Positions 1-64,000 of a DNA stretch of 64,000 nt are shown here, in pieces. The translations under genes were made by a program, and so were the position numbers. This stretch comes from Cystobasidiopsis lactophilus (Eukaryota > Basidiomycota > Agaricostilbomycetes > Agaricostilbales > Chionosphaeraceae). The notes below the pieces were generated by a model, which saw nothing but the letters and a program-made list of their open reading frames with translations, was not told where the DNA came from and ran no database searches. The stretch lies in NCBI GenBank assembly GCA_001599975.1, contig BCIO01000003.1, forward strand, positions 992,001 through 1,056,000, written 5' to 3'. Position 1 is the stretch's first letter, and each line of letters begins with the position of its first letter.

Positions 1-283
1 TCTTCTTCTCACCCTGAAACAGGGCTACACTTACGACCCTCAAGAGCATCACTTTGGCAATAACGAGGAGATGTGGCAAAGGTTGGGGGAGGCCGAGTTC
101 CTCGCGCACGCTGCCAATCCCGCCTATTACTCCGCCCTCCACAGCCACCTTCCCGACAAGTGGCAGCACGGCCGCGATCCGGCTATTGAGGTCTACAAGC
201 CACACCAACTCAAGCCCGGGCAAGCGTTAGACGCGAGGGCAGTAGACCCAACCCGCGGGCACATCCCTAGACTTGTCTTATAG
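1..283 (+). CDS. 3' end of an unrecognised gene (partial)
   Basis: The window opens inside an exon that reads on to a TAG at 281-283. The visible tail has the segment GYTYDPQEHHFGNNEEMW, then EFLAHAANPAYYSALHSHLP, and ends RGHIPRLVL. I do not recognise the family. It is clearly related to the tail of the broken gene near 60.8 kb (GYSHPDHH, then NLLAHAANPARHQ), so the two window edges carry paralogues. The start lies outside the window and the function is unknown. Confidence 0.6.
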   Translation, partial: LLLTLKQGYTYDPQEHHFGNNEEMWQRLGEAEFLAHAANPAYYSALHSHLPDKWQHGRDPAIEVYKPHQLKPGQALDARAVDPTRGHIPRLVL

Positions 284-455
284 CAAACAGAGGCTTTGAA
301 TAGTATGAAGACCACGAAACTGAAGAAGGGTCCGCCGCGAAGGGAGAGAGTCGCAATATCACTTTTCAGACTTGGGCTGCAGTGGCGCAAACACTCTTTC
401 TAGGTAGCCCCTTCCACACCAGCAGTGAGACTACACCCGAGACCAAAGAAAGCAT

Positions 456-1351
456 TCAGATAGCAACGGGCTCCTTGGCCTCGCCGGTCTCCTCCAGGTC
501 GTCCATGTTGACGCCGTGCTCTTTGAGCTTGAGCCTGACTTCGGCTTTGGCTTCCTCGCTGACGTGCTCGTTCTTGAGGCTGTGAGGAACCCAACGCTTC
601 TAGTCAGTTGAGGACCGCGTGACTAGGAGGTTAGGATGCTCACGCAGCTTTCAAACCGCCTGTGTGCCCGCCCGAGAAGGTTAGCTACGCCACCGGGGGC
701 TAGCGAGGGAGTCCGAGGCGTACCAATGACACGATGCTCATGTTCGGTGTCGTCTTTGGGTCCGTTCATATAAGCCTCGAGCTCTTCCATCTGTGCCATC
801 ATGCAACGTCCTTCAATCACCGACGTGAAATTGGAAGAACTCGGCTTTGAAACACACCTTTCGCTTGACCTCCTCCTTCTGTTGGCCAAACACGTCGAAC
901 CCTTTTCAGCATGTGAGGGGAAAAAGGAGGAGAGGGGACCAACGGCTTCCTCAGAGACGCGAGGGCTGCAAAGACAATACAGGGGATGAGCCTGGGTCTG
1001 GCCTGGCTACGGGCAGGGAGAAGTCCTCACTTGTGCAAGGCAGCCTTGTAGCCGGCCATCTGGTGCATCTGATGGGTCGCTTCGGCTCCGTTGTCCTCTT
1101 CGCTGTATTTTGTTGACAGGTCAGCGTGGGCTCAGTGGACGCGCGCGCGGACTGGGCTTACACCTCGATGCCCATCTGTTCGCGTGGCCGACATCTAGCT
1201 TCTACGAGAATAGCGCGACGAAGGGCAGAGAACGAACCTTCTTGAGCTCCTTGCGGGCGTGGGCCTTGGCCTCGTCGGACGTGTTGGCGTTGGAGAGGGT
1301 GGCCTTGTAGCCAGCGGCGACGTGCACGGGATCAGCTTCACCAGTCGACAT
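456..1351 (-). CDS. Con-6 family protein with three repeats, seven small exons
   Basis: Spliced reading gives about 150 residues with three Con-6 (conidiation-specific protein 6) repeats. Each has the form GYKA or GGLKA, then ANTSDEAKAHA, NPRVSEEAKEEV or KNEHVSEEAKAEV. The start MSTGEADPVHV is at 1351 and the TGA is at 456-458. The frame is restored only if very short exons are used: 14 nt (1162-1175), 21 nt (858-878) and 16 nt (644-659), with GT-AG introns between them. Once joined, all three repeats are complete. Con-6 proteins are small hydrophilic fungal proteins whose transcripts rise during sporulation, light or stress; their molecular role is unclear. The repeat pattern makes the family call strong. 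The exact microexon edges are inferred. Confidence 0.85.
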
Positions 1352-1612
1352 TTTGGTTGTGGAGCAAGAGGCTTTTGCCAGAGACGCACACACTTTCTTG
1401 GGGGTGTGACGCACCACAAAGAAGGAGGCTTCCAATCACGACTTGTCACATCGATTGACTGGCGGCATCGATTGTGACGTCTAGAACACTTGCTGCCCTG
1501 CTCCTAGGGAGCTTGTAAACAAAGTTGGTCTCAGCGAGGCCTAGGAAGCAGCCGGTTAGCGCGAAATGAAAGTGGCAAAGAGCCATTTGGCAGGGTCGCA
1601 GCATTGCAAGCT
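1352..1612. other. Short spacer between Con-6 gene and SDR gene
   Basis: This is 5' flank of the Con-6 gene and 3' flank of the next gene, both on the minus strand. I saw no separate gene or clear TATA box. Confidence 0.4.
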
Positions 1613-2938
1613 TCAAACAGCCAGAAGAGCGTTGTTAGCGTTAACAGTTGACCCATTGACCCCTGCATATCGAAGTCAGCTCGGCTGTCGTGAGTGGAGC
1701 GAGTGAAACCAATCCAGCTCACATCTAGCCTTGTCCGACGCCAAGAACTTGAAGCGATGGCCAGAGCTTCAGAGTTGTTCTGATGGAGTTTATGGAAAGG
1801 GAGACTCACAACTATGATATCGCTGATCTCGCTTGCTCCAGCGATCTGCTTGTCTGGTTTTGCCACCCGCGTCAGCCAAACTCTGGAAGGACAGGCAGGG
1901 AGCAAGACACCCACTGTCGAATTGCGCCTTGATCTCGTCCGTGTCTGCAACATCAATGAGCTTCAGTTAATGAGAGAAGGTAGGGGAGACCCGCTGGCGT
2001 TCCACATGTCTGTTGGCCGAACTCGTCAGCGAGATGTTAATCTCTTGAGGCAGATACAGCTCACCAGTTTCCACCGGACCAGGGTTGATGCACTTTACAG
2101 CAGTCTTTGAGCCGCTGAAAGTCAAGTGAAGGTCAGAGGGAACCCACGTTGATGGTGATGCCGTCCGCCTTGCCCCATTCTTTCGCCCAGACGTGGGCAA
2201 ACTCTGCAGTTGGGTCAACTAGATGATCCCGTTCTGCGATAGAGGAGCAATACTCACGCTCAAGGGCGATTTTGGAAGCGGCATAGATGGATTGGAAAGG
2301 CTGAGAGGTGCGCATGTGCTATTCAGCCCTGTCAGTGGCTGAGGCAGCAGAGGTGCAACTCACAGGCCCAGCTCGAGCAGAGACGGAAGAGAGCATGATG
2401 ACCCTCCCTCCTCCGTGCTTGGGGATGAACGGCTTGAAGGCTTGGGTGATGAGCAGCGGCCCGCGCAGGTTGATGTTCATCTGGTAGCTAAAGTCCTCGA
2501 CCGTGATCTCGCCGAGCTTCTTGTTCGTCGACACGCCGGCGTTGTGGACCAGGATGTGCAGCTTGAAGTCGGGCCCGAAGAAGTCCTGCGCCGCCTTGAG
2601 CAGCTGGTCGCCAATGTCTTCCGCTCCGCTGTCCCATCGCGCTTGAGTCGAGTCTTGGGTCGGAAAGCTGAGCGCTCACACATCCGCTTTCACAGCGGCT
2701 GCTTTTGAGCCGTTCTTCAGCGCATGGATGCTATTGACGACGTCCTGCGCTTTGCTTTCGGAAGAGGGCGAAGTGTAGTTCTGCGCTGCTTGGCTCAGGC
2801 GCTTGGCTTCCTATGGCGAAAGCGGCGTTCACGTACGATGAGAACATTAGCGCCTTCTTTGGCCAGGTCGAGCGCTATTTGAGCGCCGATGGAGCGGGAC
2901 CCGCCAGTCACCAAAGCATTGCGATTTTGGAGCGACAT
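1613..2938 (-). CDS. Short-chain dehydrogenase/reductase (SDR), classical type
   Basis: A multi-exon gene starting MSLQNRNALVTGG at 2938 and ending NNALLAV with a TGA at 1613-1615. It has the dinucleotide-binding glycine motif TGGSRSIG near the N terminus and HNAG about 90 residues on. The catalytic YAASK lies in the exon near 2.28 kb, followed by INPGPVETG and the C-terminal IVFLASDKARWVNG segment. These are the hallmarks of the classical NAD(P)H-dependent SDR fold, and the length of about 290 residues fits. Several introns of about 40-130 nt are needed; the last joins FLASDKAR to WVNG in phase. The substrate cannot be inferred. The neighbours are unrelated. Closest in kind to 3-oxoacyl-ACP-reductase-like or general fungal SDRs. 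Confidence 0.88.
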
Positions 2939-3857
2939 CACTGCTCTCGTTATAGTTCCGGTTTGCTGGGGCTAGCACTTGGAGTGGTTCGGCTTGCGTG
3001 GTTGGTAGAGAAGAGCAATGCAGAGCCGAGGGTAAGCTGGGAAAGCAGTGTCGATTGTACGAGAGCAAGCCGGAAGAGAGCCGACTCAGTCGCACTGGTG
3101 AGAGAAAGTTTTGTGGATGATGGGATTGGAAGTGGAAGCGCAGAAAACTACTTGGGAGATACTTCAAAGTCAAAAGTGCAGGCTATGGGACAATAGAAGC
3201 GCCCGACCAGCTCCCTCTTGAAGGCACCGACGCCACCCACTTGGCCTTCGAATTTCCCACTTGACTCCCCTCCCCCACGCTGTCGAAGAGCACTAGTCAT
3301 CTGTTCCATCTCAAACGCTCGACGGGCAATGCTTCCTTGCGGCCGAGCGCGCCACTTGCGGATTGGATGGAACTTGATGGACTGAGCGACCTTGACGTCT
3401 TGAGAATCGATGGCCATGTCGGAAGTGCACACTCGTCGAACCGAAACCAGGGTGGACATCACTGCTAAGCACCAGGAGCAAATACCTGCCGGTGCGACTT
3501 CAAGGCAAACTGGCCGCTGGAAGTCGCCCTCTATCGCCAAAGATTGATCAGGTAAAAGCCACATACGCAGTTAGAATCAGCTCCACGAGCTCTTTGACAG
3601 TCCAAGAGCAAGAATCGCCGCCGGCAGTGGGGGTCTGACAGGCAAAGTCGGTTTTCGAGGCAGAAGAAGGGCCTCCGCAAGGTCAATTCCAATAGCGGGT
3701 AGGCAGGCGGCCATCAAAATTCAATGCGCATGCCTCAAAACGCATGGCAGACAAGCAAACCAGCAGCTGAGATTCAAATTGGCCTGGTCGACACGGTCGG
3801 TGCTCACCAAGTTTGTTGCTGCTCGACGGCGAGGCCCGGCTCTTCTGAGGGGCAGCT
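2939..3857. promoter_or_regulatory. Divergent intergenic region of about 0.9 kb between the SDR and LRR genes
   Basis: The two flanking genes point away from each other, so this stretch should hold both promoters. A 138-codon open frame exists on the minus strand (3148-3564), but it has no recognisable motif or family and I treat it as chance. I found no unambiguous TATA box. Confidence 0.4.
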
Positions 3858-6236
3858 ATGTCACGCTCTGGGACGCCGACACGCTCTCGCATTGCAGACA
3901 CCACCAAGTCCAAGGCGAGCCCAGAAGGTAGCAGTCTTGTCCCTCCCTGAGCCAATAAACAACAGAGGCTGAAGTCCGCCTGATGACTGCACAGTGCGAG
4001 CGGCCATCTCTGCGCTACGGGCCAAGAAGGCGGCTGCGTCCAGACCGGCCAAAGCAGAGGACGAGCACCCGGATCCCTTCAACACGGGCGACGTCTCATT
4101 CGAAGACGATGCGGGCGACGCTTTGGGCCTGCCACGCATCTCACAGGCCATTGCCTCAGCCAAGACTACAGGTCCGTGTTCTTCCCTCGTAGACATTGAT
4201 TCGGTCTCAAGAAAGCACGCTGCGCGACAGGCAAGCTGCTGCTCACGTCCAGGTCATTGAAGGCCATTCCGCAGACCGTCTACTCCGAGCTCCTATGTGC
4301 GTTGCTGCCCCACTTTAGCCTCTCAGTATAAGGCTAAAGTCTGGCGCTTCATGCACAGCCCCGGAGTCACCGCATCATCCAGCGAACAAAGCTCCACCGT
4401 CCAAGTTGCTCAAGACCAAGCAGTTCAACCTCGACCTGAGCACTCCGGCCGACGCCAGATGGTACGAGACGGTGCCTTTGAGCGTGCTCAAGGCCTCGGC
4501 CAACGACATCACCGAGCTGGACGACTCGCTCTGCGGCTTCGCGGACCTCCAGCAGCTCGACCTCCACTCCAACTCCATCCCCTCCTTACCTGACGGCCTC
4601 TGGAACCTGTCCTTGCTCACCATCCTCAATTTGAGCTCCAACAAACTTTCGGGATCAACACCCACCGCCCTCCTCGCGCTCGACAGCCTGGTCTCGCTCG
4701 ACCTTTCGCACAACAACTTCTCGGCGCTCTGGCCACCGCAAGCGTGGAAAGCCCAAGTGAAAGCGTTGGTCAAAGAGGGCCAGCCGGCGGCGGATGGGGA
4801 CATTTCATTGGACTCGTCGGGCGGCAGTGACTTCTGGGCCGCCTTCCCTTCCGCCACCCCGACGCTCGGCGGGCCCGAGAAGCGGGAGATCCCGGTGACC
4901 AGCACGCCGTTTCCTTGCCTCAAATCGCTCAATCTGTCGTCCAACAACTTGACGAACGCCTCGCTCAAGAACAAGGACGAGGGGACCTACGTCGAGTTCC
5001 CGATTCACTTGACCCAGCTCAATCTCTCGTCTAACAGCTTCTCCTCCCCTCTCCCTCGAGAACCTTTCGCCAACCTCTCTTCTTTGGCGACACTCTCCTT
5101 GGCTTACAATGGGCTTGGCGACGACGTCTTCTCAGCCTCCACCTCCACCGACACCACTTTCTTGCCAGCCCTCACCAATCTCGACCTTTCCACCAACGCC
5201 ATCGACTCACTCGCCCCGCTAGAAGGCACATTTTCAACTCGAACGATCAGCTGGCAAGGCCTGTCCAAAGCCCTTTCGCTCGCCCTCCCGCCAAACACGA
5301 AGGGTGATTTGTTGGTCACCATCCAAGGCAACCTGCTCCGGGACGAGTTGGTGCGGCGACGGAAAATGGCCAAGGAGCTCAAGACGACACCCAAGCCTAG
5401 CCAGCCTGCGTCGTTCGAGGACGACTTTGAAGGGCTGTCGCTGACTTCCTCCTTCGCCGCGGCCCCTTCTTCTTCTCGACCTACGGCAACTGCTTCTTCA
5501 GCATCAGCTCTTTCTCCTTCAATAGTCGGACTGGGTGTGCTCAAGCTCTCGGGGAAATCGTTGACCGCCTTCCCCGAGTCGGCCACACCCTCAGAAGCGG
5601 TGGCGGAGATCGACCTCTCGAAGAACCTTCTGTCGTCCATCCCTTTCGATGACTTTCAACAGCACAATTGGTCTACTACCCTTCGCAAGCTAGACTTATC
5701 CCGCAACCGGCTCACCTCGCTCTCCCCAGGCGCTGGGCCACTGACCGCGCTCGACTCGCTCAACTTATCGGGCAACTCCATCTCTTCCTCTGACGCTCTA
5801 TCTGCCGTCGCTTCCTTCGCGCCGAATTTGAAGACGCTCGATCTCACGCTCAACTTCTTGCCCTCCATCCAAGGCATTGACCAACTCCTCCTTCGGCCAT
5901 CCGGTGGTCTGACTACCCTCAAGCTGGCTGGCAACCGGATCCAAGATTTGGAGCCTTTGGTAGAGGTGGCGAAAGAGGTGCAAAAGGATGGAAGGCCGTT
6001 CAAGTGCCGCGAGCTCGACCTGTCCGACAACTCCATCGGCCAGCTGGACCCACTGCTCGGCGTGCTGCCTTTGGATGTGCTTGCTGTTGGAGGTGGGCTG
6101 TCTTCTAGTTGTTCAAAGTCCCTGTCGGTCCTCAAGTTCGATCGCAGGTAACACCTTCCGGATCCCGGCGCGGCGGGTGTACGAGGAGGGAGGGACCAAG
6201 GGGCTTCTCAAGTGGCTGAAGGATAGGATAGAATGA
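3858..6236 (+). CDS. Leucine-rich repeat protein, LRRC40-like
   Basis: Exon 1 starts MSRSGTPTRSRIADTTKSKA at 3858. A GT-AG intron joins it to VRAAISALRAKKAAAS, a second leads to KLLLTSRSLKAIPQTVYSELL, and a third (about 4294-4359) leads into the long exon with LLKTKQFNLDLS. About 15 LRR units follow, with the plain cytosolic consensus LxxLxLSxNxL (for example LTNLDLSTNAIDSL and LRKLDLSRNRLTSL). A last intron at about 6090-6150 joins LAVGG to NTFRIPARRVYEEGG, and the gene ends KDRIE. The short basic N-terminal lead, the long LRR array and the NTFRIPRR-type ending match the LRRC40 family, which is conserved but of uncertain function. There is no signal peptide or membrane segment, so it is probably intracellular. 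About 700 residues. Confidence 0.9.
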
Positions 6237-7169
6237 ATCGTTCTGGATGAATGCAGGACAGCCCTCTTAAAGAACCGAAGCTCGTGCCACCGGCCGGCCT
6301 TGATGGCGAATATGCGTTCTGAGGTCGTACGGCCAACGCTCGCCTCCTGCATGCCTGGGATCTTAGCTGTTCGGCCATCGAGGCTTTGGAGATATGCTTA
6401 TGCTCACATTGACGTCTCTCCGATATCGTTCGAGCGTCGCCATTGGTGGCATGATTCGAGTCGCCGTGAGGATGGAGCCCAGCTTCGCAAGTCACTCTTC
6501 TGCTCGCTTGGCCTCTTTAATGCTCGTCGATACTTCATGTGCAAGGTGGTAGAACCTCTCAGGGCACTAGAAGAAGGCATTTAGTGGGCTCTTCTGCAGC
6601 TCCTTTTCTTGCGCCTGTCACCTCCGGCAATTCCCTTTACTTCATGCGCGATCTAAGTCTCAGAAGTTGTTCAAAGTACAGTACTCAGACGACGTCCAAT
6701 GTATGTACCTGGCCTGGAATCGAATTCCCTTGTTTGCCCTGGCAGTTTCCAAGATATTGGATCTCCATTCGTCCTTGCTGGCCTGTTGCTTGATTCGCCA
6801 CTACTGTGATGCGACTTTGTCTTGTTCCAATGTAACGAAGTTGTCTTTGGCGACTAGAAGGGGTGCAGTCTGTTCTTCTACAGCTCCCTTTCTCCGGGCT
6901 TGTCGCCTTGGCCAAAGACCTTTGTCTGTGTCTGGGTCAAGTTTCCGAATGCGAAGGCATTAGACAGAAGGCGTGTAACTGCCCTGTATGAGTCGCCTCT
7001 TGCCCCCGAACAACCGTTTCTCTCCGCCAAATCGGTTTTGCTGACCCACCCACGGCGCCCCTCGCCCTTTACATCTTGAGCCATCTGCGTCCCAGTCTTT
7101 CGCATTACCTTTTCTGCTCTTGTCCCAGCTCAACCGCTTGCTGTCTTGAAGAGCATTCCAAGCGACAAC
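6237..7169. other. Intergenic region of about 0.93 kb with a weak internal duplication
   Basis: No convincing gene. Two stretches, about 6565-6625 and 6854-6910, look like diverged copies of each other: both run from CTAGAAG through a GTTCTTCTRCAGCTCC-like core to a CTTGYCGCCT or CCTGTCACCT end. It should contain the promoter of the downstream gene at 7170. Confidence 0.35.
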
Positions 7170-8076
7170 ATGTCAACTCCGGCCGCAGACGAAAGAAGCT
7201 GGAAGCTCGTCAAAGAGTTTGCGACTCTTGAACCTATAGACTGGAAGGAAGCCAAGAAAATCGCCTTGGTCATTGTCCGCCCAACTGCGGTGAAGCACGA
7301 AGTGACAGCCGGAATCGTCTCGAAAGAGTGAGCCGCTCCACGAACTTTCTCCTCGGTGCAACTCTCTGAAGAAGCAAAAGAATACAAGAGGAAATAGAGC
7401 AGCCCGCTGAAATCGACAAGCGACCATACCACCCCATTCTGGAGTACATGGTCGCACTCTTGGACGCACCCCATTTCCGTGGCGTCTTTACGGCCGAACA
7501 GAACGCCACCGTACGGCGTGTCCATGCCATAGTTGAGGACTCATGGGGCGATCCCAATCTCAATGCAGTGAGTCGCAGCTACCATTCGTCGTGATTCGGT
7601 CTGAGTGATCGACGACGCAGACGATGCTGCACCAAACTTGCCTGGAGGTCGTCGGACGCCTTCGAGGCTCCTTGAAAGTCTTCCTGGAGCACGGACATCG
7701 CAGTTCGTCTCACTTGAGCATATACCGCGATGGTTCTAGTTGACGTATTCAAGCAGATGTTCAAACTCTCTACACGGTCGAAGCCCTTGTGGCCCAAATC
7801 GCTGAGATGCACTGTCTCCTGGATATCTTTCATCGCGACGGCCTTCATCTGCAAAACTTCAAGCAACTCAGCGAGAACCAAATTCTCATCGCAGATTTGG
7901 CCGAAGCCATCGCCTTCGGCTTTTTCTTCCCGGACGCCAGGTTCCCTTTGGATGTGGAGGTCCATTCCAATTGGATGGTGTTCATGAAATTCTGCTCCGT
8001 TTTCACGGAGGCGCACGCTCGCTATGGCGTGGCCGTTCATCCCCCCGTCGCAGCAGCTTCCGGACACCGTGGATGA
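7170..8076 (+). CDS. Unrecognised protein of about 230 residues, four exons
   Basis: Starts MSTPAADERSWKLVKEFATL at 7170 and stops with a TGA at 8074-8076. Exons are joined by GT-AG introns after VSKE (about 7328), after DPNLNA (about 7570) and after a third exon ending near 7710. The protein is mixed helical in composition, with segments such as PYHPILEYMVALLDAPHF and VEALVAQIAEMHCLLDIFHR. There is no signal peptide, membrane helix or known motif. I do not recognise the family. Codon use and the open spliced frame support a real gene. The third-intron boundary near 7711-7757 is approximate. Confidence 0.65.
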
Positions 8077-8508
8077 TAGAGCGTCGAACAATGCCTCCTC
8101 CAAAGCATGACATCTCCACCAATATCTCTTGTACATAAGCTTCCCAGACTCTGTATTTTCCTCTTGTAGTTTTAGTTTCACCTGTCAAAATTGCAGTCTC
8201 GCTTCCTTTATTCACGTCTAGCCATGATCATAGAGCCGCCGCCATTGTTTCTAGACTGATTTCTCAAGATCGGTCGGCCATCGCGAGAAGGGAAAGAGCG
8301 AAAACGCCATTTGCCACCCGACCCTGCCGAACCCGATCCAGTAAAATGCGCCCTGCAACCCGCACGGCCAGTCCATATATTAAGACGAGATCGTAAATGT
8401 CGACCCTAAGATGCCCTTCCCTATCTCAATCCAGAGCAGAACGCACGAAAAAAGAGAGCAAAGACGCACCGGCCCAAGATGTAAGACTGCCTCGGACATC
8501 GACCACCC
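8077..8508. other. Convergent intergenic region
   Basis: This is the 3' flank of two convergent genes. I see no gene. It contains one copy of the recurrent 9-mer TTTGCCACC at 8310-8318. Confidence 0.4.
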
Positions 8509-10220
8509 TCAGTCCTTCTTCTTGAAGAAATTTTTCATTGAAGTTTGCTGTGATGACCCATCCCTGATTAGCCCACATCTTTTCAGGTTCGAAGGGGAAG
8601 ATCAACGCACCTCTCCAGGTTTGCCGGAAACGACCTTCTTCTTGGCGACCGGCGCGCTCGAAGTGGTGCTTTTAGGCTTAGAGGAAGAAGTGGAAGCGGC
8701 GGGCTTGTCCTTGGCCGAGATCGTGGCTGCCTTTTTGGGGGCAGGAGCGGAGTCGGACTCCCACTCCGAGTAGGACTCTTCCACGTCCACCCTCTCTGCA
8801 AGGCCCAAGAAACGTGGATGAGAACACAGTGGCGCTCATATATGGGGGAGTGGGACTTGCTCTTGTAGCCATTCTCAATGGTGGTCTGCTTGACGATGCG
8901 GGTCTTGCGGACCCTCTTGCGCTCGCCCTTCTTCTCGCCGCTCGAAGCCGGAGTAGCAGCTTTGGAAGTGGTGGCAGCTGCGGCGGCCGCGGCGGTAGAC
9001 GACGAAGGGGCCGACTTGGCGGCGCCTTTGGCTTTGGTCTTGCTCGCCGTGCCAGACGATTGCTCTGTGGTGCAATAGTGGAAGCCAAAAAGCCCTCAGC
9101 GACGGTTTCTGAAGTAGAGCCCAAAGAGAGCCTCACCAAAGGACAGCTCCTGGTCGTCGTCCCAGTCGATCTCCATCATGGCCTGCTCGTCCGCGAGCTC
9201 CTGCTCCTTCTTCAGCTGGGCCTCCTCGTCCTCGTCCTCTTCGTCGTCCGTGTCCGCCACGATCTTGCCTTTGCCCTTTGAGCTTGACTGGGTGACTTTG
9301 GCCTTGCCCTTCTTCTCCTCCGCCACCACTTTCGGCTTGTCCGCCACTTTGGCTGAGGCGGCAGGCTTGTCTTGGGACGACTTGTCCTTCTTCTTCGAAG
9401 TGGAGGCTTCGGTCTTGGTTTCTTTGGAGCCGGAGCTCTTCTTGCCAGAGGACGAGGAGGAAGAAGCGCGGCCCGGGTTTTGGATGACGCCAAACTCGGC
9501 GCCGTTCTTGGACGCTTGCCAAGTCTTGAGCAGGTCCGAGTTGGAGGTGAGCTGAGAGTTGATGGAAGCCAGCAGAGTGATGTCCTGTGTGCAACAATTA
9601 CGATCTCAACCCAAACTCACGAGTGTCAAGTGGGAAGCCGTCACACACCTTCAAATGGCCTGGTTCGAGCGAGTAGATTTGGACGGAGGAAACAGTGGAG
9701 AAGCCCTTCTTGCATTCTGTCGCCATCTGCCAGCTCCAGTCGCCGCTTCAAGAGACATAAAGCCAGGCAGACGAGCGCACCTTCGAGCTCCTCCTCCTGA
9801 ACCAGCTTGAACTGGACTGTGGGCACAACTACCTCCTTGGCTTCCTGAGAGCCTGTCACATCCTCATGGTCCAAGTCCATGCCGTTGCCATTGCCATTGG
9901 ACGCGGCCGGGGTCGAGGCAGGGACGCCAGCGACGAGGAAGGTTGCGTGCGTCTTGGGTCGCGGGTATTCCGCGTGGAAGGCGGCCATCAGCCTGTGCCA
10001 TCAACACCATGGTCCTATAGTGAGCAGAATACTATAAGCAGGGCTAAGGGCAGCCACGCACTCGCGCGCTTCGTCGACGTGAACTTTGACCAGCCTCGAC
10101 AGCAACCGGTAGGTGACCTGGCCGTCTGCTCAGCCTTGGCTCTGGCAAGATCTAGGATGAACAGCACACAATCTCTCGCTTGCTCAGCACGCGCGAAGCG
10201 AGCACAGATCGACCGTCCAT
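8509..10220 (-). CDS. DNA polymerase delta subunit 3 (POLD3/Cdc27/Pol32) with terminal PIP box
   Basis: Starts MDGRSVLASRVLSKREI, splices to VTYRLLSRLVKVHVDEAREL and then MAAFHAEYPRPKTHATFLVAG. This is the conserved N-terminal domain that holds the small subunit of DNA polymerase delta. A charged, Ser/Lys-rich middle follows, with the acidic run around IDWDDDQELSF and a basic patch KRVRKTRIVKQTTIENGY leading to DVEESYSEWESDSA. The last exon encodes only QTSMKNFFKKKD and TGA: a PCNA-interacting PIP box (Q-x-x-M-x-x-F-F) at the extreme C terminus, as in the family. One intron (8796-8860) must use a GC donor with the sequence GCAAGT. The role is processive lagging-strand synthesis and repair in the nucleus. 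About 430 residues. Confidence 0.93.
8796..8860 (-). other. GC-AG intron in POLD3
   Basis: The donor is GCAAGT and the acceptor TTGCAG. Using it joins IENGYK to RVDVEESYSEWESD in phase; no GT donor in the stretch does so without a stop. Confidence 0.75.
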
Positions 10221-10335
10221 CTTGGGCAAATGCGGACGCGCAGGGTCAAGAGCGCCACGGCTTGGAGGACGACATGGATTTGCAAGCGTATAGCTTTACA
10301 TATGGTTGGGTATGGTAATGCAACGATGTAGTGCG

Positions 10336-12058
10336 CTATGATAAAGTAGTGCGGTGCAGCTCAGAGAGCAGGATGTTGGATCCCAGCCAGTTCAAACCGG
10401 GGCCGGGGTGGATCTGTTTTGTGAGGCCATGGTCAGTTGCTAGGTCTTTGCCACAATCAGATCAGGAGTCTCACATCATCACGATACTGCACGCAAACAA
10501 TGAGCAGGAGTTCGCCAAGATCAAACAACGCGCGAGAGAGCTCACCATATGCTCAAAACCACGAACGACGGTGCCAAACTGGCTGGGCCTCAGCCTGCCC
10601 GCCAACCGAGCGCCTCCTGCCCGGACCGAGCACGAGTGACGGTTGAAAAAGGCGCGCAAGCCGTCCACCTGGTGCCAGATGCTGCCCGTCAGCTTCTCCA
10701 CCACGCTCTCGCTCATGTCCGCTAACGCCACCGCCACCCTTGACGGCAAGAAGGCCTCAGAGGACGACTTGATGTAGTGCGGCGTGCGCCAGAGGATGGG
10801 AACGTGCGAGGGCAGCTGCGAGGCGATCCGGAGGAGGGTCTGTTCCAGCCGCAGGCCGTACACATCCACGTCGGCTTGGTCGATGCTGGCTGGGTAGACG
10901 CCACCGGCGCGTTGGTCTCGCCTGTGCAAGTATTGCTGTACGAAGAATCGACTCAAAAGTGAGTTTGGGAACGTGACAAAGGGCAAGGGAAGGGGCAACG
11001 AACAACATCCCAAAGGAAGGAGGCGAATTGGAACAGGTCGATATCGCGGCCCAAGTTCCTGAGCAAAGGCATGACGATGTAGTCGAACCGGTCCGACACG
11101 AACGCTGGCGGGTGATATTGCTTCTTCTCCCTGTAGGTGGCAAATCGCGTCAGGTTTCGACTTCAAGAGCAAAGCGGCAGCGAGGGACGTACATGAGCAT
11201 GGAGACGATCTGCTCTTGTTTGGATTCGAGGCCATAGTGGTAGATCGAGATGATGCTGAAGTTCATGTTCGGCACATGGCACAGCGTCGGAACGCCAGCA
11301 ATGTTGTCCGAGTTGTGCGACACGGGCGCCGGGTCGTAGAGCTTGAATCGAGCTGGCACTTCGGGGTAGGCCGGGTGGGAGGTGGAGATGGTGGTGTGCC
11401 GCAGGCCCATGGAGGCGCACATGTCGCGGACCAGGAAGCGGTCGATGGAGCTGCCGAACAGGACGATGGTCTTGTCCTTCATCCACCGGATGCCCTCCGG
11501 GATGACCTTGGGTGTGTCTCGAGAGGCTTTGAGCTGCGACATCCAGTCCACCGCCTGGCACTCCTCATCGAACGGCTGCCACCGGTTCTCAGAGAGCTCG
11601 GTCGGGCTGGCTTGAAAGGTGCCGCGCAAGTGATACGGCGAGCAGGTTCTGCGTGCCACATTCCAACGGTCGTCAACAACTCCGATCTCAAGCAGAACAT
11701 AGAGCGGACGACGCCAAACACACCTTTGGAGGTCTGCCTGCGTGGGCTGGCCTGGGGAACATTGATCCGCCGCGCTTGATGGTAGGTGGTGAAAGTGAAA
11801 TGGGACAGTCCGCTGGACGATGAAAAAGACGAGGGCAAGGCCCAAGGCGAGGGCGATGCGCTGGCGCCATTTGGCTGCCGAAGTGGAAGGGGCGTCGACG
11901 GTCCGCCACCGGTAAACTGACGAGGCATTGCTGGAGGTCGACCGGGTTGGGGACCAGGAGTAGGCACTGGACTTTTCGTTAAAGCTGGAGTCGGCCGACT
12001 TGTTCGGGGAGTCGCTGCCCCCTAAAGCAATGTGCGATTGGCCCAGAGTGATTCGCAT
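10336..12058 (-). CDS. Type II membrane protein with SGNH/PC-esterase-like domain
   Basis: Starts MRITLGQSHIALGGS at 12058. A Ser-rich cytosolic lead of about 70 residues precedes a single membrane helix (IALALGLALVFFIVQ). After an intron the lumenal part begins CSPYHLRGTFQ. The stretch KTIVLFGSSIDRFLVRDMC resembles the GDS block I of SGNH/PC-esterase folds, and the C-terminal IHPGPGLNWLGSNILLSEL resembles the block with the catalytic histidine. Further exons give PAFVSDRFDYIVMPLLRN and PILWRTPHYIKSSS. The stop is a TAG at 10336-10338. The likely setting is the Golgi or cell surface, perhaps acting on acylated glycans. The fold assignment is inference from short motifs and the substrate is unknown. 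About 480 residues. Confidence 0.72.
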
Positions 12059-12653
12059 GTCTGGCGTTTCTTGTGTGCGAGAATGCGTTGCAGCTTGGAC
12101 TGACAATGAGGAATAGGACGAAGAAGGAGAATGGCATTCGATTAGCGCATGCAAACAACCAACAAACAAAACAAAACAGAAATGATGCGCGAGGAATGTG
12201 AGATGGTCTGGTCGTCTGTCCAACGGACTTGGCGAGTCGCGTGTGTTTTGGAAGCTGTAGCTCTGTCACCAATCGGCATGCGACGGAAGTAGACAGTAGA
12301 CGAGAGCGACGCGAAAGGGGCAGGCTAGTCTGCTCGTAGGGCAGGATTCGATTTGAGAACCAAACTCACGCTGAAGGCGTTGCCGGGTGCGTAACTCTGG
12401 CACTCCTAGGTGCTCTGAAGTACTTGTAGCAGCCATGGCTGGTTTTGGGCAAGGATTGGAAGGAGAGCATGAGAAAGAGCTAGTGGATGTGCCGGCGCAA
12501 AATCAGGGGCGCGGTGCCACTAGAGTGGCAAGACGCCCGACGGCCGGAGGCAGCGGCCCGCGACAAAGCAACACCTATGAATAGATTTCACAGCAAAAGT
12601 AGCTACAAAGACCAGTGGAACGGAGCCTTGATGGAACAGGAGGCCCTCGACGA
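12059..12653. promoter_or_regulatory. 5' flank of the SGNH-like gene, 3' flank of the second SDR
   Basis: About 0.6 kb without a supportable gene. The in-frame extension upstream of the SGNH-like ATG is open for about 55 codons, so a longer N terminus cannot be excluded. It is hydrophobic and less gene-like than the chosen start. Confidence 0.35.
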
Positions 12654-14009
12654 TCACAGTTTCAACGTCGGGTCGTACTTTTTCAAGGCCGCCACCATCT
12701 GCCAAGGAGAGTGAGTACTGGGATCTAGAACACTAAAGAAGAGCACCGACATCTGCCCAGACCTTCTTCTGGGTAGCCTTGCCCTTGTCCGAAAGAGAGT
12801 AGTCGCTTTCCTCTCTGAACAGGCGGTCAGCCTGCAAAGCCAGACACTCAAGTGAAAGAAGAGCACTCACTCGACAGTGCAAGAGCCCGAGTACGCGCCA
12901 GCAGGGGTGTCGTGAGTCGCAGCCCACACCAAAGTGCGAGATCCTTGCTCGGTCGTGCGTGCCAAAAAGAGCTTCATGATGTAGAGACTCCAGCCCGCGT
13001 CTCGCCCCAGCTCAGAATGGCAGAGACCGGGATCGACAACGTTGACGTTCACAGAGCTGGTGAGGGCTCCGAGTTCGCGGGCGATGAACAGGTCCAACAA
13101 TTTGGAGAGCTGGTAGCGGTTGGGTGCATCGAACTTGGACTCGTCCGAGATATCGGCTAGCGGAGTTGGTCCTTCGATTTCGCCAGGCTTAGCCCAGTAG
13201 TGCACGCCAGACCTGGATGCGAGTCAGACAAAGCTTGCCCAACGCAATTGATTGCAACTTACCCAGTCAAGGTCAAATGCTGTGCAGAAACATCATCAAA
13301 TGGAAGTTTCCAACAGAGCGGGGTAAGCACGAACGGGTTTGAAGGGAGTCGAGCCGGGCTGTGGCATAGACGCCGTCTTGTTGAGCAAAGGCAAGAGCAG
13401 CGCAGCAAGGTAGGCAGTGCTCAGGCAGTTGACTTGAATTCTGATGATTTTGAGGTATCAGCCCTGGCTGGCCGTGCCAAACGGCATGTAGCGAAGACAC
13501 TCACGTCGACTCGTAGCCATCTTCAGTTGTGACCCACCGCCCCGTCGCGATACCAGCATTGAGCAGCGCGATCTGTAACTCTTCATCTTAAGCATCAAAG
13601 CGTCTGAAAGGGAGACAGATCGCATACATCCAAGCGGCCCAAAGATTGGCACTTGGCCGCAAATGCCTTTACACTTGCAAAGGAGGACATGTCGAGCGAC
13701 CAGACCTCAACGTTTTCGCATTGGGTCGTCTCTCGGATGCTTTTGGCAGCCGCTTCGCCTTTCTCCATCGAGCGCACGGCGAGGATGAGCTTGGCCGGTC
13801 CCATCGCGGCAAAGTGTCGGGCAGCTTCGAGCCCAAGACCAACATTTGAGCCGGTCCTGTAATGCCAAGTGAGAAGACCGAAACAATAGTCGTTTGCGAT
13901 AATCAACTCACACGATAACATTGCGGCCGGTGAGATCGAGCTTGTCGGGATGCGGCAGCGAGGTCAAGAGTTGGGAAGAAATGAAGCGTTGAAATCCGTA
14001 AGCGCCCAT
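12654..14009 (-). CDS. Short-chain dehydrogenase/reductase, retinol-dehydrogenase-like
   Basis: Starts MGAYGFQRFISSQLLTSLP at 14009. The exon break after RNVI leads to the glycine motif TGSNVGLGLEAARHF and then KLILAVRSMEKGEAA. Next come the NAG motif (LLNAGIATGRW), a catalytic-type YQLSK in NRYQLSKLLDLFIA, NVNVVDPGLCHSEL and a C-terminal exon pair EESDYSLSDKGKATQKKVWAD plus MVAALKKYDPTLKL with TGA at 12654-12656. This layout matches fungal WWOX/retinol-dehydrogenase-like SDRs of about 330 residues. At least five GT-AG introns are needed. It differs from the SDR at 1.6-2.9 kb in both motifs and length, so it is not a recent duplicate. Substrate unknown. Confidence 0.87.
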
Positions 14010-14994
14010 CTTGATATAAGGTTGGTAGATTGGATGAAGGAGAGAATCATCGCCTTTTATAGGCGCGCAAAAAAGTCTACATCATCGAAAGTCCCTCCGA
14101 TGCCGTACATCGCCGATGGCCGAGACCGCGGACCAGACGACGAGGCCGTACATCGGCTCGCTGCGGATAAGAAGAGGCACTCCACCAAAGGAGTGGGTGG
14201 TGGTTGGGGCAACGGGAGGCGCGATCGAAAGCCTTCGTAGGATTGCAGCGCTATTTGCCACAAAGTTTTACTTCATCGCCCTCTTAAGGCATCCTCGGCG
14301 AACAAACAGTTCTCAAAACAGTGCAATTGACCCAGTTGAGCGATTGTCTTAGCGTAAGGATGCCAAGTAGAGGACGGCAGAGAATTGCCACCAAGGATAG
14401 GAAGCTGAGTGCGCGTGGGCAAATTTGGCCCATCGAAGGCGTCCTTGTGAGAAGCCACTCATTGATATTCGAGCAGTGCATTGTATAAGGCTGTTAGAGC
14501 TCGACCAAGCATCAAGGGTGAACAAGAGGCGAATTTCCAGGCTGCTGGCCATGGCATGTGCAGTCGAAGAAAATCGAGCAGAAAGGCGACTGTGGGTTAG
14601 TTTTCGGGCCAAAGGGGTGATTGCGGAGCACGATTGACAGTGCCAGTCCAAGTCTCGTCATTAAGGCTGGGCAGGCATCGCTGAAAGACTCAGATGGGCA
14701 GAAGCTCGACTCGGAGCCGGCGGAATTTCGACGGTCGACTCTGAGGCCTTCCACTGTGTCGGGGCGCAAGTCGTCTGAGCATATCCATAGAGCATCACGC
14801 GTTGGCCTAGTGATACAAAGGACGGACAGGATGAACGGGCGTTTTGAGCAAGCGTCCTCGCTGGCCGGGAGCAACCACTGCCACAGGCTCGCGACATTAG
14901 GTCTCCCGTCGCTCAGGTTTGGCGTTCGACTTGCGGGAAGGACGCAACTTGTAGGCGCGAGTGCAAGCAACAACCTATGGCAAAGCAACGACGT
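14010..14994. other. Intergenic region of about 1 kb, no gene supported
   Basis: Both strands carry open frames of 140-160 codons near 14512-15055, but they overlap each other, lack motifs and intrude on the next gene's exons, so I reject them. I saw no tRNA or other RNA structure. Confidence 0.4.
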
Positions 14995-15476
14995 TCAGAC
15001 GGAAGACCCTTCCAGTTCTCGCTCCACCTCCGACCCGAGAAATCCGTCCAGCTGAGTGTCCGTCGACGCCTCGAGCTGCGTGACCAGCTTGAGAGACGGA
15101 CTACCGCAAAGCAAACAAAAGGTAGACGCACTTCATGCTTGGTCGCGCGAAGGTCGTGGAGCTTGGCGGCCTCTGCGTGCTCCCGCCCGAGCAGGGTCAT
15201 TCCCTCGCTTGAAAGATGCGAGATCTCGGAAGTGAGCAGCTCGGAGGCACACTTGGCGTCGTCAATCTCCTTCTCTTCGTTGCCGACGAGCTCGCGGCCT
15301 TGGGTGGAACGGAGGAGCTCGGTGAACTCCTTATGCTCTTGGAGATGTTGACGGACTTCGAGCTGGTTGGTGCGCTCCTTGTCGAGGATGTGGTGGACCG
15401 CACGCTTCTCCTGGTCTATCTCGCGGGTAAGGTCGCCCAGACGCTCGGCCTCGGCACTGAGGTGGTCGGATTCCAT
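14995..15476 (-). CDS. Small coiled-coil protein, unrecognised
   Basis: The main exon starts at MESDHLSAEAERLGDL (ATG at 15474-15476), with an intron acceptor ending ACAG two bases before the ATG. It encodes a heptad-rich helix (REIDQEKRAVHHIL, then EVRQHLQEHKEFTELL). After an intron the C terminus reads LVTQLEASTDTQLDGFLGSE and stops with a TGA at 14995-14997. This is about 145 residues, nearly all predicted coiled coil. The upstream stretch to about 15796 stays open in a compatible phase, so it may add about 85 Ser/Pro-rich residues or may be a 5' UTR with an intron. I do not recognise the family. Size and composition resemble small kinetochore or tethering subunits, but that is not evidence of function. 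Confidence 0.6.
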
Positions 15477-15850
15477 GGCTGTTGCTTGAGTCGGTCAGCA
15501 ATTGACGACACATGTGATCTGAGGGACCTACATGGGCTTCTATGAGGTGGTCGTAGCGGAAAGAGAGAGGTGGAAGAGTCGCGGAAGGCGTTCGAGGGTC
15601 GTAGAAGGTGGGAGGTTGGACAAAGGGAACTCGTAGTCTGCCCCAAGAGGCCTAACATGGGTATCGGGACACTGAAAGCTGTGGACGAAGTTGGGTTGAT
15701 GAACGGAAAGACATTTGAGGACGGAGTGCATGCTATATAGAAAGGAGCCGATTCAGTCGCGCCAAGCGAGATAAAGCTCATGTTGAGCGGCGGCAAAGCG
15801 AGCTGCAGGCTGATCGCTCAGCGAATTTACCCAACTAGCTTCGGAAAATG

Positions 15851-17386
15851 CTACCGACCCCAGCTGTCGCGGGTGCGCAGGCGCCAAGACCACCATCGCT
15901 CTCGTCCCAGCCGGAAAATAGAGTCTTTGCTGCTGCCCGTGTCCACGTTCCTCCGATTGAGAGTGTAGGCCAAGGCGTCCAACGAGTTGAGAAGCACATC
16001 AAAGTTGGCGTCAACGCAGATTGTGGTGTCGCCCCATTTCCGAACAGCTGCACCCTCGGCCGGCAAGAAGGAAATCGTCGAGACATCCAACTTCCGTAGA
16101 GGCCCAAGCTCTTTGAGGTGCTGAGAACATCCAGGCGTCTCTTCGCACACCGCTTCCCGACCGAAATCACGCCCCTCCTGCAGTCGGCTCAATCCCAAAA
16201 TGTCTTGCAGCCAATTAAGAGTTACACCTCGGCAATTGAGGACACGAAGACTCCGCACGAGATGAAAGATGGGCGGTAGAGCATCGGTCGAGCAGATGAA
16301 ACGAGCCAGTTCCAAATCTTCCAGCACCGGGAAAGCCAAAGTAGAAAGCAGCCAGCTGCATGACGCTCGTGGCACCTCTTCAAACAAGCCCCCGTCTAGC
16401 CTCAGAAATGTGAGGCGGTCTGAAGTGGCCTGCAGCATTGCTCGAGCGAAGGGCAAGCTGTCCGGATGGAAGCCAATGAGAGCGAGGTGCGAAAGGCCAG
16501 CAGCTAGCTTAGAGAACGCTGAAATAGCCCGAGTGTCTTGATCCAGGTTCATTTCGTCTGATTCGTCGAACTGGATGTAGGAGAGCTCGAGCTTCTGGAC
16601 CGAAGCCCACCAAGGTAGCTGCAGAAACTCCCCGGCGTTTTCAATCTTGAAGTCTGAGAGGCGGAGAACGGTGAGTGCATGCAGAGGCGACAGCAACGGG
16701 TGGGTGCCGGTGGCTAGAAAAAGGTTTGGCAGGAGCTGTTCGTCGGTGACTGCGTAAAGCTCGATCCCGCGCAACTTTGGCGCCGCGAGGTCAGAGGTGC
16801 CGGAGCCAAAGAGTGGAGCCAACGCGTGGTCCACGCCCTCCATGGCATCCAAAGCCATGTACAAGAGCTCGCTGCAAGCTGACAGAATTTCGATAATGGC
16901 TTGAACAAATTGTGGCATTGTGGTCGTGTCCTCGTCCTCGACTTCGGGCGCGATGATCTGTGGACCGCAGTTCTTAGCACTAGATTCTCACCCTTGAGTC
17001 GTCGACAGAGAGCGGACCTGGATGCACTTGACACATTGGGCCGAAGTTGATCCATCTGCTCGCAGTGCTCGCCGGGCTTGGATCGCCCTCGCAAAGGCCA
17101 CGGTCTGCCAGACCCCATCAAGGCGCGCAGCCTCGTAAAGCAGAGGAAGCGCTTTGCATGCGCAGGCTTTTCCGACTTGAACAAGGGCGAAGAGACGGTT
17201 CACACTGCCAGAGCGCTCCTTTGGCTCGCTCCACCAGCCGCTCTCTCTCCACTGCCAGCAACCCCAGTCGTTTTTGCGATACGACAGTACTGGATCTGGA
17301 TGAAAGCCCTGGGGCTCGATGGCGTCAGCTGGAAGCAGCGCACACTCTTCGATGATGGCGTGCAAGACTTCGAGAGGCACTCTCAT
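15851..17386 (-). CDS. F-box/LRR-like protein, two exons
   Basis: Starts MRVPLEVLHAIIEECALLPA at 17386, an F-box-like beginning (PLEVLxxIIE). The region LFALVQVGKACACKALPLLYEAARL then resembles the fungal F-box continuation. An intron with donor GTCCGC after KCIQ and acceptor CCACAG joins in phase to IIAPEVEDEDTTTMPQF. The second exon runs 355 codons with irregular leucine-rich units (LHALTVLRLSDFKIENAGEF, VRSLRVLNCRGVTL). The stop is at 15851-15853. About 470 residues. Such proteins are typically substrate receptors of SCF ubiquitin ligases, but targets cannot be inferred. The family is greatly expanded and variable in basidiomycetes. Confidence 0.75.
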
Positions 17387-17767
17387 CTTGCTTGGTGGTG
17401 ATCTCGGAGTCGGCGTCTGCTGCTATGGCCGAGTCTCTTGCTTGCAGCCTTAAATGCTTTTCCTGGAAGTGATTCGACTGGTTGTTGGAGACAGAACAGC
17501 ATTGCGTAGAGATCCTTGACAACGAAGGCGGTAGAAGCCGAAAAAGAAGCCCTATTCAAACGAAAGTGACAGGACCCCAGATGGCAGCTGCCACATGTTT
17601 GCTTCAGTGGTGTGGATCAAGAATTACTCCTGGGTTTCCGACAACGACCGTGAGGCTCGCTGATGAACCTCGACGGCTTCGATTGAACTTGATTTGAGCT
17701 CCTTTGCTGTGGCTACCCGAGCGTCTTCGAGCCTGCACCAAATCTACGCGGCCAGCTACCTCTTTCA
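17387..17767. promoter_or_regulatory. Divergent promoter region between F-box-like and coiled-coil genes
   Basis: About 380 bp between two genes transcribed away from each other, so it should hold both promoters. I saw no distinct motif. Confidence 0.4.
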
Positions 17768-20700
17768 ATGCAATCAGCGGAGAGCGATGGCGACGTGTCT
17801 TCTGGAGAGGCCAGAGGTCCCGTGAAGGCCCGCAGAAAAGAGCGCTACACCCTTCAAGAGAAGGACTGCGCCGAGCTCAAAGACTTCCCGCTTCACTTTG
17901 CTTTGAAGGAGCTTCTGCAGAATGTCGATGGGCAGCATCGCAAAGAGATGAGGCTCCGGGACTGGGACGGATGGACGGTGGAGGACCTGTCTAAAAAGAC
18001 AAAGCAAGAGCGCCAGGCCCGCAAGGCCCAGCTATTCACCAAGGTTTCTCGGGGACAAGTGATTGGCAAGTGGGCAGCTTTGGCTAAGGGCAAATTCAGC
18101 CATCAACTCAGCAAACCCAACTTTCTGCCTATCTTCATCCTCGTCACAGAAACGCCTCGCGCATCTCTCGTCGCTACGAGCTATCCTGACTCCCTCAAAG
18201 CGATTTGTGTCTTCTGGATCGACGAGGACACTGGCCGTGGGTGTGTTAGTGTTTACAACAACCACGTCGACCCCAACGCCGACTTTTCGACCTTCTTGGA
18301 TGATGGCGCCTCAACCTCCCGTGACTCGGAATACGCAATTGGGTTCGTAACTAACCGTGTCGTGCTTTCATCTATGTTCCTCAGCTCAGACTGCATACCT
18401 GTTTGCACAGTGAAAAGGGCAAAGGCCTTCGATTCGCCATCCATCGTTGGGTCGAAGCGGCCAACGACCTTCTGCCCACTACAATGCAGACCCCTCCCTC
18501 CTACCCCCAAAAATACACCGGTCCAGTCAAGCCAAAAGGCATCGACCCTCAAGTCGGTGAGTTGCATGTTTACTGCACAAAGTATGGAGAGCGAGGGATC
18601 ACATGCCCAACAGAAATCCGACTCGGTTCGCAGCTTGGCCTCCCACAGTGGAAAGTGAAGAAAGTGAGGCACTTCAGCTTCGTGCCTCCGCAGCTGCTGA
18701 ATGGGCTGCACAGCGCGGCAATCCCATCCTCGAAGTGGTCCATGAACCGCTGGGGCGCGGCGCGGTGTCAACTCTGGGCAATGACGGCACTTGGACAGGT
18801 CAATAGTCTTTGCTCGACTAAAGTTGCTCGTGTCCTCATGCCCGGAATTCCCAGAGGAGCTTCGCACTCCCAACACGACTGACATGACTCGGCGTGCGCA
18901 GTGGAACTTGGCAGAAGAAACAGCTGCTGACGAAGTTCTGGTAAGACTGCGACTCTGAGGCTGGAGATATGGCTGAGCGCTTCCCACCAGTTCTTTGCGA
19001 AGGACTGCCTTTCCAAGGGCTTCCAGTCTAGGATACCAGACTTGCTGCAAGGCATTGATGGACTGGCTCCATGTGGCAGGCGTGTTGAGATGGCCGGAAC
19101 GTCGTGCGTCTCTGCTAAATCTGAGTGATCAAAGGAGAGGCTCAAGAACGCTACAGCATCATTTTTACCATCTTGGACTCGCCTACCAAGCTTCCCAGAT
19201 TCTACACCGAAAGAAATCAGGTCCTGTATCCGCCCAAACTAGGTCGAAGTAAGAGCTCTCGCAAGGCTGAGGGGTGGTGCCAAGCTAACTCATTGGCACT
19301 GGCAGTCGAGATCTCATACACTCGTCGCCTCCTGCTCACAAGCGACAGGAAAATGGTCGTTGAATCGGGAACCCTCTACCGCGACTTCATCACTGACCTC
19401 AACAAGGCGACCCTCTTGGGTTTGATCGGCGATGACCGCGAGCTGGCGCAGGCAATCGCGAGCGAACTCGACCGAGCCGGTCCCTCTACCAGGGAATGCA
19501 TCCCCAACGCCTTCAATCCCAGCGTGCTTCTCACTCAACACCACAAAAACCGCTTCCTAGAGGCCTTTGTGCCAGGCTGGCGTAAGAAGATGGGTGACGC
19601 CGCTGAAACGCAACTTCGCCCTTGCAGTCGCAACTCCGACACAACCCTCTACCCCCATTATGGCTTCAAGCCTCATGTTGTTTCGGAGCGATTGATGCTC
19701 GCCTTTAAAAAGACTGAAGTTTTCGATGGCATCGAGACCTTCGCCCGCTCGACCTTGACCAGCTCTCCGCTCGTACAGGCTGACTCCTACGTGCTCCACC
19801 GTCGCGTCCTGCAGCGGATTCTACACGAACTTGATATCCAAGACGCTATGGAGATCCGCAAGACCGTGCATACCTTGCCCAAGGCCGTTTATGACGAGAA
19901 AAGCAACACCATCGTCGTCGCGTCCTCGGCCTTGTGCGAGCATTTCGACAAAGAATGCCGCTGTGCCTTCTGGTTGGGTCCGGTTCTGGCGGCGTTTCTC
20001 AAGGATCGCAAACGCCGCCTGCCGACAACGCTGGCGACCGATGAAGGCAGCTTCTTCGAGGTCTACAACGCCGCAGTCAAAGAAATTCGCCGCAAGCGAT
20101 GTAGGTGATCCAGTCCGAGAGATACTTGTACCACCGAAACTTACCACCAAAACTGAATGTCTCAGATGAGATTGATTGGCCACAAGACGGTGGAGAGAGC
20201 GAGTCGAGCGGCAGCGAAGAAGACACTGCCCTGGATGCCGACGAGCTCCAGCAGCTGAAGAAACTCAAAAAGCAAAACTCGGCGCTCAAAGCCAAGCTGG
20301 CCACCGACAAACGCAAGGCCGAGGAGAGCCTCCAAGATGCCCAGGCCAAGCTCCATCATGCGGAGGCCAAGGCTGCCACTTTAGAGAAGGAGAAGCGTGA
20401 TGTTCAGAAGCAAAAGTCCAGTATGTCTTTTTGACTTGTTACACTGCCATTCCTGATGTTTATCTTTCCTATAGAGCCAGCTCAGTCACGTCCTGCGTCC
20501 CAGCCTAGCCCAGCCTCTCAGAAAAGGATACAAGAGCTGGAGTCTGAGCTTGCCAACGTCACGGTGGGCCACGCTACCTACCAGAAGGCGGCGGAAGCCG
20601 AAGGCGCCAAATTATCCCAGCAAAGAACTAAGCTTACGGCCAGTCTCAAAGACACACAGGACCAACTTGCCAAGGAGCAGCAGACTGTTGAGGACCTGAA

Positions 20701-22052
20701 GAAGCAAGTGCAAGCCAGGGACGACAGAGAGAATGTCGAGCTTCTTCGCCAAGAAAATCAATCCCTCAGAACTCAGCTCACAGAAGCACAAGCAAAGGTG
20801 GCTCTGTTGGAACAGCGGTCGAGGCACCTCCCGCCCAACAGCGTTTCCAGCAGTGGGTTCTTCTTACGTTGAGCTCCAACTTCAACTCATGCTCTTTAGA
20901 TGACTCGCTAGATTTCTCATCTGTCTCTCTCGGCCCAGTTTCAGACACACCCGTTTCCGAAGATGCGATGAATCAGCAAGTCTTCAGCAATGGCCGTAAG
21001 TGCCAACGATCTAGTTCGCATACCATCACCTTAATGGTTGCGCGCAGATCAAAATCGAGGAGGACAATTTCCACTTTGAAGCCTTCGAGGACAACCAGCC
21101 TTTGCCTGATGATCATCAGATGCGAGCGCCATCCGAGCCCTCACATTCAGAGCACGCCCAAGACCATCATCTCTCTAAGAATGCTCAGTCACTCGAACAC
21201 TCACACGACTTGCAAGAAGAGCCGACTGGCCAAGAGTCTGGTGTCCAGGATAGTCCTCAAGCTCAATCAAGGCAGAGTGGCTCGACTCGAGTGGAAGGGG
21301 ATGCCTCTACTCGTCTGGAGGAGTGGAAGAAGTGGGGATATGCCGTGAGGGATTGGGGCCGGCAGCAAAAAGCGGCCAACGAGCGCAGTCATGCCCAAGT
21401 CAGCGCCTTGCAAAACGACTTGGCGGCGGCTTCTCATCGCAACTTGGAGCTCATCGACCAAGTCGAACGCCTAAAAGCCCAGAGCGGTACCGTCCAAGCG
21501 AATCTGGCCGCATCTCAAGCTCAAGTCGCCGCTAGCAAGGCCAAGCTAGACTCCCTCACCTTGGCGAACCAAGACCTGCACTCCACCCTCGACGATCTCA
21601 ACCAGAAGATTACGAATCTTCAACTCACCCGTGATCGCTATGACTCACTAGACCGAGAGCTGAAGACCGCCAAGCATGACCATATTGCAAGAGTCACGCA
21701 AATGGAGGAGAAGGTCGAGCGGATGAAGGCCCTCGTCAGGGCACTGAAGGAAGAGCTTGAAAAAGGCCGCTCAAAGAGTCAGATCGATCTCAAAATTGCT
21801 CACAAGGAGGAGCGGCTGCGCTATCTTCAAGAACTCGGGCCACTCAAGAGCACCCTTCGGGCTGCGCAGCTGGCCAGCGTCAACCCCACCAACGTCCAGA
21901 GCGAGGATGATCATGATGTCGATTGCTTCAATCTGGAACAGGAAATCAAGGATATCAAGTGGCAGATCGCTGGAGCAAGGCGCGAGCTGGAGAGGTTGCT
22001 GGACTCCCCTCTGTCCAAGAACCGCAAGCGAAAGTTGGACGAGTTGCCATAG
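17768..22052 (+). CDS. Very large multi-exon protein with C-terminal coiled coils, unrecognised
   Basis: Starts MQSAESDGDVSSGEARG at 17768 and ends KRKLDELP with a TAG at 22050-22052. The N-terminal half is globular (for example FPLHFALKELLQNVDGQHRK and FLPIFILVTETPRASLVA). A middle exon of about 260 codons follows (ISYTRRLLLTSDRKMVVESG to FEVYNAAVKEIRRK). The last third is long coiled coil (ELQQLKKLKKQNSALKAKLA, RIQELESELANVTVGHATYQ, ARVTQMEEKVERMKALVRAL). Around ten short introns are required. Boundaries at about 18.55, 18.8, 18.95 and 19.1 kb are uncertain. Total about 1,150 residues. The tail suggests a scaffold or cytoskeletal/nuclear structural protein. I do not recognise the family, and the globular domain matches nothing I know. 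Confidence 0.7.
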
Positions 22053-22382
22053 ACTTCGGCCCTTCCCCCTTGTACTTGCATTCCCAAAAAGCGCCTTGCA
22101 CTCCCCCAAAACAACCAGCATTGGCAGATTCGCAAATTCGCGGTGGCAAAGGTTTTGATCCTTGTCCCACCCCGGCCAGCCTCCTGCTGCTCCTGTTCTG
22201 TCAATAGAGTCATTTCTCGAAGCCAAAACTGCTCCCAAATACGCTGTTGACTCTGCCGCTCGACCAGGCTCTTTGGCCTTGAGAAGTCTCCCAATTCCAG
22301 CTTGGCCCAGCGATAAGGCGACCGAGTGCCTTCTTGCCCTGCTCTCCATCTCCGGACCCTCCCACAACCAGGCAACGAGCGA
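22053..22382. other. Tandem intergenic region
   Basis: 3' flank of the coiled-coil gene and promoter of the deaminase. It contains the complement of TTTGCCACC at 22142-22150. No gene seen. Confidence 0.35.
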
Positions 22383-23255
22383 ATGTCGAGCCAAGATGTC
22401 TTGGAGGCGGCTCTGCGGGTCATTGAGCATGAAGTGATCCCGCTCACCGCAAAGGGCGTTGCTACTGGGAACAAGGTGGGTTTTTAAACGCCTTGGTGAA
22501 AACCACACGATCTCATGATATGTAACGATGCGCCATCAAGCTCTTCGGTGCCGCCATCTTGAACAAGGACCTAGAGCTGGTGCTTGCTGCCACCAATGAT
22601 GAGACAGCAAATCCTCTGTGGCACGGCGAGGTGAACTGCATCAAGTGAGTCCCTTTGTCACTCATACATTCAAGCATGCAAGCCCAACAGGAGCGTAGGC
22701 AATTCTTCGAGAAGCCAGCGGAGGGCAGACCGGCACCTCAAGACTGCCTCTTTTTGGCGACTCACGAGCCTTGCTCGCTTTGTCTGAGTGCTATTACATG
22801 GAGCGGTGAGGCGCTACCTGGAGATTGGGCTCTTGCCACTTGAAGCAGACTGACATGGTCCCACCCGACGCTCAGGATTCAAGCGCTTTGTTTATTTCTT
22901 CACCTACGAAGACAGCCGAGACGCGTTCGGGATTCCTTATGACATCGATATCTTACAAGTGAGGTCCACGTTTGTACAGCCCAAGTTCTCGTTTGACGAG
23001 CCTTCACTATAGGAGGTCTACCGGGTCCCAGTGCCAGGCGACACGGCCCAATCTCTTGCCACCAGACCCTTATACAACAAGTCTAACAAGTTTTTCACGT
23101 CCTCGTCGCTCAAGGATCTGGCGGAAGACGTGGCCGACCCGAACACCAAAGCAGAGCTGGTGGCGAAAATCGCGCAGCTTAAGAAGCAGTACGACGAGCT
23201 GTCTTCAGTGTACCAGGCAACCAAGGGCAACACAGACACGATCGCTTTTGCTTGA
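22383..23255 (+). CDS. CMP/dCMP-type zinc-dependent deaminase
   Basis: Starts MSSQDVLEAALRVIEHEVIP at 22383. Exons are joined to LFGAAILNKDLELVLAATND, then to the zinc-binding active site: HGE in NPLWHGEVNCI (HxE, catalytic Glu) and PCSLC in THEPCSLCLSAITWSG (PCxxC). A fourth exon gives FKRFVYFFTYEDSRDAFGIP and the last gives VYRVPVPGDTAQSLATRPLY with a C-terminal helix. This is the cytidine/deoxycytidylate deaminase fold; the family deaminates free nucleobases, nucleotides or tRNA bases. The C-terminal extension resembles fungal deaminases annotated only as dCMP/cyt deaminase, so the substrate is open. About 200 residues; stop 23253-23255. Confidence 0.88.
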
Positions 23256-24051
23256 CCGAGATGTATATAGATGAGCCCGCGTTCGCACTTTGCCACTTTT
23301 TGCGATATTTATTACAAAAGGGCACACAGATCGTCTTACAATCTTTTGGCCCCTTTCAGACGAAAGCTATAGCTTTGTGGATCGCGTAGTTATCGCAAAC
23401 TTTCAGAGGGACATCAAAGTTTGAGGAGTCGCCACCTCGACCAAGGCAGCGGAGGGAGCGCCGGCAGCGCGGCTCAAAAGGTAACTAGCCAGCGTCATCT
23501 GAGCAACGCCATTACCGACTCGCTAGGACGTGGACCGTGTTCAGAAATCGAGCGGCCTCCTGATTGCGCCTACGTGCCAGGAGAAAAGAAGCCCGAGTCA
23601 CAAGAGGAGTTTTAGCGTCGAGTCCACGATAATCGCCTTTGGAGGGGCCAGCCAATCAGTTTCAATCAGCAATACCAGGGGACTCATGACCAGAACAGAG
23701 GGCCAGCAAGCGCAGAGGCGGGAACCGAACGCCACCGTCTGATCATGCCAGTTTGCTCTAGAAGGGCTGATCCTAGTCTCTTTCCGCCATCGGAACAGTA
23801 CTGGGGCACGATGGCACATCCTGGCAAGCAGACGAAAGGACGAAGCGAACCAAAAGCTCAATTCCGTGCAAGAGCATCGTGCACGGGCCACTTTGCTTCC
23901 TGCCTTAGAACACGCATTGACCTTCTGATGCGATGAGGAACCGCTCTGTCCTCTCCTCCGCAAGCGACCGTGCTCTCTGGAGGAGGAGCAGAAGCGATGC
24001 GCAGAGCCTAGCCACAGCGAGCCCGATTGTTCGTAGCGTTCGACACCAAGC
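23256..24051. other. Intergenic region of about 0.8 kb
   Basis: No supportable gene. A minus-strand open frame of 161 codons (23598-24083) overlaps the next gene's start and has biased, motif-free content. This stretch likely includes the promoter of the zinc-finger gene. I looked for tRNA boxes and saw none. Confidence 0.4.
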
Positions 24052-25585
<1,534 letters not shown>

Positions 25586-25877
25586 TTTCGGACAATAACG
25601 CTTCGCAGTTCTTTCTTTATGTCCCTTCGCTCTGTGTCGAACGTCTTTTCGGAAGTGCTTGTAGACGAAACCCCTTGTTTTACTTTACCCTCTCGTTTGA
25701 TCGCTCCTCAGAGCTTGCTCTTCGCTTTTACCCCAAACTCGTTGTAAACATCTTATGCATAATGATACCTCCTTGCCTCTTGCCTCCTCTAAATCTGCCG
25801 GCTTGCCAGTTTGCCACTCGTCCACTGGCGACAAGTTTTTACGCGGCGCCGGAGACTTTCTTGCCAGGTTCACCATC

Positions 25878-27517
25878 ATGTCTCGCCGCCTGTTGACCTC
25901 AATCTCGAACACTAGGTCTCACCAGCTGAAGCAGCTCAGGCATGCCAGCAGCTCTTCCAAGGCCGGTCTCCCTCTTGCCTTGGCTCGTTCCCCCAGAAAG
26001 TTCAAACTCAAGGCGCTAGCAGGACCTCTTGCGGACGCCCTTATATGCCTTGCATGCCTCGCAAAAGGCCAAGTTTGGTGCTTTTGCAGGCTTCGACATG
26101 CCCTTGTTCTATGCGAAGGGAGGAGGAGCCGAGCACAAGCACACGCGAGAGGCAGGCTCCATTTTCGACGTGAGCCATATGGTCCAAAGCGAGTGAGCCG
26201 TTCTGCCCGTGTACGAATCGTTTGTGCTGGATTGGATGAGGTGGTTGGCCTACAGAGTCTCAGGGAAGGGCGCCACGGCTTTCTTGGCTCACTTGACGCC
26301 CTCGTCCGTCATGGCCTTGAAGCCTTTCTACTCGACCCTTTCGGTGCTCCTAAACGATTTTGGCGGTGTCATTGATGATCTGATGATCACTCGGCACGGG
26401 GACGAAAAGTGGGCCTTTCCATTCCTTCCTTTCAGTCGACCTCGATGCAGATGCGAGAGGTCGCAGATTCTATTTGGTCACTAATGCCGGTCGACGCCAC
26501 GAAGACTTGGCTTGGATCAAGCAAAAGCTCGCAGACTTCAACAAGGCCAACTTGACCGACGTCCAATTCACTGTCATCGAGGACAAGGCACTTTTGGCTA
26601 TCCAAGGCGAGCCATTCTCCAGCACAGAACCCAGAACGAAGCTAGTTCTCAGCTTTTCGTAATGCTCACAGGGCCGAAGGCCGTGGCTGCCGTCCAAAAG
26701 CTGTCCAAAGCGGACCTGAAGGACCTGTACTTTGGCCAGTCGGTTTTCACCACCATTGCCGGTCAGCCAGTGCACGCCGCGCGCTCTGGCTACACTGGGG
26801 AAGACGGTCTTGAAGTGTGTCCTCCTCCTTCTTCCTCTCGCGAGGAGACGACTTAAAGGGAGACTTCGCTAGATCTCGGTGGCGGCGGCTGAGGCCGTGC
26901 CATTCGCCGAGGCCTTGCTAGCTGACCCGACTTTGGAGCTGGCCGGCTTGGCAGCGCGAGACTCGCTGAGGATAGAAGCTGGCCTCTGTCTCTACGGGCA
27001 TGAACTGGACGAGACGACTACCCCGGTGGAAGCTGCTCTGTCTTGGGTGATAGGTTTGTCACTTCTCAAGCTCGCGTCTGAAGGGTGTGCTTGCTGAAGT
27101 TAACAAACAGGCAAGGACAGGAGGACCAAAGGCTCTTTCATTGGCTCAGACGCGGTGTTGGCTCAGCTGGAGAAGGGCGGACCTGGGCCTTCGAAGCGGC
27201 GCGTGGGGTTGACCGTGCAAGGGGCGCCAGCGAGGGAAGGCGCGGCGATCTTTGACGCTACCGGAACTCAAGAGCTAGGTTCGTTTTTCGTCCCAAAAGA
27301 AACAACTCAAGCTGAGGAGGTCGTCGACATTTTAGGCAAAGTGACATCTGGCATTCCCTCGCCCACGCTCGGCCAAAATGTGGCCATGGGCTACGTCCAG
27401 TCCGGCCACCACAAGAAGGACACGCCGCTCAAGGTGATGGTGCGCAACAAGCTGCGGGACGCCACGGTGACCAAGATGCCCTTTGTCGATGCGAAATACT
27501 ACCGCCCGACTGTTTAA
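25878..27517 (+). CDS. Glycine cleavage system T protein (aminomethyltransferase)
   Basis: The tetrahydrofolate-dependent subunit of the mitochondrial glycine cleavage complex. Exons give [20 protein letters not shown], then [12 protein letters not shown], the family motif [66 protein letters not shown] and [19 protein letters not shown], ending KYYRPTV with a TAA at 27515-27517. The intron at 26607-26671 has a GC donor (GCGAGC) and no GT alternative in phase. The 5' end is unclear. An ATG at 25878 gives a good basic presequence ([20 protein letters not shown]) but no canonical GT-AG intron links its frame to LRTPLYA. An ATG at 25942 (MPAALPRP) links in phase but lacks a presequence. The stop codon overlaps that of SEM1. 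Confidence 0.92.
26607..26671 (+). other. GC-AG intron in the glycine cleavage T-protein gene
   Basis: The donor is AAG followed by GCGAGC and the acceptor is CTCACAG. It restores the conserved LLAIQGPKAV, and no GT donor in phase 1 exists nearby. Confidence 0.75.
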
Positions 27518-27972
27518 GAGGTCTGCATGGGTTGCGGGCCGTTCGAGTTGGTCAGCACGGCCCTGTGTGTTGTGTAACACGATTGAGACAGTGTCCCTAT
27601 GACAACGCCACAAGGGAAAGCGGCACGCACCTGAGCGATTTTGAGAAGTCGTCCTCGACATTGTCGTCGTCCCAATTGTCCTCCCACAGATGCTCCGACG
27701 CCGCCACTCCACCTGAACCCTCAACGGTCTCCTCCTCCTTCCAATCAGCAGCAGTGAACTGGACGCCATGATGCCTCCAGCTGAGCCAGGAAGGGCAGGA
27801 GGTATGAGGCAAACGAGCGCACCTCTTCAAACTCGTCGTCTTCCTCCAGCGCTGACAACTGCGGCAGCGCGTTGGCCTTCTCTGCGGGCGCCTCCTTATC
27901 CTTGTTCTCCTTGTCGCCAGCGACGGGCGCGGCAGCAGCGGCTGGGTCGGCGGGCGGCTGCGAGCTGGACAT
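27514..27972 (-). CDS. SEM1: 26S proteasome complex subunit SEM1/DSS1
   Basis: Starts [20 protein letters not shown] at 27972. Exon 1 ends [12 protein letters not shown]; exon 2 reads [14 protein letters not shown] and then [17 protein letters not shown], the acidic DSS1 signature. A last exon gives [16 protein letters not shown] with TAA at 27514-27516. Three exons, about 107 residues, slightly longer than the usual 70-90 because of the Ala/Lys-rich lead. SEM1/DSS1 is a small, mostly disordered acidic protein. It stabilises the proteasome lid and also serves BRCA2-type recombination and TREX-2 mRNA export complexes. It converges on the T-protein gene with no 3' spacing at all, so the two mRNAs must be complementary at their 3' ends. 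Confidence 0.95.
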
Positions 27973-28274
27973 GCTTCGTGCGGTCTGGTGTTTAGAGGGC
28001 GTGCGTGCTATTGGGAGGGCGCAGGCAGTTGTTGGCGCTATCAAGCTCGGACAAGATGTATCGTGAGCAGTTTGACGGGCTCAGATGAGGCGGCGGAGCA
28101 AGGTCAAGCGACCGGGCAACGCGCACGCCTCCAGAAATCAGAAGGGCTCTGGAGTATGGTAGGTTTTCAAGCGAACGCCACCGCTTATTGGTAGACTGCA
28201 TGCTAGTCCCTTTTAAAGTTGAACTGAAAAGATGCAGGCTGTACGATTTCAAGTCAACGCCACCGAATCTGGGC
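27973..28274. other. Spacer between SEM1 start and the DUF4246 array
   Basis: Promoter side of SEM1 and 3' flank of the first DUF4246 gene. A near-perfect 20-nt direct repeat ending in AACGCCACCG occurs at about 28167-28187 and 28247-28264. No gene seen. Confidence 0.35.
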
Positions 28275-30178
28275 CTAGTGCTCGCACAGGTTGAAGGGCC
28301 GGCGGAAAGCCGTTCCGCTCATGTCTTCACGGATCAGCGTGCGCTCGCTCATCAGATCCAACCTGATGGCGTCTGCCTCTTCCCTCGACAAAGACCCGGG
28401 AACCAACATCGCAATCTGGGTCAGCAGCTCGACGGGCAGCTTTTGGCCCAGTTGGGACTCGGCCAGGGCGCGCAGGATGATGGGCTGCTGCTGAGGCGCG
28501 ACCGCTGTCGCAGAGGGGATGGAGTAGGAAGGGTCGCAAAGGAACAAGGCGACAATCTTGCGCTGGCCGGGCTTCGAAGGGTCCGCCAGCGAGAAGGGCT
28601 GAACCCGGTGCTGGTAAATGTTGGGGAAAGCGATACACCGGCCTTGCTTCGTCAAGATTTGCCCGCATTTTTGGACACAGGCGTGGCCGCTGTGAAGAAT
28701 ATTTGGTTTTAAGCCTGGGTGGCAAATTATAGAAGAGGACTGCTGACCGGTAGATGCCATAGAGCAACCATGTGCAATATCCGTCCCCTTGAGCGTGGTA
28801 GGGTGGTTCTTGGACGGCCGTTTGGAAGGCCAGATACGACGAAGTGACATTGTGCTCGTCGAAATACTTTTGTATACTCGTTAGGTATACTCTTTTGTTC
28901 GGTGGGCAGAAGAAAATGGCTTGCGTAGATGAACGTGGAGACTATGGAGTCATTCTGCATGCCTTCGACATGCCAAGAGCCGCCCTCGTAGTCGGGTCTG
29001 TCCGGGGTGAGGTGAATATTGGCGAGTTTGACGATTATCTGCAGCTTCGACCCCTTCAAGCTGACGCGCTTCGCTTCTTGAATCACGTTCAGCGCGCCCG
29101 TGTACGCACTCTTGGCTTCTGGAAGCGTTTTAGGGAAAGACTTTTTCCACTCGACGTATGTGTCGTCGTCCGCTTCCTTGAGATTGGCGGCCCAGTAATG
29201 CGCGTCCTCCCCATGTCCGCCAGGCCAAACGCAGGGCAGAGCCTCAGTGTAGATTCTCTCAACCGGATAGTCGAGGTAAGGCACCATTTTGAGCTTGGAG
29301 GCGGTCAGAGGGCGGAGCAGGTCGGAAAGCACGCGCTCCCAAAGTGGAACGGCCTGACGCACAAGCTCTGCGAGAACTGGAAGCAGCTCTGGAAAGCGCC
29401 GGTCGTCCAAGTTGTTGATATAGGGCGAGCAGAGTGTCACGTTGCCGTCAGCATCGACGTTGAAGTCAGAAGGCAGCCAGGCGAATTTGGAGGAGAGGAA
29501 ACCGCGGGCGGCAAAGCGATGGCCTGGATCGAATCCGGACAATTGGACAGCTGATCCGTCAGGCTGCCTAACCCAGGACGAATCGTAGACCAGGGGGTAG
29601 AGCGAAGGGTGGACGAGATCGAGAACTTGCTGATCCGAATTTGGATGCCAGTCTGGTTCCAAGCCAGCTTCAAGCTTGGCAACAGCCTCCAGCAACTGCG
29701 ACTGAAGGGTCGGGCTGACGATCGAGTCGGACCGCCAAACGCGTTCGCAGCAGCCCATCTCAATCCCGTCTTCGCACAGCTTGGTGTAGCCTTCAAGCTC
29801 TTGAAGGACATACTCGACCTGCTCGCACTCCTGTGAGACTCGCTGCCTCAGTAGAGGACACGATCTCACCATGGTCTCCGTAAGCCGATTCGCCAACGGC
29901 TCCGACTCCTCCTGCTCCAGAACTTCGGCCTTCCACTTCGCGCGGATCAAAGGGTCTCGACACTTGGACTGCCACTCGGGTTTTTCCCGAATGGTACTGG
30001 AAAGGTCATTCATCTTCGTTTCGATTTTCGCTCGCGCTTTATCGGCATCGATGTCGACTAAATCGAATGCGACAGGGTAGCGAGGCGCAAGGGCGGCGGC
30101 GACGCGCGAAATGCCTGCATCAGCCCACGGCTGAGGGTCACCTTCTGCCCTAAGAGGCTCCGGAAACATCGAATCCAT
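28275..30178 (-). CDS. DUF4246 protein, array copy A
   Basis: First of four tandem paralogues. Starts MDSMFPEPLRAEGDPQPWAD. It has the conserved blocks QELEGYTKLCEDGIEMGCCE, LVHPSLYPLVYDSSW, WLPSDF, SYINNL or PYINNL, PLWERVLSDLLRPLT, GGSWHVEGMQNDSIVSTF, FDEHNVTSSYLAF, GRCIAFPNIYQHRVQPF and GQRKIVALFLCDPS, ending RRPFNLCEH. DUF4246 is a fungal family of unknown function. HVE in the WHVEGM block, QH after CIAFPN and RK in the last block could form the HxE...H...R set of a Fe(II)/2-oxoglutarate dioxygenase; that is inference. Four exons; the intron at 28867-28924 has a GC donor (GCAAGC) where the other copies have GT. About 580 residues. Confidence 0.9.
28867..28924 (-). other. GC-AG intron in DUF4246 copy A
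   Basis: The donor is GCAAGC and the acceptor ACAAAAG. It joins STFIY to YFDEHNVTSS, the same site where copies B, C and D splice with GT donors. Confidence 0.8.
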
Positions 30179-30450
30179 CGATGCGGTCGGTGAAGAACAG
30201 GAGAGGGAGTCCCCGCGACGTTGGCGTTGCCGTTCAACGGTGGCGATCGACTAGGACTGTGTACCGGCTTACGCTTGGAGGAGACGCGTCACTCGAGTAG
30301 TCTGGCCGGTCCTAGATCAACGACTTTGCAACCAGGGTATGTAGTGAGAAGAAGACCGTTGTTGCAGGGACAGCACGAACGAAACTCAGCCTAGCCTGCA
30401 AGCGGATACTGGTAGCCCATCTAGAACACGCTCTTGACTGAGTGAAGTGA

Positions 30451-32343
30451 CTAGTGCTCGCATAAGTTGAATGGCTGGTTGAATGCCGTGCCCTTTTGGG
30501 CGGACTCCTGCCGAATCAGCGTGCGCTCCCGCATCAGGTCCAACCGGACCGTCTCCGCCTCTTGCCTGTCCATAGATCCGGGCACTAGTTTAGCAATCTT
30601 GCCCAGCAGCTCGGATGGAAGCTTTTGACCCAGCCGGGAGTCAGACAAAGCCCGCAGGATCAGGTGCTGTTGCTGGGGCGCCACTGTCGTCGCAGAAGGG
30701 ATGGAGTAGGATGGATCGCACAGGAACAAGGCAACGATTTTGCGGTGACCAGGCTTTGAAGCGTCGGCCAGGGCGAAGGGCTGCACCTGGTGCTGGTAGA
30801 CATTCGGGAACGCGATACAGCGACCTTGCTTGGTCAAGATCTGGCCGCGGTCTTGCACACAGTGATCACCTCTGACCGTCTCTGTCAATCCATGGTCTTA
30901 TAGAGAGGGACCGAACGAGGACGCTGACCGATCAAGGCCGTAAAGCAGAACTGTGCAGGCCGAGTCGTCTTGCAGATGGTAGACGGGCTCGGCTACGGCA
31001 GTCCGGAAGGCCAAGTGCGACGGCGTAACGTTCTCTTCATCATAATACTGTATCCGATACTGGTAAACCTTTGGCGGCCTAAGAGAGAGCCACCTCACGT
31101 ACTGTATATGAAGGTAGACACTATCGAGTCGTTCTGCATGCCCTCGACATGCCATGATCCGCCCTCGTACTTTGGATTTTCCGGAGCGAGGTGGATGTTT
31201 GCCAACTTGACGACGACCTGCAGCGTCGATCCCCTCAAGTCGACCCGCTTAGCCTCGTGGATGACGTCCAAAGCGCCCGTATAGCCGTCCTTCGCTTCCG
31301 GCAGTATTTTGGGTAAAGACTGTCTCCACAAGTCCCGGGCTTCATAATCGTCTCTGTCGAAGTCCACATCGCCGTTGAACTTAGGGCGTGGAATTTCTTC
31401 GCCGGGCCAAATGCAAGGCAACGCCTCCGTCTTGCCTTCCCAGCCAAGATAGTCGTCGTAGGGCTCCATTTCCAACTTAGATGTGGTCAATGGGCGGAGC
31501 AGATCCGATAACACATGCTCCCACATGGGCACGGCCACGCTGACCAGCTTGTTGATGACCCAATAGAGTTGGGGGAAAAGCTGGGTGTCCAAGTTGTTGA
31601 TGTAAGGCGAGGTGAGTACCGCTTTCCCCTGTGCGTCGATTTGAAAGTCCGAGGGCAGCCAGGCGTATCGGGTGGATAGGAAAAGAGGGTTTGTGGCCGT
31701 GCCATCGCTTCCCCCGAACTCCGGCACTACGGCGACCGATCCATCACTTTGCTTCATCCAGGACGAGTTATAGATTAGAGGATAGAGCGAGGGGTGGACG
31801 AGGTCGAGGACTTGGTGGTCGGCGTTCGGATGCCAGTCTGGCTCTAGCTCGGCCTCGATTTTGGCAACGGCCTGCAGCAGTCGAGAGTGCAGCTTGGGGC
31901 GCACGACCGAATCAGATCGCCATACCCGCTCGCAGCAGCCCATCTCGATGCCGTCTTCGCACAGCTTGGCGTAGCCTTCCAGCTCTTGCAGAACGTACTC
32001 CACCTGCGCACCGCTTTTGAGCCTTGCTGCGTGCCTTTCGACGCAGGTCGCTCACCATGCGACCAGACAGTCGGGTTTCGAGCGGCTCTGATTCCTCGTG
32101 CTGTAGAACTTCGGCCTTCCATCGGCCACGAATCTCGAGGTCGCGAAACTTGTGCCGCCATTCGAGCTTCTCCCGAATGGTGTTGGAAAGGGCGTTCATT
32201 TTAGTTTCGATGAGCGCTCGTGCTTTGTCAGGCCAGTCGAACAAATCGAAGGCAGAAGGATATCGGGGCGACAGGGCGGCGGCAACGCGCGACAAGCCAA
32301 CGTCCTCCCATGGCTTGATATTCTTTTGAGACTTTGGCACCAT
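30451..32343 (-). CDS. DUF4246 protein, array copy B
   Basis: Second paralogue, same strand and exon plan as copy A. I chose the ATG at 32343 (MVPKSQKNIKPWEDVGLSRV). The frame continues upstream as LTNDP without another ATG, as it does in copy D. It has all family blocks: QELEGYAKLCEDGIEMGCCE, LVHPSLYPLIYNSSW, WLPSDFQIDAQGKAVL, SWHVEGMQNDSIVSTFIY, YYDEENVTPSHLAFRTA, GRCIAFPNVYQHQVQPF and GHRKIVALFLCDPS, ending NQPFNLCEH at 30451. The intron near 31080 can be read with donor GTACGT or GTGAGG, which changes only two or three residues. All motifs are intact, so it is probably functional. Confidence 0.9.
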
Positions 32344-32670
32344 CACTGGATCGTTGGTCAATTGCTGTATAATACTCGCCGGCGCAGATCAAGGTGGCTG
32401 GCGCTGGTCAAATCGAAGCGAGACCAAACTGCGGCCACGCCGGCAAATTTAAGGGGTCAAGAGGACCGAGCACGGCAGGAATTTGGTCGAGGCGTTCTAC
32501 GATGGTAATCCACATCATTTTCAGACACGGGAGAATGGGACTTCAATGCAACCAGAAGGCCGTCAAACTCGAGGAGTAAGTTCTTCATGTTGCCTGCAAG
32601 TTGAAGTGACCTGTTGCCACCCGCCGATGGTAGCTTTGACCCAAGCGCACCATTAGATCAGCAGGAGCGA

Positions 32671-34587
32671 CTAGTGCTCGCACAGGTTGAAGGGTTGGTT
32701 GAAAGCTGTGCCCTGGTTCGCAGACTCTTGCCGAACCAGCGTGCGTTCGTCCATCAGAGCCAGCCGAACCGCTTCCGCCTCTTCTCTGTCCATGGCCCCA
32801 GGGACCGACCTTGCAATCTTGTTCAACAGCTCGGGCGGGAACTTCTGTCCGAGGCGGGACTCGGCCAGAGCGCGCAGGATCAGATGCTCCTGCTGTGGCG
32901 CAACCGTCGTTGCCGAAGGAATGGTGTAAGATGGGTCGCACAAGAACAAGGCGACAATCTTGCGGTGGCCGGGCTTCGAATGATCGACCAGCGAGAAGGG
33001 CTGTACCTGGTGCTGGTAGATATTTGGGAAGGCGATGCAGCGGCCTTGCTTCGTTAGGATCATGCCGCGGTCCTGTACACAGTCGTCATCTCTATTTGTG
33101 GATTTGAAGAGTAATACGAGCCATTAGTAGTCGTAGGACCACCGGAAGAAGCACGCAAGCGCTCACCGATTGAGGCCGTACAACAAGACCGTGCAGTCGC
33201 TGTCGTCTTGATCATGATAGGGTGGTTCTGTGACAGCAGTGCGAAAGGCCAAGTGAGAAGGAGTAACGTTGAATTCGTCGAAGTACTTCCTCCGAGTTTG
33301 TCAGACTGTTGACTACAATACACCAAAAGACCAGGGGCGACAACTCACGAAAATGGAGGTGCAGACGATCGAGTCGTTCTGCATGCCTTCGACATGCCAG
33401 GAACCACCGCTGTATTTTGGACGCTCCGGGGTGAGGTGAATGCTGGCGACTTTCACGATGACCTGCAGCGCCGAGCCTTTCAAGCTGACCCGCTTCGCTT
33501 CCTTAATCACGTCTAGCGCGCCCGTGTAAGCGTCTTTCGCTTCTGGAAGAGCTTTAGGCAAAGTCTGCCTCCATGGTTCCAGAGCCTCGTAGTCGTCTTC
33601 CCCGAAGTCCACATCGCCGTCGAACTGGGGGTAAGGGATGCTGCCACCAGGCCAGATGCAGGGCAAGGCCTCCGTGTGGCCCTCGTATCCAATATAGTCC
33701 TCGTAGGGCTCCATCTTGAGCTTCGAGACGGTCAAGGGACGGAGCAAGTCGGAGAGCACGCGCTCCCACAACGGAACAGCCGCGCCCACGAGTTCGTTAA
33801 TGACAGCATAAAGTTGTGGGAAAAGTTGGGCATCCAGATTGTTGATGTAGGGCGATGTAAGCACCGCTTTGCCGTGGGCATCGATCTGAAAGTCGGAAGG
33901 CAGCCAAGCGTATTGCGTGGAGAGGAAAAGCGAGCTGATGGCCGAGCCATCACCGCGGCTGAACCCTGGCAGCACGTCGACCGATCCATCAGGCTGCTGG
34001 ACCCAGGACGAGTTGTAGATCAAGGGGTACAGCGAAGGGTGGACGAGGTCAAGCACTTGGTGATCGGCGTTCGGATGCCAGTCTGGTTCTTGCTCGGCCT
34101 CGATTTTGGCGACGGCCTCCAGCAGCTGAGATTGGAGGCTGGGCGAAATGTTGGAGTCGGACCGCCAGACCCGTTCACAGCAGCCCATCTCTATGCCATC
34201 CTCGCAAAGCTTGATGTAACCTTCCAACTCTTGCAAGACATACTCGACCTGCGTCCCATTCTGAGTTCCTTTGGCCTGTATCCAAGTACATTAACTCACC
34301 ATCGCTTCAGACAGTCGGTTCTCGAGCGGCTCCGACTCCTCTTGCTGCAAGACTTCGGCCTTCCATCGGGCACGAATCTCGGGGTCGCGACACTTGTGTT
34401 GCCATTCAGGCTTCTCCCGAATGGTGTTGGAGAGGTCGTTCATTTTGGTTTCTATGAGGGCTCGTGCCTTGTCAGGGCAGTCGAACAAATCGAAGGCCGA
34501 GGGATAACGCGGCGAAAGGTCGGCGGCAACACTCGAGAGGCCGACGTCCTCCCACGGCTTTGTCTCTCTGTCAGGTCCCGGAGCCAT
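32671..34587 (-). CDS. DUF4246 protein, array copy C
   Basis: Third paralogue. Starts MAPGPDRETKPWEDVGLSSV at 34587; the frame is open further upstream, but the alignment with copies A, B and D favours this start. Exon 1 ends LSEAM; exon 2 carries EGYIKLCEDGIEMGCCERVW, LVHPSLYPLIYNSSW, PLWERVLSDLLRPLT and SWHVEGMQNDSIVCTSIF. A GT-AG intron (GTGAGT donor) leads to YFDEFNVTPSHLAFRTAVTE. The last exon gives GRCIAFPNIYQHQVQPF and GHRKIVALFLCDPS, ending NQPFNLCEH at 32671. By eye it is closest to copy B. The shared exon structure says the copies arose by tandem duplication. Confidence 0.9.
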
Positions 34588-34910
34588 TCGTGCAGGTCGC
34601 GGATCAAGACGAAGAAAAGGAATGCTCGGCGCGCCGCCAGCACGGCGGCAGGGAGAGAACCGAGCGCACCGTGACGGGCCGGCTCCAAAGGGGGCGAGAC
34701 GCGTCACGAAGGCCGCTGGCAACGTTTTCTACCCACTATTCAAGTAGAGGAGCAAGGTGCAATACCGCTAGCAGCGACAGCTATAGAGGAGTGGAAGTCG
34801 GGAAAAAGAGGACTTTAATTTGCCACCCAGCTTTGTGGAGGGGCGGAGACATTTACGCCCGCTGTTGGTATGTTTCGCTTGGAATGAATGAGAGAGCAAC
34901 ATCAAAGATA
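34588..34910. other. Spacer between DUF4246 copies C and D
   Basis: Promoter side of copy C and 3' flank of copy D. It holds one TTTGCCACC at 34819-34827. The spacers between copies A/B (30179-30450) and B/C (32344-32670) show no gene either. Confidence 0.35.
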
Positions 34911-36791
34911 CTAATGCTCGCACAAGTTGAACTGACGAGTAAAAGCGGTCCCTTTCTCCTCCCAATCTTCCCTAATCAGAGTGCGCTCGCTCATCAAATC
35001 CAATCTGGTCGCCTCTGCCGCTTCCCGGCTCATCGATCCAGGAACGAACGAAGAAATCCTGCTCAGAAGTTCGGGCGGAAGCTTTTGACCAAGGTGAGAT
35101 TCGGACAGGGCTCGCATAATCCATTCCCTCTGTTGTGGCGCCACGGTCGTTGCAGATGGGATCGTATAAGAGGGATCGCACAGAAACAAGGCCACAATTT
35201 TGCGGTGGCCGGGTTGTGAATGGTCGGCAAGTGAGAAGGGCTGGACTTGATGTTGGTAAATGTTTGGGAAGGCGATGCAGCGACCTTGCTTAGTTATGAT
35301 GGCGCCGCGGTCTTGGACACACTCGTCATCGCTGATTTCCATGAGGATGGTCAGCGCCCGGTTCGACCTGCCAGAGGGCTTGCCTGGAAAAGCACGCGAT
35401 GCACTGACCGATTGAGGCCATAGAGGAGGCAAGTGCAGTCCTGGTCATCTTGGTGATGGTAAGGCGGTGAGGTCACAGCTGTTCTGAAAGCCAACAGGGA
35501 CTGTGTGATGTTCTCTTCGTCGTAGTACTGCGTCAGTTGGGATTAGTGGTGTTTTGAAAGTGAGAGCGAAGGGAGGACGAACAAAAATAAAGGTAGAAAC
35601 AATAGAGTCGTTCTGCATGCCCTCAACATGCCAGGAGCCGCCTTCATAGTCGGGCTTGTCCGGGGTGAGGTGAATGCTGGCCAGCTTGGCGATGACTTGA
35701 AGCGTCGATCCTTTCAAATCCTCCCGTCTGCCCCCTTTAATCGCATCCAGCGCGCCATCGTAAGCAATCTTAGCGTCAGGGAAGACTTTGCGTTGCAAGT
35801 TCCTCCACTCGTCGAGCGCTTCGTCGTCGTCCTCGTCAAAATCGACGTCACCATCGAATTCGGGGTACGGTATGCTTTGGCCTGGCCATATGCACGACAA
35901 AGCCTCTGTCTCTCCCTCTTCGCCATCTTCATAGGGGACCATGGCCAGCTTGGAGGCAGTCAAAGGGCGCAACAAGTCGGTCAGCACGCGTTCCCACAGA
36001 GGGACGGCTTGAGTCACCAGCTCGTTGATGACAGGATAGAGATCCGGAAACAGCCAAGGATCCAAATTGTTGATGTAGCTGCCAGGGACGAGGGTCGCTT
36101 TGCCCGACGAGTCGACTCTGAAATCGGAAGGCAGCCAGGCGTACTGGGTCGATAGGTAGGTTCCGTTGATGTGCGCCTCTCTCTCGAACCCCGGCGAGCG
36201 CGCGAGCGAGCCATCCGGCTGCTTCACCCAGGACGAGTTGTAGACCAGCGGGTAGAGCGAAGGATGAACCAGGTCCAGCACTTGGTCGTCCGAGTTGGGG
36301 TGCCAGTCCGGCTTTTGCTCGGCTTCAATCTTGGCCACCGCTTTAAGCAGCTGAGAGTGCAGCTCGGGGCGAATAAGGGAGTCAGACCGCCAAACACGCT
36401 CGCAGCAGCCCATCTCGATGCCGTCTTCGCATAGCTTGGCATAGCCCTCTAATTCTTGTAGGATGTACTCGACCTGGGTGCTCGTCAGGAGAGTTTCCTG
36501 GTACAATAGATGAGGAGAAGAGCTTACCATCTTTTCAGTGAGGCGTTGTTCGGGTGGCTCGGACACCTCCCCTTGAAGGATCTCCGCCTTCCACTTAGCC
36601 CGAATCCCGGCATCGCAGAACTTGCGCTGCCAGTCAACCTTCTCCCGCAGCTCGTCCGAGAGTCCATCCATTCTGGTCTCGATCAGCGCTCGGGCTTTGT
36701 CTGGGTACATCTCGATGTCGAAGGCCACAGGATAACGGGGATGCAACATGGCGGCGACACGCGAGATGCCAGTGTCTTCCCAGGCTTTCAT
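34911..36791 (-). CDS. DUF4246 protein, array copy D
   Basis: Fourth, most distal paralogue. ATG chosen at 36791 (MKAWEDTGISRVAAMLHPRY); upstream the frame stays open as LTNSGGPSQVPI without an ATG. It carries EGYAKLCEDGIEMGCCERVW, LVHPSLYPLVYNSSW, WLPSDFRVDSSGKA, SYINNLDPWLFPDL, an acidic insert FDGDVDFDEDDDEALDEWR, SWHVEGMQNDSIVSTFIF, YYDEENITQSLLAFRTA, GRCIAFPNIYQHQVQPF and GHRKIVALFLCDPS, ending TRQFNLCEH at 34911. It starts head-to-head with the PhyH-like gene about 520 bp away, so the two may share a promoter region. Confidence 0.9.
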
Positions 36792-37311
36792 GATGGGTAC
36801 TTGCGATGGACCTCCTGAGTTGGTCAATCTTTGCCTGGCGCTTGGTGATTCGATTGGACTGGCGTCGACACCCTATCCCTCTTTGGGGTCACAAGAATGG
36901 TCGGTGAAGAACAAAACTCGCTTCTGCCATCAGTCCACGCCAAGAAGAGGGACCGAGCTCGTGAAGAGAAGGTGTTCGAGAGCCGGGCGCGTTGCCCCAA
37001 GGCGAGGCGGACCGCAGACTTTTTTGGCGCGTCCAAGCAGAGCTCTAGTTAGGGTAGACAAAATGTGCTGTCCCAGAAGGGGATCAGAAAGCAGGGAATC
37101 GCTGGCACAACGCAAATTAAGTCGCCGGTCAAATGAGGGACGCGCGGCAAACAATGCTGTTCGGATTGATCCAGCTACAGCCCCAAGTCGAACAGCTGTA
37201 TCGTATTCTGTTTTCATTGAGTGGGGTAGCGCGCGGTTGGCGGCCCTGGCAAGCTCACTGATGATGAGAAGAGAGAGCTTGGTCTTCGACTTCCATCGCC
37301 CGGCGCTTGAA
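36792..37311. promoter_or_regulatory. Divergent region between DUF4246 copy D and the PhyH-like gene
   Basis: About 520 bp between two divergent starts; it should contain both promoters. An open frame runs through it in phase with the PhyH-like gene, but the conserved part begins only at 37312, so I treat it as noncoding. Confidence 0.4.
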
Positions 37312-38526
37312 ATGGCAAATATGGGTCTGGTCACTTTACCAGCTGACTCTTCACCAGAAGAGATTGTGAAAGTGATGGCCAGGGACGGAGGCGTAAGTAA
37401 GTAATAAGTGCAGCAGCCGATAAGCGTCGCTGGTGAATGCTGATGGTGGCGGCAGTCATCTCTGGCCTGGCGGACCCTGCTACGGCCGAGGGCATGAATG
37501 CTCGCATTGCACCTTTCATTGCAAGAGCGGATCCGAACGAAGGCTCGGATCGCTACAAGAAAGGGCCTGGCTTTGATGGGTGAGCGAGCCTTGGCGGTTT
37601 GGCAGCAGCACTCAATGTCGAACGAGCTTAGACTAGGCGGATTTGGCACCGAGTTTCTGGCTGAATCCACCTACCGAATTTACGGCCTGATTGGGAAGAT
37701 GCCTAACGAAATGGCTTTGGTCATGCGCCACCCAGCCTATAAAGCTATCATGGATCACTTTCTCTGGTGTGCCCGTTCTTTCGGTCTTAATGGAGTGTAC
37801 TTAATCTTCGCGAGCAGTGACGAATGCACCGGCATGGTGGGCGACGAGGAGGTCGTCACCAAGACGGACTGGCAAATCAACCTGGCCGCATCGTACACTG
37901 TCATGCCAGGTGCCAAAGCCCAGGTCCTGCACAGGGATCAAAGTGAGTGCAATTTCCGTTTGATGCAGCCAAATGCCCACCTGAAACCGTCTGTCTGCAG
38001 TGATTCACTCGGTAAATGCGGCTCCCGACACCCTTTACACCTCTATGGTTGGCTGCCTCGTAGCCGGAACAAAAGCAACCGCAAGAAATGGTGCCACAGC
38101 TGTGGTTCCCGGTTCTCACCTTTGGCCTAAAACCAGAGCGGCTAAAGCCGACGAAGCCGTTGCTGCCGAGATGGAGCCTGGGTCTGCACTCTTCTGGCTG
38201 GGGTCCACCATGCACGGCGGAGGTGCAAACGTTTGTGAGCCTGGTGAAGCAAACAACGTTCGCCAGCTGTTCGGCCTCTTTGCGTAGGTTCTGCTTTGAA
38301 AACCCGGCCCCGAGCCTAAAAGTTTGCCACCAGCTGCCGGGACTACTACAGGGCCGAGGAGAACTTGATCCTCGCTACCCCCTTTCCAATCCTCAAGAAG
38401 CTGCCGACGGACGTGCTCGAGCGCATCGGCTTCAAGCGTGGCGCTGGCGGCGCTGGGTTCAGTCGCGGCAAAGATCCTTTAACCCACTTTGACAGCTTGG
38501 AGCTGTTTGAGGGTTTGGGTGCATGA
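37312..38526 (+). CDS. Phytanoyl-CoA dioxygenase (PhyH)-like Fe(II)/2-oxoglutarate enzyme
   Basis: Starts MANMGLVTLPADSSPEEIVK (a second ATG at 37321). A GT-AG intron restores DGGVIISGLADPATAEGMNA, an N-terminal block typical of fungal PhyH proteins. Later exons give RYKKGPGFDG, AESTYRIYGLIGKMPNEMAL, the iron-binding HxD in AKAQVLHRDQ, GCLVAGTKATARNGATAVVP, GSHLWP and the distal His in GSTMHGGGANVCEPG, then NNVRQLFGLFA. After an intron at 38284-38333 it reads CRDYYRAEENLILATPFPIL and ends LELFEGLGA with TGA at 38524-38526. HxD and H are both present, so it should bind iron. Such enzymes act in fungal secondary metabolism and lipid breakdown. The substrate is unknown. About 310 residues. Confidence 0.85.
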
Positions 38527-38786
38527 ATATAGTGGCTTAGTTTTTATGCAAATCGTACCATATGGAGCGGGATTAAAAGGCTAAAGAGAGGGGTTCGTTG
38601 GCCTCGGCATCTTCATTGACGTTCATTCTCTTTTCCAGCTTCCTTCAATCTGCCACCTTGCCATCTTGAGTATGAGTTTGAGCGCCCCGTTCTGTAGACG
38701 CCAACGCAACTCGAGTTTAAGTATGCAAAACTTGAGCTGGTGCGCAGCACCCACCAAGCCCCTTGGAGCAGCGTCCGCCCGCGCTG

Positions 38787-39649
38787 TCAAGTGACCAGCC
38801 AATCGAACCGAAGGGCTCTGTGAGCGACCCGGGAAGACGTGAGCTTCCTAAGATTCTGGGCAGCTAATATGACCGAGCCACCCACCCATAGCCAAACGGC
38901 GTGGTGCTCCCTCGTTTCTACCCGACTGACACGGACGACATCTCCAATGGCTGTTCGGGGCTCCCTCCTGAGCTCCTTCTGTACAGCTTTGAAAGGGTAA
39001 GGGCAACGAACCACTTTGGCAGGCAGCCAAGCGAGCCAGTCGCTCTCGTGCGTGGGCAGCAGGCCCATGACGTGCACCTTGTAGATGGCCAGCGCCAGCA
39101 GGAGACCTTGGCAGATGACATAGACGCCCTTTTGAGGCAAGAGCTCTTCCCCAGACGTGGGTTCGTCCAGGTTGGTAGGGATCGGTTGGAGCGGCAGGAA
39201 AGCTGTGCGTTGGAACGCGACCGTTGACATCCTGCGGGGGCATATGGGATCAAGGGGGAGTCAAACGCACTCTTGTTGACTTGTAATGCGCCCTGGATCG
39301 AGTTCTTGAAGAGCATCAAGACGGCCATGCCGCTGAAGATCTGGATCGAGTTGCCCGACATCCACAGCATGAACCCCTGTCGTGGTTCCAGCATATGAAT
39401 ACCCTATAATCGCATAGTGTATACGGTAGCGAGAGGGCCACGAACCTGCATGGGCACCGACTTGGCCGGTCCCAGCGCGAGATCCCAGGCCTTCTTGGCC
39501 CGCACCGTCTTGAGCACCTCGTCCGCCTTCTCCAGCTCATTGTCCAAGATCTTCAAGTTGGTGCCTTTCGCCTTGGTGCCCTTGCCCCCGGCCTTGCCGG
39601 CCTTGGGCGTGGTCAGTGGCACATAATTCGGCGGGTCGACGCTGCTCAT
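38787..39649 (-). CDS. EMC4: ER membrane protein complex subunit 4 (EMC4)
   Basis: Starts MSSVDPPNYVPLTTPKAGKA at 39649. It carries the family signature KKAWDLALGPAKSVPMQ, then after an intron GFMLWMSGNSIQIFSGMAV with the first membrane helix. A further exon, TFLPLQPIPTNLDEP, leads to the second hydrophobic segment VYVICQGLLLALAIYKV and to MGLLPTHESDWLAWLP, the conserved C-terminal block. The last exon (EHHAVWLWVGGSVILAAQNL) is less certain. EMC inserts tail-anchored and multipass proteins in the ER membrane. The N-terminal Lys/Gly-rich insert is somewhat long. About 200 residues. Confidence 0.9.
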
Positions 39650-40193
39650 TAGATGCGCATCAGGGCTAGAGTCTTTGGGAGAAGGGGCAGCGCGGCGCGG
39701 TCTCACAGCTTGGACGAGGACACAGAAGGCGCAGAGTAGTCGATGAAGGCCGAGGGCATGGCGAGACGCGAGGATGATGGTTCGAAGGCGACCTTGCTCG
39801 AGGCCGCTTGATGTGGCTTGACCCGAGGCAGCCGCGCTGTTGTCTGGTTCTTCGTTCCATTCAGACAATTGGCTGCTTCAATTCTGCTGTATTGCATTGC
39901 TCTCCGGAGAGTAGCCTTGACTTTGTGGAGCGCTCCTGCTGCGATGAACTGATTGCCACTCGAGAGGACCGCATGCCTCGAAGGACGCAGGCCGTCCCTA
40001 TGCCTCCGAGACTCGGTTTCTGACTCATGCAAAGGTTTCCGAGACGGGCCTTTGCCTCATTTCCTTTCAGAGTCTCTCCGAGGCCGCTTTTTGCGACTGA
40101 CCGAAGTGCAGAGTTGGGCAGCCTCGCTCAGACACTGATGCGCTCGTCTGTCTGGCCTTGGTCTGTCCTTCCTCTTCTTTTGAAAGGACGATC
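39650..40193. other. Divergent region with a short repeat shared with 42.7 kb
   Basis: Lies between the EMC4 and 40.2-kb gene starts. About 39750-39815 resembles 42685-42745: both contain AAGGCCGAGGGCAT, then an ACGCGA block, GGTTCGARGGC and TTGACCCGAG. On the minus strand the shared stretch could encode MPSAFI. No other gene supported. Confidence 0.45.
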
Positions 40194-42141
40194 ATGCAGG
40201 CCCACGCGCTTCACGAACCCTCAGGCAGCGCGGCGCACGCTCCACCCTACACTGTTGCTGTGGTGGTTACCTCTTCGGAGGTTGTCACGCATTTCAAGGT
40301 CTCTAATTCGCGAGCCCCGAACCGCAGATACGCCTTACAAACCGAACGGCGCCTTTCGAGTGAAGAAGAAAATCTGGCTGCCGGTTTCATTGTTGGCATG
40401 GACCGGCGCTGGCCCGACGACCCCGCGGATCGCTGGTGGAGCTTTCAACCCGCACGGCGAATCCTAGGCCGAATGAGGGATAACCGGCTGCATTCTCTTG
40501 TGATCTCCATCTGTACTCCGTCTGCTTTCATGGAAGACGAGCACATGGACGGCCCAGATGATTGGTTGTCATCAAGACTGCAGCATGCTTTCGTTGTCGA
40601 CTTATCGAAGTTGCCGAATCCCATTTTTGGTCCTGACGGCCGCACTCAGCATGACTACGAACAAACTGTTGACCGGTTTCTGGCCCCCTTCACGGCCTCG
40701 GACCGGATCTACCTGACGCCACTGCAGACACACATGTTCGTGCTCGTGGGTCTAAAGCGCGAGGGTCTGGATGCCGGCTTCTTGTTCACATGTTTCCGTG
40801 TCGACGGCTTCCAAGAGGTGACTTCGCCGTCAAGCAATCCTACGAAGGGAACAGTCCTTGTCGGGTTCACTGGCGATCTGCACGTTCTGGCATCGGCCTT
40901 TCATCAAGTGCAAGGTATTCAGCGTCGATTGTCTGCCCTTGGTCTCCGTCCAAGGAGGACCAAGGGCTCCACTTTGCTCGACCATATGGCCCAAAGCGGA
41001 GACTCAGTTCGAGAGCACAGGCTTCGCGATGCAGAGTACAGTTGGCTCGTGGTGGATCGACCGCTAGGGCACTCTGTCGCCAGCGCCCACAGCATTGTAT
41101 CTTTTATGATCCCTACATCTTTCCACTATCGTGACAGCCAAAACTTTCTGGTGAAGTTGACTTCCGTGCACTTTGTGCAGCTAGAGGGGCTCGTCGGCCA
41201 ACAGCTTTTAACTTGCCAAGACATGCTGCAAAAGGCACAATGGCAAATCTCCACCGGTGCCATTGAGACCCCCGCATGGTCGCAAGAGGTGCCCGGCACA
41301 GGTCAGAGAGCTGTCGCCTCCGTCTTTACGCTGAATGGATTCGCCATAGAAGTACCCAGAGGGCTCGAAGCAAGGATCCAGCCCATTCACTGGAAGATGA
41401 TACACCTTCTGACCCAAGCGCTCTTGGGTTGCCACGAAGCAGCCCAGAGGGAAAATTTGCCAACTAGCTGGCGACACCAGTACGGAGAGAGTGACCGTGT
41501 AAGCCTTGCATAACCAGACCAAGGAAAACGTTATAGATCTAAGGTATTCGACCTTGCAGTGGGCATCTGTCTCTGTCTCTGGCTTCGAAGGGACCTCTGG
41601 CTTGACCTTCCGAGCTGGGCTCTGGAAAAGACGGCAGCAGGTCGCCTTGCTTGACAGCGTCCCCTTCAATATCGAGCAGTCCTCCTTCTGCCAGCTGCGA
41701 GAGCCCGATTCCCGCTTCTTGGACCAGCGACAATTGGAAGGCTTGCTCTGGCCTTTCTTTGCATCGGAGTTGCGGGTCCTGGACGGCTCGAGTTTCTTGT
41801 GCCTCCATGCAGATCGACCACGGAGCCAGCCGCTGAAGGTGCTGGTCCGATTGGATGCCTCCATCACTCTCCGATACGTTCGCGAAGTCCTCTGCGCTGC
41901 CCATAACGTGCACCTCTTTCTGGAGCATTTTAAAGGATGGCACATCATCAGAAAGACCTACAAGTTTGGGGATGAAGACGACATGCTGGTTCAAGGGCAA
42001 GAGTTGCACTTCGAACTTGGCAAAATTGAACACCATCCTCTCGTTGTAAAGGAGCGCTTGGCGGCCTTTTCTGGACCAGACTGGACCGCGACTGCAGTCA
42101 GATTGCTCTACAGAACGCGCTTGTGGTCATTGGAGACGTAG
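40194..42141 (+). CDS. Unrecognised protein of about 640 residues, two exons
   Basis: Exon 1 starts MQAHALHEPSGSAAHAPPYT at 40194 and runs about 440 codons. An intron (donor GTGTAA near 41496, acceptor TTATAG) joins in phase to HLRYSTLQWASVSVSGFEG. Exon 2 ends RTRLWSLET with TAG at 42139-42141. Features include repeated WW/FxP stretches (DPADRWWSFQPARRILGRMR, DGPDDWLSSRLQHAFVVDL), SWLVVDRPLGHSVASAHSIV and HVHLFLEHFKGWHIIRKTYK-like aromatic blocks, and no signal peptide or membrane helix. I do not recognise the family. Long open exons with even codon use support it as a real gene. Confidence 0.65.
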
Positions 42142-42924
42142 AGTCACGCTTTGCGGCCCGGCTCGTTTGCTCGGACCTCTTGCTTTCTTCTTACTTGCAT
42201 TGCTGCACGATGATTTGAATTGTAAGATAGCATGCAATTCATTAGCCGTTCTAGATTTCGTACAGCAAAACAACAAGCTGCCAGTCACAAATTTGCCACC
42301 GCCCTTACGAGGGATTCCTGACCTCGCTCCTCATGTCCCACGGTTCAGGCGACTTCAAAGGCACATATACCTTCATGACAACGCACGACATGGAGGTGAC
42401 AAGCCCGAGAGCCGCAGCCCGTGATCCATCGACAACGGGTTGAACAGCTCGAGCGCAAGCCACAGAGGGAATCTACGAGCGGACACAAACAGATCTCAGG
42501 CTACAATACTGCACAGATCCTAAACTCAGAGACCTCATCGAAGGCAGCGGTCGGGAAGGCCGATTCGAGGCATTGATCAATTTGATGGTGTTCGCCAGCA
42601 TAGCAGCGCGTTCAAGTGCAAGCTCGGCAGTGGACCTGGGCCCGCCACGATCCAGTCTGTGCGAAAGCAAAGCTTGGAAGCCAATAAAGGCCGAGGGCAT
42701 GTCACAGACGCGAACGGTTCGAGGGCAACGTTGCTTGACCCGAGCCAGCGACTTCGACGCCTCCCGCTGGCATCAAATAGATTCGATGCATAGAAAGACC
42801 CGGCTGCTGTCTCGTCAATAATACCTGCCTCTTTGAATACCCCCCGCTTGGCCCCAGCCCGGCAGCAGCAGCCCCCGCGGCAACAGCAAGCGCAAAGTAG
42901 AGGCTCAAGAGCAAAAGCAGCAGG
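42142..42924. other. Intergenic region upstream of AUR1
   Basis: About 0.8 kb. It holds a TTTGCCACC at 42292-42300 and the partner of the 39.75-kb repeat at 42685-42745. A minus-strand frame here begins MPSAFIGFQALLSHRLDRGG, echoing the MPSAFID of the other copy. These may be remains of a small duplicated gene. No full gene supported. Confidence 0.4.
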
Positions 42925-44315
42925 ATGGGGCTGTACGAGCTGCTCAAGCAAATCCTGGGGCCGCCCCTGTCCCGGCTGGAGCTGTCCCTGGCGCCCTCGC
43001 TGTCGTTGAAGCGGCTACGGCACCACCGCTTCACCTGGGCGCACGATGGCCACTACCTGTTTTTGCTCGCGTTGGCGCTCATCAACTTCACCTACATCCC
43101 CTCCAAGCTGCTCTGCCTCTTCCTCGCCCTCGTCTACACCCTGGCCCTGCTGGTGCCGCTGACGTCGCAGTTCGTGCTGCCCGCCACGCCCATCTTCTCC
43201 TGGCTGCTGCTCTTCTTCAGCTCCCGCTACATCCCAACCTCCATCCGCCCCCACATCTGGGTCACCGTCCTGCCCACGCTAGAGTCCGTCCTGTACGGCG
43301 CCAACATCTCGGACATCCTCACCCGCTACACCCACCCGATGCTCGACATCCTCGCCTGGCTGCCCTACGGCATCTTGCACTTTGCCCTCCCGTTCATCGT
43401 CGCCGCTTCCCTCTTCGTCTTTGGCCCGTGCGTCTCGTTTTTTCCACTCCATAGACAATGCTTGTCTCATCACGAAGGGATTGTCTGCACAGACCTGGGG
43501 CGGTAAAGCACTTTGGCAAGATCTTCGGCTACCTCAACATCCTCGGCGTCCTCATCCAAATCTTCTTCCCCTGCTCCCCTCCCTGTGAGTCTGTGTCATT
43601 TTCATCAGTTTTTGGCCAATCCAAGCTGATCTCATCCTCTCCTTTGCTCACAGGGTACGAACTGCTGTACGGCCTCACGCCCGCCAACTACGGCATGAAA
43701 GGCTCCGCCGGTGGCCTGGCCCGCATCGACGCCCTCTTCGGGTCCAACGGCTACCAAGTCACCTTTGAAAACGCGCCGGTGCCGTTCGGCGCCTTCCCCT
43801 CGCTGCACGCCGGGTGCGCGACGATGGACGCCCTGTTCGCGTCCTACTTCTTCCCCCGCTGGAGGGTCGCGTACTGGTCCTATGTGCTCGTGCTGTATTG
43901 GAGCACCATGTACTTGACCCATCGTTCGTTTCCTTCCCTTTAGCCATTCTGTCGAAATTTGGCTAAGTTTAGGTTTCTTCTGCGAACAGACTACCTGATC
44001 GACTTAGTTGCCGGCGGCTCCCTATCCGTCTTGACCTTCTACCTCCTAATGACGGACGACATGCGCGCCATGGCTCCCGCCCAAGTGCCCACCACCTCCA
44101 GCTCATCCACCTCGGACAAGGCATACGATGCCGAACGTGGGTCGACCAAGATGAACGGCTATGGAGGAGGGCATCGGAGGACAGCGACGGAGGACTCGCC
44201 AGCGACCGACGAAGGGTTTGAGGAGGTCCAAGCTGGGCTGCTGCCGAAACTTCGGACGACCGGATTGGAGATGAGCAGGCGGAACAGCCATTCGGAGGTC
44301 GGCACGCCAGTCTGA
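42925..44315 (+). CDS. AUR1: Inositol phosphorylceramide synthase catalytic subunit (AUR1)
   Basis: Starts MGLYELLKQILGPPLSRLEL at 42925. Multiple membrane helices follow (HYLFLLALALINFTYIPSKL, LCLFLALVYTLALLVPL, ILHFALPFIVAASLFVF). Three GT-AG introns then give GAVKHFGKIFGYLNILGVLI, YELLYGLTPANYGMKGSAGG, the phosphatase-like motif APVPFGAFPSLHAGCATMDA with its catalytic His, and THHYLIDLVAGGSLSV with the second catalytic His/Asp block. The cytosolic tail is Ser-rich and ends EVGTPV at 44315. The enzyme transfers inositol phosphate from phosphatidylinositol to ceramide in the Golgi. It is fungus-specific, essential, and the known target of aureobasidin A. About 400 residues, the usual length. 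Confidence 0.96.
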
Positions 44316-45157
44316 GCATCATCTATGGATCTGGGCGCCAGTCAGCAAGCTTGGCCTGGGTCGACCACTTTGGCGCTCCCGCCCTCGACCTTTTGGCCTC
44401 GACCTTCAAGCTCGACCTTTTGGCATCGACCTTCCAAGACACGCACACTTCCCGCCTCCTAGAATCACTTCATACGGCCTCCTCTACTCGTTCGCCACTC
44501 GGCACACGCAGCACGTTATATCTTCACGCCCTTCTCGCAACGCCCCCACCTCCGTCTCTGTTCAGCATCTTCCAACCTCTTTAATGTCGACCATCCCAAC
44601 CTCCTTCTTTGCAAGTCTGTGTGGCGTGCTTAAGTGCTCTGGTCGTCCTTCGAACTTTTCGGATTCAACAGGTGGCAAAGTGAAGTGGCGGTCGGTGGCG
44701 TTTTTTTGGTCAACTTTGTGGAGAGCAAGCACAAAAGCAGTATTAATTGGCCGTCTTAGATTCCATTTGACTTTGAACTACCATTGCCACGAATTTTGCA
44801 TCATTCCAGCTCAAGCACAAACGTAGACACAACTTAGCCCGTTTCGCTACACCACTTGCTATTCATCCAATTCGCCCATAAATTTTCCGAACACTTGCCT
44901 TATCAACAAAATGTCTGTGCCGTATACTAGGCAGGTACAAGGAGCAAGACTCCTTCGAGTCCTCGATATCCGCGCGGCAGAGTTGACAACTCGAGGAGGC
45001 AGTGAGCTCAATACAGGCTCATTGCGCCTGAAGTGTACAGGGTACAGTGTAGGACTTGCGGGTTGGCCTGGCGTGAGCCGATCTCGAGCTTCGGATTGCC
45101 AACATAAGAGATGTGAAGATTTCGGCTGAGAGTCTCGACTTGTCGTTGAACCGTCAC
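44316..45157. other. Intergenic region downstream of AUR1
   Basis: About 0.84 kb between two convergent genes. It contains a short tandem duplication (see 44384-44438) and the complement of TTTGCCACC at 44671-44679. No gene supported. Confidence 0.4.
44384..44438 (+). repeat. Two-unit tandem repeat of 27-28 bp
   Basis: Two adjacent copies of a unit beginning CTCGACCTTTTGGC and ending CGACCTTCAAG or CGACCTTCCAAG, differing by one substitution and one insertion. It lies just after the AUR1 stop and is probably replication slippage. Confidence 0.75.
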
Positions 45158-46866
45158 GGAGTGCCGCCAACCAGGTGATGAAGATTGGCTGCTGTGTCCA
45201 TGATGCGCGGGTGTAGATAAGGGGTCAGCGCCCTCCGCACGCGATCTCGCTGGGAGACCAGATATAGAACCAAGACGGTGAAGACGTAGGACGAAATCAA
45301 GATGACAATGAATCTGCGTTTATTGTCGATCTCAGTCGGAAGAAACTTGAAGGCCTTGACGAGGAAAAGACTTACCCCCAGAGCTTTTCGAAGAACTTGT
45401 ACGGCAAAGACGTCGAGAAAAGCGCCACCGAAACGCTCATGGGAAGACTGCACTTCACGATCAAAACTTGCTCACAAGTCGTCGGCAGCCCGTTTGAGCT
45501 CACTAGACGAAGGCAACCCAGGAAAGACGTGTGGCAGATCGTGCCTCCCGCCGTGATAATTCCTGTGGCGACGATCTCAGAATGATAACCCGACACCAAC
45601 AATATGACGAACAGTTGCTTCATATGAGCCCAACTGCAGGCGTCATCAGGCCGAAGTCCGCAGGTTAGGTGGTGGTCTGAGACCTACAGTGGAAGCGAGG
45701 TCTAAAAGGCCTTGGACCAAAGGTTCGCTCAGGCGCACGACTTCCCCAATCTTGTCGATCCTTTTGAAAATTTCGAAAGGTTCTTCTAGCTGCATTTCGG
45801 CTTGAAGCCTGGACCAGCTGTCTTTCAGGGTGAGATACCGCCTCTGCGTATGCTGGAGCTCGCTCAGCAGACGGTAAACTGCAAGACGCGTTGAAGAACA
45901 ACATTGAACACTCTTTTGACGCCTACCTGTGCCGGTCAGCTCTTGGGAGCTGAGAGGTCCTTTGTCCTGAAGTTGGCGTGCAGTTCGATCCATGACCTCG
46001 GGAACCAGTCGCAAGAAGTTCTCCGCTCCCTCAATTGCTGGTCCAGCACGTCACGAATCGCACATCTGTGCAATCAAGTCCATGCCTACCGTGTTTCACA
46101 ATCATCCGCACAGCATACTCGGACAAGATTTGGCTCGCATCCAATTGAAAGCCAGCAAACAATCGAAGATAAGCCTGCCAGATGCGGTCAGTTACTTGAT
46201 CACTGGCGTCTTTCGTCGATGGTGAATGTAGAATTGTCATTGAGTAGCGTCCTGCTCCGAGAAATTAGTCATGGTAGCTGAGACAAAGCACCTTGTTACC
46301 TTGACCATCCACGTAGATACGCACTTGGCACTGTGTCCACATGAACTGTTCCTTGTCGTTCTCCAAGCTGAACATGGGAATCTTGTACAGAGCACGAAGT
46401 TCGCCCTCTTCCGGTGGCGACCCGTTTGCGTCCGCGACGTTGACTTGATACTCTGGCACAAGAAAGACCTTTCCTATGAGCTCATACACTGTACATTTTT
46501 ATACCACGCACGACCCAATGGAGGCACCGAAGCGGGCGAAAAGGTGTGAACGAGCCCAGCAGCACCGGATATCGGCTCTTGAGCCAGGAATCGACAAGAA
46601 CTAGCCGCGTGAGGCTCTGTCTCGGAAGGCAAGAGCAACAAAGATACAGCTGATGCACTTCTTCGAGCAGCATTGCAAACAGAGAAAGTGGATGGAAAAG
46701 CTGGAAGCGCGGGGATTGGGTCAACGTGCGGACTGAGTGTGCTGGACAATGTCTGCAGTGCGTCGAGCAGCGCCTTCTCGTTCTTGAGGTGGAGGTTGCT
46801 GTTCGTAACGAGTGTATCAAGAGCATTTCGCACATGAACATCACCCGAGTCGAAGGGCGTCGCCAT
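45158..46866 (-). CDS. Unrecognised multi-exon protein with C-terminal membrane segments
   Basis: A candidate gene starting MATPFDSGDVHVRNALDTLV at 46866. Exons follow with VYELIGKVFLVPEYQVNVAD (about 46.27-46.49 kb), DQVTDRIWQAYLRLFAGFQL (46.1-46.2), ENFLRLVPEVMDRTARQLQD, a helical stretch YLTLKDSWSRLQAEMQLEE, and hydrophobic segments near 45.4-45.6 and 45.25-45.35 kb (FIVILISSYVFTVLVLYLVS). It ends HLHHLVGGTP. Coiled coil followed by membrane helices resembles the layout of nuclear-fusion proteins of the Kar5/Tht1 type, but I see no sequence proof. Exon joins are only partly resolved, and several are missing from my reading. Confidence 0.4.
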
Positions 46867-47029
46867 TGTGCACTTTGGTCGTCGCCCAGGTTCAAAAGCA
46901 GGTCGGCCAGTCCAAAAGCAGAGACGATGCGGCAGTGCGGTAGTCCGTGGAGGTCTACAAAGCGCAGATGCCATCTAGGGCACCATCGATCGACGGTCTG
47001 TGGAGGCAGTGCCGCTTCAATCCAAACAG

Positions 47030-47833
47030 TCACGGCAAACCTTTTTGTGAGATAACAGCAACGATCAGCTGGCCTGTTGACTCCCATCTCCGCAATGACT
47101 TGGTGCTTGGCAGTAACTCTTTCGTTCTGGGCCTCCGACAAGTGTTTCCGGTCAGGCGCGCTCGCGCAGCGCAATGTATTGAGCTCTGAACTTTCGAGGC
47201 CTTCTTTGCCTCGGTAGAACCCACGAGCTGTGGAGCCATTTTAACGCAGATCTTTGTGTGACCTCGCACGAGAGCAAACGATCGCACACGCAAATCGACC
47301 GGAACACGGTGGTCCAGGGCAGAGCTCGGCGAACCGCTTGGGCTGCCAGTGCCGACACTTTGATGCTGCTGTTGCCCCCATGTCGCCATCGTCTTGAACC
47401 GAATCGAGACGTGCTCCTTCTTGACCAGCGGACCCGGCTGGGTCTTTTCAGTCTTGGTGTTTGAATGGCGAGCTTGAACCCTCAGCCGGCTATAGGTAAA
47501 AGGCACTGGAGTTTTACGGCCGCCGGCCTGACCAGGAGCATTCACTAGACACAGCGCCTTGTGGCTGCCGATTCTCACACTCTCCATACTGTTATGGAGC
47601 TGGCACTTCGTCAAATCCGTGCTGCACGCGTCGGTTGAACCACCGACCGGGCTGCCTTTGGAGTGACGATAGGCGAGATACAGTGACCTCTCGACGGTGG
47701 GATCGTGATAAAGGAGGTAATGAGCAACCGAATGTCCTATTTCCAAGGACAGGCCTGACCTCTCGCATCTTAAGAAGGCAATAACGGAGACTCCGGTTAT
47801 CAGCCGCCTGCTTGGACGAGCGATGGCCACCAC
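47030..47833 (-). CDS. Possible single-exon gene, doubtful
   Basis: An uninterrupted frame of 267 codons starting MVAIARPSRRLITGVSVIAF. It is basic, has no known motif, membrane helix or signal peptide, and fills an otherwise empty 1.1-kb stretch. It may be chance or a lineage-specific gene. The start could also be at an inner Met such as MESVRIGSHKALCLVNAPG. Nothing in it supports a function. Confidence 0.25.
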   Translation of the reverse strand: MVAIARPSRRLITGVSVIAFLRCERSGLSLEIGHSVAHYLLYHDPTVERSLYLAYRHSKGSPVGGSTDACSTDLTKCQLHNSMESVRIGSHKALCLVNAPGQAGGRKTPVPFTYSRLRVQARHSNTKTEKTQPGPLVKKEHVSIRFKTMATWGQQQHQSVGTGSPSGSPSSALDHRVPVDLRVRSFALVRGHTKICVKMAPQLVGSTEAKKASKVQSSIHCAARARLTGNTCRRPRTKELLPSTKSLRRWESTGQLIVAVISQKGLP

Positions 47834-47971
47834 GTAGCCTATTCACGTACCACGGCGTTGCCTCAGGGCAAGCACGCCACTTCACCACTAAGAGGGGCTT
47901 GGCTTACACAAAGCGGTACAGGAAACTTCTCCGGCAACGATCCTGGGAACACTCTAGGCCTCGAATCAGTA

Positions 47972-49551
47972 ATGGATTACCCTGCTTGGATAAGCAGGCT
48001 GGACGAGCCAAAGACCGACGAAGAGAGGCCAGCAAGGAGGAAACCCCAAAAGGCACCGGATGGCCTGCCAATGGGCGACTTGCTTCCACCGCCTGCTCTG
48101 GCTTCCAGCCTGCCCAACGAGCTTTACGCTAAGGATCCGAGCTGTGCGCCAAGCAAGGGAGCCGGAGAATCTTCATCCACATTCAGCCCTCTGTCGACAC
48201 CGTCAAGGACTCGATCTCTAAACGTCAGTTCTGGCAACACGACTAGCCAACGGCCTTCCGTCAGATTCACCACTGGTCTTTCACCCCGAGCCATGGTGCC
48301 CGGCGATCCTGCAGGCAATCCCTTTTCATTCAATCCCGCTATCCACCAATCCCGAGCATCGAACTCTGTCCCTAGCCAGCGGCCTTCCCGCAACAATTCC
48401 TTGCCAAAGCTTCCTGCAGAGCCAAGCCGAGGACTCGGACCCAGCACTTGCTCTCCCACACTGGGCCCGGCGCTGTCAAGCGCCACTTCCAGTAGACAAT
48501 CTTCTCTGGACTCTGGATATGCAACAGCACCCCCAGAGGACACCAAGTTGTCTATTTCCAGCATTTCTAGATCGCCCTACCTTGCCAACCACCCGCCCTA
48601 CCTTGCCAACCGCCCCGCTAAAGAGCCCATGAAAGTTGGTGGGAGCACCAACGCTCGTTTCAATGGCGGCTGGGAGAAGAAGAAGGAGGACACGTACACC
48701 GATAGTCGCTCCAGCGCGAAGCAAGGCGTCAACAAGATCATCGGCGAAGGGAAATCGAGGATTGACGACAGTGTATCAGGTATTGCCAATAACGCCATGT
48801 CGCCCAAGTTCTACTCGCCCTCATCCACGAGAGCCCCAGTAACAAAGGAGCGAGTGATGTCTTGGCCAATACAAACTCATATGGCGGCAAAGCCGGTCCC
48901 AGTCGTCGTACGTTTTCCTCACTTGAGCATCGATTTCGGGCCTGACCTGCCAATCCAGCAAAATGCTGTGCGGACCTCAGTATAATGCACGCTACTGGAT
49001 GCAAGTTCTACCGCGAGCCAGCCACGGAGGTCAATGCCGAAAGAATCAAGAATGCGTTTGAAAAGTGCTGTCCGGGTGTTCTTGTGGCGCACTCCACCGG
49101 CTGTGCACGAAATGGGGCATACTGAGCTCCTTGACTTTCGGTTGTATCGACGTCGGGTACGTCATTTCGTCGGTCTATAGTGTAGTCAGGAAGGCATTCA
49201 ACTTGACCAGAGCAGATACCCATCCATTGCGCGTAAGTCAGCAACCACTTGTGATTCCAGGACGATTAGCAGGGAGGGCTCAATCATGTCCTCCAAAGGC
49301 ATCGCCGTCTTGGAGCCCATCAGTCGCGACGCCTCTGAGCCGGAGGCCCATCCATGCTATATGCGCCGTTTGTTGTGTTTGATTCCCCTCAGGCGGTCGA
49401 CTCCAAACTGTGCAAGCTTGTTTTTCAGAGGTGTACAGGTGTCATGCCAAGTAGAGTAGACTGTGTTCAGACCGCTTTTCGTGCAAATGAAGAAAATATC
49501 CGGGCTAAGTTTACAAGCGCAAAGAAGGGAAGAGCGAGACCCAATACATAG
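47972..49551 (+). CDS. Ser/Pro-rich protein with possible C-terminal CUE-like helices
   Basis: A long exon with inner start MDYPAWISRLDEPKTDEERP at 47972 (frame open from 47858) is low complexity: Ser, Pro and Asn dominate, with a short repeat SPYLANHPPYLANRP. It reaches KERVMSWPIQTHMAAKPVPV near 48.9 kb. Downstream pieces FYREPATEVNAERIKNAFEK (about 49.0) and DSKLCKLVFQRCTGVMPSRV plus FRANEENIRAKFTSAKKG (49.4-49.55) look like CUE-type ubiquitin-binding helices. They could be later exons of the same gene; the joins are not resolved. Without them the first exon stops at 48985. Function unknown. Confidence 0.4.
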
Positions 49552-49568
49552 AAGCCACAATGCCGAGG

Positions 49569-51990
49569 TCAATCAGAGTCGTAAAGAGCCTTTCCGGGCG
49601 GGCGAATGATGGGGTATTTGCGAGAGGAGGTGGAGGCCCATTGCGGCTTGGTGGCTTGGAACGCCGACGCGACGCCCATCGTCTTGGGCTTGGACCTTGG
49701 CTTGGACGAGGGAGAGGCAATGCCTTTGGTTTTGGACTTTTTGGAAAGGGATCGGACGTTTGCGCCGCTGGAGGATGAGGAGCCGACCGAATCCGGGATC
49801 GTGTTGGAGCGGATCGACGTGGACGAGCTGCCTCCGACTGAATCTGGAACCATGTCGTCATCCTCGTCTTCGTAAGAAGCTGCGGGTGGGAGCCGGATGG
49901 AAAGCGGAAGCTGCTCGTCGATTTCGATTTCGACGCTGGCAAGCTCGCTGCGACCAGGTCGCTGACTTCGCATGGGAGGCGAGTGTCCTCCACTGGACGA
50001 TTCGTAATGGTGATGTATCTCGATGACCGGGACGAGCGTGCCTTCCTCCTCGTCCTCTGACTCCTCAGCTGAGCTCGAACTCGACAACTCGGATAGGTCG
50101 GACGAGATCGTGGTTTCGCTGACGTAGGCGGCGTTGATGATGAGCTTCTCTTGCTGGGGGATGCTGAGCTTTCGGCGGCGCTTGGGCTGTGAAAGCTTGC
50201 GGCGGCTGGGAGCTGGCGCCGGATCACTGTATGTCGCCACCTTGCGTTTCCGCGGACCGACCACGGGTTCCGGGATGAACATGTCGACTTCGCCTTCGAC
50301 GTACTCCCAACCTGTGCGGAACACATAAGCAAGAGCTCTAAAGGGGAAGTTGGGAGGAGGCAAGACGCACTCGGCTTGATGCGTGGCGGCGGCGGCGCCT
50401 TTGGCTTGGGTGGTTTGGCTGCCTTTGGCACCAAGGGTTTGGTATGCTTCTTGACCTTCCGTGGCTGTGCCGCTCCAGCCAATGCCCTTTTTGAGGGCGA
50501 GGGCACCACCTTCGGTTTGGCAGGCGACTTGGCCACGCCGGCCGACTCGGATCTCTTGCGCTCCTTCTCTTCCCCCAGCAGCTTCAACTGTCCTTCCACT
50601 GCCACCGACAGCATTTGGACATCGCCTTGGAAGAAGACGTCGAACAAGCTCGACCAGAGGCCGACGGGCGCGGGCAGCTCAAAGTTGACAAAGATGCACT
50701 TGGCCTCGGGAAGCTGATCCACAGTCGAAATGGACTCGTTGAGGTGCGAGAGCTGAGGGTTGATGACCCGGGCCAGCTCGCGGACCAGACGCTTCGTTCC
50801 TGGGACCTTGAGAGACGTGCCAGCCACGATGAGCAAGTCGGGGCGAGGGGTGCACATGAGGTCGCGCTGGGTGATGGCGCCAACAGAGTCGGCAACTGTC
50901 GGGCTGGCGTCGCCGTAAAGAACGACGGAGGGCTTCATGACTCCCAACCCTCTCGACCGTTGCTCTTGCGCCTGCCTCTTTTCCTCGATCGCAGCGCAGG
51001 CTGGACACGCCGTCGGACGGCCTTGCTCCAACTCCGCGAGGTGCTCGTCCGAGATCACCTCAAGGTGGGAGCACTTGGTACAGGTCACGGACTGCAGGGT
51101 GCCGTGCAAAGGCACGCACTTCGGGAACGTGTCGACCTTCTTGGTGGATGCGCTCGGCGCCTTCTTGGTGGGCGTGGCCGTTCCGGACGTGCTTGCCCCA
51201 GGCTCGGGCGTGGCCGCGTGAGACGAAGAGGAGGAGTAGGACTCGCGCTCCGGGTCGTAAGGCAAGACGGAGAGCAGGCCATCGGCCATGGGCAGCGGAG
51301 GCTTCCGCTTCTTCCTGGGCGTTGGTCGCTCTTCTCTGTCGCCCAGTCCAAACGTCAGGCCGGCCTTCTCCTCCAACCCGTCAATGTTCTATGCCGCCAA
51401 TTAAGTTCGAAATCCCATCTGGCCAAATGTTGAAGCAACAAACGCACCTGTGTGTATACTCTGAAGAGCTTGCCCTGGTCGTCCAGCAGCTTGAGCAGCT
51501 TGTGGAACTGGGTGGGTTGGGCGACCTGGGCCATCTTGTAGAGCTCGGCTATCATTTGGTAGTACAGCGCTGTGTTGGCCTCAGACTGTTCCACATGGCT
51601 AAGAGAACATGTCAAAGAGATGAAAGGTAGAACGAGAGCGCACGGAGAACAGGTTGGCTGAGAACAGGTCCTTGCCAGAAGTGAGGCCCGCCTTTGGGTT
51701 CTGCTCCTTGAGCGACTTGAAGAGGCCCTCGCTGGACCTGAAGTCGGGAATGCCGGCTGCACAGCTGATTCCAGCGCCTGTTGTAACCTGCCCATCAGCC
51801 AGAGCCCGCGCAAGATGCGGCCAAAAAGCGGGAAGCTGGGCGAACCCGTTATAACGGCAATGTGCCGCGCTTTGGCGATGGCTTTCGCGACCTGCTCGAT
51901 GTGCTCGGCCACATTGGACGGCTCTGCGCCATCCACATCAGGCTTCAAAGTGATCATTGAAGCTGGCGGGGCAGAACGAGGAGCGTTCAT
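49569..51990 (-). CDS. NAD-dependent deacetylase, sirtuin of the HST3/HST4 type
   Basis: Starts MNAPRSAPPASMITLKPDVD at 51990. An intron joins HIAVITG to AGISCAAGIPDFRSSEGLFK, the NAD-binding GAGxS...GIPDFR motif. Next come LFSANLF, YTQ-NIDGLEEKAG (split by an intron), the catalytic His in CVPLHGTLQSVTCTKC, a zinc site with CTKC and CPAC, and VVLYGDASP and LLIVAGTSLKVPGTKRLV. An 80-residue Ser/Thr/Pro insert separates NIDGLE from the His motif. After KAPPPPRIKP an intron leads to a 260-residue charged tail (GWEYVEGEVDMFIPEP, KRRRKLSIPQQ) that ends at 49569. The HST3/4 class removes acetyl from histone H3 Lys56 after S phase and guards genome stability. About 690 residues. Confidence 0.92.
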
Positions 51991-52215
51991 GCCGTTTTGA
52001 ACTTCGACGCTGAGCTCGCCATTGCACTTCTGGGTTTCATTAGCGTCTTTTGCCTCTGTTTGCTGCCTGGCATGGCTTGAATCATCGCAGGATTAATGTT
52101 TGGACGTTTGGATGGCCATAGATTCGCGGTTGTGCCACCTCCATGATCCGCGCCCCATTGCCGACTCCGAGGAGCGCGCTGGCTGCCGGCCCCATTCTCC
52201 TGGCTCCGAACCACC
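51991..52215. promoter_or_regulatory. Compact divergent promoter between the sirtuin and a small membrane protein
   Basis: Only 225 bp separate two divergent start codons. The plus-strand start has an ideal CCACCATGG context. No further motif called. Confidence 0.5.
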
Positions 52216-52594
52216 ATGGCGCAGTCTGCAGCTCGATACATTCTCATCTTGCAAGGACTATCGAACGTTCTCCACGGCGCCTACTGCATAGCGCGGCCGG
52301 CCCAGTACGCAGATGCGCTCTTTCCCACCGCGCCGGCTGAGGCCATTGCTGCCATTGGTTGGTGCCATGTGACCGTGCTCAGTCTGTAATTGACATCTTG
52401 AATAAGGCCTGGGAGCTATTGGTGTGGGCGTCTACTCGGTCCTCGGCGCCATACGCAATGACCGAACCTTCTTCCGCTTGACGGCGGGGTTGCGCACTGG
52501 CTTCGCCGCCATTGTCTACAACTTTCCCCCAATGCGAAAAGGCATTTACTACGAACTTGCGATCATTGCATGCTGCTTGGTGGCTGGCAGTTGA
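52216..52594 (+). CDS. Small three-helix membrane protein, about 110 residues
   Basis: The ATG at 52216 sits in CCACCATGG. Exon 1: MAQSAARYILILQGLSNVLH, then YCIARPAQYADALFPTAP and EAIAAI. A 49-nt intron (donor GTTGGT, acceptor AATAAG) joins in phase to GLGAIGVGVYSVLGAIRNDR. The rest reads TFFRLTAGLRTGFAAIVYNF and KGIYYELAIIACCLVAGS with TGA at 52592-52594. Hydrophobic stretches at about residues 8-25, 48-65 and 95-108 suggest three membrane passes, with charged loops between. I do not name it. Fungal proteins of this layout are usually uncharacterised. Neither exon alone is long, so a length filter would miss it. Confidence 0.75.
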
Positions 52595-52940
52595 ACGATG
52601 GGGCAGGGTTCGTAATGTCTCTGGTTGTCCCACTGCCAAGCTCATCATTGCTGCTTTATAAGTGGTGCGGTTCCTTGTACTGCGATCTTATCCTACCAAT
52701 CCTGTAATCCTTCGGAAGAGGCCTCCTTACACACATTTCTTGAAACACTTGGGTCTTCAAATTCTGGAGCTTTCTGGATGTGCACCTCTTCGTCGCGGCT
52801 GCTCTGGCACCTTTTGCCCTCATTGCTTGTTCTAAAGCGACCACTGCTTCCTCGCATCCCATTTCGTAAGCTCAAATTCGGCGACTTTCTGCCCAGATAG
52901 CCACTGAAGATCAAGTCTTTATAGTGTCCAAGCAGTCGCC
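52595..52940. other. Intergenic, upstream of the F-box-like gene
   Basis: About 350 bp; no gene supported. Short frames on both strands overlap each other and lack motifs. Confidence 0.35.
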
Positions 52941-54389
52941 ATGCCCCTTCTACTCACCGACATGCCCGAGCATATTCTTCGCACCATCGCAGACGATGTG
53001 TGCGGAGATGCATGGGCTGCCCTTCGCCTGCATCATGATGAGCAGATGAGGACTTATGCGAAGTGGGACAATGTGCCGGCCGCTACAACCTGCAAGCGCC
53101 TTCTGCACCCATTCCGTTCAGCACTTTGGAGCCGATTTCAAATCAGCGTCTCGACATCTCCTTCATACGTTTGTCCGCCCTTCGCAGTAGGTCCTCAGAT
53201 TCAAGGACACGCCCGATCTCCACCCTCGGACCAGCCCCCAAACCGCTACAGAGAGGATGATTTGGAAGCCCTGCACGTCCATTTCAAGAGACTGGCCATC
53301 CCACTCTCCTACGTCTCCGATATGCGGATCAACGTCATGGGACTCAAACACCGCTCTTCGGCTGGCGTAGTCTTCCTTTTAGAAAGTCTTTTCTGCTCGC
53401 CCGGCTTCCCAACCCACAGAAAGCTCCATCTCGACATCCGCCTAAGTTGTTTTCATTGCGATAAAGAAGCTTGGCAGTTCCTTCGATCCGAATGGATCGC
53501 GCCGCAATGGGTCGTCGCCCTCGACCTCAACAGCGTTGGAAAACAGGTTGCCGGTGGCCAAGAGTTGGGCCAATCGTGTACAGAGTGGGACTTGGACGTC
53601 TGGCCTAATCTGAAGAAATTGCGCAACCGCGCAACCTTGGTCGAGTTCGCTACCAACGGGGAGCACTTCCGAGGTTCACAAGAACCAAGTCTCGACTACA
53701 GCTGGACCAAGAGCCACACCGGCCACTTTCGGATCTCCCACTTAACTGCCGAGCTAGGCTGGGGTGCGCCACCCCCCGCTTCATTCCCACGTTTCGACGC
53801 CTATGCCGACTCTTTCGCCATCACCCTCCGTTCCTTCCCTTTTGTGTCTGTTCCAGCAAATCGCGTTGACTGGAACACTATGACGCAGACATTCCCCATC
53901 ACTGCGTCGGCCCTTCGCGTCAGCTTTGACTTTACCGACTCCGACACGCACGACGCATTGCCCGCCACGCACTTCAGGGACTTTCCTGGATGGGGCAGTC
54001 TGGCGCGCTTCCCGAATCTGGATAGCGTCGAACTCATCTTCGCCCAGTATCCCCTCCATTTTTCGACGCCGACCGGTCGCCGCCGCATTGACAACCCTTG
54101 TGCAGACCTCTCAAACATCACGTCTTGCAGTCTGAAGACTCTTACAATTCTTTGCTGGGAAGCAGGATCGGAATCGAAGTTCTCGCCAACTGTTCGCCGA
54201 CAGCTGTTGGAATCACTCGCTTCGCTTATGTCTCGTACCGAGAAGGTTCCGGCGTTGGAAACGGTGCACTTGGACTGCTTCAATGTTGATCTTCCGCAGC
54301 AAGAGGTGGACAGGGTGCGCGAGGCATGCACGGCCCGAGGAACTACGTTCAACGTTGTGACACTCTCTAAAGGTAGGTCTGTTGACTGA
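52941..54389 (+). CDS. F-box-like protein, single exon, 482 residues
   Basis: Starts MPLLLTDMPEHILRTIADDV, an F-box-like N terminus (LPxHILxxIA). It continues TCKRLLHPFRSALWSRFQIS, as in fungal F-box proteins. The rest has loose LRR-like strands (HRKLHLDIRLSCFHCDKEAW, LKKLRNRATLVEF, NLDSVELIFAQYPLHFS) and ends LETVHLDCFNVDLPQQEVDR plus a short tail. One uninterrupted exon, unlike most genes here. It is not a close copy of the F-box-like gene at 15.9-17.4 kb. A substrate receptor of an SCF ubiquitin ligase is the usual role; its target is unknown. Confidence 0.75.
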   Translation: MPLLLTDMPEHILRTIADDVCGDAWAALRLHHDEQMRTYAKWDNVPAATTCKRLLHPFRSALWSRFQISVSTSPSYVCPPFAVGPQIQGHARSPPSDQPPNRYREDDLEALHVHFKRLAIPLSYVSDMRINVMGLKHRSSAGVVFLLESLFCSPGFPTHRKLHLDIRLSCFHCDKEAWQFLRSEWIAPQWVVALDLNSVGKQVAGGQELGQSCTEWDLDVWPNLKKLRNRATLVEFATNGEHFRGSQEPSLDYSWTKSHTGHFRISHLTAELGWGAPPPASFPRFDAYADSFAITLRSFPFVSVPANRVDWNTMTQTFPITASALRVSFDFTDSDTHDALPATHFRDFPGWGSLARFPNLDSVELIFAQYPLHFSTPTGRRRIDNPCADLSNITSCSLKTLTILCWEAGSESKFSPTVRRQLLESLASLMSRTEKVPALETVHLDCFNVDLPQQEVDRVREACTARGTTFNVVTLSKGRSVD

Positions 54390-54634
54390 TGTCGAACGTT
54401 GGTCACGAGGTTCAATCCTGCGCCATCATTCAGATCAGGCTTTGGAACGTGTGAGAGTACGCATGATCTTAGGTTGATTTGGTCACTCAGGAGGCGGAAA
54501 GTCGAGCCATAAGTTTTGACAGCGCGATTACACAAATTACCCTACATCATGCAAAGCGAACTTATCAACAAGCCCCATTTTCTATTTGACAACAAAGCCG
54601 CAGCTTTTGGAAAGGAAATGGTGAAGAGAGGCAC

Positions 54635-55573
54635 TCAGCACCATTTGCCGTCGTCCTTCTTTCTCCCGCAGTTGCCGCACTTGGTGTAGTTGCAGAAGCA
54701 GGCCTCAGCCTTGCCGTGGCACTTTTGGCAGACGCAGCCGCCTTGGCAGCCTCCGTCATAAGCCGCTGTTCGAAAAGTCAGCATCGAGAAGGGGAGAGGT
54801 GGCAAAGGCAGCTGGTCACCTTTTGCAGATCCACACACGCCGCACTTGGACTCGACGCAGGCGCAAGTAGCTAGGGACTTTTCGCAGTTGGCGCAGATGC
54901 AGGTTTTCCCGGGGCACTTTGTCCACCCTGAGAGCCACATCGCACTTGAGCTATTGAACAATGTAGATTGAGAGAGGAACGCACCCTTCACTGAGCCACA
55001 CGCGCCACACTTGGCTTCTGCGCAGGCACAGGCGGCAAAGGACTTTTCGCAGGTAGAGCATAGGCATTCGCCTTCGGCGCACTTGTTGGCCATTGATTCG
55101 TCCGTAGCTGTGAGCCGACACCGAAATTGTCAGAGAGAAATCTTTCTGTGTGCTGCAGGTCATCTCACAAGTGAAGATGGAGCCCGCAGTAGAAGCGGCC
55201 ATGGAAGCGGCGGCGGACACCTTCCAGCTGCCGCCGATTTTCTTAAAGCCGCAGACAGCGCAGGCTGTGGCGACGCAAATGCAGGCGGTGCCCTTGAAGC
55301 CGCATCTACCGCAGACGTGCGCGCCAGTGCAAGGTGGTTTCAAGCTTGCTGTTTGTTTCAAGCCCCGTCAGCATACTCAAAGGTTGACGGAGAGGAGGAA
55401 GAACGAACAGCCACCGGTCGTCCCTGAGTAGGCGGAAGCATCGGTGAAGGTGGATTGGGTCTTGCAGGTGGCGCAGTTGGGTCCAGAGGGGCATTGGCAG
55501 GCTTTGGCTTTCCGCCCGCAGGTCGAGCACACGCAGCCGGCTCCGCAAGCGGCGACAGCAGCGGCCAGGGCGC
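54635..55573 (-). repeat. Five-fold repeat of a cysteine-module exon (phase 1-1)
   Basis: Modules 3 and 4 are the most alike (CEKSFAACACAEAKCGACGS against CEKSLATCACVESKCGVCGS). Modules 1, 2 and 5 are more diverged, and module 2 has lost one early Cys. Every exon is flanked by phase-1 introns of about 50-60 nt. That is the symmetric arrangement that allows exon duplication without breaking the frame. Confidence 0.85.
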
Positions 55574-56596
55574 CTAGTTAACAACATATGAGCTTTGAGC
55601 ATGGAGAGATATGAAAGAAAACGCACCAGAGCTGAGGTAGGAAGAAGAAGAGCCAAGAGCACCACTTCCGGCGGTTCCAGCAGCAGCTCCAGCGGCCACA
55701 GCGGCGGCAGTGGCAGCAGCAGCAGCTCCGGCGGCCGCACCAGGTCGAATGCCAGAGACCAGAGGTCCATGCGCTTGAGCCATGGGCGGGCTGATGTCGA
55801 CGCCGGTGGTGGAGGAGGAGCCGTTCATCTGCGAGTAGGGGCCAGAAGTGACAAAGCTGTCCTCGGGGATGTGCGACTCGGAGTCGCCCCGCTGCTTTCT
55901 TCTTCGGCGGCAGCAGCACAGAAGGAGGCCAAGAAGCGCGAGGAGCGCGACGGAGCCGACGCCACCGACCACACCTTCGACGCTGCGTCCGGTAATGAGC
56001 GCCAGTTGGGAAGAGGGAGTAAAAGAGCTTACATATGCCTGTTGGAAGTGCTCAAACCAGAGCCTCCCTCGTTGTCAGAGGCAGCATGGACACCAGCGGA
56101 ACTGCAAGCAACCAGCGGTCTCAGACCTTTGAGTCTGTGGTGACCAAGCCGAACTCACGCGGTCGCTTTCCCGGACCTGGTAGCGGACCGTCAGCAAGGT
56201 TCCCATGGCAAGTGAAAGGAGTCCAACTCACATAATGAGGCTGTTGGAGTCCAATGCGCCACCAGTGACGGTGACAGCGCAGCCAGCGCAAGCAGCTCCA
56301 GCGGTGGCGGTCGAAGCGCCAGCAGAAACGATGACAGTGTTGGCCGAGTCGGTGTTGGTCGAGTCTGCTGAGAAGCCAGAGACGCCAGCTGTAGTCGTGG
56401 CGCCCGCAACAGCCGCTGGCGAGTCGCCATTGGTAGTGGCCGGAGTTGCGGTTGTGAGCGTGGCCGTGTATTGCGAGCCCGAATCATATGCAGCGTCGCT
56501 CGGGTAAGGCGACTCTCCGTTACTGCCATAGTCGCTGGAAGGCGAGTAGTCGTAGTACTCGCTCGTGTAAGAGCTCTCGCAAAGCTTCCAGGTCAT
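54635..56596 (-). CDS. Single-pass membrane protein with five metallothionein-like cysteine modules
   Basis: Starts MTWKLCESSYTSEYYDYSPS at 56596. The outside part is Ser/Thr/Ala-rich (about 150 residues over three exons). Then come a membrane helix VVGGVGSVALLALLGLLL, a CCCRRRRK stop-transfer patch and an Ala/Gly-rich linker. The tail holds five Cys modules of about 30 residues, each C-x(2,3)-[CV]-x-C-x2-C-x(6,7)-C-x-C-x(4,6)-C-x2-C, for example CICANCEKSLATCACVESKC. Each module sits in its own exon (55409-55573, 55169-55348, 54985-55107, 54820-54927, 54635-54765). All joins are open in one frame and all introns around the modules are phase 1. It ends KKDDGKWC. This suggests a membrane-tethered metal-binding or sensing protein; function is inferred. 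No signal peptide is seen, so the true start may lie upstream. Confidence 0.85.
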
Positions 56597-56938
56597 CTTT
56601 TTGGTTTCTTGGTTGTTTTAATGAGTGGACGCGACCAAGGCCGACTTTGAGAGTAGCAGTCAAGTTTTTAAAAAGAGCGTGTGGTGTGGTTGTTGACAGG
56701 CAAAGGGCATAAGAATCGAGGCACAACAAAATGCCGTGTTGACATTCCAGTGCGCAATGAGGAGGAATGCTCGAAGCTCTGGGTGTCGCAAGATCGACGC
56801 GGCTCTTTGGAATGGACCGGCGCATCTCTAAACGTCACTGCTTAATTGCGCACGAGGGACAAGGGCAAGGCAGGGAATAAGAGATGGTGGCCACATCAGG
56901 CCAAAAGTGCAATCATCGAGGGTTGGACCGCGTCCAGC
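56597..56938. promoter_or_regulatory. Divergent promoter region between the cysteine-module gene and SLD5
   Basis: About 340 bp between two divergent starts. On the strand of the cysteine-module gene an AAAAACTTGAC-like AT-rich patch lies about 75 bp upstream of its ATG. No recognised metal-response element is obvious. Confidence 0.4.
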
Positions 56939-58036
56939 ATGTCGGGCTTCTTTGACGACGATGATGCCACGCAGGAAGAGTCACCTGCCTTCTTCTCGCC
57001 CACCGCAGGCCCGTCCAGGCGGTCCCAAGCGCCGCCGAGGAGGGCGGAACCCAGGCAGGCTCCACGCGAGCAGCAGCAAAGATATCGAGCGCCGACCGAG
57101 GACCCCGACTTGGACTTTTTGGCGCCGACGGAGGACGAGGGGAACGTGGTGCAGCGGCTGGCCAAGCGGCTGCAGAACGAGAGGAACGCGCCAGAGTTGC
57201 TGCCGGACGACCCGAACGGCGAGCTCAACACTTGCCTGCAGACCTTGATGATGCAGGTGCGTCCGCGCTGCCCTTGCCATCTCTCTCCGCCTGTAGTGAT
57301 GTCCATGCCGCGTTGATGCGCACAGCAATCAGCGGTGAACGAGCTGAGAACGGACATTGCCAATTGGGACGAGGTCGAGCATCTCCAGTTGCTGCTCGTC
57401 CAGCAGGACAACGAGCGGATCAAGTGGCTCGTCAACTCTCTCTTAAGATGCAGGCTGGCCAAGGTGCGTGCTCTGCCTCCCTCATTCAATGGGAATGTCG
57501 GTTCATCTGTGGCACAGATTGAGCAGCAGCACATCCTCCTCTCCCAGAACGAAGGCTACCGGCGTCGGCTGTCTCCCGAAGAGTCGCACTACCTAGAAAG
57601 GTGTGTGTCTGCCTCACATTTGCCACTTGGATGCGGGCTCACCCTGGCGTATTGCACAGATACCACACGCTTTACATCAACTACATGCAGACATCTGTGG
57701 CCAATTCCTTACCCCCAAAACAACGCTCTTTAGAAGAAGGCTTCATGAGTGAGTGGCGTGCTGAGCTCTTCAGATTCTGTCTGATGGGATGGTGCTGCTG
57801 GCACAGCCTTCGAGCCGGACATGGACGCCGCCGTCTACGTGCTCGCCATCCGGGAGTCAGGCCCAATCCGACTACCAGAGTGAGTTGCCTACCTAGCACA
57901 TCAGTTCTCATCTGATAGCAAGACATCGTCGTCTCACAGCGGCAATCCCCTGCACTTTGAAAAGGGCTCCATCCACCTGCTCCGCTATCGATCCGTTAAA
58001 GACCTAGTAACCACGGGCGACCTCCAACTAATCTAA
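56939..58036 (+). CDS. SLD5: GINS complex subunit SLD5
   Basis: Starts MSGFFDDDDATQEESPAFFS at 56939. After a disordered lead of about 90 residues the GINS fold begins: NELRTDIANWDEVEHLQLLL, QDNERIKWLVNSLLRCRLAK, IEQQHILLSQNEGYRRRLSP and YHTLYINYMQTSVANSLPP. The small C-terminal B domain reads DMDAAVYVLAIRESGPIRLP and FEKGSIHLLRYRSVKDLV, with the family-typical ending TGDLQLI. Five short introns. The TAA is at 58034-58036. GINS joins MCM2-7 and Cdc45 to form the replicative CMG helicase. The N-terminal extension is longer than in yeast or human. About 260 residues. Confidence 0.94.
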
Positions 58037-58901
58037 TGTCCCTTCTTTTGCATCTGAACCTCATTGCAATCCACCCCTTGTAAACTTACATATATCCCAC
58101 TTTTTCCTCTGCAAGACTTTCGCCACCACACCGAGCTCAAATTTCGCCTCCTCAGCTTGCATCGGCCAACTTCCCGAAGTCTTTTCACAACATTGCGACG
58201 GCGGCAGCTTCCAGAGCGGGCCGAACGGTCCTCCGTTGGACCCCAACAGGCTGGACCCGGGTGCCCTCCAGCTCGCTGCGCTCCTCCCCTCAGCCCTCCG
58301 CTTTCGTCAAGGATGTGCTTGCCCCGACTGCCGCGCTCCCGCCGCAGCCGCCGCCTTTGCCCAACTCGGTCGAAGCCAAGAAGGCCAAGCTCGCCTCTGG
58401 TGAAGCTCCCGTGACGCTGGCCGGGGTGACTCTGCCCGTAAAACCGAGAGCACCAGCGAGTGACGATTGCTGCATGTCGTGCGTATTCCCGCGCCTTTTC
58501 TTGAGCTTTATCCCCCAATCTCAAGTTCTCATAGAGGCTGCGCTCGATGCATCTACGACATCTACGCCGAAGACTTGGAGGCGTTCAACGCGGAAGCCAT
58601 CAAAGCGCGGGCCAAGCTGCTCCAAGCCTACACCTCCTCCACGCCGCCGCCTTTCAAGTGGCCGGACACCGTTCTGGGCCCGTTACCTTCCTCGGCGCAG
58701 TCTCAGACCAAGGACAAGATCTTAGGCTTAGGGGAGGACATGAGCGTCGAGCTGGCCAAGAACGCGGCGGACGAGGAGATGGACTTGGTCTCTCAAGACT
58801 TGGGCGTGACCATGCGGGTGTTTCTGGAGACGGAGAGGAAGATCCGGAGGCGGCGGGCAGTCAGGGAAAAAGCGGCGGCGACGGCTCCTCCGCCATCTTG
58901 A
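58035..58901 (+). CDS. Oxidoreductase-like domain protein (OXLD1-type), probably mitochondrial
   Basis: The conserved part is DDCCMS-GCARCIYDIYAEDLEAF, split by an intron in the middle of the DCCxSGCxxCxxDxY signature of the oxidoreductase-like N-terminal domain. The upstream exon is basic and hydroxylated (FHNIATAAASRAGRTVLRW), like a mitochondrial presequence. The only ATG found that links in phase is at 58035, with a short intron (GTAAAC to TGCAAG, 36 nt). That start would overlap the SLD5 stop as TAATG. The C terminus is helical and ends ERKIRRRRAVREKAAATAPP. The domain call is secure; the start is tentative. The gene converges on UMP1 with only 28 bp between stops. Confidence 0.75.
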
Positions 58902-58929
58902 AGTCCCATTGTATTCCGTTCGTAAAATG

Positions 58930-59485
58930 TTACAGGCCCAGCCGCTTCTCCATGATGCCGTGCAGGTCTGTCGGCATGGCCCGCGTCTCTTGAGCTGCCA
59001 GCAACACATCCTCGAACCCCAGCGCCTCGTCCTTGCCCTTGAGGATGTCGAGGTGGACGTCCGAAACGGCGTTGGACATGGTTGGGAATTGGACGTTCTG
59101 TAGTGGCCCAACCTCCGTATCAGCTTCTGCGATTGATGTAGGAGCATCAGGTCACGCACACGAGAGACGATTTTGCGCTCCATCATCTGCCGGATGGGCG
59201 CGTGCATGCCATACAGGTTGCGCTGCAGGGTGAACTTGAGCTGCTCCTGCGTCTCCTCCCACTGCTCGCTGTCTGAGCTCCAGTACTACTACACAGCACA
59301 GTCAGACGACTCGCCTTCTCCAGCCGGTGCTGCAGGGCGTGCTTGGGCATGGACTCGGCGGACAGGCTGCGAGGGCCGCCCTCCCTCAATGCGTCGTGCA
59401 CGGCCAGCGACGGGTGCAGGGACGAGCTGCCCGACGTCGACGGCTCTGGCGCTGCAGACGGGACTAGTGCGTAGGGCCGGTCCAT
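58930..59485 (-). CDS. UMP1: Proteasome maturation factor UMP1 (POMP)
   Basis: Starts MDRPYALVPSAAPEPSTSGS at 59485. It has VHDALREGGPRSLSAESMPK, a GxHDxLRxGxRS-type block, then after an intron EQWEETQEQLKFTLQRNLYG and MHAPIRQMMERKIVSRV, the family core. After another intron it reads VHLDILKGKDEALGFEDVLL and ends IMEKRLGL with TAA at 58930-58932. UMP1 is the short-lived chaperone of 20S proteasome assembly and is the first substrate of the finished particle. Three exons, about 150 residues, the usual size. Confidence 0.95.
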
Positions 59486-60014
59486 GATTTGGTGTTGATG
59501 GAGTCGGAGCAAGAAGCGCTGAGCGAGGCCGCGTCAGACGCCTAGACGCCTCTTGGAGCCCGTCCTCCATCACCTCTGGTTGCCTGCCTGCCTGTTGTCT
59601 TGTTCTCATTACCTGGGCTACGGGTCCTGCTCCAATCGCCTTGCTTGCCCAGACTCCAATAAGTGCGAGGCTTCAAATCCATATGCCTATTAGATGTGCT
59701 TAGCTCCCTTTCGCGCGCCCTTCGATTCGCTGAAGATTGCTCCTTTCAACCTGCATTTGCCATCACTAAGCTCTCTTGATATCTAGTTTCGTTTGTCACT
59801 GTGTCGCGTTGAAAAGACGACTTGGTCATTCTGGTGGCTTCTTTTGGCCAGATAGACGAGAATGTGTTCTTCTGTTTCATGCAAGTTGGGGCTCAGCTGG
59901 TCCATGACCAGTACTACGATGAGTCTCAGAAGACGTTCGTTGGGCTGGCATCTACCGTTCGCATGGACTCTGTTGACCCCAACCACGTCAACCGCAAGTT
60001 GTCAGCTCATTGAC
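59486..60014. promoter_or_regulatory. 5' flank of UMP1 and of the broken gene
   Basis: A divergent region of about 0.5 kb. Short frames at 59822-60013 lack motifs. I could not place a TATA box or a proteasome-associated control element by eye. Confidence 0.35.
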
Positions 60015-60982
60015 ATGGCTTCCAACCCACCTATTGCCAGCCCCGTCTCCACCGAGCTTGCTGAAATCCGAAACCTTTATCTGAATCCGGGCGATCCACG
60101 GTTTCTTGAGAAGCTCGTCAAGCATTCGATGGACCTTGCGAAAAATCGCGGCGTCACATTCCAGCGAGAATGGCTGAATGGCACGTAAGCCGTATGCTCT
60201 CTGGTTGGCGTTGTGCATGTCTCAGGCGCGCTGGCGGGCCTCAGTTCCATTGAGAACTATCACGGCGTGGTAGAGCACATCTACTTGCATCATGATAGCC
60301 CTACGCCTATCTAGTAAGACCTTCCAGCGCTTAGTCTTGATATGGTAATAACGCGGTGCCTCCAGCAAAGGAGACCCCGCACCCGCCGCCCATGTTCTCC
60401 ATTACGAGCGTCCCTTGGGCGACCAAGACGAGGACGTCATGAAGGAGTTCAACATGGCATACCGGGCTGCCACCGACGGAAAACCACAGGAGCTAGTGAG
60501 AGTATCTATTCTTTGTTCGTATGACCTGAGTTGAATGGATTGTATTGGCCAGAGCGCCCTGTCGTCGAACCTTGGCAACGCCCTTCACGGCCTTTGCAGA
60601 AGGTTCATTTCCTTGTCCTGGGACAGACGCACCGGCATGATTGAAGGCAGTACGCTAGGCTCGCCCCCGCACAGGATATTAGCACTGAATCTCAATTGCT
60701 GCAGAAGACGTCGAGACTGCCTGCAGATTTGCTTTCCGAATGGGCGAATTTGCCTGTCTTCTCTTGGCTCTTTATGCAAGCGACTTTGGATATTCGCACC
60801 CGGACCACCACATCAGCAATGATTCGAACATGCATCGCTTGATAATCCAAGCCAACTTGCTTGCCCACGCTGCCAATCCCGCTCGCCACCAGTGCCACCG
60901 CAAAAGTAGGGACGCCACTCATTGGCCAAACCTGAAGGATGCAACCGGACTTCTAGACCCTTATCTGCCTCCAGAGTTGTAG
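60015..60982 (+). pseudogene. Decayed paralogue of the gene at the left window edge
   Basis: The first exon starts MASNPPIASPVSTELAEIRN. Spliced pieces SIENYHGVVEHIYLHHDSPT and DEDVMKEFNMAYRAATDGKP follow, then SRLPADLLSEWANLPVFSWL. Between that last frame (ending FMQATLD) and the next conserved piece (FGYSHPDHHISNDSNMHRL, then ANLLAHAANPARHQ) the frame shifts with no intron to explain it, and the tail after ARHQ does not match the 1-283 copy. I call it broken, at least near 60775. A sequencing error is the alternative. Family unrecognised. Confidence 0.5.
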
Positions 60983-61387
60983 GGATTCAGAGCTGGAGCA
61001 GTTGTGAAGGCCTTAGAGCTGCATGCCCCGTATACTCATCGAAATATTTTACTTGCAAATGATGCATATTGGCCGTACATTTTCCCATCCAACAGGCTAC
61101 GAACTTATGTATGCGAGCTGTCATTGGCAGGGGAACAAAACATCATCGCTGGGTCCGGCTGGTCCGCCACCGCGCGCCCCTGGCTGGCACTTTGCATTCC
61201 GAGATCATAGTCGCATTCCCAACTTGGCTTTGCTGCAGGCGATACAATGTGCCGGACTAAGTTGAGCAATCAGCTCGAGCAGGACAGCCTACATTACAAT
61301 CGATTGTAGCCCGTCCGATCTAATAATGCTGTCAAAACTTCTGGCTTGGAAAGCTGCAAGTGCCCATTTAGAAGGCTGGATCATGCG
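60983..61387. other. Convergent intergenic region
   Basis: About 400 bp with overlapping short frames but nothing that matches a family. It contains no recognisable RNA gene. Confidence 0.35.
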
Positions 61388-63266
61388 TCAGAGATGTTCA
61401 GAATCGAAGAATGCCAAAACGCACTCTGACACATCCAGCTCCTGGACCCCCTCCACATCAACCTTGCCCAGCCCAGCGGGTCGTCGTACCGTCATGTTGG
61501 CATGGATCGCAGCCCGCGTTAAGAGCGTCAAGCACCAATCCTTGTCGGAGTAGGCCGAAATGAGGGGCCCGGCCACCACGCTCTTGGCATTCTTCCACTG
61601 GTCATTAGAGGGTGCCAGTGGTAATGAGATGAGAACGGCAGCGTAGACCAAGTCTTGGCGTTCCGGAGCTCGCTGGTGGATCGAAGACAGCGCTCGAAAA
61701 ATGGTGGCGGCGCCAAAGCTGGTGCCGACCTATGATACGCCGGTACTTCGGCATTAGGACTTATGATTACGTCGAAAGATGAGGTTGAGGAGGGACCCAC
61801 GAGGATCACGGGCCGATCTCCTCGAACCTTCTCCAACAGCACATCGGCCAAGATGTCGCCGGCTTTCTGTGCCTTGTCCAGACACCGCACCCATTCGCCT
61901 TTCCCTTCTGGTCAGTCACAATTCTCATAGTAAAAGGAGCAGCCTCACCATCAAGCAAACTCGTTGTCCATCCCCAAACCGCTTTCGGCAAGGCGACAGC
62001 TGATAGTAGAGCTTGGACAGAGGTGTGCTTGATGATCTCCAAAATGCCTCCTTTTATCATTAGGCTAGATTTAGAGGTCGAGTGAGCTGCGTTCTTGTGG
62101 AGTGATGCACAAGCAGGAGGCCTACTTCTTGACGTAGCCGTCCAGCCCCTTCCCCAAAGACACAAAAGCTGCAAAGAGGCGACATCAGAATCGATTGCAC
62201 AGCCTTGAAAAAGAAATGTACCATCCGCGTCCATCTTGAGAGCAAAGACGTCCCGGCTCCCGTCCTTTGAGCTCGCCAGCTGATCAAAGTAAGGCTTGAA
62301 AGGCTGGACGTAGTCCTTCTGGTCCAATAGAACTCCAGAAACGACGATCGTAGCCTATTACGGTTGACTAAAAGCTGCGAATGAAGACGGAACGGCTTAC
62401 CATCAACGAAGGGATCTGAGGCAAGTCCGGATCAAGAAAGACCTGCTCAAACTCGAATTGCTTTCGGTGTTTTCAGTAGTGGTTTAGATCAAGGGGTGAG
62501 ATCGGACGTACATCCAGCCCCTTGACACGCCTGTTCACACGCTTCGCCGCCACTGTCGCAGGAGGTGAGCAACAAGGAACGAACAACAGGCGGGGCACGT
62601 ACATCCGCCTCCAGCAAGACCAAACAGTGAGCCCAAGATTACAGTGCCACTAGCCCCCGATAAGAAAGCCAGAGTGCCACCTGATAAGCCCACCAGGAAA
62701 GGTGCGATGGCCGGCGCAGCTAGCCCTCCTGTTACTCCAATCGCCACAGCGCCTGCGACAAAACCTGCCCCGGTCGCTACTTTCTTCCATGTCGCTCCTT
62801 TGGACAGAGAAGATGCCAAAGCCGACGCCGAGCCCATTGAGAACTTTGAGCCGCCGCTCTCTGGAGCGGGTGGCCCGGTCTCTTCCGCCGTAGCTTGCTG
62901 TAGGACGAAGAACAGCTCCTGCGCAATCGACTTCTCTGCTAAATAGAGCTGCTCTATCGGGATCGAAAGCCGGCTCAAGAGCTCGACGAGGAACGCCCGC
63001 TCTTGCGCAGAGTAGACAGGCTGGGTCGCTTTCTTGGCATCTTGAGACGGAGGGAGGAGGTGCAAAGTAACAAGCAAACAATCCGAGCAAACTTGGGCGA
63101 TAAGTTCATCGGGCAGCTGGTCCAAGGGAGAATCTAGTTGGCTGGCGGACGGTTGAATGTGCTGCTCGATTCGCTTGCCCCAGGCCTCATTTATGGCCTT
63201 CGATTCTTGGCAGATTCGCTTCTTGAGAGGCTCAGGCCAGGTTTGAGCATAAGCTTGGGAAGGCAT
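61388..63266 (-). CDS. DUF726/TMCO4-like membrane-associated alpha/beta-hydrolase
   Basis: Starts MPSQAYAQTWPEPLKKRICQ at 63266. The N-terminal helical region is about 150 residues. A glycine-rich hydrophobic pair follows: KVATGAGFVAGAVAIGVTGG and APFLVGLSGGTLAFLSGASG. After introns comes FEQVFLDPDLPQIPSLMATI, then VVSGVLLDQKDYVQPFKPYF, ALLSAVALPKAVWGW and ADVLLEKVRGDRPVILVG. The nucleophile-type elbow VGTSFGAATIFRAL leads to VYAAVLISLPLAP, KNAKSVVAGPLISAYSDKDW and DVSECVLAFFDSEHL at 61388. This block order is that of DUF726 proteins. In the elbow, GTSFG gives G-x-S-x-G, so a catalytic Ser is present. Lipid or ester substrates are plausible but unproven. About 490 residues, about eight exons. 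Confidence 0.85.
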
Positions 63267-63446
63267 GCGTGGACTTGAAGGTAAGACTCCAACTCAAGAA
63301 GTGATGCTGTCATTTCATTTCGGGCCGGCTAGAGGTAGATGTGGGCAAGTTAAGCCGATAACATTAGATTAAATCGGCATTAAATAGGTTGGCAATAATT
63401 AGGGCTGGTGCAAGGGGCGAAGAAGGACAATGGCCAGAGGTCGTCG
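63267..63446. other. Short spacer
   Basis: 180 bp between two minus-strand genes; AT-rich around 63350-63390 (TTAGATTAAATCGGCATTAA), which could be a promoter element. No gene. Confidence 0.35.
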
Positions 63447-63811
63447 TCAAAGTGTCTTTCTGCCCAGAGTCGCCACCAACGCCTCCGCTTTCACGCCCCT
63501 CTTCTCAAGCTCCTTCAGGTCCTTCATTGTGCTCTGCCTCGAGATCTTCTTGCTGTCGAACCTGTTTCAAAGAGTGAGCTTCGACTTCAGAGGGCGCCAA
63601 GGGCAGACGCGGGGGACGATGGCTGGAAACTCACGCAGCCTGTGCACAGGCGCTTAGAAGAGGAACTTAAACTAAAGACGAGGAGTTTACATACCTTTAG
63701 AGCAGCCATGACATGCCCTTCGTGTTGGTCCGCGCCGACAGCGTCTGCCATGAGGCTCTTAACGTCTGCCACCTTGGTCTCGAACCCAACTGGCACGTTG
63801 ACAGGCTGCAT
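63447..63811 (-). CDS. Small unrecognised protein of about 85 residues
   Basis: Exon 1: MQPVNVPVGFETKVADVKSL and MADAVGADQHEGHVMAALK. A short second exon (GCTGC) and GT-AG introns lead in phase to FDSKKISRQSTMKDLKELEK, ending LVATLGRKTL with TGA at 63447-63449. It is charged and helical, with no membrane segment. A possible upstream exon beginning MVEAHY at about 63945, in CCATGG context, can be joined in phase and would add about 28 residues. I do not recognise the family. Confidence 0.5.
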
Positions 63812-64000
63812 TGAAGGAGAATGGACTGCGAGCCAGGTTGGATATGGACAAGCGAACGGCTTGGGGGAATGGCTGCCGACTGGGTTTCAGGTTGTGCCGC
63901 GGAGACTTTCAGTCAGAGGGCTCACCTGTAATGAGCCTCCACCATGGTCGCGGTGGAAGAGATATAGGACAGGGCAACAAGACGTGAGTCGACGGAGTCA
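63812..64000. other. Right-edge flank
   Basis: May hold a 5' exon (MVEAHY) of the preceding gene, with a GTGAGC donor right after TTACAG. Otherwise nothing seen before the window ends. Confidence 0.3.

Follow-up and report, generated by a model that had tools for sequence, protein, structure and literature searches.

The minus strand of the window, by which we mean the whole 64,000-nucleotide stretch analysed here, carries at 56596-54635 a gene that, when the genomic sequence is spliced, gives a coherent model from ATG to stop in nine exons and encodes a protein of 502-504 residues. The anatomy of this protein, with a Ser/Thr-rich N-terminal region, one strongly hydrophobic segment and a tail built from a repeated Cys module, is directly observed. 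With slightly less than even confidence, we propose that the product is a single-pass membrane protein whose cytosolic Cys tail binds metal and acts as a metal buffer or occupancy sensor. In such a protein the Ser/Thr-rich N-terminus would lie outside, the chain would cross the membrane once and the tail would reside in the cytosol, where its Cys residues would stay reduced and be able to bind Cu(I), Zn or Cd. The five duplicated modules would bind soft metals, Cu(I) and/or Zn(II) and possibly Cd(II), through their thiolates, and the tail would serve as a membrane-tethered buffer or as a sensor of metal occupancy.

Removal of eight GT-AG introns of 50-66 nt yields a 502-residue protein in nine exons (Table 1), and use of the module 1-2 donor at 55408 instead of 55414 makes the protein two residues longer. 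The initial annotation had traced one frame through about nine exons over the same interval, and an uninterrupted nine-exon spliced frame was indeed found. The frame of exon 1 is open from the ATG at 56596, with an in-frame stop just upstream and the start context AAAAAGATG. Omitting the micro-exon (56176-56159) preserves the frame and leaves a 130-nt intron in its place. Codon-usage scores, which are weak evidence here, rank the assigned frame first among the three frames of the minus strand in 5 of the 9 exons by full score and in 7 of the 9 by synonymous score.

Table 1 Features of the Cys-module gene and its upstream region
Feature	Coordinates	Strand	Remarks
Upstream region shared with the divergent SLD5 gene	56597..56938	.	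342 bp
Exon 1, start codon and Ser/Thr/Ala-rich N-terminal region, predicted outside	56232..56596	-	
Possible exon 2, 18-nt micro-exon	56159..56176	-	Uncertain
Exon 3, remainder of predicted outer region	56033..56101	-	One solution to the membrane exon, GTAAGC..CAG
Exon 4, membrane helix, CCCRRRRKQR and Ala-rich linker	55627..55982	-	Hydropathy; Pfam Mid2
Intron 4, phase 1	55574..55626	-	GTGCGT..TAG
Exon 5, Cys module 1, 8 Cys	55409..55573	-	Alternative exon end 55415
Intron 5, phase 1	55349..55408	-	GTTCGT..CAG; alternative donor 55414
Exon 6, Cys module 2, 7 Cys	55169..55348	-	
Intron 6, phase 1	55108..55168	-	GTGAGA..CAG; sole solution between modules 2 and 3
Exon 7, Cys module 3, 8 Cys	54985..55107	-	In-frame ATG 55093 just ahead of module
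Intron 7, probable, not forced	54928..54984	-	GTGCGT..CAG; 57 nt, stop-free in frame
Exon 8, Cys module 4, 8 Cys	54820..54927	-	74-76% DNA identity with module 3
Intron 8, probable, not forced	54766..54819	-	Weak donor GTGACC; 54 nt, stop-free in frame
Exon 9, Cys module 5 (8 Cys), terminal Cys and stop codon	54635..54765	-	

The main hydrophobic segment spans residues 155-173, with a 19-residue mean of 2.48, and is followed by CCCRRRRKQR. The single strong segment bears out the earlier description of a Ser/Thr-rich outer region joined to one membrane helix with a CCCRRRR patch. We detected no signal peptide, the best 19-residue hydropathy window starting at residues 1-25 reaching only -0.97. 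The C-side flank of the helix is basic (CCCRRRRKQRGDSES) and the N-side flank (GGSGLSTSNRHIVEG) carries little charge. The basic cluster of a helix flank faces the cytosol, and this charge rule therefore predicts a cytosolic tail.

Residues 267-289 form another hydrophobic stretch, less pronounced than the first (best mean 1.75), which overlaps with the beginning of module 1; if it spans the membrane, modules 2-5 could come to lie on the outer side. An outside location for the Cys modules, reached either by a type II orientation or by a second pass near residue 270, with the modules held by disulfides in the manner of extracellular repeats on phase 1-1 exons, would be in keeping with the missing signal peptide, the phase-1 module introns, the even number of Cys residues in four of the five modules and the second stretch itself. 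We nevertheless consider this arrangement quite improbable. The basic residues are clustered between the helix and the tail, which under the charge rule points to a cytosolic tail, and the high score of residues 267-289 depends entirely on treating Cys as hydrophobic (once Cys is taken as neutral, windows other than those of the main helix stay at or below 1.56). Module 2 has an odd number of Cys residues, seven, and such dense CxC and CxxC motifs are unusual in disulfide-held modules.

The Cys residues of the tail are distributed as 8, 7, 8, 8 and 8 over five modules, plus one terminal Cys, so that the five modules of the initial annotation stand and its range of 6-8 Cys per module gives way to these counts. 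Translated in six frames, the window contains the common pattern CxxC-x6-CxC-x4/5-CxxC five times, every time in this gene; 30 Markov windows contain it not once. When the tail residues were shuffled 20000 times, 148 of the shuffled tails had one match and none had two or more. The Cys pattern of the five modules is far beyond chance. Seven Cys columns are invariant in the five-module alignment; CxC and CxxC motifs are present in all five modules, each of which holds two CxxC knuckles, and the first CxC is missing from module 2.

Internal duplication appears to have produced the modules, and the closest pair among them is modules 3 and 4. These two share 20 of 33 residues and differ at 8, 7 and 16 sites at codon positions 1, 2 and 3, respectively, over the 33 codons. 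Over all ten module pairs the corresponding differences are 137, 144 and 173 of 317, a mild excess at the third position. An ungapped block of 85 nt common to modules 3 and 4 is 74% identical and ends 3 nt inside the predicted donors, and the genomic spacing of modules 3, 4 and 5 is exactly 165 and 165 nt. When one module was modelled with AlphaFold2 from the five-module alignment, a short hairpin was returned at low confidence (pLDDT 59.1, pTM 0.23).

At the module boundaries we listed, between fixed anchor peptides, every single GT-AG intron of 40-150 nt compatible with the reading frame. The membrane exon can be joined to module 1 by two such spliced solutions, both phase 1. Modules 1 and 2 can be joined in three ways, two in phase 1 and the third in phase 2 and with weaker sites, and modules 2 and 3 by a single solution, in phase 1. 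No unspliced reading exists at any of these three joins. Of the two phase-1 donors between modules 1 and 2, the one at 55408 (GTTCGT) scores above that at 55414 (GTGGCT). The last two joins are less constrained: modules 3 and 4 can be connected by two spliced solutions (phases 1 and 0) and modules 4 and 5 by three (all phase 1), and an unspliced in-frame reading is also possible in both cases. The earlier claim that all module introns are phase 1 is thus borne out by the best solution at the first three joins and is probable at the 3-4 and 4-5 joins; likewise, the one-to-one correspondence between modules and exons is only probable at those two boundaries, where an unspliced frame exists.

Introns 7 and 8 could instead be coding linkers, as their stop-free lengths in multiples of three, the 165/165-nt module spacing and the GTGACC donor of intron 8 might suggest. 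This donor lacks G at +5 and is unlike the five donors of the neighbouring SLD5 gene. We favour splicing of both introns because modules 3 and 4 cease to resemble each other 3 nt inside the predicted donors; because the first 54 nt of the two introns are identical at only 14 of 54 positions; because their base composition is intron-like, with scores of 2.46 and 2.92 for introns 7 and 8 that 3% and 2% of known exon segments reach; and because intron 7 has a GTGCGT donor and intron 8 a branch-like CTGAC close to its 3' end. In our judgement there are about three chances in four that both introns are spliced.

The composition test is a weak one: the required intron 6 scores -0.4, one exon 4 segment, at 4.27, outscores introns 7 and 8, and two of the eight introns of this gene (2 and 6) fall below zero. 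It was calibrated on eight introns, five from SLD5 and three from the Sir2-family gene of the window, and when left out of training seven of the eight scored above zero and one scored -1.05. The second Sir2 intron, retained in these counts, breaks the frame as placed, and its boundaries are therefore unreliable; about 59 nt of the third also lie within one exon training stretch. A donor scan returned GTGCGT 7 times against 2.6 expected, GTGAGT 6 against 3.4 and GTGATG 5 against 1.0. The scan pattern required A or G at +3 and G or T at +5, so that GTGGCT, GTGACC and GTTCGT were undetectable by it.

A single joined gene, rather than two, is supported by the sequence: three of the module joins require introns, and modules 1 and 2 have no start codon of their own. 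Between the helix and module 1 the only in-frame ATGs are at 55828 and 55783, both within exon 4, and immediately upstream of the module 1 acceptor the module frame contains a stop and no ATG. A split into two genes is unlikely because the only start codons available after the helix and before module 1 sit in the exon of the helix. The locus might alternatively yield two products, one a membrane protein that stops near 55.57 kb and the other a soluble Cys-rich protein whose start lies within the tail. If intron 4 were retained, the former would end at 286 residues, 16 beyond exon 4 and without any module, and an in-frame ATG ahead of module 3 would suit the latter. That ATG, at 55093 on the minus strand, could start a soluble three-module product given an internal transcript; a separate soluble gene could thus hold modules 3-5 but would orphan modules 1-2, whose only candidate start codons lie in exon 4. 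Intron 4, moreover, has the donor GTGCGT, a branch-like CTCAT site and a sharp drop in GC (38%, against 66% and 68% in the flanking exons). We regard two products as quite improbable.

Metallothioneins in general combine a high Cys content and CxC and CxxC pairs with few or no aromatic residues. The tail of the joined protein contains 40 Cys in 233 residues together with 12 aromatics (6 F, 3 W and 3 Y) and 2 H. Its initial description as metallothionein-like agrees with the Cys density and the CxC/CxxC content; the spacing, the aromatic residues and the Pfam and PDB searches, which returned no metallothionein match, fit it less well. Three spacings given in the literature were sought in the protein, and none matched: the seven-Cys unit of the Neurospora/Agaricus/Cryptococcus type, CxC-x5-CxC-x3-CxC-x2-C, and the TmMT unit, CxC-x3-CxC-x4-CxC-x2-C, as they appear in PMC4755600, and the AcMT heptaCys motif, C-x4-C-x-C-x2,3-C-x-C-x4-C-x-C, as it appears in PMC12508003. 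The absence of these three published spacings puts the tail outside the fungal metallothionein types tested, although it may still work like a metallothionein.

Searches of the tail against known domains gave nothing convincing. Modules 3-5 alone matched no Pfam family; the best NCBIfam match of the tail was to a zinc-finger family at E 0.48; and a PDB search by sequence with E up to 10 returned one match, to a zona pellucida protein at E 0.08, and no metallothionein. A module profile searched against PDB with E up to 10 gave eight matches, none of them significant (E 0.19-8.1); four bear the name of a zinc-finger protein and none that of a metallothionein, and PINCH, PRDM9 and CRIPT, which are among these matches, are zinc-binding. 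Against viral contigs, modules 4-5 (79 aa) had 15 pattern matches and the helix with its juxtamembrane part (84 aa) had 58; against prokaryote genomes, modules 3-5 (120 aa) had 11; none was upheld by tblastn.

Two further domain types were considered and rejected. The Gal4-type Zn2Cys6 pattern, C-x2-C-x6-C-x5-12-C-x2-C-x6-8-C, fits one of the five modules, and there only across a predicted splice join, and no such Pfam match was found. A TSO1/CRC-like pattern had no match.

Around the helix, the Pfam model for Mid2-like cell wall stress sensors (PF04478) matched residues 127-179, that is the helix and its flanks, at E 7.3e-05, and narrowly missed its curated cut-off (23.0 against 23.2 bits). 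Three weaker matches in the same region fell well under cut-off. The CYSTM model was absent among these four Pfam matches with E up to 10, and the helix here is internal. The search reported matches with E up to 10, of which HMMER's filters discard most above 0.1. Mid2 has a Ser/Thr-rich outer part and one helix, as does the present protein. The resemblance is confined to residues 127-179; there is no signal peptide here, and the Cys-module tail is unmatched.

These matches bear on the main rival to a metal buffer or sensor, in which a single gene encodes structural zinc-knuckle modules whose task at the membrane is protein contact or signalling, after the fashion of a Mid2-like stress sensor, and not the storage of metal. 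Two CxxC knuckles per module, the zinc-finger names of half of the insignificant PDB profile matches, the weak NCBIfam zinc-finger match, the near-threshold Mid2 model at the helix and the AlphaFold2 hairpin in one module all point in this direction, but the pLDDT of the hairpin is 59 and none of the database matches is significant. A zinc ribbon needs four ligands, and eight Cys per ~30 residues with CxC pairs exceed the need of one such ribbon. We judge the zinc-knuckle role unlikely, though it is the alternative to be taken most seriously beside the putative metal buffer or sensor.

Inspection of the upstream region revealed no copper-type motif (Ace1-like, CuRE-like or Mac1-like) and neither TATAWAW nor CCAAT. 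Metazoan MRE-like sites number two against 0.78 expected, which is not convincing either way. One TTTTTAAAAA site is present.

On the far side of this region lies the SLD5 gene, which encodes a GINS subunit (56939-58036, plus strand, five introns) and is divergent from the Cys-module gene across 342 bp; its joined protein matches Pfam Sld5 and SLD5_C. On the other side, a convergent open frame at 52908-54386 adjoins the Cys-module gene and has no Pfam match at E 0.01, and a Sir2-family gene with introns occupies 49514-52092 on the minus strand. Farther away are four adjacent DUF4246 paralogues (28730-36872, minus strand; 53-77% identity over tblastn pieces), three with Pfam matches and the fourth, at about 33343-34635, recognized by tblastn only, and an open frame of 610 residues with leucine-rich repeats (4319-6148, plus strand). 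Gene content and the shortness of the introns mark the window as probably fungal. No tRNA was found in it, and no Rfam model reached its gathering score there.

Fungal metallothionein genes that are divided into many small exons and contain internally duplicated units are already known (PMC4755600, PMC12508003). According to the main text of PMC4755600, the Tremella mesenterica TmMT gene has 10 exons of 63-105 bp, short introns and repeated Cys units, and Cryptococcus neoformans CnMT2 has five Cys regions with spacers between them. The present gene resembles CnMT1/CnMT2 and TmMT in having Cys-rich modules, which are ascribed there to internal duplication, and differs from them in lacking the seven-Cys pattern and the TmMT unit, in the aromatic residues of its tail and in its predicted membrane helix, the word 'membrane' being absent from the main text of PMC4755600. 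The agaricomycete metallothioneins AcMT1/AcMT2 and their orthologues likewise combine internal duplication in a small gene with introns of ~50 bp; as described in PMC12508003 they reach up to 59 aa and carry the heptaCys pattern absent here, and that text nowhere uses the word 'transmembrane'.

A precedent also exists for Cys-rich proteins at membranes with a suggested role in metal handling, namely the CYSTM proteins such as yeast MNC1 and plant CDT1, for which metal chelation has been proposed and, in yeast, expression under heavy-metal stress is described (PMC10217909, as excerpted). Our protein shares with them a Cys-rich chain at a membrane. CYSTM proteins as presented in that source are small and tail-anchored with Cys in the membrane, in contrast to the repeated Cys tail behind an internal helix found here.

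Among the matches listed for the PubMed Central open subset, none described a natural fungal protein combining a metallothionein with a membrane helix, a result that does not prove absence. The phrase 'membrane-bound metallothionein' occurs in eight papers of that subset, and in PMC4890327 it stands in the title of a reference dealing with dendritic cells of the mouse; 'metallothionein-like domain', found together with 'transmembrane' in the Frankia paper PMC4531530, is likewise part of a cited title. Cys repeats usually occur in free-floating proteins, and a membrane-tethered version would therefore be unusual.

More speculatively, and doubtful on present grounds, the gene could represent a new class of membrane-anchored, exon-modular thiolate metal binder, similar to a stress sensor, whose cytosolic tail would change by whole phase-1 module exons and would couple the metal load at the membrane to signalling or transport. 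The initial annotation further envisaged that the protein might sit at the surface or the vacuole and that its module number might differ between strains. The modular fungal metallothioneins of PMC4755600 and PMC12508003 bind Cu and are described in those texts without a membrane anchor. If the tail proposed here is indeed a metal-binding array fixed at the membrane, buffering or sensing would be placed where metals enter or leave the cell, and the symmetric exons would offer a simple route to changing its capacity by whole modules.
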